From NCBI GenBank assembly GCA_001602415.1, contig CP012155.1, positions 1,116,001-1,180,000 of the forward strand: a stretch of 64,000 nt of DNA. Reading direction: 5' to 3'. The stretch comes from Bacteroidetes bacterium UKL13-3 (GTDB taxonomy: Bacteria > Bacteroidota > Bacteroidia > UKL13-3). Positions 1-64,000 of this stretch are shown here, piece after piece. The notes below the pieces were generated by a model. The model made no database searches, was not told the DNA's origin, and worked only from the letters and a program-made list of their open reading frames with translations. Within the stretch, counting starts at the first letter, position 1; the number at the start of each line of letters is the position of its first letter. The position numbers and the translations under genes were made by a program.

Positions 1-171
1 GCAATCACTTCTTGCCACTACGGTCAGAATGAAGCTAAAGAAACTTTAGAAAGAAACGAGCAGTACAAATCTGAAAAAGCAGATTATTCTGTAAACCGTG
101 CCGGTAGTGAAGCTTCAAAAGAAGAAGCTCCTGCTACACCTGCTGTTGCCGACACAACTGCCCACAAATAA
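1..171 (+). CDS. C-terminal part of a small lipoprotein (5' end outside window)
   Basis: The frame is open from base 1 to a TAA at 169-171 and encodes 56 residues. It starts with AITSC, which fits the end of a lipobox (I-T-S before Cys). The window edge therefore probably cuts inside the signal peptide, and most of the mature protein is visible. The rest is hydrophilic and Lys/Glu/Ala-rich, ending in an Ala/Pro/Thr tail. No domain is recognised. The next gene starts 8 bases downstream on the same strand, so the two may be co-transcribed. The lipoprotein reading is an inference from one motif. Confidence 0.5.
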   Translation, partial: AITSCHYGQNEAKETLERNEQYKSEKADYSVNRAGSEASKEEAPATPAVADTTAHK

Positions 172-179
172 TTTTCCCA

Positions 180-659
180 TTGCATTCAATTGAAATAAAT
201 ACATATTCTGGTAAGGATGGTATTTATCAATCATTACTCCCTCAACTCCAAGCATTGTGTTCAGGAGAAGATAATCTTACAGCCAACCTCGCCAATATTT
301 CGGCAGCCCTCAAAGAAACCTTTAATTGGTGGTGGGTGGGTTTTTACCTTGTTCAACACAATGAATTGATTGTTGGCCCGTTTCAAGGGTCTGTTGCTTG
401 TACTCGTATTTCTTTTGGAAAAGGAGTTTGTGGCACCAGTTGGGAAAAACAGCAAACTATCATTGTGCCCAATGTGGACGAATTTCCGGGACATATAGCT
501 TGCAACAGTGCATCTAAATCTGAAATAGTTGTACCCATTATCAAAAATGGAACTGTGGTTGCCGTGTTGGATGCCGATAGTGAATTCTTGGCGCATTATG
601 ATTCCTTGGATCAACTATACTTGGAACAAATGGCCGAATTTATTGCCACACTTTTTTAG
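180..659 (+). CDS. msrC: Free methionine-(R)-sulfoxide reductase (GAF domain, MsrC/YebR type)
   Basis: This 159-residue single GAF-domain protein reduces free methionine-(R)-sulfoxide in the cytoplasm with thioredoxin as donor. The family signatures are visible: VGPFQG followed by a Cys at residue 74, GKGVCG with Cys84, and FPGHIACNSASKSEIVVP with Cys108. These are the three cysteines that form the family's catalytic and resolving set. Length is typical. The start is TTG at 180; no ATG follows before the conserved GAF region, so an upstream ATT at 171 is the only other option. It sits between a lipoprotein fragment and an MFS transporter on the same strand. Confidence 0.9.
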   Translation: MHSIEINTYSGKDGIYQSLLPQLQALCSGEDNLTANLANISAALKETFNWWWVGFYLVQHNELIVGPFQGSVACTRISFGKGVCGTSWEKQQTIIVPNVDEFPGHIACNSASKSEIVVPIIKNGTVVAVLDADSEFLAHYDSLDQLYLEQMAEFIATLF

Positions 660-700
660 TTCTTGCATTCAGTTTTTTGGCTAAATTACCTCCCTTAATT

Positions 701-1915
701 ATGGAGAAGAAGAACAGAGTTTACCTGCTTATAATGGTGGCCGCCTTAGGCTATTTCGTGGATATTTATGACCTCATTGTATTTAATGTGGTAAAGAATG
801 AAAGTCTGCAAGCACTTGGTTTTACAGGTGATGAATTGAAGAATAATGAAATCTATCTTTTCAACCTACAAATGACTGGAATGTTAATTGGCGGCATTTT
901 ATGGGGTATTTTAGGTGATAAAAAGGGACGTGTTTCGGTGTTGTTTGGTTCCATTGTTTTGTATTCCGTTGCCAATTTAGCTAATGCTTTTGTTACAACA
1001 ATTGATCAGTATGCATTTTGGCGGTTTGTTGCGGGACTTGGATTAGCGGGTGAGTTGGGAGCTGGTATCACATTGGTGAGCGAAACCATGGAAAAAGAAA
1101 AACGCGGATACGGAACGATGATTATTGTAACTTTTGGTGCATTGGGTGCAGTTGTGGCTTCATTGGTTGGAAAAGCGTTCAGTTGGCAAACCACTTATAT
1201 CGTTGGTGGTTGTATGGGATTAGCTTTACTACTATTGCGGGCTGGTGCATTTGAAAGTGGCATGTATGAGCAAGCCAAACAGAACAAGGATGTCAAAAAA
1301 GGAAATTTATTATCCTTATTTTCAACACGTTCCAATGTTTTAAAATACCTTTCTTGTATTCTTATCGGATTACCTATTTGGTTTGTTATTGGTGTTCTCA
1401 TCAATCTATCCAACCGTTTTGGGGAAGTGATAGGAGTTAGGGTTGATGTTGCTGATAGCGTAATGTATGCTTACCTGGGTTTATCCTTCGGTGATTTGTT
1501 AAGTGGTATTTTTAGTCAATGGCTAAAAAGCCGAAAGAAGGTAGTAATTGCCTATTTAGTGTTTACGTTAGTCTTGCTTTTTATATACCTCTTTGCAGGA
1601 ATTCCCGATAATTTTTATTTCAACTTTATTTGTTTCTTGTTGGGAGCAGCTACTGGATATTGGGCTTTGTTTGTTACAATAGCTTCTGAGCAGTTTGGCA
1701 CAAATATTCGATCAACAGTAACCAATACAGTGCCTAATTTTGTGAGGGGGGCGGTTGTTCCTATCACCTTAAGTTTTAAGACACTTGTTCCTTCTGTTGG
1801 AATTATTTATGCTGCTTTAATTGTTGGCACAGTTTGTATTGTCCTTGCTTTTGCGGGAATATTGTATGTGCAAGAATCTTTTTCCAAAGATTTGAATTAT
1901 TACGAATTGGATTAG
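701..1915 (+). CDS. MFS transporter (metabolite/sugar symporter-like)
   Basis: This inner-membrane major facilitator protein has about 404 residues and 12 predicted hydrophobic segments. The loop between helices 2 and 3 carries GILGDKKGR, the MFS motif A, and a related motif recurs in the second half. RFVAGLGLAGELG in helix 4 resembles the metabolite:H+ symporter and sugar porter groups. The substrate cannot be told from sequence. I chose ATG 701 (MEKKNRVYLL) over an in-frame TTG at 677, because the extra eight residues add nothing recognisable. It lies 41 bases after msrC. A long inverted repeat follows the stop codon. Confidence 0.8.
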   Translation: MEKKNRVYLLIMVAALGYFVDIYDLIVFNVVKNESLQALGFTGDELKNNEIYLFNLQMTGMLIGGILWGILGDKKGRVSVLFGSIVLYSVANLANAFVTTIDQYAFWRFVAGLGLAGELGAGITLVSETMEKEKRGYGTMIIVTFGALGAVVASLVGKAFSWQTTYIVGGCMGLALLLLRAGAFESGMYEQAKQNKDVKKGNLLSLFSTRSNVLKYLSCILIGLPIWFVIGVLINLSNRFGEVIGVRVDVADSVMYAYLGLSFGDLLSGIFSQWLKSRKKVVIAYLVFTLVLLFIYLFAGIPDNFYFNFICFLLGAATGYWALFVTIASEQFGTNIRSTVTNTVPNFVRGAVVPITLSFKTLVPSVGIIYAALIVGTVCIVLAFAGILYVQESFSKDLNYYELD

Positions 1916-1951
1916 ACGAAGAATTTAGACGAGTGTAGATTTAGATATTTT

Positions 1952-2001
1952 CAATCAATCATATAGCCAGGGGGTTAAATCCCTGGCTATATGATTGATT
2001 G
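1952..2001. terminator. Perfect 21-bp inverted repeat between convergent genes
   Basis: Bases 1952-1972 and 1981-2001 are exact reverse complements, with an 8-base loop (GGTTAAAT). The element lies between the stop of the MFS gene and the stop of the convergent Spy-like gene, where a bidirectional terminator would be expected. The stem is unusually long and lacks a clear T-tract on either side, so it could also be a mobile palindromic element. The hairpin is seen directly; its function is inferred. Confidence 0.65.
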
Positions 2002-2015
2002 AGGCATTGCAGCAA

Positions 2016-2450
2016 CTATAATATTTCCTCTTCACCTTCAATCTCCTCGCGCATTTTCATTTTCTCTTGTCGATTCTTTTTAATTTCACCTTTTTTCTCA
2101 GCTTTCATTTGCTTGTATAACTCTTGTTGTTTGCTATCTAAAATAGCCATGACTTGAGCATCCATTTTTCTCATTTGTTCTTGCATTGCTTTACGCTTTG
2201 CTTCTTTCGTTTTATCTTTATTGGCATCACGCAATGCCTTCATCTCAGTTCTATTTTGCTCGCGTAGTGATTTGAGTTTAGTTTGTTGCTCTGCGGTGAG
2301 ATTTAATCTTCCAACGGCCATTTGAAATTTTTGTTCTTGTTGAGATTTTTCGCTACCACGTTCTTGTTTTTTTCTTTGTTGGGCAGATACGGTTTGGAAG
2401 CACAAGAATAGCGCTATTGCTAGCATAAGAGACTTTGTTAGTGTTTTCAT
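2016..2450 (-). CDS. Secreted Spy/LTXXQ-like coiled-coil protein
   Basis: This small exported helical protein has about 144 residues. A signal peptide is clear (MKTLTKSLMLAIALFLCF, then SAQQ). The mature part is very rich in Lys, Glu, Gln and Met and contains LNLTAEQQTKLKSL, which matches the LTxxQ motif of Spy/CpxP periplasmic stress proteins. The remainder is predicted to be one or two long helices. ATG 2450 is preferred to 2459 because it opens directly into the signal peptide. Transcribed alone and convergent with the MFS gene. A chaperone role is inferred from the family only. Confidence 0.65.
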   Translation of the reverse strand: MKTLTKSLMLAIALFLCFQTVSAQQRKKQERGSEKSQQEQKFQMAVGRLNLTAEQQTKLKSLREQNRTEMKALRDANKDKTKEAKRKAMQEQMRKMDAQVMAILDSKQQELYKQMKAEKKGEIKKNRQEKMKMREEIEGEEEIL

Positions 2451-2542
2451 AATGGTCAAATTTGTTAGTGTGTTTATCGGATGAAAAATATGTATAAAGG
2501 TTTAATATGGGTGTAAAAATAAAGGTATCCCGAAAATTTATC

Positions 2543-2550
2543 TACTTTTG
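2543..2550 (+). promoter_or_regulatory. Bacteroidota -7 element (TAnnTTTG) upstream of mnmA
   Basis: TACTTTTG matches the TAnnTTTG -7 consensus of the Bacteroidota primary sigma factor and lies 55 bases before the mnmA ATG. No clear -33 TTTG is present at the usual spacing. A short hairpin (CAGGG, 7-base loop, CCCTG) lies between it and the start codon. Confidence 0.4.
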
Positions 2551-2605
2551 TCGTTCAATTTTAATATCAATCACCAGGGCTATTTACCCTGTAATGTTTT
2601 GACCA

Positions 2606-3706
2606 ATGAGTAAAAAAGGTAGAATCTTGGTTGCCATGAGTGGCGGCTTAGATAGCACGGTTACGGCCGTTATGTTAGCCGAAGAAGGCTATGAAGTAGT
2701 AGGCATTACCATGAAAACATGGGATTATGCATCATCGGGGAGCAGCAAAAAAGAAACAGGCTGCTGTAGTTTAGATTCGATAAACGATGCCCGCACTATT
2801 GCCGTTAAGCATGGTATTCACCACATGATTTTGGATATTCGTGATGAATTTGGCGATTTTGTCATCAACAATTTTGTAGATGAGTATATCGCAGGTCGCA
2901 CACCCAATCCATGTGTATTATGCAATACGCATATCAAGTGGGAAGCATTATTAAAACGAGCCAATCAATTGGATTGTGAGTTTATTGCCACAGGTCATTA
3001 TGCGCAGGTTCGCAAGGAAAATAACCGATATGTGGTGTCCAAAGGATTGGATGAAAATAAGGATCAATCATACGTACTGTGGGGACTTAGTCAGGCTAGT
3101 TTGGATAGAACACGTTTTCCTTTGGGGCAATTTCGCAAAACAGAAATTCGCCAAATGGCAATAGATATGGGTTATGAAGAGCTTGCTAAAAAAAGTGAAA
3201 GCTACGAAATTTGTTTTGTGCCTGATAATGATTACCGTGGGTTTTTGAAACGTAGAGTGAATGGTTTAGAAGAGAGGGTGGAAGGGGGTGATTTTGTGAC
3301 TAGAGGCGGTAAGGTTTTAGGTAAACACAGAGGATATCCGTTTTATACAGTTGGCCAACGTAAAGGACTGGAAATAGCCTTGGGAGAACCCATGTTTGTG
3401 CTAGAAATAGAACCGGAAACGAATCGTGTTATCTTAGGTAGGGAAGAAGAATTGAAACAAAAAGGAATGTGGGTTCGAGGTTTGAATATGGGTAAGTATG
3501 CAGCCATTGATTCACCTCTGGAAACCATAACAAAGGTAAGATATAAGGATCCCGGAACACTTGCTAATATTATTCAAGAAGGTGATCGTATGAAAGTGAT
3601 TTTTAACAGCGATGTGAAGGCTATTGCACCCGGACAGTCGGCTGTTTTTTACGAAGGAAATGATGTTGTGGGTGGAGGTTGGATTGAAAAAGCATTTGAT
3701 ATTTAG
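2606..3706 (+). CDS. mnmA: tRNA-specific 2-thiouridylase MnmA
   Basis: This ATP-dependent enzyme thiolates U34 of Lys, Glu and Gln tRNAs, taking sulfur from a persulfide relay. The 366-residue length is normal. The N-terminal PP-loop SGGLDS is at residues 12-17. The first catalytic Cys is in RTPNPCVLCN (Cys106) and the second in SYEICFVPDND (Cys203). GHYAQV and GLDENKDQSYVLWGL are further family signatures, and the C-terminal beta domain is present. The ATG start is unambiguous. It is transcribed on its own behind a TAnnTTTG element. Confidence 0.97.
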   Translation: MSKKGRILVAMSGGLDSTVTAVMLAEEGYEVVGITMKTWDYASSGSSKKETGCCSLDSINDARTIAVKHGIHHMILDIRDEFGDFVINNFVDEYIAGRTPNPCVLCNTHIKWEALLKRANQLDCEFIATGHYAQVRKENNRYVVSKGLDENKDQSYVLWGLSQASLDRTRFPLGQFRKTEIRQMAIDMGYEELAKKSESYEICFVPDNDYRGFLKRRVNGLEERVEGGDFVTRGGKVLGKHRGYPFYTVGQRKGLEIALGEPMFVLEIEPETNRVILGREEELKQKGMWVRGLNMGKYAAIDSPLETITKVRYKDPGTLANIIQEGDRMKVIFNSDVKAIAPGQSAVFYEGNDVVGGGWIEKAFDI

Positions 3707-3892
3707 AAGGCAGTTAATGGATCATATTTCATAGTGCACTGCTAAAAGTTGATGGATACCTCTGAAATTTCTGCCTGTTTTCAATAATCAGCAATTTTTG
3801 TTATTGGTTATCAATTTTTTGAATTGTACAGCCAAAATATATCTTTAACAAAACCTTAAATTTCGTTTATTGATAATTGAATTACTTACAAC

Positions 3893-6112
3893 ATGAGCCA
3901 CACAAAAATATTCAGTACACTATTACTATCATTAGTTGTTCATTTTTCTTGGTCGCAAAACAAATTGCTAACCATTAATGATGCTGTTTTAAAACAACGT
4001 ACTACTCTTGCACCTGATCGCTTGATGCAATTGCAGTGGATAAAAGGAGTAAATACATTTAGTTATGTGGTTAAGGTTGATGGGAAGGAGAAGATAGTTC
4101 AATACGAAGCCCAAACGGGCAAAATAGATACCGTATTTACCATTGATGATTTTGCAACAGTTTTTAAAACGTTGGAAATTGATGTTCCAGTTCCGCAGCG
4201 GTTACCTTTTTTTACTTGGATCAATAACGAGCAGTTTAGGTTTTTTTACAATAATGCGTATTACGCAATGAACATTAAAACCAAAGTGGGTAAAGCGTTA
4301 ACTAAACTTCCTAAAAATGCAGAAAATATAAACTACAATGTTGAAACTGGGAAAACAGTTTTTACACTCGAAAATAATGTTTTGATGTATGATGCAGACA
4401 CATGGATAAAAGGAGCTGGAACATCGTCACAAAAAGTTGACAACGATGTAATGATAAAGGAGAACATGCTCACAACTGATGGAACCTATGGGGTAGTTAA
4501 TGGAAAAACGGTGCACAGAAGTGAGTTTGGTATTAACGGTGGATTATTTTGGTCGCCCAAAGGCAACAAACTTGCTTACTACAAAATGTACGAAATGGCT
4601 GTAACCGATTATGAGTTGATGAATATTGAATCGAAACCGGGCACTTTTGAAAAAATAAAATACCCTATGGCTGGAGCCTCAAGTCATACAGTAAAACTTT
4701 TCGTTCAAGATTTTAGCAGTAAGCGCCAGTTTGAAGTGCTCACAAAGGCAAATCCTGATCAATATTTAACCAATATTGCTTGGTCGCCACAAGAAGATTT
4801 AATTTTTATTGCAGTTGTAAATCGTGCACAAAATGAAATGATGCTCAATCAATACGATGGTAGAAGTGGAGCATTTATCAAAACATTATTTACCGAAAAT
4901 CATCCTAAATATGTAGAACCAGAACATCCCGTGACATTTATTCCCAATGATGATGGAAAGTTTATTTGGATGAGTAAACGCGATAGTTTTAATCAACTTT
5001 ATTTATATGATTTGAGAGGAAAATTGCTTCGTCAGTTGTCAACCGGAAAGTATGATGTAACCGAGTTATTAGGATTTGATAACCAAGGTAAAACTGCATT
5101 CTACATGGGTGCAACCAACAATGGTCTGGATCGTCAATTTTTTGCGGTTGAAATTTCGTCAGGAAAAACCAAACAGTTAACTAACTCACCTGGAGTTCAT
5201 GCTGTTAATGTAAGTGCAAATGGTCAGTATTTTATTGATACCTATAGCAGTTCAACACTCCCTCGTAAAACAGTTTTAATGGATGTAAAAGGAAACGAGC
5301 TTGCTGTTCTGCTGAATGCTACCAACCCTTTGGCCGATTACAAACTTTGTGGCATGCAAATGGGAACAGTTTTAGCAGATGATAATACTACACCCTTAAA
5401 TTATCGGATGTTTTATCCTCCGCAATTTGATTCTACTAAAAAATATCCTGTAGTAGTATATATGTATGGTGGGCCACACGCCCAAATGGTTACTAATACT
5501 TGGCTTGGTGGGGCGGATATGTGGTTATATTACATGGCGCAACAAGGGTATGTAGTATATACGATCGACAATAGAGGTTCGGGAAACAGAGGACTTGATT
5601 TTGAACAAGCAACATTCCGTAACTTAGGAACTGTTGAAAGAGCCGACCAATTAAAAGGTGTTGCATTTTTAAAAAAACAAAAATATATTGACTCAACACG
5701 TATGGGAGTTTTCGGATGGAGTTTTGGCGGCTTTATGAGTATTGGTATGATGACCAGAACAGATGCTTTTAAAGTTGGAGTTGCCGGTGGACCAGTTATT
5801 GATTGGAGCTGTTACGAAATTATGTATACCGAGCGATACATGGATAAACCGCAAGAAAATCCAGACGGTTATAAAGATGCTGATTTAACCAATTACGTTA
5901 AAAACCTAAAAGGTAAGTTGATGTTGATTCACGGAACAGATGACGATGTGGTATTGTGGCAACACAGTTTAAAATACATCAAAAAATGTGTAGATGAAGG
6001 AGTGCAGGTTGATTATTTTGTTTATCCCGACCACAAACACAATGTGTTGGGCAAGGATAGAGTGCACTTAATGCAAAAAGTTACCGACTATTTAAATGCA
6101 GGTTTAAAATAA
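3893..6112 (+). CDS. Secreted S9B dipeptidyl peptidase IV family protein
   Basis: This serine peptidase of 739 residues is predicted to remove Xaa-Pro or related dipeptides in the periplasm or at the surface. A signal peptide (IFSTLLLSLVVHFSWSQ) precedes a beta-propeller N-terminal half (about 40-500) and an alpha/beta-hydrolase half. The nucleophile is Ser610 in GWSFGG. The acid is probably Asp684 in HGTDDDVV and the base is His716 in YPDHKHNVLG. Length and order match the DPP4 family. The exact specificity cannot be read from sequence. It is convergent with the decayed two-component gene, with 7 bases between stops. Confidence 0.93.
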   Translation: MSHTKIFSTLLLSLVVHFSWSQNKLLTINDAVLKQRTTLAPDRLMQLQWIKGVNTFSYVVKVDGKEKIVQYEAQTGKIDTVFTIDDFATVFKTLEIDVPVPQRLPFFTWINNEQFRFFYNNAYYAMNIKTKVGKALTKLPKNAENINYNVETGKTVFTLENNVLMYDADTWIKGAGTSSQKVDNDVMIKENMLTTDGTYGVVNGKTVHRSEFGINGGLFWSPKGNKLAYYKMYEMAVTDYELMNIESKPGTFEKIKYPMAGASSHTVKLFVQDFSSKRQFEVLTKANPDQYLTNIAWSPQEDLIFIAVVNRAQNEMMLNQYDGRSGAFIKTLFTENHPKYVEPEHPVTFIPNDDGKFIWMSKRDSFNQLYLYDLRGKLLRQLSTGKYDVTELLGFDNQGKTAFYMGATNNGLDRQFFAVEISSGKTKQLTNSPGVHAVNVSANGQYFIDTYSSSTLPRKTVLMDVKGNELAVLLNATNPLADYKLCGMQMGTVLADDNTTPLNYRMFYPPQFDSTKKYPVVVYMYGGPHAQMVTNTWLGGADMWLYYMAQQGYVVYTIDNRGSGNRGLDFEQATFRNLGTVERADQLKGVAFLKKQKYIDSTRMGVFGWSFGGFMSIGMMTRTDAFKVGVAGGPVIDWSCYEIMYTERYMDKPQENPDGYKDADLTNYVKNLKGKLMLIHGTDDDVVLWQHSLKYIKKCVDEGVQVDYFVYPDHKHNVLGKDRVHLMQKVTDYLNAGLK

Positions 6113-6119
6113 ACAACAA

Positions 6120-7334
6120 CTAACTTGTTTTGATAGAAGGGAGGCAAAATTTTAAAGTTGTGCCATTTTCAACTTCAGAAGAGATCGTGAGTTTTCCTTT
6201 GTGCCATTCAGTGATGCGTTTAACAAGCGATAGTCCAATGCCATGCCCAGTTATGTTGCGAGTGTCATTTCCTCTGTAAAAGGGTTCGAAAATATGTGGT
6301 AAATCTACCTCTGTAATACCTACACCTTCGTCAATAAACGAAAGGCAAATAGTATTTTGTTCAGTTGTTACGTTTATGGTTACTTTGTTGTTAGGTGAGA
6401 ATTTGCAACCATTATCCATTAGGTTGATAAATGCTGATTTTAGCAAACTAACATCTCCGTAGCAATAAATTGACTCTTGCAGTTCAATTGCTTCATGCAC
6501 TCGGATATCAATAGTGAAATTGGGTTTACCTTTAGTTAATTCAGTCTGAGCGTCAATCAGTATATCCAAAATAGGTAATGGGTAAAAAGCACGCATGGGA
6601 AAATCCGCATTCGCCTTTGCCAGATCTTGAAGCGCATTGAGTAAACCAATATTGTTGTTGATATCATCATTCAATGATTGCAGGATTTTCTGGTATTCTT
6701 GGGTTGAACGCTCTTTTAATAATGCTACTTGAATTTGTCCTTTCATGGATGTTAAAGGCGTTCGAAACTCGTGTGAGGCGTTCGAAACAAAATCTTTTTC
6801 TACCTCAAATGCTCGCTCAAGGCGATCGAGCATTTTATTCTTGAGAAAGTATTCAAGCAATAAGAATTCTTTAGCGGTAAGGTTTATATTTTTTCCATTA
6901 CGGGTTACTACTTTTTTATCTAAGTCCATTGCAAGATCGGCAATGGATAAAATAAGCATGTCGGGTTCTTTTGTAGGGGATCTTTTACATAGAGCCCTTA
7001 TGCGGGCGAGCAATTCCTTAAACTCAAATGGCTTTACCAAATAATCATCGGCACCGGCATCCAATCCTATTACCTTATCATCTGTTGTGCCAAGAGCGGA
7101 GAGCATTAAAATAGGAGTGGTTACACCTTTTTCGCGAATTTGTTTACATAAATCAAGACCATTAATATATGGCATTAAAATATCCATAATAATGATGTCG
7201 TATGAGTGTTCAGTGGCCATTTTTTAGCCGAAATGACCATCGTATACTACGGTTGTTTTGTGTTGTTCTTCTTCAAGACCTTCTTTTATGAAGGCCGCAA
7301 CTTTGGGATCATCTTCAATAACCAGTATATTCAT
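6120..7334 (-). pseudogene. Decayed two-component system: response regulator collapsed onto histidine kinase, with nonsense codon
   Basis: Reading from ATG 7334, an OmpR-type receiver begins normally (MNILVIEDDPKVAAFIKEG) and is stopped by an in-frame TAA at 7226-7224. It continues in the same frame with the phosphoacceptor region (IIIMDILMP) and VKPF. The winged-helix DNA-binding domain is cut after LTAKEFLLLEYFLKNK (about 6836). There it joins directly to the end of a HAMP/start of a HisKA domain (MLDRLERAFEVEKDF). The kinase then continues with SNASHEFRTP (H-box), NLMDNGCKFSP (N-box), DEGVGI and GHGIGLSLV. Most of the DNA-binding domain and the kinase's sensor and membrane part are missing. 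An open frame from ATG 7220 still spans 366 codons. The two lesions make normal function unlikely. Confidence 0.85.
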
Positions 7335-7413
7335 CCCATTGTCTTGGGTTGCTTGCTAAAGTAGGATAAATAAACCTAACGAGGTTGTTTAAGAATGTAA
7401 TTTTAATGAGCTT

Positions 7414-7755
7414 TTAACCGCCAGCCTTCTTGGCTTTGTAACCTTGTTTGGTTAGGTAAGCTAAAATTTTATCTCTTAAGTCGCCCTGTATCAAAATTTC
7501 ACCATCTTTAATTGAACCTCCAACACCACATATTTTTTTGATTGAAGAGCCTAAAGTTGTTAAATCGCTTTCCGAACCGATAAACCCTGTGATGCGTGAA
7601 ACAAGTTTGCCACCACCTTTACGGTCGAGGAAAAGTTTTAAATTTTGTTGTTGAGCAGGGAGAGTTGTTGTATCCTCTTCCTGCTCATATTTGTATTCAA
7701 AATCATTGCTGGTGGAGTATACAACACCATCCTTATTTTTATTTTTGTTGCTCAT
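7414..7755 (-). CDS. yciH: Sui1/eIF1-like translation factor (YciH family)
   Basis: This small basic protein of 113 residues has an SUI1 domain in its C-terminal two thirds. The family core is clear: [14 protein letters not shown], then LKK-like [24 protein letters not shown], and the final [11 protein letters not shown]. eIF1 and YciH bind the small ribosomal subunit and affect start-codon selection, but the bacterial role is not essential. The N-terminal 45 residues are hydrophilic and variable. It is 35 bases downstream of rhlE on the same strand, which fits a shared RNA-related operon. Confidence 0.88.
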
Positions 7756-7790
7756 ATTTAAAGGTGTTAGGTTTAAACGTTGAGTATTAT

Positions 7791-9074
7791 TTAACGGGTA
7801 CCTCTTCTAAATGGCTTTCTGTCTCTATCCTTAGATGCAGCGTTTGCTTGTTGCGGTCTTTTGCGGTCATTACTTCTTGCACCACCTTCTGCTCTTCGTT
7901 CTTGTTGTTGTTTTGGTGCAGGTGTTGGATTAAAGTCTTTCATCGGATAGTCATGATCCTCTATTACCGGTAAGGCCTTACCAATTAATTTTTGAATGTC
8001 TTTTAAGTACGGTTTTTCTTCTGCATCGCAAAACGAGTAGGCAACCCCATTTGCTCCTGCTCTTCCAGTTCTACCAATTCGGTGAACATAGGTTTCGGGA
8101 ACGTTTGGCATTTCATAATTGATAACATGCGAAAGATTATCTACATCAATTCCACGTGCTGCGATATCTGTTGCAATAAGTGTACGAATTTTTCCGGCTT
8201 TAAAATCACTGAGTGCATGTTGACGAGCATTCTGGGATTTATCACCATGAATGGCAGCCACTTTAAATCCATGTTTCACTAAGTCACGAGCAATGCGGTC
8301 GCAACCATGTTTGGTGCGTGCAAATACCAACACACTTTTCATGTCTTGATTTTTTAACAAATCAATGAGCAACAATTTTTTGTTTCCTTTATCTACAAAA
8401 TACACTCCTTGTTGAATGGTATCTGCTGTTGATGAAACAGGAGTAACTTCAACTCTTGTTGGATTATGAAGGATGGTATCTGCTAATTTGGTAATTACAT
8501 CGGGCATGGTTGCCGAGAAAAATAATGACTGGCGCTGACGAGGTAATTTGGTTAATACCTTTTTTACATCATGCACAAATCCCATATCCAACATACGATC
8601 GGCTTCATCCAAAACAAAAAACTTGATATGGTTGAGGTCAACAAATCCCTGGTTCATCAAATCCAGTAAGCGTCCGGGAGTAGCTATCAAAATATCAATA
8701 CCATATTTTAAGGCATTGGTTTGCCCATGTTGTGAAACACCACCGAAAATAACAGCATGTTTTAAGCCTGTGTATTTACCATAGGCCGCAAAACTTTCAC
8801 CAATTTGAATAGCTAACTCGCGGGTTGGGGTTAAAATGAGTGTTGATGTTAATTTACGCTTCCGTTCGGTTTCGCGTGAATTGTAAAGCAATTGAATAAT
8901 TGGAATAGCAAATGCTGCTGTTTTTCCTGTGCCTGTTTGGGCGCATCCCAATAAATCTTTTCCTTGCAATAATGGTGGTATAGCTTGTTGCTGAATAGGA
9001 GTTGGGGTTTCGTATCCTTCTTCGTGCAATGCTTTAAGTATAGGATCAATTAAGTTTAATTCTGAAAATTTCAT
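7791..9074 (-). CDS. rhlE: DEAD-box RNA helicase, RhlE-like
   Basis: This ATP-dependent RNA helicase has about 427 residues. In order it carries the Q motif ([10 protein letters not shown]), motif I AQTGTGKT (residues 45-52), [13 protein letters not shown], motif [11 protein letters not shown], motif III FSATMP, and the second RecA domain with [13 protein letters not shown] and [11 protein letters not shown] basic Arg/Lys/Gln-rich tail of about 50 residues follows, typical of RhlE proteins that help remodel ribosomal RNA. ATG 9074 (MKFSELNL) is preferred to 9113, since the extra 13 residues precede the family start and would cover the promoter. It leads the yciH gene. Confidence 0.93.
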
Positions 9075-9090
9075 GTTAATAAATAAGCTA

Positions 9091-9098
9091 CAAATGTA
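9091..9098 (-). promoter_or_regulatory. TAnnTTTG -7 element for rhlE
   Basis: On the minus strand, TACATTTG (9098 to 9091) matches the Bacteroidota -7 consensus and ends 17 bases before the rhlE ATG. The -33 region has only a weak TTTC match. It supports the ATG at 9074 over the longer reading. Confidence 0.45.
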
Positions 9099-9139
9099 GG
9101 CTTTATTTATCATGAAACGGTTATTGTTGGCATGTTCAG

Positions 9140-10015
9140 CTAAGGAACAATAACTTTCAACGCTTCGGGTAACATCTTTATATGTATATCTTTATCCATC
9201 ATTATCGGTTCTCCATCGATATTAAACACTCCTTTTTCGGCTCGTTTGATGATGATGTTTTCGCCCTTTAATGCATCTACGTAACGAGAGTTATTGTATT
9301 TCTTTAAAAACATTTCCAATCCAATTATGGGCATTTGGTGAGGTTTAAAAGGTTTCATGATGCTAATGTCAAAAAGTCCGTCATCAAGGTTGGCTTGTGG
9401 TGCAATAAATGCATTGTTGCCATACTGCGAGCCATTTGCCACACAAATAATAAAAGCATTGCGGGTTATCGTTTTACCATCCACTACCAATTCATAAACT
9501 TGTGGTTTATAGTTGGCAAACTCGTTTAATGTAATTTTGGTATACGACCAAAAACCTCGTTTGGGCGCATTGGCAAACATCCAACTCACATGGGCATCAA
9601 AACCCGCACCGGCAACATTTATAAAGAAATGCTCGTTTGCCATTCCAGCATCGATGTTTTTTTGGTGCAATTTATTGATGATTTGCAGTGCTTTTATATC
9701 ATTCAAAGGAATGCGTAAATGCCTTGCCAATCCGTTACCCGACCCTTGTGGAACAATGCCAAACATAATGCCTGTATTTACCATGTATTTAGCCACATTG
9801 TTTATCGTTCCATCACCGCCTACAGCAATTACTATATCCTTTTTTTGTTCAACAGCTTGTTGCGCAAGTTCCACATTATGCTCGGCAGAGCGAGTGAAAT
9901 TGATTTCTACATCAAACTGGTTTCTGTCGAGATAACGACCAATTAATGAAGGGAACTTTTCTTTGTTAATTCCTCCCGATATTGGGTTGATAATGAATGC
10001 TATTTTCTTTTTCAA
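9140..10015 (-). CDS. Diacylglycerol kinase-family lipid kinase (YegS/DagK type)
   Basis: This soluble lipid kinase of 291 residues phosphorylates diacylglycerol or a related lipid, feeding phospholipid recycling. The catalytic domain shows INPISGG near the start, the ATP-binding AVGGDGTINNVA (GGDGT at 66-70), and VPQGSGNGLARHL (91-98). The C-terminal beta-sandwich has FINVAGAGFDAHVSW and ends with the typical NIDGEP. Length is normal for the bacterial YegS/DgkB group. The exact lipid substrate is not readable. It is transcribed on the minus strand upstream of rhlE, 65 bases away. Confidence 0.9.
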   Translation of the reverse strand: MKKKIAFIINPISGGINKEKFPSLIGRYLDRNQFDVEINFTRSAEHNVELAQQAVEQKKDIVIAVGGDGTINNVAKYMVNTGIMFGIVPQGSGNGLARHLRIPLNDIKALQIINKLHQKNIDAGMANEHFFINVAGAGFDAHVSWMFANAPKRGFWSYTKITLNEFANYKPQVYELVVDGKTITRNAFIICVANGSQYGNNAFIAPQANLDDGLFDISIMKPFKPHQMPIIGLEMFLKKYNNSRYVDALKGENIIIKRAEKGVFNIDGEPIMMDKDIHIKMLPEALKVIVP

Positions 10016-10084
10016 AACGCTAACTTTACAGCAAATGTATGTGTTTTACTATTATGGTAAGATGAAGAATTCTTTTGGATCAGA

Positions 10085-10591
10085 CTATGATTTAAAGAGA
10101 TTCACAACAGTTTGTTGAAGTTTTTTTATTGTTACAACAACCTGTTTACTCTTGAAGAAATAATGCACAACTTCTAGAGCAACATAACCCAACATGATTG
10201 CAATAATGGTTTGCATCCAATTCGGAATTTCTTGTACAATGGTTGTTTTTTGGTGTGCTAACCCAAAAATGTTTTTTAAACTTTTACGTTCGATAACCGT
10301 GTGGTTAAATTTTGAGGCCACCCAAACCCCAACAGATATTCCTATAAAGTTACCAAGTACTTTTTTAGTTATAAAATCAAGGATCCCGTATGTGGAAATG
10401 GAGTTAAGTATACATTTAAACGTGAATGTTTTTTCTTGAGGCGGGTTGTTCCATAGTGATTGAACGGTGTTGAAGTATTCCCTGTTTTGATTACTTTTTT
10501 GCAACCAAATTAATAATTCTCACGTTTCCTCTTCTGTTTCTTCTTTGGCAATGTGTTTAGTTATCCTTTTCCATAATTCAATGTATTCCAT
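10085..10591 (-). pseudogene. Anti-sigma (FecR N-terminal)-like membrane protein interrupted by in-frame TGA
   Basis: A frame starting at ATG 10591 reads MEYIELWKRITKHIAKEE, then TEEET, and meets TGA at 10522-10520. It continues in the same frame with ELLIWLQKSNQNREYF, NTVQSLW and a further 115 residues to 10085. The two sides join into the usual start of FecR-type anti-sigma factors: an amphipathic helix, E-T-x-E-E, then LLxWLxxSxxNRxYF and W. The downstream part has two likely membrane segments, not a FecR periplasmic domain. The 139-codon piece after the stop can only start at TTG 10504. No ECF sigma gene is next to it. A single substitution would restore the gene. Confidence 0.55.
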
Positions 10592-10752
10592 ACCATAAAT
10601 TAACAAATACTTTTTTGTTTTGTTAATGCTGGAAGATAGCTGTATTTGAACTAACCAGTTGGTTTTATTTAATGGAATAAAACAAGTTTGGATTGTGTGA
10701 CATGAGTTGATAGAATGAGTGATGTTAGCATAATTTTATTGGAGCGAAGCAA

Positions 10753-11376
10753 TTACCGATCATTCAATCCTTTTCCACCAAGGATATCGGGTATACATTT
10801 TTCAATTCGCGATTCGCGTGTTTTGGATTGTTTGGGGGCTGAAAAATAAAGTAAATACCCTATTTGTCTTCCAGGCGTTAGGTTATTAAAAGCAGTTTTC
10901 AAGATAGGAAAAGTGCTTAGCTTCGTTTGGAATTCTTCGGGTATGTTGTACTCTGTGATTGTTTTGAATGCGACTTTTAATCCTTTCTTTTCTACTTCGA
11001 TTGCCTGGTATAAGTATGATTTTAAAATGGGTTCTAATGTTATAATTTCTTCTATCTTAGTGAAGCGTATTATGCGCCCTTCTTGGCTATTCTCGCCTGG
11101 TTTTTCGAGTATATTATATCCATCGTTTAACAGTGATCCTTTGAGAAAACTAAGTGCACAATAGTTTTTAAATGCAGCAATGATTACTATATTTTTGTTC
11201 TGAAAGGTGTAACAAGGAACGCCCCATTTTACTTGTTCTGTTAACTCGCAATCAAGTGCTATTGTGCGCAAATATTTTAATTCTTTTTGCCAATTATGAA
11301 CCTTACAACTGGGAGTTCCGCCCAATGAACATCTTCCACAACCTTCACTTAAATAAGTATCAACGTCAGGATTCAT
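10753..11376 (-). CDS. YdeI/OmpD-associated family protein (DUF1801-like)
   Basis: This cytoplasmic protein of 207 residues has an N-terminal DUF1801-like fold. Visible are LTEQVKWGVPCYTFQNKNIVIIAAFKNYCALSF, in short segments of family match, and the IRFT pattern further on. The C-terminal YdeI part ends with LTPGRQIGYLLYFSAPKQSKTRESRIEKCIP, the characteristic R-G-Y..W/F-x-A-KQ..TR-xRI..C motif. A Cys-rich start (CGRCSLGGTPSCKVHNW) may bind a metal. Biochemical function of the family is unknown. Its start lies two bases from the stop of the oxidoreductase gene upstream, so the two are probably one operon. Confidence 0.8.
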   Translation of the reverse strand: MNPDVDTYLSEGCGRCSLGGTPSCKVHNWQKELKYLRTIALDCELTEQVKWGVPCYTFQNKNIVIIAAFKNYCALSFLKGSLLNDGYNILEKPGENSQEGRIIRFTKIEEIITLEPILKSYLYQAIEVEKKGLKVAFKTITEYNIPEEFQTKLSTFPILKTAFNNLTPGRQIGYLLYFSAPKQSKTRESRIEKCIPDILGGKGLNDR

Positions 11377-11378
11377 GG

Positions 11379-12377
11379 CTATACAATTTTTAGTATAATT
11401 TTACCCATTTGTTGTCCATTTGCCATTTTTTCAATTGCAGCTTGTGCCTGCGCCATGGGAAAGACCGAATCAACAATAGGTACAATTTGATGGTGGTTCA
11501 CAAAGGATACCATTTCAGCAAACTCTTCATCATTACCCATGGTAGAGCCTAATATATCAAGCTGTTTCCAGAAAATTTTAGCTGGAACACCACTGTTAAA
11601 TGCCCCTGATGTTGCTCCATACATGGCTATTCTACCAGCAGGTTTGGCTAGGTCAACCAGTTTTGCAAACGTGTCGCCACCGCTGCTATCAACAATCACG
11701 TCAAACCCACCACTTTGTTTTTTGAGTTCTTTGTCCCAATTCGCAGTATTGTAATTGATGCCACCTTTGGCACCCATTTCTATTGCTTGTTTAAGTTTGT
11801 TCTCGTCTCTCGAAGTAACAAACGTATTGCAACCTGCTGCAATGGCAAATTGCATGCATTGTAGTGCAACGCCCCCGCCAATTCCGGTAATCAAAATGGT
11901 TTCGCCTGTTTTGGCAGCAGCCCGTTTCATCAACGCTCTGTATCCGGTTAATCCAGCAAGAGGCAATGCAGCCGCTTGCTCAAAGGTAAGGTGGGCAGGT
12001 TTTTCAAATAGCAAACGGGCATCTGTTTTTACATATTCTGCAAAAGTTCCGTTGTGCGGTGTTCCCAATATTATGTAATCTTTGGCTTGCACTCTGGGAT
12101 CGCTTCCCCAATTCATACTCGGGTTTATGATTACATCTTTGCCAATCCAATTTTGCCCCACAGATTTACCTACCTTTTCAACTACTCCACTTCCGTCTGC
12201 TCCCAAAATAACTGGAAACTGAATACCCGCATATTGTCCTTTTTGTATCCATAAATCGCGGTGATTAAAGGCTGCCGCATGCACTTTTACCAATGCCTCA
12301 TGAGGTGCAAGTTCTGGAATGTTAGTTTCTTTTATGCTTAATTGTTGGTTGAGTTCCTCTAAAATAATTGCTTTCAT
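11379..12377 (-). CDS. Zinc-free MDR family alcohol dehydrogenase/quinone oxidoreductase
   Basis: This 332-residue NAD(P)H-dependent medium-chain oxidoreductase has the N-terminal GroES-like fold (EALVKVHAAAFNHRDLWIQKG) and a Rossmann domain with ITGIGGGVALQCMQFA. In zinc enzymes the loop carries GHE; here it is GADGSGVVEKVG. The four Cys of the structural zinc lobe are absent, which points to the zinc-independent quinone-reductase side. The substrate is unknown. It is first of a two-gene unit with the YdeI-like gene. Confidence 0.85.
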   Translation of the reverse strand: MKAIILEELNQQLSIKETNIPELAPHEALVKVHAAAFNHRDLWIQKGQYAGIQFPVILGADGSGVVEKVGKSVGQNWIGKDVIINPSMNWGSDPRVQAKDYIILGTPHNGTFAEYVKTDARLLFEKPAHLTFEQAAALPLAGLTGYRALMKRAAAKTGETILITGIGGGVALQCMQFAIAAGCNTFVTSRDENKLKQAIEMGAKGGINYNTANWDKELKKQSGGFDVIVDSSGGDTFAKLVDLAKPAGRIAMYGATSGAFNSGVPAKIFWKQLDILGSTMGNDEEFAEMVSFVNHHQIVPIVDSVFPMAQAQAAIEKMANGQQMGKIILKIV

Positions 12378-12432
12378 TTGTTTAGATTTTTTGAGGTTGG
12401 ATGTTCGAAGTTAGATGTTTTAATGACTCGTA

Positions 12433-13041
12433 TTATTCTTCATCTTCGAAGTTTTTGTAATCAATATTCGGGTCAAAAAATAAGCCCCAACCGTCAGGGA
12501 TATCGTTGGTTTTGTCAAATGTGTTAACCCACTCAACAAATAGCTTACGAAATTCTTCAATTTCATCACGCAACAGTTGCAGGTATTTGTTGTTTGAGAG
12601 TCCCATCATTTTTAAACCTGACGTAGCGGTGAGTAAACTCATTGCGTGAACTTTTATAATAACGGCATTCTCCATTCGAATAGAGTATAAGTCACCGCCT
12701 TCGGCCCCTCTTAGTTTTGCATTAATAATCATTACATCTTCCATCATAATGCCTTTGTAGTGTTCGCCAAAACTTTTGAGATCTTCTTCATCCAATTCCT
12801 CAGCATCTTCTTCCTCAAAATCATCTTCATCTTCTTCGTCAAAATCTGTATTTTGCTCATCTACCTCATCAGCAAAAGGAATGTTTTCCTCGCCTTCTTT
12901 ATCTTTTATATCAAATGTTTCTATGAGCGCATTTACCAATTCAAAAAGTTCGTTCGCTTTTTTTACTATTGGTAAATTCTCTACTCGCTCTTGTTCTTTA
13001 TTGTAATCTTCATCACTGAAGTTTTCATCATCTTCCCACAT
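12433..13041 (-). CDS. Conserved acidic hypothetical protein
   Basis: This predicted cytoplasmic protein of 202 residues has no assigned function. Residues about 50-90 are almost all Asp and Glu. The C-terminal half is an ordered-looking alpha-rich region (MENAVIIKVHAMSLLTA, then YLQLLRDEIEEFRKLFVEW and DGWGLFFDP). There is no signal peptide or membrane segment. It lies in a minus-strand series with the next small gene. The acidic stretch makes the opposite strand look like a Ser-rich open frame, which is an artefact. The gene itself is probably real, given its ordered C-terminal half. Confidence 0.7.
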   Translation of the reverse strand: MWEDDENFSDEDYNKEQERVENLPIVKKANELFELVNALIETFDIKDKEGEENIPFADEVDEQNTDFDEEDEDDFEEEDAEELDEEDLKSFGEHYKGIMMEDVMIINAKLRGAEGGDLYSIRMENAVIIKVHAMSLLTATSGLKMMGLSNNKYLQLLRDEIEEFRKLFVEWVNTFDKTNDIPDGWGLFFDPNIDYKNFEDEE

Positions 13042-13078
13042 ATATTTATTGGTTTAGTTGGAGTTTATCAAAGGGGTA

Positions 13079-13351
13079 TTATCTTGAATTGTGTATCATT
13101 AGACCTTCTTTGGTGGCAAGGTAATGGTAAGCATGCATATCATCGCTGTCATAAAAATAGGTCCGTATATATTCTTGTTTTTGTTCGTCAAATTGCATGG
13201 GGGTAACATATTTTTTGGCTATTAAATGCTTGAGCACATCGGCCACGATTTTTTCGGGTGTTTTGCATTCATCCAAAATATTTTGAAAGGGTTCAACAAA
13301 ATAAATGGCATTGAGTATATCGTATTCTATATCGGATAATTGATCGTTCAT
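13079..13351 (-). CDS. Small hypothetical protein, possible winged-helix fold
   Basis: The protein has 90 residues from ATG 13351 (MNDQLSDIEYDILNAIYFV). The pattern of LSDIEYDIL..IYF, then a helix (PEKIVADVLKHLIAKKYVTPM) and a beta hairpin (YIRTYFYDSDDMHAYHYLATKEGLMIH) resembles a winged helix-turn-helix, but no family is recognised. The longer reading from 13393 would overlap the stop of the glycosyltransferase gene, so the internal ATG is preferred. It follows that gene by 17 bases and precedes the acidic protein gene. Confidence 0.65.
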   Translation of the reverse strand: MNDQLSDIEYDILNAIYFVEPFQNILDECKTPEKIVADVLKHLIAKKYVTPMQFDEQKQEYIRTYFYDSDDMHAYHYLATKEGLMIHNSR

Positions 13352-13368
13352 TTTTGTGGTGTTGAATA

Positions 13369-14478
13369 TTAGGTTAAATCGCGTCCTTTCCAATTATAGG
13401 TTCCAATATTGGCCCAAATGCCAATTATTAAAACGTATAAAATATGAAAAGGTTCGGCCAAAGGTAAAAATAAGATGTATGTTTTTCTCTTAAAAAATTT
13501 GAGTACATCGTATAAAAATATCCCTTCAATTAACGATTTTATTCCTAAAAAAACGAGTCCAATTTCGGTATTTATTAGTAAATTTAATAGAATAGATAAG
13601 TTGAATAAATATGCAGCAATGAGAATGGCGGTAATATAAATATTATCGTATTTAGTGCTTTTTGATACCCAACGTTTGCGTTGATTGATAAGTTCATCAA
13701 TAGTTGTATTAGCCGCAGTAGTTACAATGGCATCACGATGTTTGAGAAAATGAATATTGTTAGGATGTTTTTTAAACACCTTATGTAGTAAATATTCATC
13801 ATCGCCACTGGCTATGTTTTCACTTCCGGCATATCCGTTTACTTCATAAAACACATCTTTTTCAAAAATGAGATTGGAGGCGCTGCACATATTTGGATTT
13901 TTACTTTCGATTGCAGCACCACCAATAGCAACTAAACCGGCAAACTCGAGCGATTGTAGCTTTTCAAATAAGGTGTTTGCTTTAAATAATACTGGGGCAT
14001 ACACCATTTTTGATTGTGTTTGATTAATAAAACTGTTGATGGTGTTAAGCCAATTTTTTCCTCTTACACAATCAGCATCTGTAAGTATAATGTATTTGTG
14101 TTTGGCCTGAGAAATGCCAAAAGTGATTGCAGCCTTTTTTTTGCGACCTTTTAATGGATCGTTTTGCATCTGCAGCAGCCTTATATTATGATGCGGATGA
14201 GCCCTAATAAAAGCAGTAACCTTGCTTGAGGTTTGATCGGTTGAGTAATCGTCAATTATGATTAACTCAAATGCCGAAGAGGGAAAGTGTTGGTTAGTTA
14301 TGCTAGCTAAACAATTAGCTACAACAGCTTCCTCATTGCGCATAGCAACAAGTATACTGAAGGTTTGATGCATAATCGTTTCGTTGATTTTAAAGTTTGG
14401 AATTTTTTTCCAAGCAATAAAATATGCTAAGATTAGGCTAACATAAAAAAGTAATAGAATGGATGAAATAACTATCAT
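13369..14478 (-). CDS. Membrane-anchored family 2 glycosyltransferase
   Basis: The 369-residue protein has an N-terminal membrane helix, a GT-A catalytic domain and two or three C-terminal membrane segments. The GT2 signature runs from FSILVAMRNEEAVVANCLASI through ELIIIDDYSTDQT to the metal-binding ILTDADC. A later GDDEYLLHKVF and the QRKRW motif resemble processive or polyprenyl-linked GT2 enzymes. The sugar and acceptor are unknown. Its start overlaps the stop of the preceding flippase-like gene by four bases (ATGA), so they are translationally coupled and likely act on the same envelope lipid or glycan. Confidence 0.9.
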   Translation of the reverse strand: MIVISSILLLFYVSLILAYFIAWKKIPNFKINETIMHQTFSILVAMRNEEAVVANCLASITNQHFPSSAFELIIIDDYSTDQTSSKVTAFIRAHPHHNIRLLQMQNDPLKGRKKKAAITFGISQAKHKYIILTDADCVRGKNWLNTINSFINQTQSKMVYAPVLFKANTLFEKLQSLEFAGLVAIGGAAIESKNPNMCSASNLIFEKDVFYEVNGYAGSENIASGDDEYLLHKVFKKHPNNIHFLKHRDAIVTTAANTTIDELINQRKRWVSKSTKYDNIYITAILIAAYLFNLSILLNLLINTEIGLVFLGIKSLIEGIFLYDVLKFFKRKTYILFLPLAEPFHILYVLIIGIWANIGTYNWKGRDLT

Positions 14479-15431
14479 GCAGCAGAGCGAGCTTTGAGTT
14501 TAAGAATAAAATACAACCCCAATAGGGCAGGAAACATAATATTTAATATCCACAATGAATAAGCTGCAAGCAAAATTCCTGACGTATTTGTAGAGAAGAG
14601 TCCAAGAAAAAATAATGCAGTTGCGCCACGCACCCCCATTTCGATGAGAATGATAGACGGCACAAATGCTTGAACCACAAAAATGGCTGCTAATGACGGA
14701 AATGCGTATTGCATGGCAATTGGCACATCAAAAAAATGGAGCAGCAAAAAATATTGAATATTGAATATCCCAAAACGTATAAGCGAAAGGATGAATAAGG
14801 TTGTTAATTCCTTTTGCGAATAATGGGTAAATGCATCTACATAAGGAGTGATTTTTCTCCAGCTAATTATTCGGTTGAGCCAATGAATATTTATGTACAA
14901 GTAATAGACTAAACTTAATAGTATGCCAATAGCAACTAGGCCACAATAAAATTGAACGTTGTTGATGTATTGCTGCTGTAAGGTCAATATCCATAATCCA
15001 ACACTTCCACAACACACTATTGCAAGTGTTTGCGCAATACTTCCAATAAATGAAGCAATAGCACCTTTAATTTTATCGTATGTTTTTAAAAAGAGTGCCT
15101 TGCCCGCAAAATCGCCTATTCGGTTGGGAGTGATAATTCCTAACGCAATTCCTGCTGAAACAGCTTGTAGAGATTGCAACCAACTCACTTTTTCATGCTG
15201 TATCATCACTAATTTCCATTTTAAACTATCAATGGCAATATTAGGAACGATGAGAAGAACCGTTGCTGTTAGCAAAATTATCTTGCTGTTTGTAAATGTA
15301 AAGTTGTTACCCGATGCTAGATCTTGGATGTTGTAAGCGAAAAAAAGTTTGTATACAATAAAACAAAGCGTTCCTAATACCAGCGTAAGCTTAGCTATAT
15401 TTAAAACCTTTCGTTGATATGTTTCGGTCAT
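14475..15431 (-). CDS. Lysylphosphatidylglycerol synthase-like membrane protein (YbhN/UPF0104 family)
   Basis: This polytopic inner-membrane protein has about 318 residues and eight or nine hydrophobic segments. It matches the membrane domain shared by MprF and YbhN proteins: QSLQAVSAGIALGIITPNRIGDFAGKALFLK carries the conserved T-P-x-R-x-G-E/D-F. There is no C-terminal aminoacyl transferase domain, so it is more likely a flippase-like or unknown membrane protein than a synthase. ATG 15431 (MTETYQRKVL) is preferred to 15515, which would run into the divergent ruvC gene. It leads the GT2 gene with a 4-base overlap. Confidence 0.85.
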   Translation of the reverse strand: MTETYQRKVLNIAKLTLVLGTLCFIVYKLFFAYNIQDLASGNNFTFTNSKIILLTATVLLIVPNIAIDSLKWKLVMIQHEKVSWLQSLQAVSAGIALGIITPNRIGDFAGKALFLKTYDKIKGAIASFIGSIAQTLAIVCCGSVGLWILTLQQQYINNVQFYCGLVAIGILLSLVYYLYINIHWLNRIISWRKITPYVDAFTHYSQKELTTLFILSLIRFGIFNIQYFLLLHFFDVPIAMQYAFPSLAAIFVVQAFVPSIILIEMGVRGATALFFLGLFSTNTSGILLAAYSLWILNIMFPALLGLYFILKLKARSAA

Positions 15432-15496
15432 TTTAAAGAGTATTTTATTAATTTGCAGCCGTGCGAAAGTATCGCATTTGACTAAGAAATCAGAGT

Positions 15497-16078
15497 GTGG
15501 ACGAACTAAAAACAATTAAATCATACGAGCGCATTATTTTGGGAATTGATCCAGGTACCATTATAATGGGTTATGGGCTTATTGGCATTACTAAAAAAGA
15601 AGCTTCAGTTATTGGTTTAGGCGTTGTTAAATTGGGTAAGATTGATGACCCCATGCTTAAACTGCAAAAAATATTTGAGCGCACACAAAGTTTGATTGAT
15701 CAGTTTCATCCTGATGAATTGGCCATTGAGGCGCCATTTTTTGGAAAGAATGTTCAATCCATGCTTAAGCTTGGCCGTGCTCAAGGTGTGGCAATTGCAG
15801 CCGCAGTAAGCAGGCAGATGCAAGTGAATGAGTATTCTCCCAAAAAAATAAAACAATCCATTACAGGTAACGGAAACGCATCTAAGGAACAAGTTGCGGC
15901 CATGATTCAGCGATTACTCAAGTTTAAAGAAACGCCTGATTTTTTAGATGCAACCGATGGACTCGCGGCAGCGTATTGTCATTTTTTGCAGAGCAGTAAG
16001 GCGGCATTACCGGGCGGAAAAAGTTATAATAGTTGGAAGGCTTTTGTATCGGATAATCCTAGTAAGCTTAAGAAGTAG
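15497..16078 (+). CDS. ruvC: Holliday junction endonuclease RuvC
   Basis: This nuclease resolves Holliday junctions together with RuvAB. It has 193 residues. The four acidic catalytic residues are all present: Asp18 in LGIDPGT, Glu78 in AIEAPFF, and Asp151/Asp154 in FLDATDGLAAAYCH. The start is GTG at 15497, 18 residues before the first catalytic Asp, and is supported by the divergent gene ending its 5' side at 15431. It is monocistronic; a hairpin at 16410-16438 is the next terminator on this strand. Confidence 0.95.
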   Translation: MDELKTIKSYERIILGIDPGTIIMGYGLIGITKKEASVIGLGVVKLGKIDDPMLKLQKIFERTQSLIDQFHPDELAIEAPFFGKNVQSMLKLGRAQGVAIAAAVSRQMQVNEYSPKKIKQSITGNGNASKEQVAAMIQRLLKFKETPDFLDATDGLAAAYCHFLQSSKAALPGGKSYNSWKAFVSDNPSKLKK

Positions 16079-16456
16079 TTCATAGTTGATGGTTCTTAGT
16101 TATTGTCTTGAGGTAGGTGGTCTTCAGTTGGCAGTCTGCGCAACGGGGAAAGATAAAGACAGTAATTCAATAACCAATTAATGTTATAACAAAAAGAAAG
16201 TAGGCAAGACCGAGTTGTGAATCTTGTGCAACCTTCGTGAATCTTGTGGTGAAAATGGAAATTCAACCTAACCGCAAGGTTCGCAAAGGCACCACAAAGA
16301 ACACTATTAGGAAAAACAGGTTTATCTAAGGCCAATAACTCAACAAACAATTAACATGCTCCGAACCCGCAATAAACAAGCTCGCAACAACTTAATCCGT
16401 AAGCATAAAAAAAGCAGTCAATACTATTGACTGCTTTTCTATTAAATACATTGATT
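16079..16456. other. Intergenic stretch with terminator and junk-like repeat text
   Basis: No gene is supported in this 378-base gap between ruvC and the convergent tlpA-like gene. Bases about 16205-16300 hold text rich in TTCGTGAATCTTGTGG and CCGCAAGGTTCGCAAAGG, which looks like the non-coding repeat filler common between Bacteroidota genes. An 84-codon frame on the minus strand across it has no recognisable protein features. The right end holds a terminator. Confidence 0.5.
16410..16438. terminator. Bidirectional terminator between ruvC and tlpA-like gene
   Basis: Bases 16410-16423 and 16425-16438 are exact 14-bp reverse complements with A-runs before and T-runs after the core AGCAGTCAATA. 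The convergent genes end on either side, so it can serve both strands. Confidence 0.85.
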
Positions 16457-16954
16457 TTATTTCTTGGCCATTAATGATTTTATTTTTTCTTCAAGCGTAT
16501 ATTCGTCCCCTTCAATATATCCGGTGTGGGTGTATACAATATTTCCTTTTTGATCCAATAATACTGTATACGGAATTAATGGTGCATTAAGTGCTCTTTT
16601 TAAATCCTCATTCACATCCAACAAACAATCAAACTCCCAGCCTTGGCCATCAACAAATGGTTTTACTTTGGGTACGTTGCGAGAGTTGTCTGTTGATACG
16701 GAAACAAGTTCCAATCCGTATTTTACTTTCCAGTCATCATATAACTCATTTAAGTTAGAAAGTTCCTTTTTGCAAGGTGTACACCAAGTAGCCCAAAAAG
16801 AAATAATCGTAATTTTTCCTGATTTGGAGTAATCATTTACGTTTTTAACTTTTCCATTTACGTCTTTTAGTAAAATTTCGGGCATGGTTTGGTTGTTTTG
16901 AGCCATGGCGCCAAGGGTTATAGTTAAACAAAGTGCAACAAGTATTTTTTTCAT
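16457..16954 (-). CDS. TlpA-family thiol-disulfide oxidoreductase
   Basis: The exported thioredoxin-like protein has 165 residues. A signal peptide (MKKILVALCLTITLGAMAQ) is followed by a thioredoxin fold with FWATWCTPCKKEL; Cys58 and Cys61 form the CxxC active site. Later VSTDNSRNVPKVKPFV and the cis-Pro PLIPYTVLLDQKG fit the TlpA/ResA/AhpC-TSA group. It probably acts in the periplasm on protein thiols or cytochrome c maturation. It is transcribed alone, with a terminator just past the stop and a TAnnTTTG element upstream. Confidence 0.9.
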   Translation of the reverse strand: MKKILVALCLTITLGAMAQNNQTMPEILLKDVNGKVKNVNDYSKSGKITIISFWATWCTPCKKELSNLNELYDDWKVKYGLELVSVSTDNSRNVPKVKPFVDGQGWEFDCLLDVNEDLKRALNAPLIPYTVLLDQKGNIVYTHTGYIEGDEYTLEEKIKSLMAKK

Positions 16955-16977
16955 TTAGAATATTTTAATAGAATGGT

Positions 16978-16985
16978 CAAATATA
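16978..16985 (-). promoter_or_regulatory. TAnnTTTG -7 element for the tlpA-like gene
   Basis: On the minus strand TATATTTG (16985 to 16978) fits the Bacteroidota -7 consensus and lies 23 bases before the ATG at 16954. The -33 element is not convincing. Confidence 0.4.
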
Positions 16986-17120
16986 AAAACTTTGATAATA
17001 AAACATACATCGTGCCACGATTTGCGCACATTTCCACAGCAGGTAATCTGAGGTAAAACAATATATATTTGTCTTGTTACATGCAATGCTGAGGCATTAA
17101 TGTAACCTAAAAGAAAAAAC

Positions 17121-19793
17121 ATGATAAAAGTTGGTATTTTTTTCGGAGGCAATTCACGCGAACGTGAGGTTAGTTTTGCAGGTGGGAGAACGGTTTATGA
17201 TAACCTTGATAAATCCTTATTTGAAGCCATTCCCATTTTTGTTGACAGTTTCAATAACTTCATCTTACTTGATTGGAAATACATTTATAAAGGAAGTATT
17301 CGTGATTTCTATCCGCCTGTTCAGTATATACAAGATTCGAAAAATAATATCCAAATTTATGCCGAGAGTATAGAGGATGCATACAAAGATAACGGCCGCA
17401 AAATGGCCGCTTCTTTGGGTAAGATACTTAAAGCCGAAGAACTGAGTCAATACATGGATATGGCTTTTTTGGCCTTGCATGGAAGTTTTGGTGAAGATGG
17501 AAGCATCCAGGGTTTGTTGGAGTGGAACAATATTCCATATACCGGTTCGGGGATTTTACCATCGGCTATTGGTATGCACAAAAAGGTGCAAAAATCAATG
17601 ATGCAACATGCAGGGTTTAATAGTCCCAAATGGAGTTCCCTGCAAAAAAACGAATGGCTAAAAGGTGATTCAAAAAAGGTATTTAAAACGCTGCAAACCA
17701 CAGTAGGATTGCCATTTGTGGTAAAGCCTGCTAATCAGGGTTCATCGGTGGGGGTGAGTGTGATTTCGGAAAACAATTTGGTTGATTTTGAAAAAGCGGT
17801 TAAAAAAAGTTTTTTCATGCAAACCATTACACAAAAGGAGTGGAGTAGCAAAAAAGAGAGTGATAGAATTTCGTTCATCCAAAAACTGAGTGATATTAAA
17901 GAGGGAATAGGATTGCCGTTGTTGGCCAATGGAAAAGTTGTATACCATCCAGATGCGTTGATTGCTTTGTTAGATAAACATTTTAAAACCAACAAAAATA
18001 TCACTCTTGAAGGTATTTATAGCGAAACTGAATGTTTAATTGAGTCGTTTATTGATGGTAGAGAATTTTCGTGCATTGTGTTGCAAGATGAAAACCGAAA
18101 ACCAATTGCCTTGCCACCTACCGAAATTGTGAAAGGAAAAGAGGTGTATGATTATCGGTCTAAATACTTGCCAGGACTATCGCGTAAAATCACACCAATC
18201 GATTTGCCCGAAAAAGATGTGCAACGAATTCGTAAAGCTTGTGTTGAGTTGTTTAGCTTTTTTCATTTCAATGTATATGCGCGCATCGATGGATTTATTA
18301 ACGCTAAGGGAGAGTTGTTTTTGAATGATCCTAATACAACTTCCGGTATGATGCCTTCTTCTTTTTTCTTTCATCAGGCTGCCGAAATTGGATTAAATCC
18401 CTCACAGTTTTTAACTTACATCCTCCGCACATCTTTGAGTGAGCGTGCGCATACATTGCCGGTTCATCATCAATACCAAACATTATTGCAACAATTGGAT
18501 GCGGCAATTGCAAACAGTAAGTCGAAAAAGTCGAGTAAAAAACGTGTGGCTGTGTTTATGGGTGGCTACTCAACCGAGCGTCATATTTCTGTTGAGAGCG
18601 GACGAAATATTTATGAAAAACTCGCTTCATCTGCAAAATATCAACCCTTCCCTGTATTCGTAACAGGCAATGATGAAAGCCATCAATTGTATTTAATTCC
18701 TATCAATGTGATGTTGAAAGACAATGCAGATGATATCAAGGAAAAAGCAGAACATTTTAAACGTGCTGCTGTGGTTGATAAAATTATTTCCGATTGCAAA
18801 TCTATCATCATACGTTTTGGGAATGAAACAAACTTATTTGCGCCTAAGCAGATTACTTATAAAGAACTTTCAAAGCTCACAGACCTAGTTTTTATTGGTT
18901 TACATGGACGTCCTGGCGAGGATGGAACCGTTCAAAAGGAGTTACTCAAATACAAGATTCCATTCAATGGTTCGGGGGTAGAAAGTTCTCAGATTACCAT
19001 CAATAAATACAGCACCAACCAACTGTTGAAGAAACACGGATTTTTGGTTGCTGATCAGTTTTTGGTGTATGAACAAGAGTGGAAAAAGAACAGTAAAACA
19101 ATTATAGCCGATATTGAAAAGGTAGGATATCCATTAATTGCCAAACCTGCCGATGACGGCTGTAGTTCGGCTGTTAAAAAGATAAAAACACGCGAAGAGT
19201 TGGTGAATTATGCAGAGGGAGTGTTTAGAGCCAATCTTATCATGTCACCAAAACTATCTGAGAAATTGGGGCTCAAACCGAAAGAAGAGTTTCCGAAGAA
19301 AAGTTATTTTCTGGTTGAGAAATTTGTTGATAAAAATGGTGCAGCTCATTTTCTGGAAGTAACTGGAGGTATGCTCACCTCATATGATAAAAAAGGTAAG
19401 TTAGTATACGAATCATTCGAACCATCGGAGACATTAGCCGAAAGTGAAATTCTTTCACTGGAAGAAAAGTTTTTGGCCGGTCAAGGACAAAATATAACAC
19501 CAGCCCGCTACCACAAAACTCCTGCTATACGCAATGCCATCAGCAAGGAAGTGCAAAAGGCGTTAGTTGCTGGAGCGAAGGTGTTGAAAGTGGAAGGATA
19601 CTGCCGCATTGATGCTTTTGTGCGCATTGATAAGAAGAACAAACCAGAGGTTGTGTTTATTGAGGTAAATTCACTGCCAGGCATGACTCCCGCTACAGCA
19701 ATTTTTCATCAATGTGCACTTAATGATTACAAACCTTACGAGTTTATTGATGCCATATTGGAGTTTGGGGTGGAGCGTGTGAAACGAGCTTAA
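17121..19793 (+). CDS. Tandem double D-Ala-D-Ala ligase-like ATP-grasp protein
   Basis: One 890-residue protein holds two complete Ddl-type modules. Module 1 (about 1-460) starts VGIFFGGNSREREVSF, then LHGSFGEDGSIQG, the ATP-grasp lysine in VVKPANQGSSVG, LPPTEI, YDYRSKYLPG, and ends with ARIDGF and LNDPNTTSGMMPSS. Module 2 (about 474-890) starts VAVFMGGYSTERHISVESG, then LHGRPGEDGTVQ, IAKPADDGCSSAV, and ends with CRIDAF and IEVNSLPGMTPA. Module 1 has Asp where Ddl has the metal-binding Glu. Module 2 lacks a normal YDY loop. Ordinary Ddl is about 300-350 residues. Cell-wall D-Ala-D-Ala synthesis is possible, but a different dipeptide or two-step ligation is also possible. Confidence 0.85.
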   Translation: MIKVGIFFGGNSREREVSFAGGRTVYDNLDKSLFEAIPIFVDSFNNFILLDWKYIYKGSIRDFYPPVQYIQDSKNNIQIYAESIEDAYKDNGRKMAASLGKILKAEELSQYMDMAFLALHGSFGEDGSIQGLLEWNNIPYTGSGILPSAIGMHKKVQKSMMQHAGFNSPKWSSLQKNEWLKGDSKKVFKTLQTTVGLPFVVKPANQGSSVGVSVISENNLVDFEKAVKKSFFMQTITQKEWSSKKESDRISFIQKLSDIKEGIGLPLLANGKVVYHPDALIALLDKHFKTNKNITLEGIYSETECLIESFIDGREFSCIVLQDENRKPIALPPTEIVKGKEVYDYRSKYLPGLSRKITPIDLPEKDVQRIRKACVELFSFFHFNVYARIDGFINAKGELFLNDPNTTSGMMPSSFFFHQAAEIGLNPSQFLTYILRTSLSERAHTLPVHHQYQTLLQQLDAAIANSKSKKSSKKRVAVFMGGYSTERHISVESGRNIYEKLASSAKYQPFPVFVTGNDESHQLYLIPINVMLKDNADDIKEKAEHFKRAAVVDKIISDCKSIIIRFGNETNLFAPKQITYKELSKLTDLVFIGLHGRPGEDGTVQKELLKYKIPFNGSGVESSQITINKYSTNQLLKKHGFLVADQFLVYEQEWKKNSKTIIADIEKVGYPLIAKPADDGCSSAVKKIKTREELVNYAEGVFRANLIMSPKLSEKLGLKPKEEFPKKSYFLVEKFVDKNGAAHFLEVTGGMLTSYDKKGKLVYESFEPSETLAESEILSLEEKFLAGQGQNITPARYHKTPAIRNAISKEVQKALVAGAKVLKVEGYCRIDAFVRIDKKNKPEVVFIEVNSLPGMTPATAIFHQCALNDYKPYEFIDAILEFGVERVKRA

Positions 19794-19859
19794 AATTTCT
19801 AACCACGCTAAGGTTTGCGTTTAATCCAACACACAAGATCTTAAGTGGTTTTATCAAAA

Positions 19860-19890
19860 GAAAACAACTGTTCTTTGGACAGTTGTTTTC
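19860..19890. terminator. Rho-independent terminator after the tandem ligase gene
   Basis: GAAAACAACTGT (19860-19871) pairs exactly with ACAGTTGTTTTC (19879-19890) around a 7-base loop. The A-run and T-run flanks allow function on both strands. It lies 66 bases past the ligase stop and also past the end of the minus-strand small gene at 19921. Confidence 0.85.
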
Positions 19891-19920
19891 AGTTTTAGAA
19901 TGAATGCCTATGTTACCTTT

Positions 19921-20115
19921 TCAAAAAGCCTCTGTTATGGTTGGATGATACATAGCTCTCATATCGATTTCAACATTAGATGCTCGGTAGGTCCGAGTGA
20001 AGTGTCGGAAACTTTCAAGAAGCATTTGCAAATCGATAATACCCTTAACTATTTTAGAAACATTATCTTTTGCTTTTGTGATACTGAAGATGGTTTTGGA
20101 TAGATTTTGCTTCAT
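19921..20115 (-). CDS. Small hypothetical protein coupled to the preceding gene
   Basis: The 64-residue frame has no recognised family. It starts with ATG at 20115 whose A is the last base of the upstream stop (TAATG), a common sign of translational coupling. It ends just before a terminator. The sequence is mixed (MKQNLSKTIFSITKAKDNVS, then a helix and a basic stretch) and has no signal peptide. A plus-strand frame over the same bases is less likely because it has no such context. Confidence is modest, because the evidence is positional. Confidence 0.45.
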   Translation of the reverse strand: MKQNLSKTIFSITKAKDNVSKIVKGIIDLQMLLESFRHFTRTYRASNVEIDMRAMYHPTITEAF

Positions 20116-20360
20116 TAATCTTCTATTTTAATAATTGAATGAAGGGTTAACGTGCCCTCTGTATTCTTCAAATTGGTTCGGAATTCATGAATTTCTTTTT
20201 GCAGGCGTTTAATTTTTGCCTCTCTAAATTTAATGTCTTCCTCATTAGAGGATTGGGTTATTTTTTGTTCATGGTACTTAACCTTAACATTAATCATTTG
20301 GGTAATAATTTCAATTGCTTCTTTTGTCCCGAATTGACCTTCTATTAATTGTATATTCAT
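20115..20360 (-). CDS. Small conserved-type helical hypothetical protein
   Basis: The 81-residue cytoplasmic protein is mostly helical and charged: GTKEAIEIITQMINVKVKYHEQKI, in two parts, followed by EEDIKFREAKIKRLQKEIHEF. The layout (a short beta start, then two helices able to form a hairpin or coiled coil) resembles small Bacteroidota proteins of unknown function. It follows the isocitrate dehydrogenase gene by 20 bases and is coupled to the next small frame by TAATG. No function is assigned. Confidence 0.65.
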   Translation of the reverse strand: MNIQLIEGQFGTKEAIEIITQMINVKVKYHEQKITQSSNEEDIKFREAKIKRLQKEIHEFRTNLKNTEGTLTLHSIIKIED

Positions 20361-20380
20361 TTTATTTTTATTTAGAATGA

Positions 20381-21817
20381 TTACTGTCCTTGGCCAAGTG
20401 AGTATGCAGCTACACCATCAAATTCATATAAGTTTTCAGTTTTAATAATATCAATAGCGTTTAGGTTAGCAGAACTCATCAATTGAATAATATCGTCCTT
20501 TTCGATACGCATTCCTTCCATGGGTTTGAAACGACAACGCCAATGATCGGTACAAAAGGTTTCCTTGAATCCATCGGGGTAAACTTTAATTCCCCTATTT
20601 GTAATCATGTTTAGTTGTAAACTACCAGTATTGAGTACTTTGACTAAAGTTCCGAGTTCATTAGGTTCAGTTCCGGCCCAATGGATAAAAACATCCACCC
20701 CTACAAGCTCTTTCTTGGCAGAAGCTTTTCGTTTGTATTTAGGTAAATTCAGTGCTGAACTATTTGCGTATGATACTGCTTTGAGTATGCTTGGTTTGTT
20801 ACCAAGGTTTGCGATAACTGCAAGCGCAAATTCTTTAGTTCCTAACTTTTGCTTACTGGTTCCTTCTTTGTAGATATCATAAGTGTGTATTCCATCTTCC
20901 ATGGTTTTGAGCCAGGCATTCTGGATGTTTTCTGCTACAGCCGTTTGGCCAATATGGTTGAGCATCATAATGGCACCTTGGAGTAATCCGGAAGGATTAG
21001 CAAGGTTTTGGCCTGCTCTGCGTGGCGCTGATCCATGTATTGCCTCAAACATGGCACATTCTTCACCAATGTTTGCAGAACCAGCCAATCCAACTGATCC
21101 GGTGATTTGGGCTGCCACATCCGAAAGAACATCTCCATATAAATTTGGCATAACAATAACGTCAAAGGTTTCAGGAGTGTCGGCTAGTTTTGCTGCACCT
21201 ATGTCAATAATCCAATGTTCATTTTCAATTTCTGGATATTCTATTGCAATTTCATCGAATACTTTATGAAATAGACCGTCTGTCTGTTTCATAATATTAT
21301 CTTTGGTAAAGCAGGTTACTTTTTTTCGGTTCTGCTGCTTCGCGTATTCAAAGGCATATCGAACAATTTTTTCGCAACCGGGTCTACTTATTAATTTCAA
21401 ACATTGTACTACTTCATCTGTTTGCTGATGTTCAATACCTGCATATAAATCCTCTTCATTCTCTCTTACAATAACTACATCCATAATCGGATGTTTGGTT
21501 TCAACAAACGGGTGAAGGCTCATGCATGGGCGAACATTTGAGTAAAGCCCTAAGAACTTGCGCGTGGTAACGTTTAAACTTTTATAACCGCCTCCTTGAG
21601 GAGTAGTAATGGGGGATTTTAAGAATATTTTATTTTTGCGAATAACATCCCAAGACTCTTTAGCTATACCTGATGTGTTTCCAGCAAGGTATACCTTTTC
21701 TCCAACTTCAATCTCTTCAATATTTAATTGCGCTCCAGCTGCCATTATTATTTCCAATGTGGCGTCCATTATCTCAGGACCGATACCGTCTCCTTTTGCT
21801 ACTGTTATAGTTGTCAT
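20381..21817 (-). CDS. icd: Isocitrate dehydrogenase (NAD(P)-dependent, extended C-terminus)
   Basis: This TCA-cycle enzyme oxidises isocitrate to 2-oxoglutarate and CO2. The 478 residues match the long Thermus-like type: a beta-decarboxylating dehydrogenase core (about 1-335) and an extra C-terminal domain (about 350-478). Core signatures are GDGIGPEIM, substrate-binding LNVTTRKFLGLYSNVRP, RENEEDLYAGIEH, and MPNLYGDVLSDVAAQ with its metal-binding Asp residues. The cofactor preference cannot be decided safely. It leads two small genes on the minus strand. Confidence 0.94.
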   Translation of the reverse strand: MTTITVAKGDGIGPEIMDATLEIIMAAGAQLNIEEIEVGEKVYLAGNTSGIAKESWDVIRKNKIFLKSPITTPQGGGYKSLNVTTRKFLGLYSNVRPCMSLHPFVETKHPIMDVVIVRENEEDLYAGIEHQQTDEVVQCLKLISRPGCEKIVRYAFEYAKQQNRKKVTCFTKDNIMKQTDGLFHKVFDEIAIEYPEIENEHWIIDIGAAKLADTPETFDVIVMPNLYGDVLSDVAAQITGSVGLAGSANIGEECAMFEAIHGSAPRRAGQNLANPSGLLQGAIMMLNHIGQTAVAENIQNAWLKTMEDGIHTYDIYKEGTSKQKLGTKEFALAVIANLGNKPSILKAVSYANSSALNLPKYKRKASAKKELVGVDVFIHWAGTEPNELGTLVKVLNTGSLQLNMITNRGIKVYPDGFKETFCTDHWRCRFKPMEGMRIEKDDIIQLMSSANLNAIDIIKTENLYEFDGVAAYSLGQGQ

Positions 21818-22278
21818 TATTTTGTGATTTAATTATGAAGCAAAAATGAGTGTCGGGATACATATATTTTTATTTATATTATAAATGTGAACCATTAATT
21901 TAATTTATGCTTTATACTTGGATTACAGTTGCATTTAAAGGATGTTGTTAATTGCAAACACTGAAATTAATCGAACCTTTATTGTGCTTTTATAAGGCTT
22001 TCTAAGTTATTTGATTTAAAAGGATTTTAGGATTTGAATGGAATGTGTTTATCTATAAAATAGTTGCCCAATATATTCAATTGATTGCACGCAAATGAAG
22101 TTCAGATTATTAATCTGATGCTAACCGCAGCAATTGTTATTTTGGTTCTCTCTCCTCATACACATATACTGTACCTGTTTTTTTTAAAAAAATCTAAATT
22201 TGGTTGTTTCTTTTTTTAGTTCTATACTTTTTATCTTCATTTTGCGTTTCCCTTCTAAAAACCCATATTTGGAGGCAG
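21818..22278. other. AT-rich divergent promoter region
   Basis: No coding frame is supported in the 461 bases between the divergent icd and PASTA genes. The sequence is strongly AT-rich. A good Shine-Dalgarno-like GGAGG at 22271-22275 precedes the ATG at 22279. I could not find a convincing complete promoter for either gene. Confidence 0.5.
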
Positions 22279-23028
22279 ATGAATCAATTTATTAAAGTCA
22301 TTTCAGCCAACCTTTTTGCAATCGTTATTGTGTTGGTAATTTTGTTTACAGGAGTTTCTCTTGTGCTAAACAATACCACCCGCCACGGAGAGTCGTTAAC
22401 AGTGCCCGATATTACCGGATTAAAGATGGAAGATGCCGAGAAATTACTAGCATCTAAAAATCTTAAATTTATGATAACAGATTCCCTTTTTTTTGAAGAT
22501 AAACCCAAAAATAGTGTGTTGGATCAAAATCCTTCGCCACAATCCAAAGTAAAAGAAGGTAGAATTGTATACATCACATTAAACAGTAGCAAAGCTCCAT
22601 TGGTTAATATACCAAATCTTATTGATGTTTCGTTACGCCAGGCACAAGTAATGTTGCAAAGTGTAGGTTTAAAAGTGGGGCGTTTAATTTACAAACCCGA
22701 TATAGCTCAAAATGTAGTTTTAGAGCAATTATACGGTAATCAACAAACGGTTCCTGGCACCAAAATACCCAAAGGGTCGGTTATCGATTTGGTTTTAGGT
22801 GATGGACTCGGACAAGGTGATGTTTCGCTTCCTAATTTATCAGGAATGACGCTGGAAGAGGCGCGCAATTTATTGCAAAGTGCTGCGTTAAATGTTGGTT
22901 CGGTGGTTTACCAAGGTACTATTAAGGATTCTACATCTGCTAAAGTGTTTAAGCAAACGCCCGCTTTTGCCGATGGTGTGATGGTTGGTTCGGGTCAGGC
23001 CATTGATTTATTTTTAAAACAAGAATGA
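22279..23028 (+). CDS. Membrane-anchored protein with three PASTA domains
   Basis: The 249-residue protein has a cytoplasmic tip, one membrane helix (about 10-30) and a periplasmic part of three PASTA repeats. These start at VPDITGLKMEDAEKLL, IPNLIDVSLRQAQVML and LPNLSGMTLEEARNLL. Each ends with the typical G-x-x-(I/V)-x-L strand. PASTA domains bind muropeptides or crosslinked peptidoglycan in kinases and PBPs; here there is no kinase domain. I chose ATG 22279 over 22204 because it follows GGAGG and opens straight into the membrane helix. It overlaps the next gene by four bases. Confidence 0.9.
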   Translation: MNQFIKVISANLFAIVIVLVILFTGVSLVLNNTTRHGESLTVPDITGLKMEDAEKLLASKNLKFMITDSLFFEDKPKNSVLDQNPSPQSKVKEGRIVYITLNSSKAPLVNIPNLIDVSLRQAQVMLQSVGLKVGRLIYKPDIAQNVVLEQLYGNQQTVPGTKIPKGSVIDLVLGDGLGQGDVSLPNLSGMTLEEARNLLQSAALNVGSVVYQGTIKDSTSAKVFKQTPAFADGVMVGSGQAIDLFLKQE

Positions 23029-25904
23029 GAAAACACATACGCTTATTAATTCTTCTCGCTTTTTCCCTTCTTCAAAGTCTATTGTATGCGCAATCGGGCG
23101 GAGAAGACAAGATTCCGTTAACGGCTAATCCTAAACTGGCAGAGTCAGTTTCAATACTCAATCAATCTTTTCAGAATGTATTAGCTAATAATAAGTTGGG
23201 TAAAACATCAGAAAGCAAAAGATTTCCTTTTATAGATTACTTCAGTTCTAATGGCGAATTAAACGATTCATTGTGGCAGTTAAAAGAGGTAAAGGTATTA
23301 AATAGAATGGCTGTTTTTAATGCCCAAAATGAGAGTGGAAACACTTATAATGGAAACACTGGAACCTATGGTGTAACTGATATTTTATTATCTAAAGATA
23401 TTGACATTCGCTCATCAAATGGGCAGTTGTTTATTGCTTTTGCATACCAAACAGGTTCAACTTGGCAACTTGGCGATTCATTAACACTTGAGTTGCGCAC
23501 GCCATCGGGAAACTATCAATCGGTATGGAAATCTCCTGATAATGCTATTTCAAAAGTGGATGTACGAATTCCACTTGATGTAACTCAATTTTTAGATCCT
23601 AATTTTGCTTTCCGATTTATTGCATACAGCAGAGCAGCAGTAGCGAATACGGAAACTTTTTTATTAGATAATATTGTTTTAGCAGATAAACTCACGTTGT
23701 CTTTTTACGATAACTTTATAGAGCTAGACGTTACTAATAGTTTTTATCCTTCAACAAAATATTGGCAACAAGCGCAAACATTTGTTACGGATACATTTGG
23801 ATTGGCTGGAGGAAGTGTGGTGGTATTCGATAAATTCAATAACGACAGTTCGGTATATTCAAACAATGGTTTTGCCGATACATTACATTCTCAACCAATA
23901 GATTTAACCCGAGTTGAATTATCCGATTCGGTGTATTTAAGATTTTTATACAAATCGATGCCCGCTGCGGATAATACTGATAGTTTAATGCTTGAGTTTT
24001 TAAATAACATTGGTGAATGGATAAGTGTTTGGCAAGCCGGAGCAAGCACCAATACATCTTACACAACGTTTGTTCGTCAAATTAATATTGGTAGGTTTAG
24101 GCACTCCAATTTTCAATTCAGGCTAATCAATAAATGCAATTATTCAACAACAGATACGCTTCAGTTTGTTGCAACAGGATTTAATATCGGTTATAAATTG
24201 ACATTGCCTTTTATTGAAGATTTTTCTACAAGTACATTATTGCCGTCATCCAAATTATGGAAAGACAAACAGGTTTATATCAACAATGATTTTGCTATTG
24301 GACAACCCAGCGTGAATGTTGCAACATTTGATGGATTGGATGTAAGAGGAAATCCTTATGGACTAGGAAATGGATACAACGACACGCTCACCAGTCAATC
24401 AATTAATTTGAGTGGATTGGTTCGAACAGATTCTACATATATTAGTTTTTTTATTCAACCTCAGGGTCTAGGCGATAAGCCAAGGAGTGGAGATTCCCTT
24501 GTTCTAGAGTTTAGGAATAACAGATTGTTGCCTGATGCCTGGCAAACCGTTTGGAATGCATCTGCTAATTTTTACAAAACTGACAGCTTTTCACAAATTT
24601 CCATATTTGTTGATTCGGCCTATTTGCATGATGACTTTCAATTTCGATTTAAGAATTTTGGAAGTAAAACAGGCAATCTTAATAATTGGCATGTTGATTA
24701 TATCAGGTTGGATAGAGGCAGAAGACCGGATGAATTTTATTTTGATTTTGCAGTTACCAATAATCCGCCATCCTTATTAACTCCCTATTCATCCATGCCA
24801 CGCAAGCAGTTTTTAATTAATCCTGCATCAAACACTAATAGCACACAAATTCTAAATCTTAAAAATAACAATTCGGGCCCTAATCCTTTAAACTTTGCAC
24901 GTTCAGTGTTCGAACCAAGTGGTTCTCGCATTGATTCGTTTGCAAATTCATTAGGAAATGTTGCTGGTGGAGAAATTTCGAGGGCTACCATCAATTCTGT
25001 AGTTTCACTTGCTACTACCTTAACCAATGATTCACTGGTTTTTCGATCGAAATATTATGTTAACTCAAACAACACCATTGACAATATTTCGGCAAACGAC
25101 ACACTATCTGTAAATACTATTTTTAGTAATTTTTATGCTTACGATGATGGCACAGCCGAGGCCGGTTATGGCATAAAAAACAAGCCAGGTGCGGTAGCTT
25201 TGGGTTACACACTTGGTGTTTCTGATACCTTGTTGGGAGTAAGTATATTTTTCAATCAATCATCTATTGATGTGAGTACTCAAAAATTTAGTATTGTAGT
25301 GTGGGGAAATATTGGAACTAATGGAAATGGAACGGGCGAAACCCCGCTTAAAAAGGTGTTTCAATCACGGCCAACTTATACTAATAAACGGAACGGATTC
25401 TACTATTTACAATTTGATCAGCCAATCATTCTTCCGGCAGGAACCTTTTATATTGGTTGGGAACAATCGGATATTTTTAATCTGAATGTTGGTTTAGATG
25501 AAAATTATTTCCAAAACGGTAGTCGCCTTAATCCCAATGCATATTTTAAAATTGATGAGGTAGGAATTTGGGAGCGCACACAATTAACTGGTGCATTAAT
25601 GATTCGGCCAATATTGGGTAAATGGCTTAATCCACCAGTAGGGTTAAAAAACAAGGTTTCGTTAGAAAAGTGGGTTGTTGCAATGTACCCAAACCCAACA
25701 AACTATTTTGTAACCATCAAACTTCCTAATAATGAACAGCCTTATGTGGAGCTGATGGACTTAACAGGGAAGGTGATAGTTGCCAAAACAATTTCTGAAA
25801 ATCAATTACATTTGCCTTCAGTTTCTGAAGGAATGTACTTGGTAAAAGTTACACAACCTTCTAGCGGACAAACAATGATTCAAAAACTACTTATAACCTA
25901 TTAA
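23025..25904 (+). CDS. Type IX secretion cargo protein with repeated beta-sandwich modules
   Basis: The exported protein has 959 residues. A signal peptide (LLILLAFSLLQSLLYAQ) precedes three related modules (about 65-220, 225-375 and 390-570). Each has an F(I/Y)D-F-S start, a DTL.SQ.I(D/N)L segment, a D-S-L-x-LEF strand, and a conserved W.(S/T)VW. A central region with DDGTAEAGYGIKNKPGAVALGY follows. The end is a T9SS type A domain, from VAMYPNPTNYFVTIKL to GMYLVKV and IQKLLITY. It is predicted to reach the cell surface or medium. The start overlaps the PASTA gene (ATGA), and a rhodanese gene follows three bases after the stop. Confidence 0.9.
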   Translation: MRKHIRLLILLAFSLLQSLLYAQSGGEDKIPLTANPKLAESVSILNQSFQNVLANNKLGKTSESKRFPFIDYFSSNGELNDSLWQLKEVKVLNRMAVFNAQNESGNTYNGNTGTYGVTDILLSKDIDIRSSNGQLFIAFAYQTGSTWQLGDSLTLELRTPSGNYQSVWKSPDNAISKVDVRIPLDVTQFLDPNFAFRFIAYSRAAVANTETFLLDNIVLADKLTLSFYDNFIELDVTNSFYPSTKYWQQAQTFVTDTFGLAGGSVVVFDKFNNDSSVYSNNGFADTLHSQPIDLTRVELSDSVYLRFLYKSMPAADNTDSLMLEFLNNIGEWISVWQAGASTNTSYTTFVRQINIGRFRHSNFQFRLINKCNYSTTDTLQFVATGFNIGYKLTLPFIEDFSTSTLLPSSKLWKDKQVYINNDFAIGQPSVNVATFDGLDVRGNPYGLGNGYNDTLTSQSINLSGLVRTDSTYISFFIQPQGLGDKPRSGDSLVLEFRNNRLLPDAWQTVWNASANFYKTDSFSQISIFVDSAYLHDDFQFRFKNFGSKTGNLNNWHVDYIRLDRGRRPDEFYFDFAVTNNPPSLLTPYSSMPRKQFLINPASNTNSTQILNLKNNNSGPNPLNFARSVFEPSGSRIDSFANSLGNVAGGEISRATINSVVSLATTLTNDSLVFRSKYYVNSNNTIDNISANDTLSVNTIFSNFYAYDDGTAEAGYGIKNKPGAVALGYTLGVSDTLLGVSIFFNQSSIDVSTQKFSIVVWGNIGTNGNGTGETPLKKVFQSRPTYTNKRNGFYYLQFDQPIILPAGTFYIGWEQSDIFNLNVGLDENYFQNGSRLNPNAYFKIDEVGIWERTQLTGALMIRPILGKWLNPPVGLKNKVSLEKWVVAMYPNPTNYFVTIKLPNNEQPYVELMDLTGKVIVAKTISENQLHLPSVSEGMYLVKVTQPSSGQTMIQKLLITY

Positions 25905-25907
25905 AGC

Positions 25908-26210
25908 ATGACAGACATTACTTGCCAAGAACTGAAAGAGAGAATGGATAAGGGCGAAAAGCTTACCATTATTGATGTTAGAGAGCCACATGAATATGAA
26001 GAATATAATATTGGTGCGCAACTTATTCCATTGGGTGAACTTCCATTTAAGTTAGACGAACTTGCACATCTCAAAAATGAAGAAGTAATTGTTCATTGCC
26101 GCTCTGGAGCTCGCAGTGGAAACGCTAAATTGTTTATGATGGAAAGCGAGTTTACAAATGTTCGAAACCTCATAGGTGGAATGGTTGAATGGAGAACTAA
26201 CTTTGAATAA
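25908..26210 (+). CDS. Single-domain rhodanese-like protein
   Basis: The 100-residue cytoplasmic protein is a complete rhodanese domain. The signatures are IIDVREPHEYEEYNI near the start and the active-site loop VHCRSGARS with Cys64. It can carry a persulfide or act as a thiosulfate sulfurtransferase; the physiological donor is unknown. It is the last gene of the PASTA-T9SS-rhodanese run and is followed directly by a strong terminator. Confidence 0.93.
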   Translation: MTDITCQELKERMDKGEKLTIIDVREPHEYEEYNIGAQLIPLGELPFKLDELAHLKNEEVIVHCRSGARSGNAKLFMMESEFTNVRNLIGGMVEWRTNFE

Positions 26211-26228
26211 AAGTAATCAATAAATACA

Positions 26229-26263
26229 AAATAGCAGCAATACCTAAATCATTGCTGCTATTT
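26229..26263 (+). terminator. Rho-independent terminator after the rhodanese gene
   Basis: AAATAGCAGCAAT (26229-26241) pairs exactly with ATTGCTGCTATTT (26251-26263) around a 9-base loop, and four further T residues follow. It ends 17 bases before the start of the cytochrome gene. Confidence 0.9.
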
Positions 26264-26279
26264 TTTTGTTAAACAAACA

Positions 26280-28232
26280 ATGAAACGAGCACCTAACATA
26301 TATACTTTGGGAATACTTCTGCTGATGGCGGTCGTATTGTTATGTAATATGTTTTGTAATTCTAAATCAACCGCTGAGGCCACTCCAAACACTTATCTCA
26401 ATCACAATGATTCGGTAAAATATGTTGGAATTGAAACCTGCCGAAGTTGCCACAACGATATTTATAAAACCTTTATTCAAACGGGAATGGGGCAATCATT
26501 TGATCTGGCAACTCGCGCAAAATCAGCAGCTGACTTCTCATCTAAACATGTGGTTTATGATAAGTTTAACGATATGTATTACACACCTTCGTGGAAAGGT
26601 GACAACATGTATATTACCGAATTTCGTTTACAAGGTAAAGATACTATACACAAGCGGGAAGAAAAAGTAGATTATATTGTTGGTTCAGGTCAACACACCA
26701 ATTCGCATATCATGAATGTGGATGGATATTTATACCAACTTCCATTAACGTGGTATGCACAAAAGCGTAAATGGGATCTACCTCCAGGGTTTGAAAATGG
26801 ACAAAATGTGCGTTTTGATAGAGCAATTGGTTTTGAGTGTATGAGTTGCCATAACGCATTACCTCAATTCGAAGAAAATTCTACTAATAAATTTAATACA
26901 ATACCTCAAGGAATTGATTGTGAAAGGTGCCACGGACCAGGTGAATTACACGTTAAAGAAAAGCTTGCAGGGAATTTGGTGGACACCTCAAAATACATTG
27001 ATTACACAATCGTGAATCCTAAAAAGTTAGTTTGGGAGCGTCAAATTGATGTATGCCAGCGGTGCCATTTGCAAGGGAATGCAGTTCTCAAACCTGGTAA
27101 ATCGTTTAAGGATTTTAGACCAGGAATGGATTTGTCAACCGTAGTAGATATATACATGCCAAAGTTTAAAGGCAAAGAAGATGAATTTATCATGGCCTCG
27201 CACGCCCAGCGATTGCAAATGAGTAAGTGTTTTTTGTCGGCCAAATCATCAGTTAGTGCAACTCAAACGCATACATCCAAACTTACCTGTATTACGTGCC
27301 ACAACCCTCACGTAAGCATTAAAGTTACGGGGAAGCAAGTGTTTAATAATGCTTGTGGAAGCTGTCATGATATTAAAACTGCCTGCACCGAAAAGTTAAG
27401 TTTGCGTACTGCCAAAAACGATAATTGTTGGGGATGTCACATGCCTAAATCGGGTACGATTGATATTCCGCATGTAACGGTTACAGATCATTGGATTCGA
27501 ATTCCAGTTAAACAACAACAGAAAAAGGCCTTGAAAGAATTTGCTGGAATATATTGTATTAATAACTCAGAATCGGATGTATTCACAAGAGGTAAAGCTT
27601 ACCTTTCTTATTACGAAAAATTTGCTGGAGAAACATCTTCTCTCGACTCGGCAAGGTCATATTTGAAAAACGAAAAGGGGATAACAGAAACTGATCTGTT
27701 GGATGTGCGCATTCACTTTTTTTATTTAAGACAAGATTACACTTCAATTGTGCAATTGTCAAGAAATATCGATGTTAATATCTGCCCAAATGCTTGGACT
27801 AGTTATCGTGTAGGGCAAGCATATCAAAATACTGGCGTGCCCCAAACAGCCGAAATTTGGTATAAACGAGCAGTTCAGTTGGCGCCTTCTAATCTTGATT
27901 TTATAAACAAACTTGGTTCTATTCAAATTGAACTTGATAATACGGCTTCCGGAATTAATATTTTAACATCATCATTGCAACGCAATCCTAAACAGCCTGT
28001 GGCATTAACCAATATTGGTTTTGGTTATTTAAAACAAGGAAATACAAAATTAGCCATGAAATATTATGATGATGCGCTGCTTCTTAATCCCGATTTTGAA
28101 CAAGCGCTTCTCAATAAAGCAGGTCTGTACAATTATCTTGGAAACGCACAGCAGGCTAAAATAATTCTTAAGAAAATGCTTACACGTAATCCTGAAAATG
28201 TTCAAGTAAAACAACTATTGGAACAGCTTTAA
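26280..28232 (+). CDS. Heptaheme cytochrome c with C-terminal TPR repeats
   Basis: The 650-residue exported protein has an N-terminal hydrophobic segment (LGILLLMAVVLLC) that may be a lipoprotein signal. Seven CxxCH heme sites follow: CRSCH, CMSCH, CERCH, CQRCH, CITCH, CGSCH and CWGCH, the first at Cys54. The spacing and pairs with extra His resemble the cytochrome c554/NrfB-like multiheme fold. The last 150 residues are TPR repeats (AEIWYKRAVQLAPSNLDF, then AMKYYDDALLLNPDFEQAL). This cytochrome-TPR combination suggests a periplasmic electron carrier or assembly scaffold; the redox partner is not known. MltG follows 13 bases downstream. Confidence 0.88.
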   Translation: MKRAPNIYTLGILLLMAVVLLCNMFCNSKSTAEATPNTYLNHNDSVKYVGIETCRSCHNDIYKTFIQTGMGQSFDLATRAKSAADFSSKHVVYDKFNDMYYTPSWKGDNMYITEFRLQGKDTIHKREEKVDYIVGSGQHTNSHIMNVDGYLYQLPLTWYAQKRKWDLPPGFENGQNVRFDRAIGFECMSCHNALPQFEENSTNKFNTIPQGIDCERCHGPGELHVKEKLAGNLVDTSKYIDYTIVNPKKLVWERQIDVCQRCHLQGNAVLKPGKSFKDFRPGMDLSTVVDIYMPKFKGKEDEFIMASHAQRLQMSKCFLSAKSSVSATQTHTSKLTCITCHNPHVSIKVTGKQVFNNACGSCHDIKTACTEKLSLRTAKNDNCWGCHMPKSGTIDIPHVTVTDHWIRIPVKQQQKKALKEFAGIYCINNSESDVFTRGKAYLSYYEKFAGETSSLDSARSYLKNEKGITETDLLDVRIHFFYLRQDYTSIVQLSRNIDVNICPNAWTSYRVGQAYQNTGVPQTAEIWYKRAVQLAPSNLDFINKLGSIQIELDNTASGINILTSSLQRNPKQPVALTNIGFGYLKQGNTKLAMKYYDDALLLNPDFEQALLNKAGLYNYLGNAQQAKIILKKMLTRNPENVQVKQLLEQL

Positions 28233-28245
28233 AGCAATAAGTTAA

Positions 28246-29304
28246 ATGGGTACAAAAAAATCAAAGCTGTCATTCAAAAAAAAAGTAGGGTACACAATAC
28301 TTACGCTTGTTGTTTTTATGTTCATCAGTGCGGCCTTGAAAATATATGAAGATGTGTTAGCGAGCAATATCACATTACCCGAAAATAGTAAAGGATATGT
28401 TTATGTTGGAACACGTTTAACAATGGATCAAAACAGAAAGAATTGGAAAGAAAGTGGTTTGTTTCGCAACCTAGATGCATTTGTGAGGGTGATTAAGGTC
28501 TTAGGATTTGAGGGTAAGATAAAACCCGGAAGGTATGAGGTGAAACCATCAACAAGTAATTACAATCTAATTCGTTTAATGGCATCGGGCAGGCAAACTC
28601 CAATTGATATAACGTTTAAATATGCTGAACGAAAGGACGACTTAATAAAATTTTGGAGCGGGTTGTTGGAGGCAGATAGTAATGAGTTGAGTGCATTGCT
28701 AAACGATGCTTCGTTGTTTGAAGATATTGGAATAGATACGATGAACAGTATTTCTATATTTATTCCAAATACATATAACTTCTACTGGAATACGCCTGCT
28801 GAAGATTTATTGCTGCGCATGAAGAAGGAATATCAATTGTTTTGGAACAATGAACGCAAAACAAAGGCAGCTGCTCTCAATTTAACCAATCAGCAAGTAA
28901 GTATTTTGGCGTCAATTGTTCAAAAGGAAACATATCAAAAAGCCGAGATGCCAATAGTTGCAGGTGTTTATTACAATCGGTTAAAAAAGGGTATGCCGTT
29001 TCAGGCCGATCCGACTATTTTATATGCAATCAATGATAAGTCGATAAAGCGGGTAGCCGGGGCAATGTTGCAAATTGAGTCTCCTTTTAATACATACAAG
29101 TATTCAGGATTAATTCCAGGTCCCATTTGTGTTCCTTCGGTTCAAGCTATTGATGCTGTGCTCAATCTGCAAAAACACAATTATGTGTATTTCTGCGCAA
29201 AGGAAGATTTTTCTGGTTTTCACAACTTCGCGTCATCATTTAGTCAACATCAGTTGAATGCCCGCAAATATCAGCGTGAACTCAATCGCAGAGGTATTCG
29301 GTAA
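28246..29304 (+). CDS. mltG: Endolytic murein transglycosylase MltG
   Basis: This inner-membrane enzyme cleaves nascent glycan strands and sets their length. The 352-residue protein has one membrane helix (VGYTILTLVVFMFISAALK), a LysM-like region and the YceG catalytic domain. The catalytic Glu is E228 in ASIVQKETY, followed by VAGVYYNRLKKGMPFQADPT and SPFNTYKYSGLIPGPICVP. Length and order are normal. It lies in a plus-strand series with the multiheme cytochrome and an LtaS-like sulfatase. Confidence 0.95.
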   Translation: MGTKKSKLSFKKKVGYTILTLVVFMFISAALKIYEDVLASNITLPENSKGYVYVGTRLTMDQNRKNWKESGLFRNLDAFVRVIKVLGFEGKIKPGRYEVKPSTSNYNLIRLMASGRQTPIDITFKYAERKDDLIKFWSGLLEADSNELSALLNDASLFEDIGIDTMNSISIFIPNTYNFYWNTPAEDLLLRMKKEYQLFWNNERKTKAAALNLTNQQVSILASIVQKETYQKAEMPIVAGVYYNRLKKGMPFQADPTILYAINDKSIKRVAGAMLQIESPFNTYKYSGLIPGPICVPSVQAIDAVLNLQKHNYVYFCAKEDFSGFHNFASSFSQHQLNARKYQRELNRRGIR

Positions 29305-29353
29305 GTTATTCACAACACTTTAGTCAACGCGGGGTTTTGTTTATTTTCGAAAC

Positions 29354-31213
29354 GTGATTAAAAACCTGTCGAGTATATTTCGCTATTTCGTTTTTTGGTA
29401 CCTAATATTTGTGTTGGCAAGGTTGGTATTTATCATCCTAAATTGGAATCAAGCAAGCACAGTTGATTTTAGCTTGTTAATTACATCGTTTTATCACGGC
29501 TTCAAACTCGATATTTCGATGTGTAGTTACCTTTCAGTTTTACCTACTTTTTTATGGTTTCTTAGTCATTTTACTGCTCGAAAAATGCTCCTTAATCGTA
29601 TACTGAAAACATACAATGTTGTATTATTAAGCGTGATTGTTTTTATAACTTTAGCCGATGGTGAATTGTATCAACATTGGGGGCAAAAACTTAATGGTTA
29701 TGCTTCTTCGTTTGCCAAATTCCCTAAGGAAATGTTGGTATTCTCATCTGGCGGTTATATGCTCAAATTAGTACTTATTGTCTTGGGTTTTGTGACGCTC
29801 GCTACATTAATATACTCAAAAGGTATGAAAGGATTAGATGAGGTAAAAGGTAGTGTTGCAAAATGGAAACCCGCTAGTGCTTTTCTTGTTATACTTTGTA
29901 TATTATTTTTGGGAATAAGAGGCGGTGTTGGTAAAGCAGCCATTAATCAGAGTTCCGCATTTTTTTCTGCAAATATCTTCCTTAACCATACAGCTATTAA
30001 TACCACTTGGAATTTGATGGCATCGTTAATTGAAAGTTCTGAGAATACTAAACATAATCCGTATACATTTATGGATAATTTAGAAGCTCAAAAAATCATT
30101 GATTCCCTAAATAATCAACCCACAACTTCTGAAACATTATTCACATCAAAAACTCCTAATATCATATTGGTAGTACTAGAGGGATGGACTGCCGATGTAA
30201 TTGAACCATTGGGAGGTGAACAGAATGTTACACCATTCTTAAATGCATTGTGTAAAGATGGGTTGCTGTTTGATAATTTTTACGCAAATGGCAATCGCAC
30301 GGATAAAGGACTTGCAGCTATCATTAGCTCTCAACCTTCGCTTGCGCACAGTTCAATCATCAATAATATTCAAAAATTCACATCACTTCCTTCTATTCCT
30401 TTTTCCCTCAAAAAAATTGGATACCATACTTCGTTTTATTATGGAGGAGCATCTGAGTTTGCCAACATGAAAGGGTATTGGTTGAGTTCCGGTTATGATG
30501 ATATTATTGATTTGAATAATTTTGAGATGAACAAACATAATGCAGAGTGGGGTGTGCATGATGATGTGTTGTGGGAAAAAGTTTTGGGTGGATTAGGTAA
30601 ATACAAACAACCATTTTTTACCACAGTGCTTACATTGAGTAGCCACGAACCTTTTAATGTTCCTCATCACAACCCAAATTATATGGGCGAAGATGATCCA
30701 AATTTGTACCGAAATTCAGTAAATTTTGCAGATAAAACTTTGGGTGAGTTTTTTGTCAAAGCAAAACAACAATCTTGGTATGCTAATACGCTTTTTGTCA
30801 TTCTATCAGATCATGGTCATCAATGGCCTAAAAACAGATTGGCATACGATCCGCAAAGGTTTAGAATTCCTTTTTTAATTACCGGAGGAGCATTAAACGC
30901 TCAGTATAAAGGGAAGGTTAATCATGTAATTGCCAATCAAGTCGATATTGCTGCTACTTTGTTACACCAGTTAGGCATTTCATCAAATGAATTCAACTGG
31001 AGTCGCAACTTTCTCGACTCTGCTTACAAGCCATTTGCAACCTTTGTGTACAATGATGGAATTGGAATGGTGAAACCAGAAGCTATATTGGTGTTTGATC
31101 AGGAAAGTAAGCAACGCATTATTTCAGTTGGCGATTCTACATTACTCAACCAATTGGAAATAGAAGCCAAAGCTTACGAACAGTTATATTATCAAGAATA
31201 CCTTAAACGCTAA
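29354..31213 (+). CDS. LTA synthase-like membrane sulfatase/phosphoglycerol transferase
   Basis: The 619-residue protein has about five N-terminal membrane segments and an extracytoplasmic sulfatase-type domain from about residue 265. Catalytic features are VVLEGWTADVIEPLGG (metal Glu), the nucleophile Thr316 in NGNRTDKGLAA, and SDHGHQWP. In Gram-negative Bacteroidota such proteins more likely transfer phosphoglycerol or phosphoethanolamine to envelope glycans than make true LTA. The start is GTG at 29354, with no ATG before the first membrane segment. It is followed by an MFS exporter ten bases later. Confidence 0.88.
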   Translation: MIKNLSSIFRYFVFWYLIFVLARLVFIILNWNQASTVDFSLLITSFYHGFKLDISMCSYLSVLPTFLWFLSHFTARKMLLNRILKTYNVVLLSVIVFITLADGELYQHWGQKLNGYASSFAKFPKEMLVFSSGGYMLKLVLIVLGFVTLATLIYSKGMKGLDEVKGSVAKWKPASAFLVILCILFLGIRGGVGKAAINQSSAFFSANIFLNHTAINTTWNLMASLIESSENTKHNPYTFMDNLEAQKIIDSLNNQPTTSETLFTSKTPNIILVVLEGWTADVIEPLGGEQNVTPFLNALCKDGLLFDNFYANGNRTDKGLAAIISSQPSLAHSSIINNIQKFTSLPSIPFSLKKIGYHTSFYYGGASEFANMKGYWLSSGYDDIIDLNNFEMNKHNAEWGVHDDVLWEKVLGGLGKYKQPFFTTVLTLSSHEPFNVPHHNPNYMGEDDPNLYRNSVNFADKTLGEFFVKAKQQSWYANTLFVILSDHGHQWPKNRLAYDPQRFRIPFLITGGALNAQYKGKVNHVIANQVDIAATLLHQLGISSNEFNWSRNFLDSAYKPFATFVYNDGIGMVKPEAILVFDQESKQRIISVGDSTLLNQLEIEAKAYEQLYYQEYLKR

Positions 31214-31222
31214 TCATTATTC

Positions 31223-32464
31223 ATGTCGTCACGTAAAGAAACATTTCAAGTGTTGCAGAATAAAGAATACAGTTTCTTTTTGGCTTCGCGTGTATTCTTA
31301 ACTATAGCATTGCAAATACAAGCTGTAATTGTAGGTTGGCAGTTATACAAATTAACAAAGGATCCTTTTTCATTAGGTTTAATAGGATTAGCAGAAGCCA
31401 TTCCGGCTATTAGTATTGCATTGTATGCCGGACATGTTGCTGATATTAGCAATAAGCGAAATATATTACTTAAAAGTTTAGCCTTTATTTTTGCGTGTTC
31501 ATTGGGATTACTTTTGGTATCTATGGATGATTTTGTGATAGGGATTGGATCTACCTACAGCTTACGTGGAATGTACTTTTTTATTTTTTTAAGTGGTTTC
31601 GCTCGTGGATTTTTCTCGCCAACAGCCTTCTCTTTTTTATATCAACTTGTACAAAAAGAACAACTCACACGGGCTTCAACATTAAACAGTTCGGCTTGGC
31701 AAATATCTTCTATTATTGGTCCTGCATTGGGAGGAATATTTTACGGCACGATGGGAATTACTAACACATTTGTGCTTGTATTAATTTGTTTATTAGTTTC
31801 ATTTTTGGCATTATTAAGCATCAAATCTAAGCCGATTGTTTCTGTGGGAGCCATTGAATCCATCTCAATACGATTAAAAGAGGGAATAAAATTTGTGTTT
31901 GATAACAAAGTAATATTAAGTGCCATTTCGCTCGATTTATTTGCTGTTTTGTTTGGTGGTGCTGTGGTATTACTGCCTGTTTTTGCGGATGAAATTTTAG
32001 CAGTTGGTCCACAAGGATTAGGCATGCTAAGAGCTTCACCATCGTTGGGTGCAAGCATTACTATGATATGGTTATCTATTCGTAAACAAATACAAAAACC
32101 GGGAATTGTTTTGCTTTACTGTGTAGCAGCGTTTGGGTTATGCATGATTGGATTTGCACTTTCAACATCATTGTATGTGTCACTCTTTTTGTTATTCCTT
32201 AGTGGGGCTTTCGATAGTGTGAGTGTTGTTATTCGTGGAAACATCCTGCAACTTGAAACACCTGATCACATGCGTGGTAGGGTATCAGCTGTTAATACCA
32301 TGTTTATTGGTTCTTCGAATGAAATTGGTGCATTTGAAAGTGGCCTTGCAGCTAGATTACTTGGCACTATTCCATCAGTTGTATTTGGAGGATGTATGAC
32401 GTTGGGAATTGTTGGATTTACATCACTTAAAGCAAAAAAATTAAAGGATTTTAGATATAAATAA
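31223..32464 (+). CDS. MFS exporter (EntS-like)
   Basis: The 413-residue protein has 12 membrane segments. It matches the MFS_3 group that includes the enterobactin exporter: RVFLTIALQIQAVIVGWQLY, GLAEAIPAISIALYAGHVAD, FARGFFSPTAFSFL, and ETPDHMRGRVSAVNTMFIG with GSSNEIGAFESG. The usual motif A is replaced by GHVADISNKR. The substrate is unknown and there is no siderophore synthesis gene nearby. It is followed by tex two bases later, so co-translation is likely. Confidence 0.85.
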   Translation: MSSRKETFQVLQNKEYSFFLASRVFLTIALQIQAVIVGWQLYKLTKDPFSLGLIGLAEAIPAISIALYAGHVADISNKRNILLKSLAFIFACSLGLLLVSMDDFVIGIGSTYSLRGMYFFIFLSGFARGFFSPTAFSFLYQLVQKEQLTRASTLNSSAWQISSIIGPALGGIFYGTMGITNTFVLVLICLLVSFLALLSIKSKPIVSVGAIESISIRLKEGIKFVFDNKVILSAISLDLFAVLFGGAVVLLPVFADEILAVGPQGLGMLRASPSLGASITMIWLSIRKQIQKPGIVLLYCVAAFGLCMIGFALSTSLYVSLFLLFLSGAFDSVSVVIRGNILQLETPDHMRGRVSAVNTMFIGSSNEIGAFESGLAARLLGTIPSVVFGGCMTLGIVGFTSLKAKKLKDFRYK

Positions 32465-32466
32465 GC

Positions 32467-34593
32467 ATGTACGATAGTAAGATTTATTCGCTCATTGCCA
32501 ACGTTATTGGCATCACTCACAAACAAGTTATATCAACTCTTCAATTATTGGATGAAGGTTCTACTGTTCCTTTTATTTCGCGCTACCGTAAGGAAATGAC
32601 TCATGGTTTGGATGAAGTACAAATTGAAAATGTAAAACTCGTTACTGAAAAGTACCGCGAGTTAGAACAACGTAAAAAGTACATTATTGATACCATAACT
32701 GAACAAGGAAAACTTACACCCGAGTTGGAATCAAAAATTGAAAATTGTTGGGATGGATTAGAGCTTGAAGATTTGTATTTACCTTACAAACCTAAACGCA
32801 AAACCCGAGCTACCATTGCCAAAGAAAATGGATTAGAACCTCTTTCCGATTGGATTTCGTTGGAGTTAGATAAGGAAGTTGAAGTTGAAGCCTCGAAGTA
32901 TTTAAATGAAAAAGTAACAACAATTGCAGATGTATTAGAAGGTGCTCGCGATATTATTGCCGAACGCATAAACGAAGATGCACAAGCTCGAGCAATTGTG
33001 CGAAATCAGTTTGAACGCCATGCAGCCATTTTTACCAAAGTATATAAAAGCAAACAAGCTGAAGCTTCCAAATATTTAGATTATTTTGAATTCAATGAAC
33101 CATTAAAAAAATGTCCGTCACATCGTTTGTTGGCAATGTTTAGAGGTGAAGATGAAGGTTTTTTAAAACTTACTATTAAGCCTGATGAAGACGTTGTGTT
33201 AGACAAATTAGATGAATTATTCATTAAAAAAAATACAGCTGCCAGTAAACAAATTTCTGCGGCTATTACTGATTGCTACGATAGATTGTTGGCTCCATCA
33301 ATTGAAAATGAGTTTCGAACCATTGCTAAAGATAGGGCAGATGATGAAGCTATTTTAGTCTTTGCTGAGAATCTCCGACAGTTATTATTATCAGCGCCAT
33401 TAGGCAGTAAACGTATCTTGGCTATTGATCCTGGTTTTCGTTCGGGATGTAAAGTTGTTTGTTTAAATGAAGAAGGTGCTTTATTGTGCGATGAAATTAT
33501 TTATCCGCACGAACCTCAACGTGACGTTCATGGGGCAATTGCAACTATCACTAAGTTGGTTGATAAATATAAAATAGAGGCGATTGCTATTGGAAACGGA
33601 ACGGCCGGAAGAGAAACTGAAGATATTGTGCGAAGCATTCCTTTTGAAAAAGAAGTTCAAATTTTTATGGTGAATGAAAGTGGTGCTTCTGTTTATTCTG
33701 CATCCGAAGTTGCTCGCGAAGAATTCCCGGATAAGGATGTTACGGTTAGAGGTTCTGTTTCTATTGGTAGAAGGCTTGCAGATCCATTAGCTGAGTTAGT
33801 AAAAATTGACGCAAAATCAATTGGCGTTGGACAGTATCAGCACGATGTTCACCAACTTAAATTGAAACGTCAATTGGATGCTGTAGTTGAAAGTTGTGTG
33901 AATACGGTTGGTGTAAATATTAATACGGCAAGTAAGAGTTTATTGACTTATGTATCGGGATTAGGCCCGACCATTGCTCAAAATATTATTAATTACCGTA
34001 ATGAAAATGGGGCTTTTAAAAGTAGGGCAGCACTCAAAAAAGTTGCTCGTTTGGGTGATAAGGCATTTGAACAATGTGCAGGATTTTTGCGTATTCCTAA
34101 TGCTAAAAATATATTAGACAATAGTGCAGTGCATCCCGAGAGTTATGGTATTGTTGAGAATATGGCGCAAGATCTAAATTGTACTGTACTGGATTTGATT
34201 CAAAACGAATCGCTTCGAAAGCAAATTGATCCTAAGAAATATGTAACCGATAAAGCAGGATTACCAACTATTACCGATATTTTGAAAGAACTTGCTAAAC
34301 CCGGCCGAGATCCTCGAGAACAAATTAAGACATTCTCATTTGCCAATGTAAAAAAGCCGGAGGATTTATCTGTTGGCATGGTTCTACCTGGTATCGTTAC
34401 CAATATTACAAAGTTTGGTTGCTTTGTGGATGTTGGAGTGAAACAAGATGGAATGGTGCACATTTCTCAATTAGCCAATCGTTTTGTGAACGACCCCAAT
34501 GAGGTGGTTAAGCTGCAGCAGCAGTTGCAGGTAAAAGTTATAGAGGTTGATTTGGTACGAAAGCGTATTGCATTATCAATGAAAGATGTTTAG
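32467..34593 (+). CDS. tex: Transcription accessory protein Tex
   Basis: This RNA-binding protein of 708 residues affects transcription and stress tolerance. The N-terminal helical region (STVPFISRYRKEMTHGLDEV), the YqgF-like RNase H fold (ILAIDPGFRSGCKVVCL), the helix-hairpin-helix segment (TYVSGLGPTIAQNIINYR) and a C-terminal S1 domain (LPGIVTNITKFGCFVDVG and QDGMVHISQLA) occur in the usual order. The length is near the family norm. It ends the plus-strand run that began with the multiheme cytochrome. Confidence 0.95.
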   Translation: MYDSKIYSLIANVIGITHKQVISTLQLLDEGSTVPFISRYRKEMTHGLDEVQIENVKLVTEKYRELEQRKKYIIDTITEQGKLTPELESKIENCWDGLELEDLYLPYKPKRKTRATIAKENGLEPLSDWISLELDKEVEVEASKYLNEKVTTIADVLEGARDIIAERINEDAQARAIVRNQFERHAAIFTKVYKSKQAEASKYLDYFEFNEPLKKCPSHRLLAMFRGEDEGFLKLTIKPDEDVVLDKLDELFIKKNTAASKQISAAITDCYDRLLAPSIENEFRTIAKDRADDEAILVFAENLRQLLLSAPLGSKRILAIDPGFRSGCKVVCLNEEGALLCDEIIYPHEPQRDVHGAIATITKLVDKYKIEAIAIGNGTAGRETEDIVRSIPFEKEVQIFMVNESGASVYSASEVAREEFPDKDVTVRGSVSIGRRLADPLAELVKIDAKSIGVGQYQHDVHQLKLKRQLDAVVESCVNTVGVNINTASKSLLTYVSGLGPTIAQNIINYRNENGAFKSRAALKKVARLGDKAFEQCAGFLRIPNAKNILDNSAVHPESYGIVENMAQDLNCTVLDLIQNESLRKQIDPKKYVTDKAGLPTITDILKELAKPGRDPREQIKTFSFANVKKPEDLSVGMVLPGIVTNITKFGCFVDVGVKQDGMVHISQLANRFVNDPNEVVKLQQQLQVKVIEVDLVRKRIALSMKDV

Positions 34594-34740
34594 GGTTTGT
34601 TTAGGAACGTAATTATGCATTTGTGATGATTTGATTGTTGAAAATGTAAATATTGAATGAGTTGTAAGATAACTGATGTTCGTGCATAATAATTTTTGTT
34701 ACGGTTTGCTTAGAAGCTATAACATACCATTTAAATATAT

Positions 34741-34770
34741 TTTGATTATTGGACTAATGTCGTATATTTG
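34741..34770 (+). promoter_or_regulatory. Promoter of the Xre-RES toxin-antitoxin operon
   Basis: TTTG (34741-34744), 18 bases, then TATATTTG (34763-34770) match the Bacteroidota TTTG/TAnnTTTG promoter. The -7 box ends 21 bases before the antitoxin ATG. Just downstream, TGAC-AAAA-GTCA (34773-34784) and a wider TCGTA/TACGA pair (34760-34764, 34786-34790) are possible autoregulatory operator half-sites. The promoter match is good; the operator is speculative. Confidence 0.65.
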
Positions 34771-34791
34771 TTTGACAAAAGTCACTACGAT

Positions 34792-35316
34792 ATGAAATCA
34801 AAAAAAAAACCTCAGCAAGCCAATGAAACAGATCTTGATTTATCTTTAGTTAATGAGCCTGTAATAGCTTATGTTAATGTTGCTCGCACTATAGATATGA
34901 GGATGATGAGCTTGCTTAATACATCTAAATCAACTATTGCATTTCATGATGAAACGGATTTGATTGATGTAATACGGCAAGGTGTTTCTAAAAAATCTTT
35001 GGATTATCTTATAACGCAAATTGGATATACCATAACAGATATTGCCGAAGTTTTACACGTTTCGGATAGAAATCTAAGAAGGTATACGGCCTCCGAAAAA
35101 CTTAACACTGAGCAGTCGGAACGCCTTATTGAAATAGCGCGTTTGTACGCAAAAGGCGAAGATGTGTTTGGATCTATAAAGGCATTCAATCATTGGATGG
35201 ATGCCAATATTTTGGCTCTAGGCAATAAAACACCTAAATCTTATTTAGATACTTCTTTGGGCATTCAATTGCTGCACAAAGAACTTGGTCGCATAGAGCA
35301 TGGGGTGTTTGCTTAA
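34792..35316 (+). CDS. Xre/ParS family antitoxin (DUF2384)
   Basis: The 174-residue cytoplasmic antitoxin neutralises the RES toxin encoded directly after it and should bind its own promoter. A helix-turn-helix region (TITDIAEVLHVSDRNLRRY, residues about 75-95) is followed by the ParS/DUF2384 C-terminal domain: ARLYAKGEDVFGSIKAFNHW, then TPKSYLDTSLGIQLLHKELGRIEHGVFA in short matches. ATG 34792 is preferred to TTG 34768, which would overlap the -7 promoter box. The stop overlaps the toxin start by one base (TAATG). Confidence 0.92.
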   Translation: MKSKKKPQQANETDLDLSLVNEPVIAYVNVARTIDMRMMSLLNTSKSTIAFHDETDLIDVIRQGVSKKSLDYLITQIGYTITDIAEVLHVSDRNLRRYTASEKLNTEQSERLIEIARLYAKGEDVFGSIKAFNHWMDANILALGNKTPKSYLDTSLGIQLLHKELGRIEHGVFA

Positions 35317-35771
35317 TGAGAGTATATCGTATAATAAAGTGTAAGTTTATTAATGATCTTTCTGGCAATGGAGCATATGCTAATGGTGGTCGTTGGAACA
35401 GTGAGGGGCAGTATGCTTTGTACACTGCCTCAACAGCTTCCTTGGCAATGCTCGAAACTTTAGCACATTTGGATATCATGCCAGATGGGTATTGTTTGGC
35501 CTGCTTAAATGTGCCCGATACCGATTTGATTGAGTTTAGCATTGAGCTTCTTCCTGTTAATTGGCAACAGTTTCCGGCTCCAATTTCCTTGCAATCCATT
35601 GGCGACCAATTTCTCAAACGGAATAAATATTTATCTATTCAATTTCCTTCGGCACTATTACCAGAAGATAAGGTAATATTGCTGAACCCTCGCCATCCTA
35701 AATTTAGCCTTGTTCAATTTGAATATATGCGTAGTTTGGATATTAGCGGCCGGCTACATAAAAAGCAGTAA
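35316..35771 (+). CDS. RES-domain toxin (NAD+-degrading)
   Basis: The 151-residue toxin belongs to the RES family, whose characterised members degrade NAD+. The named residues are visible: Arg26 in GGRWNSEG, Tyr36 in ALYTAS, Glu47 in AMLETLAH and Ser112 in FPSALLPED. The C-terminal LLNPRHPKFSLV is also typical. All catalytic positions are intact, so the toxin should be active. It is coupled to the antitoxin gene by TAATG. A SRPBCC gene starts one base past its stop and could share the transcript. Confidence 0.93.
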   Translation: MRVYRIIKCKFINDLSGNGAYANGGRWNSEGQYALYTASTASLAMLETLAHLDIMPDGYCLACLNVPDTDLIEFSIELLPVNWQQFPAPISLQSIGDQFLKRNKYLSIQFPSALLPEDKVILLNPRHPKFSLVQFEYMRSLDISGRLHKKQ

Positions 35772-35772
35772 A

Positions 35773-36156
35773 ATGAAAGATTTTAAAAAATATTATTCGA
35801 TACCTGCACCTCCAGATGAGGTATATGCAGCGCTTACCCACGAAGGAACAATACAGTTATGGACTGGTAACAAAGCAGAAATGAGCACTATCCCTGGAAG
35901 TGAATTTTCGTTGTGGGATGGAGCAATTGTTGGGAAAAATATAGAGTTTGAAGATGGAAAAAAAATCATACAGCAATGGTATTTTGGTGAACAAGATGAA
36001 CCATCCATTGTAACTATTAAGTTCCACAATGATAAAGGTGAAACATCTTTGGAGGTAAGGCAAACCAATATTCCTGATGAAGATTATGCTGATTTGGTGG
36101 ATGGTTGGAATGACCAGTACATTGCATCATTGATTGAATTTTACGAAGAAGACTAA
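35773..36156 (+). CDS. SRPBCC (AHSA1-like) domain protein
   Basis: The 127-residue single-domain START/SRPBCC protein begins MKDFKKYYSIPAPPDEVYAAL. It then shows IQLWTGNKAEMSTIPGSEFSLWDG, an abbreviated AHSA1 core, and ends with LVDGWNDQYIASLIEFY, all normal for the family. These proteins bind small hydrophobic ligands or Hsp90-type partners; the ligand is unknown. ATG 35773 is preferred to 35710, which lies inside the toxin gene. It follows the RES gene by one base and could be read through from the TA promoter. Confidence 0.85.
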   Translation: MKDFKKYYSIPAPPDEVYAALTHEGTIQLWTGNKAEMSTIPGSEFSLWDGAIVGKNIEFEDGKKIIQQWYFGEQDEPSIVTIKFHNDKGETSLEVRQTNIPDEDYADLVDGWNDQYIASLIEFYEED

Positions 36157-36168
36157 TAACAAACAAAC

Positions 36169-37629
36169 ATGAGTAAATCTGTAAGAAATTTAGAACCAAA
36201 GGCTATGTGGAACCATTTCGCGGATTTGAATGCCGTGCCACGTCCATCCAAAAAAGAAGAACGGGTAATTGAGTTTATGATGGCTTTTGGGCAATCACTT
36301 GGACTGGAAACCATCAAAGATGCCATTGGTAATGTGATTATTAAAAAGCCTGCCACTCCTGGTATGGACGACAAGGCAACTGTGTGTTTGCAAAGTCACC
36401 TAGATATGGTTCACCAAAAGAATGCCTCCACACAGTTTGATTTTTTAACACAAGGTATTGAGATGTTGGTGGATGGTGATTTTGTAAAAGCAAACGGAAC
36501 AACTCTGGGTGCTGATAATGGAATTGGTGTGGCAAGTATCATGGCGTTATTGTCATCAACCAATATTCCTCACCCTGCGTTGGAAGCTCTTTTTACCATT
36601 GATGAAGAAACTGGTATGACAGGTGCTTTAGGTCTTAAAGGTGGATTGCTATCGGCAAAATACATGTTGAATTTGGATACAGAAGATGACAATGAATTAA
36701 CCATTGGTTGTGCAGGAGGTATTGATGTTACTGGTATTGGAACATACAACACGCAAGCTTTAATTGGCGATTATATTGGTGTGACCATTGGGTTAAAAGG
36801 GTTAACTGGTGGACACTCAGGAATGGACATTCATAAGGGGAGAGGAAATGCCAATAAATTAATGAATACGGTTTTGATGCAAGCCGATAAAATGGGAGCT
36901 CATATTGTTTCAATTGACGGAGGAAGTTTACGCAATGCCATTCCCCGAGAATCGGTTGTGGAACTTGCTGTTTTAGCTACTCAAAAAGATGCTTTTGTGG
37001 CATTTATCTCCGAGCAAGAGAGGGTGATCAAAGAAGAAAAAAAGGAAACGGATCCTAATTTGAGTTTGAGTTTGATGTTTAGTCCTCAACCTATAGCTGT
37101 TTTCGAAAAAGACTTTCAGCACAACTTGTTGCGTTCAATCTCAGTTTTGGTAAACGGAGTGTATGCTATGAGTCCTAATATTAATGGACTCGTGCAAACC
37201 TCAAATAACGTTGCTCGGGTATTGGTAAAAGATGGCACTTTTAGTATTCAATGTTTAACACGTAGTTCAGTTGATGCAGAAAAAATGGAATTGGCGCACA
37301 AACTGAAAGATACCATGGGGTTAATTCATGCAAACGTTACCCTAACAGGCTCTTATCCTGGTTGGACACCCAAACCCGAATCTCCAATTGTGAAGTTGAT
37401 GGCCGATTTGTACCAAGAGTTATACCAAAGCGAGGCTCATGTAAACGCTTGCCACGCTGGCCTTGAATGTGGTATTTTAGGAACCAACTACCCAGATATG
37501 GAAATGATTTCGTTTGGCCCTAATATTACAGGTGCGCACTCGCCTGATGAAAAAGTGCAAATTAGTTCGGTACAAAAATATTGGGCTTATTTACTGGAAA
37601 CGTTAAAGCGGATTCCGAAAAAGGGATAA
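36169..37629 (+). CDS. pepD: Aminoacyl-histidine dipeptidase PepD
   Basis: This zinc dipeptidase of the M20 group cleaves Xaa-His and other dipeptides in the cytoplasm. The 486 residues hold all metal-site signatures: QSHLDMVHQKN, TLGADNGIGVASIMALL, TIDEETGMTGALGL and LNLDTEDDNELTIG, with a late His in NACHAGLECGIL. An inserted dimerisation region follows GGHSGMDIHKGRGNA. The length is typical. The gene follows the SRPBCC gene by 12 bases and ends the plus-strand run. Confidence 0.96.
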   Translation: MSKSVRNLEPKAMWNHFADLNAVPRPSKKEERVIEFMMAFGQSLGLETIKDAIGNVIIKKPATPGMDDKATVCLQSHLDMVHQKNASTQFDFLTQGIEMLVDGDFVKANGTTLGADNGIGVASIMALLSSTNIPHPALEALFTIDEETGMTGALGLKGGLLSAKYMLNLDTEDDNELTIGCAGGIDVTGIGTYNTQALIGDYIGVTIGLKGLTGGHSGMDIHKGRGNANKLMNTVLMQADKMGAHIVSIDGGSLRNAIPRESVVELAVLATQKDAFVAFISEQERVIKEEKKETDPNLSLSLMFSPQPIAVFEKDFQHNLLRSISVLVNGVYAMSPNINGLVQTSNNVARVLVKDGTFSIQCLTRSSVDAEKMELAHKLKDTMGLIHANVTLTGSYPGWTPKPESPIVKLMADLYQELYQSEAHVNACHAGLECGILGTNYPDMEMISFGPNITGAHSPDEKVQISSVQKYWAYLLETLKRIPKKG

Positions 37630-37657
37630 TCCTTTCGTTAGCTATATCTTAATTAGG

Positions 37658-37681
37658 CTGTGAGGTATTTTATCTTCACAG
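37658..37681. terminator. Possible weak terminator after pepD
   Basis: CTGTGA (37658-37663) pairs with TCACAG (37676-37681) around a 12-base loop in a T-containing context, about 28 bases past the pepD stop. The stem is short and the T-tract is absent, so the call is weak. Confidence 0.35.
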
Positions 37682-37809
37682 TCCGCTTGTTTATAAGAGA
37701 TATGTATGGAAAGAACCATTTTTAACATCCCGATTGTAATTTGGAGATCAAGAAGCACAGCGGTTTTTCAAAAGATGAAGAAAGTAAAATGACTTAAATT
37801 TAGCTAATA

Positions 37810-38256
37810 TCAAAACTTTTCGATAGGAATCCAGTTTCCCACCTTACTCATTACCAAATAGGTTTTATTACCTTGTGATTTGATAGCTATTTTATATTTT
37901 TTTTCTCCGTTGGGTTTGGTTACTTCAATACATTTTTGGATGCTATAGCGCTCAAACTGGGTTTCTAATACTTGAGGAATGGTTTCAGGAAGATATTTAA
38001 TACTGAATTTTTTTTCTGATTCGAGGTAGTTTCCGTTCATATCAAAGTGAGCTTTAATACGTTCTTTTTCGAAGGTGAATTCCGCAGTGTAAGCATTTGA
38101 TTGTTGTTTGTTTACTGTCCACTTGCTATTAGCAACTCGGGGGAACTTTTCCTTGAATGCTTTCTCTATACTATCAGGGGGATCAATTGCAAAAGCATGT
38201 AAATGAAAAAATACTGTAATAAATAGTGCAACTTTTGAAGGGTTGGTGGTTAACAT
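37810..38256 (-). CDS. Exported PepSY-like (putative beta-lactamase-inhibitor-like) protein
   Basis: The 148-residue exported protein has a signal peptide (PSKVALFITVFFHLHAFA) and a mature part that matches the PepSY-like family common in Bacteroidota. Signs are IEKAFKEKFPRVANSKW, the strand AYTAEFTFEKERIKAHFDMNGNYLE in two parts, and IPQVLETQFERYSIQKC. These proteins are periplasmic and of unknown function. It is a single gene between pepD (convergent) and the TonB receptor (same strand). Confidence 0.8.
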   Translation of the reverse strand: MLTTNPSKVALFITVFFHLHAFAIDPPDSIEKAFKEKFPRVANSKWTVNKQQSNAYTAEFTFEKERIKAHFDMNGNYLESEKKFSIKYLPETIPQVLETQFERYSIQKCIEVTKPNGEKKYKIAIKSQGNKTYLVMSKVGNWIPIEKF

Positions 38257-38617
38257 AAGTGCTTGTTGATAAGGGTTAATTTTTGATGTTTTTTATTTTG
38301 AGTATTAAGTGAACCAATGGCTATTTAATGGTTTGAATATTGTTTTTTTGAGTATTGCAAATATGAGAAAGAAGTGTGTTAACAAATTCTTAAAAAGTTT
38401 TAAAAGTGTTTTTGAAGTATGGAGTAACGATATATTATATATGTTTCCAACAGTTGTTTTTGTATGAAGGCACTTTAATTAAGTCAAGAAACTTTTGAAC
38501 CGTTGGATGTTAGGTGGTAAATATATTTCCTCTTTATTCTAGATATTTATTTCGATCCTATATTAGATTTATAATGTCTGGAATAAACAAAGGATATTCA
38601 GTGTATCGAATGTGCAA
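38257..38617. other. AT-rich intergenic region, no gene seen
   Basis: The 361 bases between the TonB receptor stop and the PepSY-like start contain no supported frame on either strand. The stretch should hold the terminator of the receptor operon and the promoter of the PepSY-like gene. I could not identify either with confidence. Confidence 0.4.
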
Positions 38618-41086
38618 CTAAAAATTCACACGAATAGTTGCATAAATATTCCTTCCCGGTGCGCTTATCCCCGAAGCAAAAGTGCGGTAGTTTCTATCAA
38701 GGATGTTTTCACACCCTGTTTGAAATTGCATACTGTATTGCTGTTTAATTGGATAAGTATAACTCACACGGATATTTAGTGTATACCATGCAGGCATTCC
38801 TTTAGCTGTTGCGTATTGTTCGTTGTCTTCCCCTTTCAAGTAGTAATCCTCTAAACGTTTCCATCCATTATACAACACAAAAAATTCACTGCGAATATGA
38901 TTTGCCGAAAAGTAAATTGCTGATCGACCAAACATTGGTGGAATATGGTCGAGTGGGTAGTGTGAACTATCTGTTTTTATTCTACCATAAGTGTAATTAA
39001 ATGTATTTGAAATAGAAATGTGTTTGGTTACATCTGCAATGAGTGAAAAACTGCCCCCATAAACATAACCCTCCCTATTATTTTTATTTTGAACTACCAA
39101 CGTATTTACCCCATTATAAACAATAGAATCGCTTCCATTTACCGAAGTTCGATTAATTGAAATGGCATCTGTTACCAAGCTGTAATAGCCGTTTAACGAT
39201 ATTTTTATCTTTGTTGCAATTACTTTGTTTATTCCTACATCAACTGTGTAAATATTTTCGGGTTTTAGATTCGGATTAGGTACGATTGCCATTACACCAC
39301 TTTGTGAATCAAATATTTTCCCAACATCATCAACATTAGGAGCTCTAAAACCGCTGGATAAGGCAGTGGAAAATTTCCAATTATTTCCAGGTAAATAAAC
39401 CAAACCAATTTGTCCGTTTATTGCTTGGTTTCGTTGCTTTAATACATCTGGTAAAAAAGAATAGAAGGATTTATCATTAAATGTTGCGTCTAACTGAATG
39501 AAGTTATATCGCAATCCTTCTGATAAAATTAGGTTGGGTTTGATATTCCATGAATGAGATAGATATGCCGCAGTTGTTGCCATTGAGCTTCCCCCATCAG
39601 GGTATCGGGTTGATTGACTGTTAATGATTCCTGTGTTGATATTTACCCTATTGGCATTTGATATCACGTTGTTAAATGTTGCTTCTAAACCGTAATTAAA
39701 TGTGTGGTTTTGATTGCGTTTTAAAAAGTCGGCATTAGTAGAGTATACATGCACAAACTCATTACGATTGCTTTTATTTGCTGAGCCAAAGTTTCTGTTA
39801 TGTCTACTTTCTTCAATATATTGATAAGCGGCTGTTATTTTGGCTTCATCATACCATCTTGAATTATTTTTTAGTTCGATATGATAGGCTACAAGCAATC
39901 GAGTTTCTGGGCCATAATACCATTCTGCACTGCTGAATATACCATTCTTTTTTTCTGTTAATCTGTCGTAACGTGGAACATCAGATGAAGTAGAAAGTTG
40001 GATGTTGAGTGTGTGATTAATATTTACCGAAGGGGTATATTTTAGTTTTTGCATCAAATCGAGTTGTTTGTAGGTAGAAGGTGATTGAACCGTATTATCA
40101 ATATTCACAATGGCTATATCTTTCCCATTTACACGAGCTTGCACTGAATCTCTCAAGCCAAGTGTTCCCATGTTGGATGAGCGATTTTTACCTTGTTTCA
40201 TATCTCCAAACGATGAAAAGGATAATGAAGAAACAGAAGCCCACTTATTGTTGCCAATATTAATATGGTAATGAAAGCTCTGCTCATTATTTACTGTTCC
40301 ATAGCGAAATGATGCTTGCTGTTTGGCATTCCATTTTTTGCTGGTTGAGTGTTTGGGTTGAAGGGTAGTGAAATGCATAACTCCTCCCATGGCATCGCTA
40401 CCATACATCACCGAACCCGGACCAAAAAGCAATTCAGTTTGTTGAATGGTATTTTGATCAATTCGCAACACATTTTGTAAATGCCCACCACGGTATATCG
40501 CATTATTCATTCGAACACCATCTATAACCATCAATACTTTATTGGCTTCAAATCCTCGCATCACAATACTTCCTCCGCCCATTTGACTCTTTTGTACAAA
40601 TACTTCACCACTATTTTGCAACAAATCAGCAGTATTTTGTTGATTGGCAAATGATATATCGCGCGACCGAATAATAGCTACTTGGCGAGGAATATACTCC
40701 GTTTGTTCATTAAATTTCGTTGCTGAAACAACCACTTCCGTCATCTGAACCTGAGTAGGTGTTAAGTTAACTTTATACCCTTTTTGAAGCAACTCAAACG
40801 AGGTGATTTTAAGTGGTTGATAGGAATGATTTTGTATTAAAACTGTTCCATTGTTTTGGGTGAGTTCGGCATGGAGTTCGTATTCACCTATACTGTTGGT
40901 TGAACCTTTTATAATATTTAGTTTTCCTGAAATTGGATTAACCCAATGCTCTTCTATGTTTGCATCAGATAATGGCTGTTGGTTTGTTTGATCAACTATT
41001 GTAAGTATAGATTGTGCATATGTTTGTGTATTTACAAACAGGCATAACACGGTCAATAGACCTAATGGTTTTAAAAATTTAAGCAT
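38618..41086 (-). CDS. TonB-dependent outer-membrane receptor
   Basis: The 822-residue outer-membrane receptor has a signal peptide (LLTVLCLFVNTQTYAQ), a carboxypeptidase-regulatory-like domain (about 28-110), a TonB box/plug region (TEVVVSATKFNEQTEYIPRQ) with MGGGSIVMRGFEANKVLMVIDGVRMN in short motif matches, and a 22-strand barrel ending in Phe. The ligand is unknown. It is the last gene of the minus-strand region with a small membrane protein gene 41 bases upstream, and the oxidase accessory genes beyond it. That location makes copper a reasonable guess, with no direct evidence. Confidence 0.9.
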   Translation of the reverse strand: MLKFLKPLGLLTVLCLFVNTQTYAQSILTIVDQTNQQPLSDANIEEHWVNPISGKLNIIKGSTNSIGEYELHAELTQNNGTVLIQNHSYQPLKITSFELLQKGYKVNLTPTQVQMTEVVVSATKFNEQTEYIPRQVAIIRSRDISFANQQNTADLLQNSGEVFVQKSQMGGGSIVMRGFEANKVLMVIDGVRMNNAIYRGGHLQNVLRIDQNTIQQTELLFGPGSVMYGSDAMGGVMHFTTLQPKHSTSKKWNAKQQASFRYGTVNNEQSFHYHINIGNNKWASVSSLSFSSFGDMKQGKNRSSNMGTLGLRDSVQARVNGKDIAIVNIDNTVQSPSTYKQLDLMQKLKYTPSVNINHTLNIQLSTSSDVPRYDRLTEKKNGIFSSAEWYYGPETRLLVAYHIELKNNSRWYDEAKITAAYQYIEESRHNRNFGSANKSNRNEFVHVYSTNADFLKRNQNHTFNYGLEATFNNVISNANRVNINTGIINSQSTRYPDGGSSMATTAAYLSHSWNIKPNLILSEGLRYNFIQLDATFNDKSFYSFLPDVLKQRNQAINGQIGLVYLPGNNWKFSTALSSGFRAPNVDDVGKIFDSQSGVMAIVPNPNLKPENIYTVDVGINKVIATKIKISLNGYYSLVTDAISINRTSVNGSDSIVYNGVNTLVVQNKNNREGYVYGGSFSLIADVTKHISISNTFNYTYGRIKTDSSHYPLDHIPPMFGRSAIYFSANHIRSEFFVLYNGWKRLEDYYLKGEDNEQYATAKGMPAWYTLNIRVSYTYPIKQQYSMQFQTGCENILDRNYRTFASGISAPGRNIYATIRVNF

Positions 41087-41127
41087 AAAAATTGGTTAAT
41101 TAGATTTAGGAGAGAAAAATGAAAATA

Positions 41128-41664
41128 CTAAATCAACCAACTATCAGGAGGCGGTGAGCATACAGCAATGCTCATTGTGATAGTAATTAAATATTCAAAT
41201 CCATACCTGTAAACATGGGGAGTTGAAGGCAATAACTGAACGAATTTTTCCGTCAAGTATTTTAGGTTGTTGTTTTTTTGCAATTGTTTTGCATGTCCGT
41301 CCCACTTATTTTTTGCGGTAATGCTCTTATCCGAAATTTCTTTGTTGTGTGTTGTTGTTAAAATATTTTCTGTAAAATCTTCAACGCAGAAATAGTGAAC
41401 AGTAGCACCCTCTATTTGATATCGAATCACATCAAATAATCTGTCATTAAAGGATATTTCATGCTCTGTATTACCTGAATAAGGTAAAGAAATTTCTTCG
41501 AGCGATTGATTGGCAAGATTTCTTGCCATCTCTTCTATCTGCTCCATCATATAGATCTTCCAAACCCATAAACTCACATGCGAAATCACTGCATTATAAG
41601 TGAATAGCAAGAGAAATATAATCGCTGTAATACGTTTAAATGATGTTTGTTGCTTCCTTAACAT
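41128..41664 (-). CDS. Small membrane-anchored hypothetical protein beside the TonB receptor
   Basis: The 178-residue protein has an N-terminal membrane segment (ITAIIFLLLFTYNAVISHV), a predicted helical/beta periplasmic part with EGATVHYFCVEDF, and a hydrophobic end (YLITITMSIAVCSPPPDSWLI, a final Pro-rich tail). No family is recognised. It is co-oriented with and just upstream of the TonB receptor gene, so a shared role in import is likely. The Cys and His residues could bind metal, but this is a guess. Confidence 0.6.
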   Translation of the reverse strand: MLRKQQTSFKRITAIIFLLLFTYNAVISHVSLWVWKIYMMEQIEEMARNLANQSLEEISLPYSGNTEHEISFNDRLFDVIRYQIEGATVHYFCVEDFTENILTTTHNKEISDKSITAKNKWDGHAKQLQKNNNLKYLTEKFVQLLPSTPHVYRYGFEYLITITMSIAVCSPPPDSWLI

Positions 41665-41714
41665 GTGGAGGCAATATAGCTGAAGTGGTGTATTTAAAGA
41701 AGAGTTACGCTAGG

Positions 41715-42107
41715 CTATTTATTAGCATATTTCTCGTCAAAACTTACAGGCGAAAACAAGTACAACATGAGTATCCTAGAATACCTGTAGGTAAAAGGAG
41801 AAGCAAGGATAAATGCAGGAATAATGATTCCGATATACACCCAAAAGTCGGGATCGTTCAATAAGATGAGTGTACCTAACCCCAAAACTAACATGATGCC
41901 AACTGTAATTGCATAGCTAACGTACATGGCTCCCCAAAAAAATCCGGGTTCTATCTCAAAATGAAATCCGCAAGATGGACAGTCTTCAAACATCTGCATG
42001 AAACTCGTTCCGATGGCGTTGTGTTTAAACATTTTTCCGCTTTGGCAACGAGGACATTTACCTTGAAATATGGCTAACCCTTTGTTTGGAACGTATTTGT
42101 CACACAT
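41715..42107 (-). CDS. DUF983 membrane protein with two zinc-ribbon-like pairs
   Basis: The 130-residue protein has two Cys pairs, CPRCQSGKMF (residues about 19-22) and CPSCGFHFE (about 38-41), followed by EPGFFWGAMYVSYAIT and two membrane helices. This matches DUF983, a family often found close to cytochrome oxidase genes. The function is unknown; metal handling has been suggested on position only. It follows the small CxxC gene by 15 bases in the oxidase gene series. Confidence 0.88.
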   Translation of the reverse strand: MCDKYVPNKGLAIFQGKCPRCQSGKMFKHNAIGTSFMQMFEDCPSCGFHFEIEPGFFWGAMYVSYAITVGIMLVLGLGTLILLNDPDFWVYIGIIIPAFILASPFTYRYSRILMLYLFSPVSFDEKYANK

Positions 42108-42122
42108 GTTTTTATCGGTAGA

Positions 42123-42371
42123 TTAAGCGTTTAGATTTGCTTGTTGTTTTTTGAGTTTACTTTTTCGCCACCAAATTAAACCAAACACAATTGCTATTGA
42201 GTATGGTAAAGCTAGTAAATATAAAATTCCATTATTGAGTGTATTGCCAACTTGAGAGCCTCCTTTACGAGCTTCTTCAAGAGATGTTTTGCACATCGGA
42301 CATTGTGCCAACAAGTCGTGCGAAAAGGTAAAAAGGATAACAAAAAGTACGATAGGTATTACTTTTTTCAT
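42123..42371 (-). CDS. Small exported CxxC membrane protein in oxidase cluster
   Basis: The 82-residue protein has a signal peptide (VIPIVLFVILFTFSHDLLA), a short mature part starting QCPMCKTSLEEARKGG, one membrane helix and a basic tail. The CPMC pair could bind copper or take part in disulfide exchange. Bacteroidota oxidase gene clusters often have such a small protein after DUF420. The function is unknown; an assembly role is an inference from position. Confidence 0.7.
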   Translation of the reverse strand: MKKVIPIVLFVILFTFSHDLLAQCPMCKTSLEEARKGGSQVGNTLNNGILYLLALPYSIAIVFGLIWWRKSKLKKQQANLNA

Positions 42372-42423
42372 GATTCAAACTTAGTAATATTGAGCATATC
42401 GGATTATGATTATGCTCAGTGAA

Positions 42424-42981
42424 TTAAAATTGATAATATGGAGAAATCATCATGTAAACAACTACTCCGGTAACCGTTACATACAACCAAATAGGGTAGG
42501 TCCAGCGAACAAGTTTTTTGTGTCGCTCCACATTCAATAAGAGTCCATGGTAAAATGAAAGCAATACCAAAGGTAATACCGATGCTGCCAATATGATATG
42601 GCTTATTAAGATGGAAAGGTATATTGGGCGGATGGGATTATCCAGCGGGAAAATAGTTTCGTTGGCAAAGTAGTGAAACATTACATACGACACTAAAAAT
42701 ACACTCGACAAGGCAAATGTTATGATATTGGTTGTTTTGTGCGCAGCAATATTTTTTTGTTTGATAAAATATAACGATAGTAGCAGTAACAAACTACAGG
42801 TTGCATTTATTATCGCATTTAGCTTTGGCAAAAAGAAAACAAAAGAAGGTATTTCTTCCGGCCTTGGTAGCCATTTACGATTTAATACTATAACGGCTAA
42901 AAAAACAACTACAGAAAGTGTTATTACTATTCTGAAGTATAACTTGTCGTTTGTTGCTAAGCTATTTTTTGTTGTGTTCAT
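42424..42981 (-). CDS. DUF420 membrane protein (CtaM-like)
   Basis: The 185-residue protein has five membrane helices and the DUF420 pattern, including NAIINATCSLLLLLSLYFIKQKNIAAH in short matches, FHYFANET, and a final W-T-Y-P-I-W-L-Y-V-T-V-T-G-V segment. DUF420 includes CtaM, which is needed for aa3 oxidase assembly in some Gram-positives. It overlaps the SCO gene by 20 bases, so the two are surely co-translated. Confidence 0.9.
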   Translation of the reverse strand: MNTTKNSLATNDKLYFRIVITLSVVVFLAVIVLNRKWLPRPEEIPSFVFFLPKLNAIINATCSLLLLLSLYFIKQKNIAAHKTTNIITFALSSVFLVSYVMFHYFANETIFPLDNPIRPIYLSILISHIILAASVLPLVLLSFYHGLLLNVERHKKLVRWTYPIWLYVTVTGVVVYMMISPYYQF

Positions 42982-43627
42982 TGAGTAAAACGTCTATATC
43001 TTCTCTAAGTCTTTTAATTTGGGTATCATCTAAACCATCGTAAATACCTCTGATGTGTTTATCTCTATCAATTAATAATAACTGTTGACTGTGGTCAATA
43101 GTTTTATCTTCAATCGAAACAGGTAATAAATATCCCTGGCCTGCATTAAACATGGCCTCTTTGGATCCGGTAAGGAATAACCAATTTTTATTTTTAACAC
43201 CAAAACGTTCGGCATAATAGGCCAACACAGGCACCGAATCATTATCAGGATCTACGCTATGAGATACAAAAAGTATTTCACCGTATTCTTTTTTTTGTGC
43301 AGCAAGCTCATTGCACTTTGCATATACGGTTTCAACTTTGGCATTCATCTTAGGACAAACATCCTTGCAACGTGCAAAAAAGAAATTTGCGATGTAAATG
43401 CGTTTTCCGATGGTTTCATGCGTTACAGTATCACCAAACTGTGAAACGAGTTTAAAATCAGGAACAGTGTAATATATGGTGTCTTTATTGGAACCTTCCG
43501 GTGGAATACGCTCACCATAATAGGGAAGTGTAGCATACGTGTGCGTTCCTAAACTCAGCACCCAATAAACAAGAATTGGGGCCACAAGGAGCCCCAATGC
43601 TATAAAAAAAGATTTTTTGTTTTTCAT
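42962..43627 (-). CDS. SCO1/SenC family copper chaperone for cytochrome oxidase
   Basis: The 221-residue membrane-anchored thioredoxin-fold protein should help deliver copper to the CuA site. A membrane helix (FFIALGLLVAPILVYWVL) is followed by the copper motif FFFARCKDVCPKM with Cys87 and Cys91. The later VDPDND and the copper His in IDHSQQLLLID are also conserved. The length is normal. It lies between coxD and DUF420 in the oxidase series. Confidence 0.94.
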   Translation of the reverse strand: MKNKKSFFIALGLLVAPILVYWVLSLGTHTYATLPYYGERIPPEGSNKDTIYYTVPDFKLVSQFGDTVTHETIGKRIYIANFFFARCKDVCPKMNAKVETVYAKCNELAAQKKEYGEILFVSHSVDPDNDSVPVLAYYAERFGVKNKNWLFLTGSKEAMFNAGQGYLLPVSIEDKTIDHSQQLLLIDRDKHIRGIYDGLDDTQIKRLREDIDVLLNEHNKK

Positions 43628-43632
43628 TTCGA

Positions 43633-43956
43633 TTATCTGATCGCAGCAGTAAACGTACTTTCAATTAACATCAAAGCAATTAAGAACACAACAAAAAGCA
43701 TTGGATAAATAATGAAGTTAACCAACCACTTTGCTTCAAATTTCATGTGCATGAAAATCGAAACGATATAGTAAGCTTTAACAACACCCAATAAAATGAA
43801 TAATACATTTTTCATCATTGAGTGGTTTTCAATTAACATGAAGTACAATGCAATATCCACAACCGTTAAGGCGGTCAAAATCCAAAACGTTTTCCAGATT
43901 TTGCTTTTCATGTCTTTAGGTGATTCAGTATGTTCTAAGTGTTCGTGATTTTCCAT
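43633..43956 (-). CDS. Cytochrome oxidase subunit IV-like protein
   Basis: The 107-residue protein has three membrane helices (FWILTALTVVDIALYFMLI, VLFILLGVVKAYYIVSIF, and the last near NFIIYPMLFVVFLIALMLI) and the family motif FMHMKFEAKW. A His/Glu-rich N-terminus (ENHEHLEHTE) is common in this group. It is a small accessory subunit of the aa3 oxidase. It lies between the second subunit III gene and SCO. Confidence 0.92.
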   Translation of the reverse strand: MENHEHLEHTESPKDMKSKIWKTFWILTALTVVDIALYFMLIENHSMMKNVLFILLGVVKAYYIVSIFMHMKFEAKWLVNFIIYPMLFVVFLIALMLIESTFTAAIR

Positions 43957-44010
43957 GATATAATATTATTTCGAGTTATGAATTGCGAGTTTGGTTTGTT
44001 GTTAATTGAA

Positions 44011-44766
44011 TTATATTAAGTAGAAGAAGGTGAAAACAAATACCCAAACTAAATCAACAAAGTGCCAGTATAATCCAACTTTTTCTACCATTTCATAGTG
44101 ACCGCGTTTTTCGTATGTTCCGTTCAATACATTTAAATAGATGATAACGTTTAATACCACTCCTGAAAATACGTGGAATCCGTGGAATCCTGTTACAATA
44201 AAGAATAAGGCAGCAAACGCCATCGGCCCAAATGGATTGTGATCCAAACGAGCACCTTCATGAATGAAGGTTGTCCACTCCCAAGCCTGACAGCCCAAAA
44301 AGGCTGCTCCACCCAAAATGGTTAACACCATGTATGATGCTACTTCTTTTTTAGCCATACGGTGACCAGCTTCAACTGCTAATACCATTGTTACCGAGCT
44401 AAAAATCAAAATAAAGGTCATTAAACTTACAAAGAATAATGGTAAGTGAATTCCATGTATAAAAGGAAAATGGTTAAACACCAACTCAGGTAAAGGCCAT
44501 TTGTCTGTTGTAAAGTACCCCACTTCTTGCATATGCTCAGTAAAATTCTCTTGAACATGAGATAATGGTTTCACAATCTCGTTAGCTATAGGAGAAGGGT
44601 AGGTGTGACGAACAAATCCGTAAGCAACCAACAAAGATGAGAAGGTAAACGCATCGGATAACAAGAAAATCCACATCATGAGTTTTCCGTAGCTAATGCT
44701 GAATGGAGATTTTCCTCCGCCCCAGATGCTCTTTTTTTCAGTAGTTAATGCAGTAGTGTGTGACAT
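44011..44766 (-). CDS. coxC: Cytochrome c oxidase subunit III (long form)
   Basis: The 251-residue protein has seven membrane segments. Signatures are SYGKLMMWIFLLSDAFTFSSL, in part, then GHRMAKKEVASYMVLTILGG, FHGFHVFSGVV and YWHFVDLVWVFVFTFFYL. The last motif is the classic subunit III ending. It sits directly after the shorter subunit III-like gene, with nine bases between, as in other Bacteroidota oxidase clusters. Confidence 0.95.
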   Translation of the reverse strand: MSHTTALTTEKKSIWGGGKSPFSISYGKLMMWIFLLSDAFTFSSLLVAYGFVRHTYPSPIANEIVKPLSHVQENFTEHMQEVGYFTTDKWPLPELVFNHFPFIHGIHLPLFFVSLMTFILIFSSVTMVLAVEAGHRMAKKEVASYMVLTILGGAAFLGCQAWEWTTFIHEGARLDHNPFGPMAFAALFFIVTGFHGFHVFSGVVLNVIIYLNVLNGTYEKRGHYEMVEKVGLYWHFVDLVWVFVFTFFYLI

Positions 44767-44775
44767 ATGTTTTAA

Positions 44776-45366
44776 TTATCTGTTCAGTGAGAAAAAGAAG
44801 TACAAATAAACCCATACCAAGCCCAGAAAGTGCCAGTATGTGGTGCACAAATTTATACTTAAAAGATTTTTTTTATGTACGTTGAATTGAAAAGTTTTAC
44901 CAATAACCACTGCCACGAAAATCAATCCGCCCAGCATGTGGAATAAATGAACACCTGAGATTACATAAATGAAGCTCTCTGAAGGATTTCCGGCCCAAAA
45001 TATTTTGTTTTCTACCAATTCAACCCAAGCATACCATTGTCCTACAGAGAATGCAATACCGAGCACAAGCGTTGCCAATAACATTGTTTTCAACATAGGC
45101 AGGTTATCTTTTTTTGCAGATAAGTATGCCCATTGCATTGTTATAGAGCTCAACACTATTGTTACAGTGTTGTAGGTGAACATCTTTGGTAAATCAAAAA
45201 TCAACCAATTACCTTCACCTCTGCGTACTATGTATCCACTGGTAAATGCCGCAAATAACATTACGCTAGCAACAATCATTAGCCACAATACAAACTTCGA
45301 TGGATGAATAAAATATTCAGGATCGCGTTGTTGTGTTGGTTTTATACTTTGTGTCATCATCTGCAA
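44776..45366 (-). CDS. Cytochrome c oxidase subunit III-like protein (short form)
   Basis: The 196-residue protein has five membrane segments and ends in TTYWHFLGLVWVYLYFFF, the subunit III terminal motif. GVHLFHMLGGLIFV matches the heme-copper oxidase subunit III fold. Two ATG choices lie three codons apart (45366 and 45357). It is the first gene of the downstream half of the oxidase cluster, and the accessory island lies just upstream. Confidence 0.93.
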   Translation of the reverse strand: MQMMTQSIKPTQQRDPEYFIHPSKFVLWLMIVASVMLFAAFTSGYIVRRGEGNWLIFDLPKMFTYNTVTIVLSSITMQWAYLSAKKDNLPMLKTMLLATLVLGIAFSVGQWYAWVELVENKIFWAGNPSESFIYVISGVHLFHMLGGLIFVAVVIGKTFQFNVHKKNLLSINLCTTYWHFLGLVWVYLYFFFSLNR

Positions 45367-45427
45367 GTATATTTTGTATACCTAATAGTAAGTACGGTGC
45401 GAAAGTAATCGTTTCAGGTTAAAAAGG

Positions 45428-45461
45428 AAAACGCTTAATAAATAAATTTATTAAGCGTTTT
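45428..45461. terminator. Terminator hairpin at the end of the lipoprotein island
   Basis: Bases 45428-45443 and 45446-45461 are exact 16-bp reverse complements (core ACGCTTAATAAAT) with only two bases between arms. It lies downstream of the last lipoprotein gene and before the first subunit III gene, so it probably stops transcription from the island before the oxidase genes. Confidence 0.75.
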
Positions 45462-45586
45462 GTGGGTTTTAGAGTGTTGATAATGAGATTTTAATAATAG
45501 TGATAGCTGTTCAGCGAATATGTAAAATTCAAATATCAAGAACGTTTCAAATTAAAATCAGTTCGAATTATGGGGAACTTACATCA

Positions 45587-46273
45587 TTAGTAATAAATAG
45601 TGAACTCATTTACCTCGGGCTCAAGTTTTTTTACATTATTCAGTTCCAAATTTTCAGGACTTTTTCTTAGTTCGTTATTGTAAGCTACTCGTCCTTTTGC
45701 TGCTTTGATTTTGATAGTAAAATTATTGTTCAAAGCAATTTTGTACGGAATTCTAAAATTTTTATAAAATCCGGTTGGAACAGATGATCCGACAAAATAT
45801 TTCTCTTCGTTATTGTAAGGTATTCCTATCATGTAGTATAGAGTATCGTCAGGTCCTAACATGTTTGTTGAAGAAAAGTTAATGATTAATGATACAGAGT
45901 CAGGAATATTATAGGTTCGTTTATAATCTTGATTGATAGGCAATCTATCATCATTAGAAATTCCGCTATAAGGCAAGTCAGAACTCGAGAGCGAAATACC
46001 TGTCATATCATCACCAATGCAGTTGTAAACTATTTTGAAATATCCATTTTCATCAGTACGAGCGTTTCCGGCATCGCGCACATTAGAGCCACCGCTAAAA
46101 AGGCTATTCCCTCTCCCTGCTACCGCTTTTACCAAAATACCTTTACGTGGTTGGCTTTTAGTTCCGTTCCATAGTGTTCCATCTATTGTATAGCTGCCGC
46201 TACAATCTTTTTTGCAGCTACTTATAGTAGCTGCAAAAAAGAAAGGTAGAAAAATTGAAATTAATTTCTTCAA
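45587..46273 (-). CDS. Paralogous lipoprotein 3 of the island (transthyretin-like N-terminus)
   Basis: The 228-residue lipoprotein has a signal peptide ending in FFAATISSC; Cys20 is the lipid-modified residue. The region after it (GSYTIDGTLWNGTKSQPRKG, then KAVAGRGNSLFSGGSNVRD, ARTDENGYFKIVYNC) looks like a carboxypeptidase-regulatory or transthyretin-like beta sandwich. This part is close to identical in all three island lipoproteins; the middle to C-terminal part is divergent and ends in KKLEPEVNEFTIYY. The function is unknown. The lipobox codons form a perfect 15-bp hairpin (46207-46241). Confidence 0.8.
   Translation of the reverse strand: MKKLISIFLPFFFAATISSCKKDCSGSYTIDGTLWNGTKSQPRKGILVKAVAGRGNSLFSGGSNVRDAGNARTDENGYFKIVYNCIGDDMTGISLSSSDLPYSGISNDDRLPINQDYKRTYNIPDSVSLIINFSSTNMLGPDDTLYYMIGIPYNNEEKYFVGSSVPTGFYKNFRIPYKIALNNNFTIKIKAAKGRVAYNNELRKSPENLELNNVKKLEPEVNEFTIYY
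46207..46241. repeat. Perfect 15-bp hairpin across the lipobox codons of lipoprotein 3
   Basis: Bases 46207-46221 (CTTTTTTGCAGCTAC) pair exactly with 46227-46241 around a 5-base loop. It lies at the same codon position as the hairpins in the two paralogs, but differs from them at four stem positions on each arm, all compensated. Confidence 0.9.
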
Positions 46274-46280
46274 AAAGTCT

Positions 46281-46967
46281 TTAATAGTTAATAGTTATAT
46301 CGTTTACCTCAGGTTCTAATTTTATTATATTATTAATCATAGATCCACCAACAGGTATAAGAAGGTTTGCTTTATAATTAGCATACCCAATTCCACTATT
46401 ATAACCAATAGTATATTTCATAGAAATAGCATCTTGATATCTTATACGAAAGCGTTTATAAAACCCGTTTGGTTGAATATCTTTTGTAAAAATTAAACGT
46501 TGGGTATTATCAGGAATTGCTATCAATACGTAAAGCGTATCAGAATTGCTAAGACCATTTATTGTTGAAAAATTAATATTTAAACTTACAGAGTCAGGAA
46601 TATTATAGGTTCGTTTATAATCTTGATTGATAGGCAATCTATCATCATTAGAAATTCCGCTATAAGGCAAGTCAGAACTCGAGAGTGAAATACCTGTCAT
46701 ATCATTGCCAATGCAGTTGTAGGTAATTTTAAAATAACCATTTTCATCCGTTCGGGCATTGCCAACATCTTGCACATTAGAGCCACCGCTAAAAAGGCTA
46801 TTCCCTTTACCTGCTACTGCTTTTACCAAAATACCTCTACGTGGTTGGTTTTTAGTTCCGTTCCATAATGTACCTTCAATGGTGTAGGAGCCATTGCAAT
46901 CTTTCTTACAATTACTGAGTGTAATTGTAAGAAAGAAAATGAGGAAGAATTTTAAAATGGTTTTCAT
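46281..46967 (-). CDS. Paralogous lipoprotein 2 of the island
   Basis: The 228-residue lipoprotein has signal peptide ILKFFLIFFLTITLSNC; Cys20 is the lipid-modified residue. The beta-sandwich N-terminal region is nearly the same as in its neighbours (DGNARTDENGYFKI-type core, then SSSDLPYSGISNDDRLPI). The variable part reads DTLYVLIAIPDNTQRLIF and ends in IIKLEPEVNDITINY. The function is unknown. It ends 7 bases before lipoprotein 3. A 38-codon T9SS remnant ends immediately before its ATG. Confidence 0.8.
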   Translation of the reverse strand: MKTILKFFLIFFLTITLSNCKKDCNGSYTIEGTLWNGTKNQPRRGILVKAVAGKGNSLFSGGSNVQDVGNARTDENGYFKITYNCIGNDMTGISLSSSDLPYSGISNDDRLPINQDYKRTYNIPDSVSLNINFSTINGLSNSDTLYVLIAIPDNTQRLIFTKDIQPNGFYKRFRIRYQDAISMKYTIGYNSGIGYANYKANLLIPVGGSMINNIIKLEPEVNDITINY

Positions 46968-47045
46968 GCTAAGGTTGTATTAAAATTTTAGAGATATAAT
47001 GGTTATTATTACATTGCACATGCACCACATAAATACCAGCATCAA
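46891..47045. repeat. Direct repeat, copy A (155 bp)
   Basis: This covers the first codons of lipoprotein 2 and the T9SS domain remnant before it. By eye it matches 47721-47872 base for base, except for one extra 3-base unit (ATT). A recent tandem duplication explains it. Confidence 0.9.
46901..46935. repeat. Perfect 15-bp hairpin across the lipobox codons of lipoprotein 2
   Basis: Bases 46901-46915 (CTTTCTTACAATTAC) pair exactly with 46921-46935 around a 5-base loop (TGAGT). Confidence 0.9.
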
Positions 47046-47085
47046 GCCCATACTCATTGGCTTGAATGCGCAGGGTAATAAACAT
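46969..47085 (-). pseudogene. Remnant of a T9SS type A C-terminal domain (38 codons)
   Basis: The frame from ATG 47085 to TAG 46969 reads ITLRIQANEYGLDAGIYVV, then HVQCNNNHYISKILIQP. The G-I-Y-V-V-x-V...ISKILIQ end is typical of the T9SS type A sorting domain, but no signal peptide or cargo body precedes it. It sits between lipoproteins 1 and 2 with one base on each side. It is probably a duplicated tail of the gene whose other remnant lies at 47799. Confidence 0.75.
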
Positions 47086-47086
47086 A

Positions 47087-47797
47087 TCAGTAATAAACGA
47101 TTACTTCATTTACCTCAGGTTCCATTTTTGTTAATAAAATGGAAAATTCCGGGTTGTTTTTTATCACATTTAAATAACTGCTGTAGCCCCTAGCACTTCT
47201 AAAAAATAGCTTATTATCAATAGGGTACCCTTGATCTTTATATTTAATACGAAGTATTTTAAACAAACCGTCAGTGACTGGGCTGTTTTTATAAATCCGA
47301 TAAAATTTATAATCAAAACTTTTGCTATCAAAGTATTCAGTTGCACCTGGTATTCTTAAATAGGCGGTGTCTTGTTCACTCATTAAGGATCTATTTTTTA
47401 TATATATATATATGGTTATTGAATCAGGAATATTATAGGTTTGTTTATAATCTTGATTAATTGGCAATCTATCATTATTTGAAATGCCGCTATAAGACAA
47501 ATCAGGACTTGAAAGCGAAATACCCGTCATATCATCGCCAATGCAGTTATAGCTTATTTTGAAATAGCCGTTTTCATCGGTACGTGCATTTCCAACATCC
47601 CGCACATTGGAACCTCCGCTAAATAAACTGTTTCCTTTTCCCGCAACGGCCTTTACCAGAATTCCGGTGCGGGGTTTGCCTTTGGTGCCATTCCAGATAG
47701 TGCCTTCGATGGTATAAGAGCCATTGCAATCTTTCTTACAATTACTGAGTGTAATTGTAAGAAAGAAAATGAGGAAGAATTTTAAAATGGTTTTCAT
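47087..47797 (-). CDS. Paralogous lipoprotein 1 of the island
   Basis: The 236-residue lipoprotein has a signal peptide and lipobox identical to lipoprotein 2 (TITLSNC). The conserved beta-sandwich region shows only a few changes (SSPDLSYSGISNNDRLPI). The divergent part includes EQDTAYLRIPGATEYFDSK and ends in LTKMEPEVNEVIVYY. It is nearest to the chimeric T9SS remnant. All three paralogs keep the same first 110 residues and the same last ten, with a changed middle. The function is unknown; surface display or periplasmic binding is a guess. Confidence 0.8.
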   Translation of the reverse strand: MKTILKFFLIFFLTITLSNCKKDCNGSYTIEGTIWNGTKGKPRTGILVKAVAGKGNSLFSGGSNVRDVGNARTDENGYFKISYNCIGDDMTGISLSSPDLSYSGISNNDRLPINQDYKQTYNIPDSITIYIYIKNRSLMSEQDTAYLRIPGATEYFDSKSFDYKFYRIYKNSPVTDGLFKILRIKYKDQGYPIDNKLFFRSARGYSSYLNVIKNNPEFSILLTKMEPEVNEVIVYY

Positions 47798-47872
47798 GCT
47801 AAGGTTGTATTAAAATTTTAGAGATATAATGGTTATTACATTGCACATGCACCACATAAATACCAGCATCAA
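47721..47872. repeat. Direct repeat, copy B (152 bp)
   Basis: This matches copy A at 46891-47045 except for one missing ATT. It spans the start of lipoprotein 1 and the T9SS tail of the chimeric remnant. Similarity to copy A stops abruptly near 47872, marking a recombination junction. Confidence 0.9.
47731..47765. repeat. Perfect 15-bp hairpin across the lipobox codons of lipoprotein 1
   Basis: Bases 47731-47745 and 47751-47765 are exact complements around TGAGT, identical to the hairpin of lipoprotein 2. Confidence 0.9.
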
Positions 47873-48325
47873 TACTTTATTATCATCCCAATCAAAATAC
47901 TGACCCTGTATATCAAAAGCATCATCTCTAAACTCATAATAACTAAAGTCCATAATAGCTAAAGGTACTTTTCTTTCACTACTATATATGTCATCGGCTA
48001 TGTTTTTTACACTGCGTGTAGTAGGTAAAAATCCTTTAGTATATGAGCGGTTATAAAACTCAAAATGATGACTATACCAATCAAAAGATGGCTTAACGGA
48101 GGTTACTCCTAAATTGGTTTGATAATCATTTGTAACCTCTACACTCATGTCGTACAAGAAATTCGAATAGCAAGGGTAATACTGATTATAAGGTTTTTGA
48201 AGTCCTGAATATAATTGATGAAGTTCATCATTCATATCAGGTACGGTAGTGCTTTGCGCAATAGTATGCGAAGCCTGAAATGCTAAAATGATACATATTA
48301 ACATTCGTATTAATAGAGCTCTCAT
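47799..48325 (-). pseudogene. Chimeric remnant: N-terminus of a secreted protein joined out of frame to a T9SS tail
   Basis: A 171-codon frame from ATG 48325 begins with a signal peptide (MLICIILAFQASHTIAQ) and about 130 residues of an exported protein (YDMSVEVTNDYQTNLGVTS and later DIYSSERKVPLAIMDFSYY). After DWDDNKV, at about 47872, it enters the direct-repeat sequence in the wrong frame and ends at 47810 with a nonsense tail. In the other frame the same bases code DAGIYVVHVQCNNHYISKIL, then IQP and a TAG at 47799. The body of the protein, normally much longer, appears deleted. Confidence 0.75.
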
Positions 48326-48336
48326 GGTATCTCTAT

Positions 48337-48828
48337 TTATTTAGTGGATACAATTTTTTTGAGCTCATCTATTTCTTTCTGCTGCCGTATGATGTATAAA
48401 GTAAGTTCTTCTACTTTTTCAAGTAAAAGCCGCTGAGTATCACCCACCGGTAGTTGTTTCTCTTTTACTTGTGCAGCCGTAGGTATATTAGGTAAATGTT
48501 TGTTTTTACGAATAAAGAGATCAAGCTCATTTAAGGGTAATAGTTTATATGCATCATCAAATACATAATCAGCCCAACCGTCATTGTTTACATAAATTTC
48601 TCGGACTCGCATCCACCCATCTACCGAAAATCGAAATTGATTAGAAACTCCAGGTGTTTTAACCCAAACTTGCCCAAATGTATCAATTGAGAAAAAAGTA
48701 ATGTTGTTTCTTCTAATTTGATAAGGGGCCAAATTGTTTGTTAAAGTTGTCCATTGCGCTGATGCTTCATTAAAAGCAATAAGCGTTAATACTCCCAATA
48801 GAAGTGTTTTTGTGTTGATTAATCTCAT
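48337..48828 (-). CDS. Exported surface protein with tail-fibre-like C-terminal domain
   Basis: The 163-residue protein has a signal peptide (TLLLGVLTLIAFNEASAQ). Its core contains VREIYVNNDGWADYVFDD, YKLLPLNELDLFIRKNKHLP and IPTAAQVKEKQLP, and it ends in a coiled coil (LLLEKVEELTLYIIRQQKE). This WADYVF...KNKHLPxIP...VEELTLY arrangement is a common Bacteroidota surface module, often at the end of fibre-like or cell-wall-surface proteins. The function is unknown. It is the first gene of the island, 11 bases before the chimeric remnant, and a TAAATTCG box upstream may be its -7 element. Confidence 0.8.
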   Translation of the reverse strand: MRLINTKTLLLGVLTLIAFNEASAQWTTLTNNLAPYQIRRNNITFFSIDTFGQVWVKTPGVSNQFRFSVDGWMRVREIYVNNDGWADYVFDDAYKLLPLNELDLFIRKNKHLPNIPTAAQVKEKQLPVGDTQRLLLEKVEELTLYIIRQQKEIDELKKIVSTK

Positions 48829-49037
48829 AAGGTTTTTTATTAATGTTAATCGAATTTAGTATTAAATGCAGAATAAAAAAATAAATTACCAATTTTAAAA
48901 ATAGATATCTAACTGTGACGTGCTTTTGCGATAGAGAAATTAATATGCAAGAAGTATCAAAGAAAAATAAGTGAAGAATAATCCTTGAGTATGATAATAA
49001 TCTATACTAAATTGTAGAATAGAACAGGACGATTTTA

Positions 49038-49940
49038 TTAAAGTTTATCTAATAAATAAGCAATTTGCACAAGAGGTAAATATAAAAACGATGCAAACAT
49101 CAATCGTTTGGCTTCTTTGTTATCACAAGTAATATACAATCTAAAAGCAAAGTACGACATTACTGCACCGGCAAGCATGGCAATAATACCTGAGGTTAAA
49201 CCCGTAAAACCTTCTTGTGTTGGCAAAAATCCAACAGGAATAAGCAATAAAGCAAAGGCTAAATTTTGCAAGGCTGTTTTTTTATCTTTTCCGTAAGAAG
49301 GCAACATTTTAAATCCTGCTCTCTTATAATCTTCATCCAATATCCAAGCAATGCTCCAAAAATGCGGAAACTGCCAAATGAATTGAACGCCAAACAATAC
49401 CAAAGCTTCGGTTGTAATGTGTCCGCTAAAGGCTGTCCAACCGATCAATACAGGCAATGCACCCGGAAAGGCACCCACAAATACCGAAAGTGGAGAGATG
49501 CGTTTTAAAGGAGTGTAAATAAATGCGTATGAAATCAACGAGGCCAATGCCAGCATACTGGTTAATTGGTTTAAGTAAATACTCATGATAACCACTCCGA
49601 TGATTCCCATTACAGAACTGGCAATAGCTGCTTCGGTGATGCTCATCCTATTGGTTGCAACAGGGCGGTTAGCAGTCCGTATCATCAAGATGTCGTAGTT
49701 TTTTTCGATAATCTGATTTAATCCATTGGAGGCGGCAACTACCAAAAAACCTCCAATACTCAGTATGGTGAGATCTAACCAATTGATAGCTCCTTTGGCA
49801 GCAGTCATGTATGTTATTGCAGCAGAAAATACCACCAAAAGAGTCAAACGTATTTTGACTAATTGTTGATAATCTTGCACTTTCTGCTTCAAGGCAGAAA
49901 CAGCAATGATGTCTTCATTATGTTGAGCTACTGTTTTCAA
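49038..49940 (-). CDS. ctaB: Protoheme IX farnesyltransferase (heme O synthase)
   Basis: This polytopic membrane enzyme of 300 residues adds farnesyl to heme b to make heme O. The UbiA-type motifs are visible: NGLNQIIEKNYDILMIRTANRP (NxxxxxxYD, split here by motif) and the second Asp motif in ILDEDYKRAGFKMLP. RPVATNRMS is typical of CtaB/CyoE. It follows heme A synthase by six bases. The oxidase series is interrupted by the island just after this gene. Confidence 0.96.
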   Translation of the reverse strand: MKTVAQHNEDIIAVSALKQKVQDYQQLVKIRLTLLVVFSAAITYMTAAKGAINWLDLTILSIGGFLVVAASNGLNQIIEKNYDILMIRTANRPVATNRMSITEAAIASSVMGIIGVVIMSIYLNQLTSMLALASLISYAFIYTPLKRISPLSVFVGAFPGALPVLIGWTAFSGHITTEALVLFGVQFIWQFPHFWSIAWILDEDYKRAGFKMLPSYGKDKKTALQNLAFALLLIPVGFLPTQEGFTGLTSGIIAMLAGAVMSYFAFRLYITCDNKEAKRLMFASFLYLPLVQIAYLLDKL

Positions 49941-49946
49941 TGTATC

Positions 49947-50930
49947 TTACTTTGCTGCTTGTTGGGCAGGCTTTGTTTTCGAGAAAATCAAAATCGTTAT
50001 AAATAATTGGACACCTACAATGAGGCTTCCAATAAACAAATGGGCACTTTGAATATGACGGGGAAATCCCCAGTTATCCAAAACCTTACCACTTGCAATT
50101 TGTACACTTATTAAAAGAATGAGCGCTAAAGCTGATTTGTAAATAATGGAATGGCGTTCAAAAGCATTTCTGGATTTAAGGATCAAGGCAATTGTTATGA
50201 TTAAGTTGGCGATAGAGGCGCTCCTATGGAAAACAAACCAACTACCTAGTTTACTTACCCAGTATTGGCGATTTTGCTCTCCCATTTCTTTTGCTAATTG
50301 ATCAATGTTTTCACGAACTTGCGTACCGCTAACTGTTTGAATAAGCGATAGGCATAAAATAGCAAACATTAACCCTTTAAACGAACTATCATTATTGAGT
50401 TGTAAAATAACAAAATTCTGTGAACGAGTAATTGTATAAATAAGAAGGCCCACTATAACCAGAGCAATGAGCATATGTATCGTAACCATCCAGTGAGCAA
50501 GGTTACTATCAACTACTTGCGCACCAATCCATCCTTGAAATCCAACCAATATGAAGGCTAAAAAACTTAGCCAAAATACTGTTTTATCTTTCTTTAAATA
50601 AGGTACTGCAAAGAACACTGTGAGAAAAATAAAGAAGCCTGTCAATACACCAATTAGTCTGTTTATATACTCTGTCCAAGTTTTATAAACATCAAAATCG
50701 GCAACTTCGTGAGCGGCTGTTTTAAATTGCTCTTTATAATTAGGAGGAAGCTGGCTAATATCCGAAGGTGGAACCCACTGTCCGAAACACTTAGGCCAGT
50801 CGGGGCAACCCATTCCTGAACCTGTACTTCTAACCAATCCTCCCACAAAAATCAGAAAGAAAACGGAGGCAATGGTCAAAATACCAAATCGTCTAAATCT
50901 TCTTTCTGATGTTGTGCTGAGTTCGTTCAT
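49947..50930 (-). CDS. ctaA: Heme A synthase (COX15/CtaA)
   Basis: The 327-residue protein with eight membrane helices oxidises heme O to heme A. GGLVRSTGSGMGCPDWPKCFG is the family N-terminal signature, split here by a Cys-containing loop. Conserved His residues occur in AHWMVTIHMLIALV, VFHRSASIANL and IQSAHLFIG. The length is normal. It lies between ctaD and ctaB, as expected for an aa3-type oxidase using heme A. Confidence 0.95.
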   Translation of the reverse strand: MNELSTTSERRFRRFGILTIASVFFLIFVGGLVRSTGSGMGCPDWPKCFGQWVPPSDISQLPPNYKEQFKTAAHEVADFDVYKTWTEYINRLIGVLTGFFIFLTVFFAVPYLKKDKTVFWLSFLAFILVGFQGWIGAQVVDSNLAHWMVTIHMLIALVIVGLLIYTITRSQNFVILQLNNDSSFKGLMFAILCLSLIQTVSGTQVRENIDQLAKEMGEQNRQYWVSKLGSWFVFHRSASIANLIITIALILKSRNAFERHSIIYKSALALILLISVQIASGKVLDNWGFPRHIQSAHLFIGSLIVGVQLFITILIFSKTKPAQQAAK

Positions 50931-50933
50931 TTA

Positions 50934-52838
50934 TTAGTTAGCGAAACCTAACCATTTTTTTACTACAGAAAATAAAACACTATCTTTTTCTGTAACAGGA
51001 GACACTGGTGTTTTAGCGGGCTCAAATTTGGTCGGATTAGGTTCAGCCTGTTCATCTACTTGTCCGGGATCAGGTACATTTTGAGGAATAAAGTCTTGTT
51101 CTGCACCTGGTTTACTGTAGTCGTATGCCCAACGGTAAACAGTTGGTAATTCGCCAGGCCAGTTTCCATGAATATGCTCAACTGGGGCAGTCCACTCAAG
51201 GGTATTTGATTCCCAAGGATTTTGCTCAGTACGTTTACCGTTGCGTATACTGCTGAAGAAGTTCCACAAGAAAATCAACTGAGCGGCACCACCCAATAAA
51301 GCTGCAATGGTAATGAATTGGTTCATGTCAATGAAAACGTTGAATTGATCGTATGCAGAGTTAGCATAGTATCTACGAGGTACACCGGCTAATCCTAAGA
51401 AGTGCATCGGGAAGAATACGCAGTATGCAGAGATAATAGTTAACCAGAAATGGATTTGTCCCAATGTCTCATTCATTTTACGTTTAAACATTTTAGGATA
51501 CCAATGGTAGATTCCACTCATCATCCCAAATATAGCAGCACTACCCATTACTAAGTGGAAGTGAGCAACAACAAAATAGGTATCGTGTAAGTTAATATCC
51601 AATGCTGCATTTCCTAACCAAATTCCTGTTAAACCACCGGTTATAAAAAATGATACCAATCCAATGGCAAACATCATGGCCGGAGTTAGGCGAAGGTTTC
51701 CTTGCCATAAAGTAGCCAAGTAGTTAAATGTTTTTACAGCCGAAGGAACAGCAATAATCAACGTTCCTAACATAAACACCGAACCTAAGAAAGGATTCAT
51801 ACCTGTAATAAACATGTGGTGGCCCCAAACAATAAAGGATAATACTGCAATTGCTAAGATAGAACCAATCATTGCTCTGTAACCAAAAATTGGTTTACGC
51901 GCATTAGTTGCAATCACTTCAGAAGTTATACCCAATGCAGGCAACAAAATGATGTATACTTCCGGATGGCCTAAAAACCAGAATAAGTGTTGCCATAATA
52001 CTGGAGAACCACCAGTTCTTTCAATACCTCCAGCTAAGTCAGCAGGAATATCGGAGAGGTAGAATGAAGTACCAAAACTACGATCGAAAATCAATAACAA
52101 TGAACCACCTAACAATACAGGGAAAGATAACAAACCCAAAACAGCGGTTAATAAAAATGCCCAAATCGTTAATGGCAAACGAGTCATTTTCATTCCTTTG
52201 GTACGCATATTTAAAATAGTGGTGATGTAGTTAACACCACCTAATAACGCTGAAGCAATAAATAAAACTATTGCTACTAGCCATAAAGTCATCCCTGTAC
52301 CCGAACCTGGTATTGCTTTTGGTAAAGCTGATAGGGGAGGATAAATTGTCCAACCCGCTGATGCCGGTCCACCTTCTACGAATAATGACCATATTAATAC
52401 AACTGATGATAAAAAGAAAAACCAGTATGAAAGCATGTTCATAAAAGGTGATGCCATATCACGTGTACCAACTTGTAATGGAATGAGTAGGTTACTAAAC
52501 GTGCCACTCAATCCTGCCGTTAATACATAAAATACCATGATGGTACCATGAATAGTAATTAAGGCTAAGTAAAAGTTAGGATCTAGCTTACCGTCTTTTC
52601 CCCATTGACCAATTATACTTTCGAGGAAAGGTAATTTCATATCGGGGTATGCAAGTTGCAAACGGAATAGCATAGACATTGCCATACCTAAAGTACCCAT
52701 GATTATACCGGTAATTAGGAACTGCTTGGCAATCATCTTGTGGTCCATGCTGAACACATACTTTGAGATGAATGTTTCTTTGTGATGGCCATGATCGTGT
52801 GAGACATGGTTGTGGTCATCGTGATGTAAGTTACTCAT
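50934..52838 (-). CDS. ctaD: Cytochrome c oxidase subunit I, A1 type
   Basis: This catalytic subunit of 634 residues has 12 membrane helices. Heme and CuB ligands are visible: HGTIMVFYVLTAG (low-spin heme His), GHPEVYIILLPALGITSE with the Tyr-linked His and the A1-type Glu, WGHHMFITGM (CuB His pair) and DTYFVVAHFHLVMG. The N-terminus is His/Asp-rich (LHHDDHNHVSHDHGHHKE) and may bind metal. It lies between coxB and ctaA on the minus strand. Confidence 0.97.
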   Translation of the reverse strand: MSNLHHDDHNHVSHDHGHHKETFISKYVFSMDHKMIAKQFLITGIIMGTLGMAMSMLFRLQLAYPDMKLPFLESIIGQWGKDGKLDPNFYLALITIHGTIMVFYVLTAGLSGTFSNLLIPLQVGTRDMASPFMNMLSYWFFFLSSVVLIWSLFVEGGPASAGWTIYPPLSALPKAIPGSGTGMTLWLVAIVLFIASALLGGVNYITTILNMRTKGMKMTRLPLTIWAFLLTAVLGLLSFPVLLGGSLLLIFDRSFGTSFYLSDIPADLAGGIERTGGSPVLWQHLFWFLGHPEVYIILLPALGITSEVIATNARKPIFGYRAMIGSILAIAVLSFIVWGHHMFITGMNPFLGSVFMLGTLIIAVPSAVKTFNYLATLWQGNLRLTPAMMFAIGLVSFFITGGLTGIWLGNAALDINLHDTYFVVAHFHLVMGSAAIFGMMSGIYHWYPKMFKRKMNETLGQIHFWLTIISAYCVFFPMHFLGLAGVPRRYYANSAYDQFNVFIDMNQFITIAALLGGAAQLIFLWNFFSSIRNGKRTEQNPWESNTLEWTAPVEHIHGNWPGELPTVYRWAYDYSKPGAEQDFIPQNVPDPGQVDEQAEPNPTKFEPAKTPVSPVTEKDSVLFSVVKKWLGFAN

Positions 52839-52878
52839 ATATGCTTTTGTTGCTTTCTTTTCTTAATAATTAAAAGGA

Positions 52879-54357
52879 TTATTTGCTTGCTAATGTTTTA
52901 GCAACTTTGTCAGATTTTGAGGCTTGTGGCCCTTCGGGAACAGCTGGAGTACTTGTTGAAGCAAGATTTGGTTGTGAACTTAACCATTTAGCGTAATCTT
53001 CTGGTGAATCAACAACTACTTTCATTTTCATTCGATAATGAGCGCCACCACAAATTTTATTACACAATAATATATAATCAAATTTCGGATTGTTCAATTT
53101 CGTTCTCATCTCAGCAGTAGTGATAGATGGGGTGAAGTTAAATTGTGTAGGCAACCCAGGTACAACGTTCATTTGAACACGGAAGTGTGGTAAGTATGCT
53201 GAGTGTATAACGTCCTTTGCTCTAAACTTCAAGGATACTGGTTTTCCAACTGCAAAATGAAGCTCGTTTACGATTACGTCATCTTGAGATTTAGGGTCTT
53301 TAGGGTCAACTCCAAGAGCATTAACAACTCCAACTTGACGAAAATCGTGGTTTCCTAGTTTATTATCAGCACCTGCATATCGAGCATTCCAACCAAACTG
53401 GTATCCAAATACTTCCACTACAGTTGCTTTTTCATCACGATGGTTCATAATGGTATTCCACGTTTTCAAACCACGAATAACCAAAACAGTTAACACAATA
53501 GCTGGTATTACAGTCCAAATCAATTCTAATTTGTGATTATCTGGATAATAAACTGCTTTACGCTTACCATCAGCTCTGTACTTGTAACCATACCAGAATA
53601 ACAAAATCTGAGTTATAACGAATACAATTCCTGTGATAGCAACAGTTATAAAGAACATACTGTCATATTCAGCACCATGCTCTGAAGCTGCATCTGTGGC
53701 ATATACTGTCCATTTTCCATGGACAACAAATTCCCAAATCGCAGCAACCATACCTACTATCAAAAACACAAGTAGAAGTTTACTGTTGATACTTCCCCAG
53801 TTAATTACTGGTTTACCTTGGATTTCACTAACTTTATTGAGAATCCCAAATACCTGACCGATTACACCAATTAGCAACACTGCAATAATGAACAACAACC
53901 AGTTGATTTTTGATGTGTAAGGATTTCCAACTTTACCCACTGTTCCGGAATCTGAGGAAACAGCAGGACCAGCAATTGCCGTTGCTGTTGTAGCAGGTTT
54001 TTCACTTTCCGCTTTAATATATGCTATGATTGATTTGATTTGATTGTCGCTCAAATTTTCAAAAGATGTCATCAATGCTTCATTGTTCTCTTTTGATAAC
54101 TGAACAGCCATTGCATCTCCAGATTTGATCATTTTTTGAGAGTTCTTCACCCATTTGATAAACCACTCTTCTTTGTGTTTGGTGTGAGTTCCCTTTAGCG
54201 CAGGACCAACAACTTTTTCGTTGATAGCATGGCATGAGGTGCAATTGGCACTAAATAATTTTTCGCCTTCTTCAGCTGTTTGTGAAAAGCTTGTAAATGA
54301 AATGCTTAACAGTGAAACAATAAATAAGGCACGTAATACAGTGGTAATGATTCTCAT
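52879..54357 (-). CDS. coxB: Cytochrome c oxidase subunit II with fused N-terminal cytochrome c
   Basis: The 492-residue protein begins with a signal peptide, then a mono-heme cytochrome c domain (CTSCH at residues 39-43, NEKVVGPALKGTHTK). A Thr/Ala linker follows, then about four membrane segments and the CuA domain. CuA ligands are in VIHSAYLPHFRVQMNVVPG and LLCNKICGGAHYRMKM. The usual Glu between the two Cys is Lys; that residue binds through its backbone, so CuA should still form. In caa3 oxidases the cytochrome is normally at the C-terminus. It is first of the oxidase operon. Confidence 0.92.
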   Translation of the reverse strand: MRIITTVLRALFIVSLLSISFTSFSQTAEEGEKLFSANCTSCHAINEKVVGPALKGTHTKHKEEWFIKWVKNSQKMIKSGDAMAVQLSKENNEALMTSFENLSDNQIKSIIAYIKAESEKPATTATAIAGPAVSSDSGTVGKVGNPYTSKINWLLFIIAVLLIGVIGQVFGILNKVSEIQGKPVINWGSINSKLLLVFLIVGMVAAIWEFVVHGKWTVYATDAASEHGAEYDSMFFITVAITGIVFVITQILLFWYGYKYRADGKRKAVYYPDNHKLELIWTVIPAIVLTVLVIRGLKTWNTIMNHRDEKATVVEVFGYQFGWNARYAGADNKLGNHDFRQVGVVNALGVDPKDPKSQDDVIVNELHFAVGKPVSLKFRAKDVIHSAYLPHFRVQMNVVPGLPTQFNFTPSITTAEMRTKLNNPKFDYILLCNKICGGAHYRMKMKVVVDSPEDYAKWLSSQPNLASTSTPAVPEGPQASKSDKVAKTLASK

Positions 54358-54492
54358 TTGGCGTGTATTTGAAATGGTTTAAGGTCTTATAATTTCAGCT
54401 CGCGAATGTAAAAGTTTTTTTATGTAATACGCAATTGACAACTGTAATTTTTCCCCGTTATAAATAGTGATATTGTGGATTAAGTTAAATTT

Positions 54493-55587
54493 TTACATTG
54501 ATTTACTTTTTGAAGGTAGTTTTTGCGAAGGTGGTAAAGGCTTTATGTTGGTTTGTGGTTTTAATTTTAAGCTATCAACCTTAATTTTTAAACTATCAGA
54601 AGGATTGATAATATTCTTACTAGCAGGAGGTTCTATTCCTGAAGGCCAAACACGTAGCCCGTAATCTTTGGTTTCTTTGAGCATAGCTGCTGATAAAACT
54701 GTTTGAGTATTCTTACTAAACACCAAATCTTTAACATAGTTTATCCCATCAATATCTGAAATCAGCAACCCTGTTTCAACAGCCCAAACTTTAATGGAAC
54801 CATCATTACAACCTGTAACCGCATATTTTCCATCCTCAGTAAAAGCTACAGCAGTTACTTTCCAGCAATTTACCGGTAAAGCTCTTATTTGTTTCCCGGT
54901 AACTATGTCCCATATTCTTGCTGTTTTATCGTTTGAACCACTTATCAAAAGTTTGTTATTCGGGCTAATTGCTATGGCATTCACCACATCGGCATGTCCA
55001 TCAAAAGTTTTAGCAACTTGACTGTTGGTTAAATTATATACACGTATTTGTGGTATTGCAGAGGCAACGTAAATATATCTTGGATCGTTGGTTTGAGCCA
55101 AACTGTTAACCTGTTGACCGATGTTGATATTTCTGAATGATTTTCCACTTGCAATATCCCAAGCTCTTAGCGTTCTATCATCGGATCCTGAAAATAAGTA
55201 TTTGTTGCTGCGGTCAAACAAAACGGTATTTATTTGGTCTGCATGCCCTTCTAGTGTCTGACTTTTTCTCCACACAGAATCCCATATCATGATGGTGTTA
55301 TCACTTGATCCACTTGCTAGTAATTTACCATCTGCACGAAATTTTAGAGCGGTAACAGGAAATAAATGCCCGGTTAATGTTTTCACGAGTTTGAAACTAC
55401 TATCGTAAATATTGATATTTTTATCCCAAGATCCAGTTGCAATGCGGTCGCCTTTGCTTGAGATGGTAACTCTGTTTATGTCGTTAATGTGTCCACCAAT
55501 TATTTTGAGCGGTTCAGAATATTTTTTTTGAGCATGAGAGTTAGCTGCGAATATTATAAAAGCAAACAGAACACAATATTTTTTCAT
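54493..55587 (-). CDS. Exported WD40 beta-propeller protein
   Basis: The 364-residue protein has a signal peptide (YCVLFAFIIFAANSHAQ) and seven WD40-like blades, for example IATGSWDKNINIYDSSFKLV, LLASGSSDNTIMIWDSVW and LLISGSNDKTARIWDIVTG. The C-terminal 45 residues are Pro/Ser/Lys-rich and look unstructured. Its role is probably protein binding in the periplasm. It is transcribed on the minus strand before coxB with no sign of a shared unit. Confidence 0.88.
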   Translation of the reverse strand: MKKYCVLFAFIIFAANSHAQKKYSEPLKIIGGHINDINRVTISSKGDRIATGSWDKNINIYDSSFKLVKTLTGHLFPVTALKFRADGKLLASGSSDNTIMIWDSVWRKSQTLEGHADQINTVLFDRSNKYLFSGSDDRTLRAWDIASGKSFRNINIGQQVNSLAQTNDPRYIYVASAIPQIRVYNLTNSQVAKTFDGHADVVNAIAISPNNKLLISGSNDKTARIWDIVTGKQIRALPVNCWKVTAVAFTEDGKYAVTGCNDGSIKVWAVETGLLISDIDGINYVKDLVFSKNTQTVLSAAMLKETKDYGLRVWPSGIEPPASKNIINPSDSLKIKVDSLKLKPQTNIKPLPPSQKLPSKSKSM

Positions 55588-55702
55588 CTTTCAAACATAT
55601 GGAAATTGCCAAAAAGAAAAAATGTAGACAAGATTTGGTGGAAAAATCCCTTAACGGCCATGTTTATTCAGTAACAACAAGCTAATAATACATTACGTTC
55701 TG

Positions 55703-56062
55703 TTATACCTCACTTTTTGATGTTGTTTCTTTTACCCTAAAGGCAACTATTTTGCTGACGAGTTTTAGAGGAAGGGGTTTGTCAATTGGAAACTGAACGG
55801 CTCCTTTCGACCATTTGTAGTTGATAAAATTCTTTTCGAAAGCTTTAATGCCGGATGATGTAGGGTAAAATCCGATATGTTTCTTATAGGCAGCAAAATA
55901 CACCAACATTTTTTTTTGTTTGAAGGCAGGCATTCCGTAACTGATGGTTTCTTCCGCATTGGGAGCCGCGCTGTGAATCGTTTCTCTTAGGTGCTCTAAT
56001 AACAATTGAACGGGTGGTGGATAAGCAGCAATATACTCATCTATGGTCTCTGGTTTTTTCAT
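55703..56062 (-). CDS. DUF1801 (YdhG-like) protein
   Basis: The 119-residue cytoplasmic protein shows the DUF1801 core: IDEYIAAYPPPVQLLLEHLR, then ETISYGMPAFKQKKMLVYFAA, KHIGFYPTSSGIKAF and WSKGAVQFPIDKPLPLKLV. The family is iron-chaperone-fold-like with unknown function. ATG 56062 is used because the longer 56155 reading runs into the divergent gene at 56138. Confidence 0.88.
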   Translation of the reverse strand: MKKPETIDEYIAAYPPPVQLLLEHLRETIHSAAPNAEETISYGMPAFKQKKMLVYFAAYKKHIGFYPTSSGIKAFEKNFINYKWSKGAVQFPIDKPLPLKLVSKIVAFRVKETTSKSEV

Positions 56063-56137
56063 AGTGATGAAGTGTAACACAAACTTATAAAAGTAAAGGA
56101 AGAATACCTGTTCTGTGATTTGATATATTTGTGATGC

Positions 56138-56695
56138 ATGAGTATCACCGAACAAAAGAAATTACTGCGAACAGAGATGTTTGCGCTGCGAAATAGCCTA
56201 GATGATCAGGTTAAGAAAACCTATGATACATGGATATGCGAAGAGTTAACACAACAGTTGCTCTTACGCAAATGTGCTACGGTTCATGCTTACATACCTA
56301 TGCGATCGGAAATAGATATTCGACCTCTTTTAGCAAATCTATTGCAATCAGGTGTTACTGTTGTGTGTCCTAAAACTTTGCCCAAACGCAAACTCGAAAA
56401 CCGAATATTAATATCGCTGGAAGAATTGGAGATCGGTATCATGGGAACCCAACATCCCCGGGAGGCAACTCTTTATGAGGGAGAGTACGATTGTATCATT
56501 GTACCCGGTTTAGCCATCGACTCCGAACGCTACCGATTAGGGTATGGGGGTGGTTACTACGATACGTTTTTGTCGAGTCAACCGAATGCCTTTACTATTG
56601 GAATTTATTATCCGTTTCAACAAGTGCAAAAGGTTCCAACAGAACCTCACGATTTGCCGTTGCAGTCGGTGTTGTTGAAACCTTTTGGTGGCTAA
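56138..56695 (+). CDS. 5-formyltetrahydrofolate cyclo-ligase
   Basis: This 185-residue enzyme converts 5-formyl-THF to 5,10-methenyl-THF with ATP, returning a storage folate to use. Signatures are the N-terminal KKLLRTEMFALRNSL, VHAYIPMRSEIDIRPLL, VPGLAIDSERYRLGYGGGYYDTFL (cofactor and ATP loops, split) and the final DLPLQSVLLK. Length is typical. Its stop touches the stop of the convergent sbtA gene with no base between. Confidence 0.93.
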   Translation: MSITEQKKLLRTEMFALRNSLDDQVKKTYDTWICEELTQQLLLRKCATVHAYIPMRSEIDIRPLLANLLQSGVTVVCPKTLPKRKLENRILISLEELEIGIMGTQHPREATLYEGEYDCIIVPGLAIDSERYRLGYGGGYYDTFLSSQPNAFTIGIYYPFQQVQKVPTEPHDLPLQSVLLKPFGG

Positions 56696-57658
56696 CTAAA
56701 AATGCTGCGCAATCATAAAATACACAGGCATACCAAGAGTTATATTCATCGGAAATGTTACGGCTAATGCCATTGGTAAAAACAATCCGGGATTAGCTTT
56801 TGGAACAGTTATTTTCATTGCAGCAGGAACGGCTATATATGAGGCGCTGGCTGCTAAAACAGCAAACATAAACCGGTTAGTAATATCATCAGTTACAAAA
56901 GAACTTAATGCAGCAAAAGCACAACCATTTAAAAATGGAATAACCAAGGCAAATACAAAAGGAAACCAACCAAATTCAAAAAAGGACTTTAATTTCCTGC
57001 CACTAACAATTCCCATATCCAATAAAAAGATAGCCAAAAAACCTTTAAAGATATCATTAGTAAAAGGCTTGATGCCTTCCGCATGTTTGGCGTTAGTTAA
57101 TAAGCCTATTGCTAAACTTCCCAAAATTAATAACACACTTCCGTTGGTGAGAGAGTGCTTAATAACAGAAGGAATGCTAAAGGTTGAAGTCTTTTCTTTG
57201 TTATATATAGAGATAAGTACAAGTCCGATAATAATAGCTGGTGATTCCATGAGTGCCATGATAGCAACCATGTGTCCATGAAGTGTTAGTTGTTGTGAGT
57301 CGAGATAAGATACAGCTGTTACAAATGTTACAGCACTCACTGAACCGTATGCAGCAGCAATAGCGCCAGCATCATAAGCACTCAATCTGCGTTTAAGAAT
57401 GAAAAACGTATATATTGGAATAAACAATGAGATACCAATTCCAAATAGCATCGACCAAGCAATTTCGGCACTAAATGTTTCGTGTGAAAGTTCTTGCCCA
57501 CCTTTAAATCCGATAGAAAATAGTAGGTAGAGTGAAATAAACTTTGAAGAATTTTCAGGAATCTCTAAATCGCTTTTTACACTTACTGCAATAATTCCAA
57601 GTACAAAAAATAACAATGCAGGATTCGTTAAATTTTCGATGAGTAGATCTATATTCAT
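56696..57658 (-). CDS. sbtA: SbtA-type sodium-dependent bicarbonate transporter
   Basis: The 320-residue protein has about ten membrane helices and matches the SbtA family: MNIDLLIENLTNPALLFFVLG, LEIPENSSKFISLYLLFSIGFKGG, AYGSVSAVTFVTAVSYL and LDMGIVSGRKLK. In cyanobacteria SbtA imports bicarbonate with sodium. I chose ATG 57658 over 57700, which enters the likely regulatory region. No carboxysome genes are present here, so it may feed anaplerotic carboxylation. A LysR gene is divergent 85 bases away. Confidence 0.9.
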   Translation of the reverse strand: MNIDLLIENLTNPALLFFVLGIIAVSVKSDLEIPENSSKFISLYLLFSIGFKGGQELSHETFSAEIAWSMLFGIGISLFIPIYTFFILKRRLSAYDAGAIAAAYGSVSAVTFVTAVSYLDSQQLTLHGHMVAIMALMESPAIIIGLVLISIYNKEKTSTFSIPSVIKHSLTNGSVLLILGSLAIGLLTNAKHAEGIKPFTNDIFKGFLAIFLLDMGIVSGRKLKSFFEFGWFPFVFALVIPFLNGCAFAALSSFVTDDITNRFMFAVLAASASYIAVPAAMKITVPKANPGLFLPMALAVTFPMNITLGMPVYFMIAQHF

Positions 57659-57710
57659 TTTGATGGTTTTCGGCCAGCAAAAATGAACATGTGTATTCAT
57701 ATATTATCAT

Positions 57711-57734
57711 TTATATTTGTAATGTTTAATATAA
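57711..57734. promoter_or_regulatory. Candidate LysR operator and promoter between sbtA and its regulator
   Basis: TTATATT (57711-57717) and AATATAA (57728-57734) form a 7-bp inverted repeat with 10 bases between, similar in geometry to a LysR T-N11-A site. TATATTTG at 57712-57719 overlaps it and matches the -7 element of the LysR gene. The region is AT-rich, so chance is possible. Confidence 0.45.
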
Positions 57735-57743
57735 ATAATATTT

Positions 57744-58667
57744 ATGCATTATACTTTAAATCAGTTGCAAATATTTTTAAAAATTGTACAAACGCAGAGC
57801 ATTACAAAAGCGTCTGAGGAATTACATTTAACGCAGCCAGCGGTTTCTATACAGCTTAAAAATTTCCAAGCACAGTTTGATATTCCTTTAACAGAAATTG
57901 TAGGACGAAATATTTACATTACTGATTTTGGAAATGAGATTGCTGAGGCTGCCGAAGAGATAATCAATCAGGTTCATGCAATTAATTATAAAACACTTTC
58001 ATACAAAGGACAACTTACTGGTCGATTAAAAATTTCCATCGTTTCAACGGGTAAGTATGTAATGCCATTTTTTTTATCGGATTTTATTAACCAACATAAA
58101 GGTATTGAACTTGTCATGGATGTAACCAATAAAAGTTCTGTAATCGAAAGTCTAGAGAAAAATGAAGTTGATTTCGCTTTGGTTTCCATCCTTCCTAAAA
58201 CAATGCAAATTGAAAAACTCGATCTTATCAGCAATAAATTATTTTTGGTAGGCAATACTAAAAGTTCTTCTAGCATTCCTTTCCCGGTAAAACAAGCTTT
58301 TAGGGATTTACCATTAATTTTTAGAGAAAAAGGATCTGGTACACGACAAACGATGGAAGCTTTTTTAAAGAAAAATTTGGTAACCACTTCAAATATGATG
58401 GAGCTAAATTCAAATGAGGCCGTTAAACAAGCCGTAATTGCAGGTTTAGGTTATTCCGTTATGCCTCTAATCGGCATTAAAAATGAACTACAAAATAATG
58501 AATTGTATATCATTCCGGTAAAAGGATTGCCAGTAAAAACAATGTGGAGCATCATTTGGCTTAAAGGTAAAAAGCTCTCACCAGTGGCCTCCTCACTTTT
58601 GAAGTATATGAAAGAGGAGAAGGCAAAAATTGCGCATGAAAAGTTTAATTGGTATGAAAAATACTAA
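57744..58667 (+). CDS. LysR-type transcriptional regulator (CbbR/CmpR-like)
   Basis: The 307-residue regulator has an N-terminal winged helix (LNQLQIFLKIVQTQSITKA, then LTQPAVSIQLKNFQ) and a periplasmic-binding-like effector domain from about 90. FREKGSGTRQTMEAFLKKN and NEAVKQAVIAGLGYSVMPLI are typical of the CbbR/CmpR side of the family. The divergent layout to sbtA suggests that it controls bicarbonate uptake, as LysR proteins do for sbtA in cyanobacteria. The control link here is inferred. Confidence 0.9.
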   Translation: MHYTLNQLQIFLKIVQTQSITKASEELHLTQPAVSIQLKNFQAQFDIPLTEIVGRNIYITDFGNEIAEAAEEIINQVHAINYKTLSYKGQLTGRLKISIVSTGKYVMPFFLSDFINQHKGIELVMDVTNKSSVIESLEKNEVDFALVSILPKTMQIEKLDLISNKLFLVGNTKSSSSIPFPVKQAFRDLPLIFREKGSGTRQTMEAFLKKNLVTTSNMMELNSNEAVKQAVIAGLGYSVMPLIGIKNELQNNELYIIPVKGLPVKTMWSIIWLKGKKLSPVASSLLKYMKEEKAKIAHEKFNWYEKY

Positions 58668-58706
58668 TCAGTTTTTTTTGTCATAAAAGTTTTACGATTA
58701 AATTCG

Positions 58707-58727
58707 ATAGTATTACTATTATATTTG
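58707..58727 (+). promoter_or_regulatory. Candidate TetR operator abutting a -7 promoter element
   Basis: ATAGTA-T-TACTAT (58707-58719) is a perfect 6-bp palindrome with a one-base centre. It touches TATATTTG (58720-58727), a good -7 element 24 bases before the TTG start of the TetR gene. Repressor binding there would block the promoter of the export cassette. Confidence 0.5.
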
Positions 58728-58751
58728 CATTCATAGATCAAAACAAACAAC

Positions 58752-59426
58752 TTGCTACTTAAAATAAATATACCCATAAGTGAGAAATTATTTCTAATTG
58801 ATCCCACTTCCAGTAGGCTGGGTAAAAGTATTTTACTTAGTGCAATTGAGTTGATTGACGAAATTGGGTTCGAAAAATTCACTTTTAAAAAGTTAGGCGT
58901 TATTATTGACTCGCCTGAAGCGTCAATTTATAGATATTTTAAAAGTAAAAATCAGTTGCTAACGTATTTAATTTCTTGGTATTGGGGTTGGATGGAATAC
59001 CGACTCTTGTTTGAAACCGCAAATATCGAATCGGCTGAATATCGTTTGCAAAGGGCTATTGCTTTAATTACAACGGCAGGCGATGAAAAAATTGAAATGG
59101 ATGGGGCTGATATTTCTAAGTTACACACCATCGTTATTTCGGAGTCGGCAAAATCATTTCTAACAAAAGATGTTGATAAAGCCAACAAAGAAGGAGCTTT
59201 TTATAACTATAAGCAGTTTGTTGCTATGGTTGCTTCAATTATCAAAGAAATAAATCCTAGATATAAATATCCTAATATGCTACTATCAACTATAATTGAA
59301 GGGGCGCACCTTCAAGTATTCTTTGCAGAGCATTTACCCATGTTAACTAACAAACAAGCTTCGGCAGATTATATAACAGAATTTTATAAAGATTTGGCTT
59401 TTAAATCTATCAAAAATACAATATGA
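58752..59426 (+). CDS. TetR family regulator of the export cassette
   Basis: The 224-residue regulator has a TetR N-terminal domain (ILLSAIELIDEIGFEKFTF, KKLGVIIDSPEASIYRYFKSKNQLL in short matches) and a variable ligand-binding C-terminal region. The start is TTG at 58752; no ATG precedes the HTH. Its stop overlaps the ABC transporter start by four bases (ATGA), so it is translated with the genes it probably controls. Confidence 0.85.
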   Translation: MLLKINIPISEKLFLIDPTSSRLGKSILLSAIELIDEIGFEKFTFKKLGVIIDSPEASIYRYFKSKNQLLTYLISWYWGWMEYRLLFETANIESAEYRLQRAIALITTAGDEKIEMDGADISKLHTIVISESAKSFLTKDVDKANKEGAFYNYKQFVAMVASIIKEINPRYKYPNMLLSTIIEGAHLQVFFAEHLPMLTNKQASADYITEFYKDLAFKSIKNTI

Positions 59427-61078
59427 AAACTCCATTACAACGATTTTGGTTATTGTTAAAACCTGATGAAAAAGAAATTTACCAGGTATATACGTATGCT
59501 TTTTTTAAAGGGGTAATAGCACTATCGTTACCCATAGGTATTCAATCGATTATTAATCTCATTCAAGGTGGTGTCGTTTCGGTTTCTTGGCTTATACTGG
59601 TGCTTATAGTAGTTACTGGTATTGCTATGGGTGGCTACATGCAAATTATGCAAATGCGCATAACTGAAACTATTCAGCAAAAAATATTTGCACGTGCGGC
59701 TTTTGATTTTACTTACCGTATACCCAAAATAAAGTTTGAAGAAATCAATAAACATTATGCACCTGAATTGGTGAACAGGTTTTTTGATGTTCTTATGTTG
59801 CAAAAGGGCTTTACTAAAATTATAATCGAGTTTTCTACCGCTGTTTTGCAAATTATATTTGGGTTAATTCTTCTTTCATTATACCATCGTTTTTTTATCA
59901 TATTTAGTTTGCTTCTTGTAGTACTTGTGTTTGTTATCATTAGACTTACAGCCAAACGTGGGTTGGAAACATCTTTAGAAGAATCTAAATATAAATATAA
60001 GGTAGCTTCTTGGCTGGAAGAACTAGCAAGAGCAAAAGATTCTTTTAAACTGGCGGGTACGACTCCACTTCCCGAATACAAAACTGATAAACATGTTTCA
60101 GGATACATAACTTCAAGAGAAACCCATTTTCAAATACTCAAAAATCAGTATGTTTTGTTGTTGGGGTTCAAAATAATTGTTGCCCTCGGATTACTTGTAG
60201 TCGGTGGTATTCTTGTTCTTAATCAACAGATGAATATTGGTCAATTTGTTGCTGCTGAAATTATCATCATCATGGTAATTGATTCGTCAGAGAAAATCAT
60301 CCTTAATTTTGAATCCATTTTTGACACCCTTACATCGCTAGAAAAACTCGGTCAGATTACGGATCTTGAGCTCGATAACCAAGAGAATCATTCATCATTA
60401 GACCATGCTTTTGATAAACCTATAAAAGTTGAAATCAATGATTTAAGTTTTGTTTATCCAGGTAGAGCTAAACCTTTGCTGAACAGGGTTAGTTATATAT
60501 TTGAAGCAAATGCGAGTTATTGTTTAAGTGGACCAAATGGTTCTGGAAAATCTACCTTGTTACATCTTATTAACGGTTTGTACAAGGCTCAAAACGGTAC
60601 CGTTTGCTACAATAATTTACCAATTGAAAATTATAGCGTATCCAAGTTGTTTTCAGCGGTTGGAAACGGTTTGGCTGCTGAAACAATATTTGAAGGTACA
60701 TTATCTGAAAATATAACAATGGGAAGAACATCTATCACAACTGAAGATGTTCAATGGGCAATTAAACAAACATTTTTAAGCAATTTTATCAAAACATTAC
60801 CACAAGGAACGGATACGCTTATTGCTCCATCAGGCCTAAAACTCTCGAGAGGAATTATTCAACGAATAATTATTGCACGGAGTATTGTCAACAAGCCTAA
60901 GTTGTTGTTACTTGAAAATCAAATTGATTGTATTGAAGGAGAGGAGAAGCACCGGATTATAGACTTTTTAACTGACAAGACTAATGGTTGGACACTTATT
61001 TGCGTATCTAACGATGCATATTTGCAAAAACGTTGCGATACCATTGTTGATTTGAGCACACTATCTTCTAACGTATAA
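59423..61078 (+). CDS. ABC exporter with degenerate ATPase residues
   Basis: The 551-residue half-transporter has a six-helix membrane domain (about 20-300) and a nucleotide-binding domain. Walker A is normal (SGPNGSGKST, about 370-377). The signature is LSRGIIQRI rather than LSGGQ. Walker B reads LLLLENQID: Glu498 replaces the Asp and Asn499 replaces the catalytic Glu. The switch His is Asn530 (CVSNDAYL), and the Q-loop Gln is absent near AVGNGLAAETIFEG. ATP may be bound but hydrolysis looks impaired. It is coupled to TetR before and HlyD after. Confidence 0.85.
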   Translation: MKTPLQRFWLLLKPDEKEIYQVYTYAFFKGVIALSLPIGIQSIINLIQGGVVSVSWLILVLIVVTGIAMGGYMQIMQMRITETIQQKIFARAAFDFTYRIPKIKFEEINKHYAPELVNRFFDVLMLQKGFTKIIIEFSTAVLQIIFGLILLSLYHRFFIIFSLLLVVLVFVIIRLTAKRGLETSLEESKYKYKVASWLEELARAKDSFKLAGTTPLPEYKTDKHVSGYITSRETHFQILKNQYVLLLGFKIIVALGLLVVGGILVLNQQMNIGQFVAAEIIIIMVIDSSEKIILNFESIFDTLTSLEKLGQITDLELDNQENHSSLDHAFDKPIKVEINDLSFVYPGRAKPLLNRVSYIFEANASYCLSGPNGSGKSTLLHLINGLYKAQNGTVCYNNLPIENYSVSKLFSAVGNGLAAETIFEGTLSENITMGRTSITTEDVQWAIKQTFLSNFIKTLPQGTDTLIAPSGLKLSRGIIQRIIIARSIVNKPKLLLLENQIDCIEGEEKHRIIDFLTDKTNGWTLICVSNDAYLQKRCDTIVDLSTLSSNV

Positions 61079-61096
61079 CTCAGCAATAAAAACAAG

Positions 61097-62464
61097 ATGT
61101 TAAATATTAGTAATAACACACTTACCAATAAAAATGGAATTGAACACCTTAAATCGTTCAAATTACTGGAAAAACGTATACATAAACGTAATTTAATTAA
61201 AACGCTTTACATACTTGGTGGTATCTTTCTTGTTATCTTGTTTTTGCCATGGACACAAAATATCAGATCGGTTGCCAGTGTTACTGCGCTCAAGCCTGGT
61301 CAGCGTCCTCAAGCCATTCATTCAATTATTGCGGGCCGAATAGAAAAATGGTTCGTTCAAGAAGGGCAGTTTGTTAAAAAAGGAGACACTATTTTGTTCA
61401 TCAGCGAAACCAAAGAGGAATATCTTAATCCTGATTTAGTTGAAAATACCGAACAGCAGTTAAAATCAAAAGAGTTTGCCGTTAAATCATATATGGAGAA
61501 AGTGAAGGCAAACGATAATCAGATTGATGCTATGATTACAGTGCGTAAGTTAAAATTTGAACAAGCGCAGAATAAATTGATTCAAGCCAATTTAAAAGTG
61601 CAGAGTGATAGCGTAGAATTAGCTGCAACACAACTAAACTTTAAAGTTGCTAAGGAGCAACTTAAGCGTATGGAGCAGCTTCATGCCGAAGGTTTGAAAT
61701 CATTAACCGATTTGGAGGCAAGAAGACTTAAATTGCAAGAAACACAGTCTAAATTGATTGCTCAGGAGAATAAATATATTACCAGTAAAAACGAAGTAAT
61801 CAATGCCAAAATTGAGCTTCAAAGTATTTATTCTGACTACATGGATAAGATTTCAAAAGCGGAATCAGAAAAGTATGCCACGCTCTCTAATATGTATGAT
61901 GCAGAGGCAGTAGTTTCTAAATTACAAAATCAATTTGTAAGTTATAATATTCGCTCAGGGATGTATTATATTCTAGCCCCTCAGGATGGATATATTACGC
62001 AAGCTATACAATCTGGTTTAGGACAAACAATTAAAGAAGGAGCTGAAATTGTAACGATTATGCCGTCTGATTATGAGTTAGCTGTAGAAATGTATGTTTA
62101 TCCAATGGATATGCCCTTACTAGAGAGGAAACAAAAGGTTCGTATAATGTTTGATGGATGGCCAGCAATTGTTTTTTCGGGATGGCCTGGAGTTTCAACA
62201 GGTACCTATGGTGGTGAAATTGTAGCTATTGATAATTTCATTAGTAAAAATGGTAAATACAGAGTTTTGGTTGCACCCGATAAAACTACTACAGCGTGGC
62301 CTAACGAAATAAAATTGGGGGCAGGGGCTAAAACATTTACATTATTAAAAGAAGTGCCAATATGGTATGAGTTGTGGCGACAAATAAATGGGTTTCCAGC
62401 AGATTATTATAAAACTGGTAACACAAACAATCAACCTAAAAGTGAAGATGGGAAAACGAAGTAA
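61097..62464 (+). CDS. HlyD-family membrane fusion protein
   Basis: The 455-residue periplasmic adaptor has one membrane helix (TLYILGGIFLVILFLPWT), a biotinyl-lipoyl-like half (AIHSIIAGRIEKWFVQEGQFVKKGDTI, split), a long coiled coil (about 95-280) and the second lipoyl half with ILAPQDGYITQAI. A beta-barrel domain follows. It should link the ABC protein to TolC. It overlaps the TolC gene by 17 bases. Confidence 0.92.
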   Translation: MLNISNNTLTNKNGIEHLKSFKLLEKRIHKRNLIKTLYILGGIFLVILFLPWTQNIRSVASVTALKPGQRPQAIHSIIAGRIEKWFVQEGQFVKKGDTILFISETKEEYLNPDLVENTEQQLKSKEFAVKSYMEKVKANDNQIDAMITVRKLKFEQAQNKLIQANLKVQSDSVELAATQLNFKVAKEQLKRMEQLHAEGLKSLTDLEARRLKLQETQSKLIAQENKYITSKNEVINAKIELQSIYSDYMDKISKAESEKYATLSNMYDAEAVVSKLQNQFVSYNIRSGMYYILAPQDGYITQAIQSGLGQTIKEGAEIVTIMPSDYELAVEMYVYPMDMPLLERKQKVRIMFDGWPAIVFSGWPGVSTGTYGGEIVAIDNFISKNGKYRVLVAPDKTTTAWPNEIKLGAGAKTFTLLKEVPIWYELWRQINGFPADYYKTGNTNNQPKSEDGKTK

Positions 62465-63848
62465 TCTGCTGGTTTTATTCCTACTGTTTTGGTCGGCACT
62501 GCATGCGCAAACGGATACCACCCTGTTAGGTATTGATGATTTTCTGTCTGTTGTTAAACGCAATCATCCATTGGTAAAACAAGCCGATGTGATTTTGAAA
62601 GCTGCCGATGCAAATCAACTTGCGGCCCGTGGCAATTTTGATCCACAGTTTTACTATGAGTTTAGAAATAAATTTTATGGTGATCAAAACTATTATCAAT
62701 TAGGCAATGGAGGATTTAAAGTGCCTACTTGGTATGGTATTGAGTTGAAGGGAGGATTGGAGCAAAACAACGGACAATTCCTTAATCCTGAAAATAAGGT
62801 TCCTGAAAATGGTTTATGGTATGCTCAAATTTCAGTTCCGTTGTTACAAGGTTTAGTAATTGACGAACGAAGAGCCATCTTGAAACAAGCTACACTCTTT
62901 AAAGGACTCTCATTTTTCGACCAAATAAATACGATAAACGAAATACTATACAAAGCAGGAAAAACCTATTGGGATTGGCATTTGGCATATACCAATATGT
63001 TAGTATTGCAAAATGCAGTGGCCATAAGTAGTGAGCGTTTTGAGGCAATTAAACGTAGTGCTTTGTTTGGTGATCGTCCTTTCATCGATACGGTTGAAGC
63101 CATCATACAACTGCAAGATAGGTTGGTAAATGCGCAGCAAGCAGTGTTGGATTATCAAACCAAATCGTTGCTGTTATCAAACTTTTTGTGGGCCGAGAAT
63201 AATACTCCCATTGAGCTCTCGGATAAAACAGTTCCCTTGCCATATTCATCTACTTATTCAGGTGCAGCTGCTTTGTTCAACAATGTTTCTTCTATGGATA
63301 GTCTTGTTAATAACCATCCAAGCCTGAAGGTTTACGATTTTAAATTGCAACAGCTTTCTATTGAGCAACGATTAAAGCGAGAGAAACTTAAGCCTAAATT
63401 AAATATCAATTACAACCCTCTTTTTCAATCATCCGATAATCCTACGTATTTTAACAACTATAAGTTTGGCGTAACAGTTGGTATGAGTTTATTACTGCGC
63501 AAGGAGAGAGGTGAGCTACAACTCACTAAAGCTAAAATTGGAACACTTGTTTTTGAAACAACGAACAAGCGTAATGAATTGCTTAATAAGATTAAGGCAT
63601 CCGTAAACGAATTTGGGAATTATGGCAGACAAATTGATATTTTTACCTTGAACGTTGGTAACTATCGAAACTTATGGCAATCGGAAAAAAAGCTGTTCGA
63701 CTCGGGAGAGAGTTCCTTGTTTATGATTAATCAGCGTGAATTGAGTTATATCAATGCTCAAATTAAATTAAACGAACTTGTAAATAAGCATAAAAAAGCA
63801 GCTTTAGATGCAGAAAACGCATTCGGTCAATTGTACAAAATTTACTAA
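62448..63848 (+). CDS. TolC-family outer-membrane efflux protein
   Basis: The 466-residue outer-membrane channel has a signal peptide (NLLVLFLLFWSALHAQ) and the outer membrane efflux repeat structure: IDDFLSVVKRNHPLVKQAD and a second helical repeat ending in LFMINQRELSYINAQIKLNEL. ATG 62448 is preferred to 62388, since it starts the signal peptide directly. It completes a TetR-ABC-HlyD-TolC cassette with no obvious cargo gene inside the window. Confidence 0.92.
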   Translation: MGKRSNLLVLFLLFWSALHAQTDTTLLGIDDFLSVVKRNHPLVKQADVILKAADANQLAARGNFDPQFYYEFRNKFYGDQNYYQLGNGGFKVPTWYGIELKGGLEQNNGQFLNPENKVPENGLWYAQISVPLLQGLVIDERRAILKQATLFKGLSFFDQINTINEILYKAGKTYWDWHLAYTNMLVLQNAVAISSERFEAIKRSALFGDRPFIDTVEAIIQLQDRLVNAQQAVLDYQTKSLLLSNFLWAENNTPIELSDKTVPLPYSSTYSGAAALFNNVSSMDSLVNNHPSLKVYDFKLQQLSIEQRLKREKLKPKLNINYNPLFQSSDNPTYFNNYKFGVTVGMSLLLRKERGELQLTKAKIGTLVFETTNKRNELLNKIKASVNEFGNYGRQIDIFTLNVGNYRNLWQSEKKLFDSGESSLFMINQRELSYINAQIKLNELVNKHKKAALDAENAFGQLYKIY

Positions 63849-63861
63849 GTAGTTTTGCGTT

Positions 63862-64000
63862 TTAACAAAATGTATGTTTTGTTTCGCTTAACATGTGTGC
63901 TAAAATAGGCTTACATTTTTCTTTGCAACAAGCATAGAACTCACCATGTTTCCATGTAGTTGATTTGGGTGATTGTCCCCACCAAAACTCAGCAACAGCA
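63862..64000 (-). CDS. C-terminal end of a Cys-rich protein (5' part outside window)
   Basis: The frame is open from the right edge to TAA at 63862-63864 and gives 45 residues: AVAEFWWGQSPKSTTWKHGE, then FYACCKEKCKPILAHML and a final KHTFC. The CCxxxC cluster suggests metal binding. No family is recognised. It is convergent with the TolC gene, with 13 bases between stops. A complete sequence would be needed to name it. Confidence 0.5.
   Translation of the reverse strand, partial: AVAEFWWGQSPKSTTWKHGEFYACCKEKCKPILAHMLSETKHTFC

Follow-up and report, generated by a model that had tools for sequence, protein, structure and literature searches.

The lipoprotein genes and their genomic context

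The stretch of DNA analysed here (the window: 64,000 nucleotides of Bacteroidetes bacterium UKL13-3, assembly GCA_001602415.1, contig CP012155.1, positions 1,116,001 to 1,180,000) holds three paralogous lipoprotein genes, called A, B and C below, in an island of five genes for exported proteins that interrupts a cytochrome-oxidase gene cluster. In a genome of the same genus the flanking coxIII-like gene and cyoE lie 19 nt apart, without the island, indicating that the cluster is an insertion of ~3.7 kb, or that it was lost in the relative. The features are as follows, in window positions:

45367-49037, no strand assigned: island, 3.7 kb, between the coxIII-like gene (44776-45366) and cyoE (49038-49940)
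45587-46273, minus strand: lipoprotein A, 228 aa, TTG start, 8 nt beyond the stop of B
46281-46967, minus strand: lipoprotein B, 228 aa, ATG start
46884-47045, minus strand: 5' end of B and upstream region, identical to 47714-47872 of C save one 3-nt indel
47087-47797, minus strand: lipoprotein C, 236 aa, ATG start

No Pfam family was found to match A, B or C. The lipoprotein structure could be predicted only with low confidence (a mean pLDDT of 60), and it matched nothing but pilin-like and transthyretin-like beta sandwiches, and these weakly. Close homologs were absent from a set of 64 genomes of the family, which included the sole other genome of the genus; class-wide homologs are ~25-43% identical, and a homolog search of genome contigs gave one weak partial match, in a Chitinophagaceae MAG.

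The tract shared by B and C (~155 bp) runs from ~90 nt upstream of the ATG, where the indel lies, to ~80 nt inside the gene. Past it, B resembles A (90-100% in places), while C is ~65-90% alike; the C-terminal third of the three genes (45587-47797) is highly divergent, and the 5' two thirds are much closer and mosaic. To judge from these alignments, the shared 5' tract appears to derive from duplication or gene conversion, and the trio would be a mosaic built by duplication and, probably, gene conversion, a pattern that may be likened to gene families diversifying by gene conversion.

Two copies of a tail-like fragment, DAGIYVVHVQCNN[N]HYISKILIQP, lie on the minus strand directly upstream of B and C (46971-47083 and 47798-47872), and resemble a T9SS-type C-terminal sorting tail. 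The ORF at 47810-48325 is not in frame with the second copy, so its tail looks frameshifted or truncated. At the edge of the island, a perfect 16-bp repeat (45428-45461) looks like a bidirectional terminator.

Perfect hairpins at the lipobox codons

Each of the three genes carries a perfect inverted repeat that spans its lipobox C-K-K-D codons, at the same codon position, as the first-pass annotation had observed. The 15-bp arms and 5-base loops given there fall inside stems that are in fact 17 bp long in A and 16 bp in B and C, and the loop of A has 3 nt, not 5:

46206-46242, minus strand: hairpin A, 17-bp perfect stem, 3-nt loop (arms 46206-46222 and 46226-46242), covering codons FFFAATISSCKKD of lipoprotein A
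46900-46936, minus strand: hairpin B, 16-bp perfect stem, 5-nt loop (arms 46900-46915 and 46921-46936), covering codons FFLTITLSNCKKD of lipoprotein B
47730-47766, minus strand: hairpin C, same sequence as hairpin B (arms 47730-47745 and 47751-47766), in lipoprotein C

When 16 pairs were aligned over the three copies, all 48 cells were Watson-Crick paired, and pairing fell to 37-58% if the partner was slid by 1-3 columns. Between A and B/C, 12 pairs are invariant and four are changed on both sides, with none changed on one side and none broken, so that the claim of four stem differences, each complemented on the opposite arm, holds in full. The four pair changes are all transitions, and G-U pairs occur in neither allele. 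If the arms had diverged independently, four matched changes per arm would have a probability of ~7e-6. The covariation had been described across three copies; pairing is indeed complete in each, but B and C are identical at their 5' ends and only two independent alleles covary.

The stems also respect the codon register. In hairpin A whole codons are paired (TTT/AAA, GCA/TGC, GCT/AGC, ACT/AGT), as they are in hairpin C (CTT/AAG, ACA/TGT, ATT/AAT), and the antisense of the lipobox side, read in register, converts ISSCKKD to IFFAATY in A and LSNCKKD to IFLTITE in C, the cores of which, FFAAT and FLTIT, are the very peptides encoded by the hydrophobic arm. The paired changes weigh differently on the two arms: in the hydrophobic (left) arm the 3 codons concerned all change the amino acid (F/L, A/T, A/I), whereas in the lipobox (right) arm 2 of 3 are synonymous (K AAA/AAG, C TGC/TGT) and the third is the tolerant S/N residue preceding the Cys. 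This asymmetry agrees with the free arm having been copied from the constrained one.

The hairpins are far from chance

Protein constraint alone had been judged insufficient to explain the pairing, and recoding the peptides bears this out: the exact probability of obtaining the full stem by synonymous recoding is 2.9e-5 for A and 8.3e-5 for C, and in simulation ~0.2% of the synonymous shuffles reach at least 12 bp. The predicted folds of the mRNA strand, at -21 to -31 kcal/mol, have z-scores of -4.9 to -5.9, and 0 of 200 dinucleotide shuffles were equally stable. They are also the strongest in 739 kb of sampled coding sequence (706 ORFs) of the genome, a census that followed one of 464 kb; it covered a sample of the genome, with gene starts set by a simple ORF rule. 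The pattern is genuine and lies well outside what chance would give.

Strong hairpins are moreover in excess at the 5' ends of genes. Within the first 40 codons, this genome has 7 hairpins scoring at least 12, those of A, B and C among them, where 0.2 would be expected; relatives have another 7, again against 0.2, which makes 14 against ~0.4. The control was synonymous shuffling, limited in the large census to five shuffles of each gene. The excess persists without the window genes and L137, and for ORFs of at least 200 aa, and it is not confined to hydrophobic segments. Beyond codon 80 there was no clear excess in this genome, and in relatives the excess had a much lower density. In part, the excess in the first 40 codons could stem from misplaced gene starts or from regulatory RNA at the 5' end. 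Over all hairpins, neither the codon register nor the ratio of G-U to A-C (9 to 4 within N-terminal stems, 3 to 6 at their outer edges) gave a clear signal. Several of the strong hairpins, in this genome and its family, lie at clear signal peptides or N-terminal anchors unrelated to those of A, B and C:

L080, 5607-6314: strong hairpin, clear signal peptide or N-terminal anchor
L104, 18322-19437: strong hairpin, clear signal peptide or N-terminal anchor
L137, 6441-6893: strong hairpin, clear signal peptide or N-terminal anchor, found by pattern search
L075, 10387-12276: strong hairpin, clear signal peptide or N-terminal anchor

Among the orthologs of these four genes, some with unreadable starts, no readable N-terminus retains the stem; the exception is a distant homolog, L162, with a different and weaker one.

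Proposed template switching between the arms

The first-pass annotation had listed three causes, namely selection on an mRNA hairpin, a DNA-level site and correction of a quasi-palindrome by template switching. The last fits best, and we give about even chances to the explanation that the hairpins arose by homogenisation of the two arms during replication, tolerated at the signal peptide; the events themselves, their direction and their number are inferred. A lipoprotein signal peptide followed by C-K-K-D is by nature a near-palindrome in the DNA, because TTT (Phe) and CTT (Leu), reverse-complemented in register, become the Lys codons AAA and AAG. At such a site the nascent strand could fold back and one arm serve to rewrite the other. 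Constrained by the protein, the lipobox arm (S-[SN]-C-K-K) would be the template, and the rewritten hydrophobic arm would survive since the antisense of SSCKK or SNCKK, FFAAT or FLTIT, is an acceptable hydrophobic core. After A and C diverged, substitutions in the right arm, either synonymous (Lys AAA/AAG, Cys TGC/TGT) or tolerated (Ser/Asn), would have been copied to the left arm, resulting in perfect stems with matched changes, and B may have acquired its C-type 5' end by duplication or gene conversion.

Several observations are consistent with this route. The repeats are close and perfect with short spacers (16-17 bp, loops of 3-5 nt) and the changes are mirrored on the arms in 4 of 4 changed pairs, two of them adjacent, both being marks of template switching; the loops of A and B/C are too dissimilar to speak for or against spacer inversion, a further mark. 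Watson-Crick stems without G-U in both alleles are what copying is expected to give. The orthologs lacking stems at other signal peptides and anchors suggest that stems come and go, as products of mutation would. Transient, perfect, arm-matched stems at places where either arm can be rewritten harmlessly point to template switching. Against it, no such event could be seen to separate close relatives, as identity to homologs beyond the trio does not exceed ~43%; two paralogs are only ~75-80% alike across their conserved part with both stems unbroken, which calls for recent or repeated correction; changes that are all transitions would also result from G-U intermediates under RNA selection; and the 5' excess of strong hairpins extends to segments that are not hydrophobic.

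Coding genes of Saccharomyces provide documented cases of arms homogenised by template switching (PMC8604942) and, as here, short inverted repeats within the genes show multi-nucleotide and nonsynonymous changes; the yeast events were placed on a strain phylogeny, whereas ours are deduced from a pair of paralogous alleles and concern a bacterial signal peptide. Template switching also creates and maintains hairpins in RNA genes (PMC8794818), with perfect stems and multi-base compensatory changes from a single event, in contrast to the protein-coding lipobox codons of our case. It has been proposed for the coding palindromes of mitochondria too (PMC6649704): those of Nematomorpha are perfect inverted repeats with both arms translated, in which the register likewise sets facing hydrophobic and polar residues, but they number 110 at lengths of 15 bp or more, with a mean of 43 bp, against 16-17 bp in the present, lineage-restricted ones.

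It is a more tentative idea, which we would sooner expect to fail than to hold, that signal peptides and N-terminal anchors are preferred survival sites of template-switch mutations, for the reason that the antisense of the adjoining polar codons is itself a hydrophobic core. If so, replication errors would time and again rewrite the targeting signals of these bacteria, and might even create some. Compensated base changes are commonly read as the mark that proves an RNA functional. In the present case a mutational route without RNA function fits at least as well, where the protein code permits it. Were this route general, it would explain the fast turnover of signal-peptide sequences, give new hydrophobic targeting segments a simple origin, and call for caution with RNA calls inside genes that are made from covariation only.

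Alternative explanations

The main rival is selection for an mRNA hairpin, in which a stem ~31 nt past the start codon would slow the ribosome or protect the message during synthesis and targeting of the signal peptide, and compensatory substitutions would maintain it. We hold this possible, if rather unlikely. The stable predicted folds, the four compensated pairs with none broken and the general surplus of strong stems early in genes (first 40 codons) all suit it, as does the onset of the stem 31 nt past the start in A, B and C alike; the four transitions, too, are compatible, and there are no close relatives to show single steps. RNA selection, however, tolerates G-U pairs, which both alleles lack, and the stems of the other signal-peptide genes are not retained in orthologs. 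Furthermore, homologs with broken stems, named beforehand as evidence against a maintained hairpin, do exist at long range: at ~25-43% identity the long stem is absent from the lipoboxes of class-wide homologs, among which two paralogs of a single genome come closest, with a quasi-stem of 11 bp; the native lipobox encoded by the right arm is common to homologs. A conserved mRNA hairpin is recognised by structure and covariation across homologs, and the absence at this distance, with covariation between two alleles, argues against an old conserved element, recent selection still being compatible. Nor is a general lipobox hairpin tenable, as of the 28 candidate lipoproteins that the first sample of the genome contained only A, B and C had the long stem, together with one unrelated, imperfect stem of 14 bp.

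That composition and codon bias make FF...CKK lipoboxes near-palindromic, with A, B and C as the extreme tail of chance, seems improbable to us. Complementarity is easy for F-K codon pairs (probability 0.62 per pair), and stems of at least 12 bp do appear among same-peptide shuffles at the rate given above; but the full stem, at 3e-5 and 8e-5, is found in two alleles, and the 14 strong 5' hairpins (A, B and C included) far outnumber those expected, so that the shuffles, the census and the exact probabilities already disfavour this reading.

A DNA-level element, be it a mobile palindrome, a hairpin of the IS200/IS605 or REP type, or a site for recombination or protein binding, is very improbable. 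The palindrome is short and perfect and the identity of B and C stops ~15-45 nt beyond it, yet A differs from B/C in sequence, as a binding site would not. A search of the genome with the B/C hairpin at up to 3 mismatches returned B and C only, unlike a dispersed REP or IS family, and the right arm encodes the native lipobox shared with homologs; on these two grounds an inserted palindromic element was rejected. Stem-loops of the IS605 type are associated with lipoprotein genes in Borrelia as well (PMC2775950), but those are IS-derived and at 3' ends, whereas ours are in 5' coding sequence with no dispersed copies.

Two further candidates were discarded. An intrinsic terminator or attenuator does not agree with the coding strand after the stem, which reads TTG... 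with no T run, nor with the A+T-rich stem of B/C; and a frameshift site is not conserved, A having C-AAA-AAA where B/C have TGT-AAG-AAA.

Other inverted repeats

A few inverted repeats were observed besides. An intergenic one in the window (1951-2002) has perfect 22-bp arms and an 8-nt loop. Two relatives share similar inverted repeats of the TTTTGTTACTTTTTTGGGC...GCAAAAAAGTAACAAAA type in doubtful ORFs (L106, 14449-14811; L060, 18954-19256), perhaps a dispersed palindromic repeat. In L113 of a relative (3465-4160, plus strand), presumably the gene of ribosomal protein L1, codons 23-42 form a long imperfect hairpin that may serve autoregulation.
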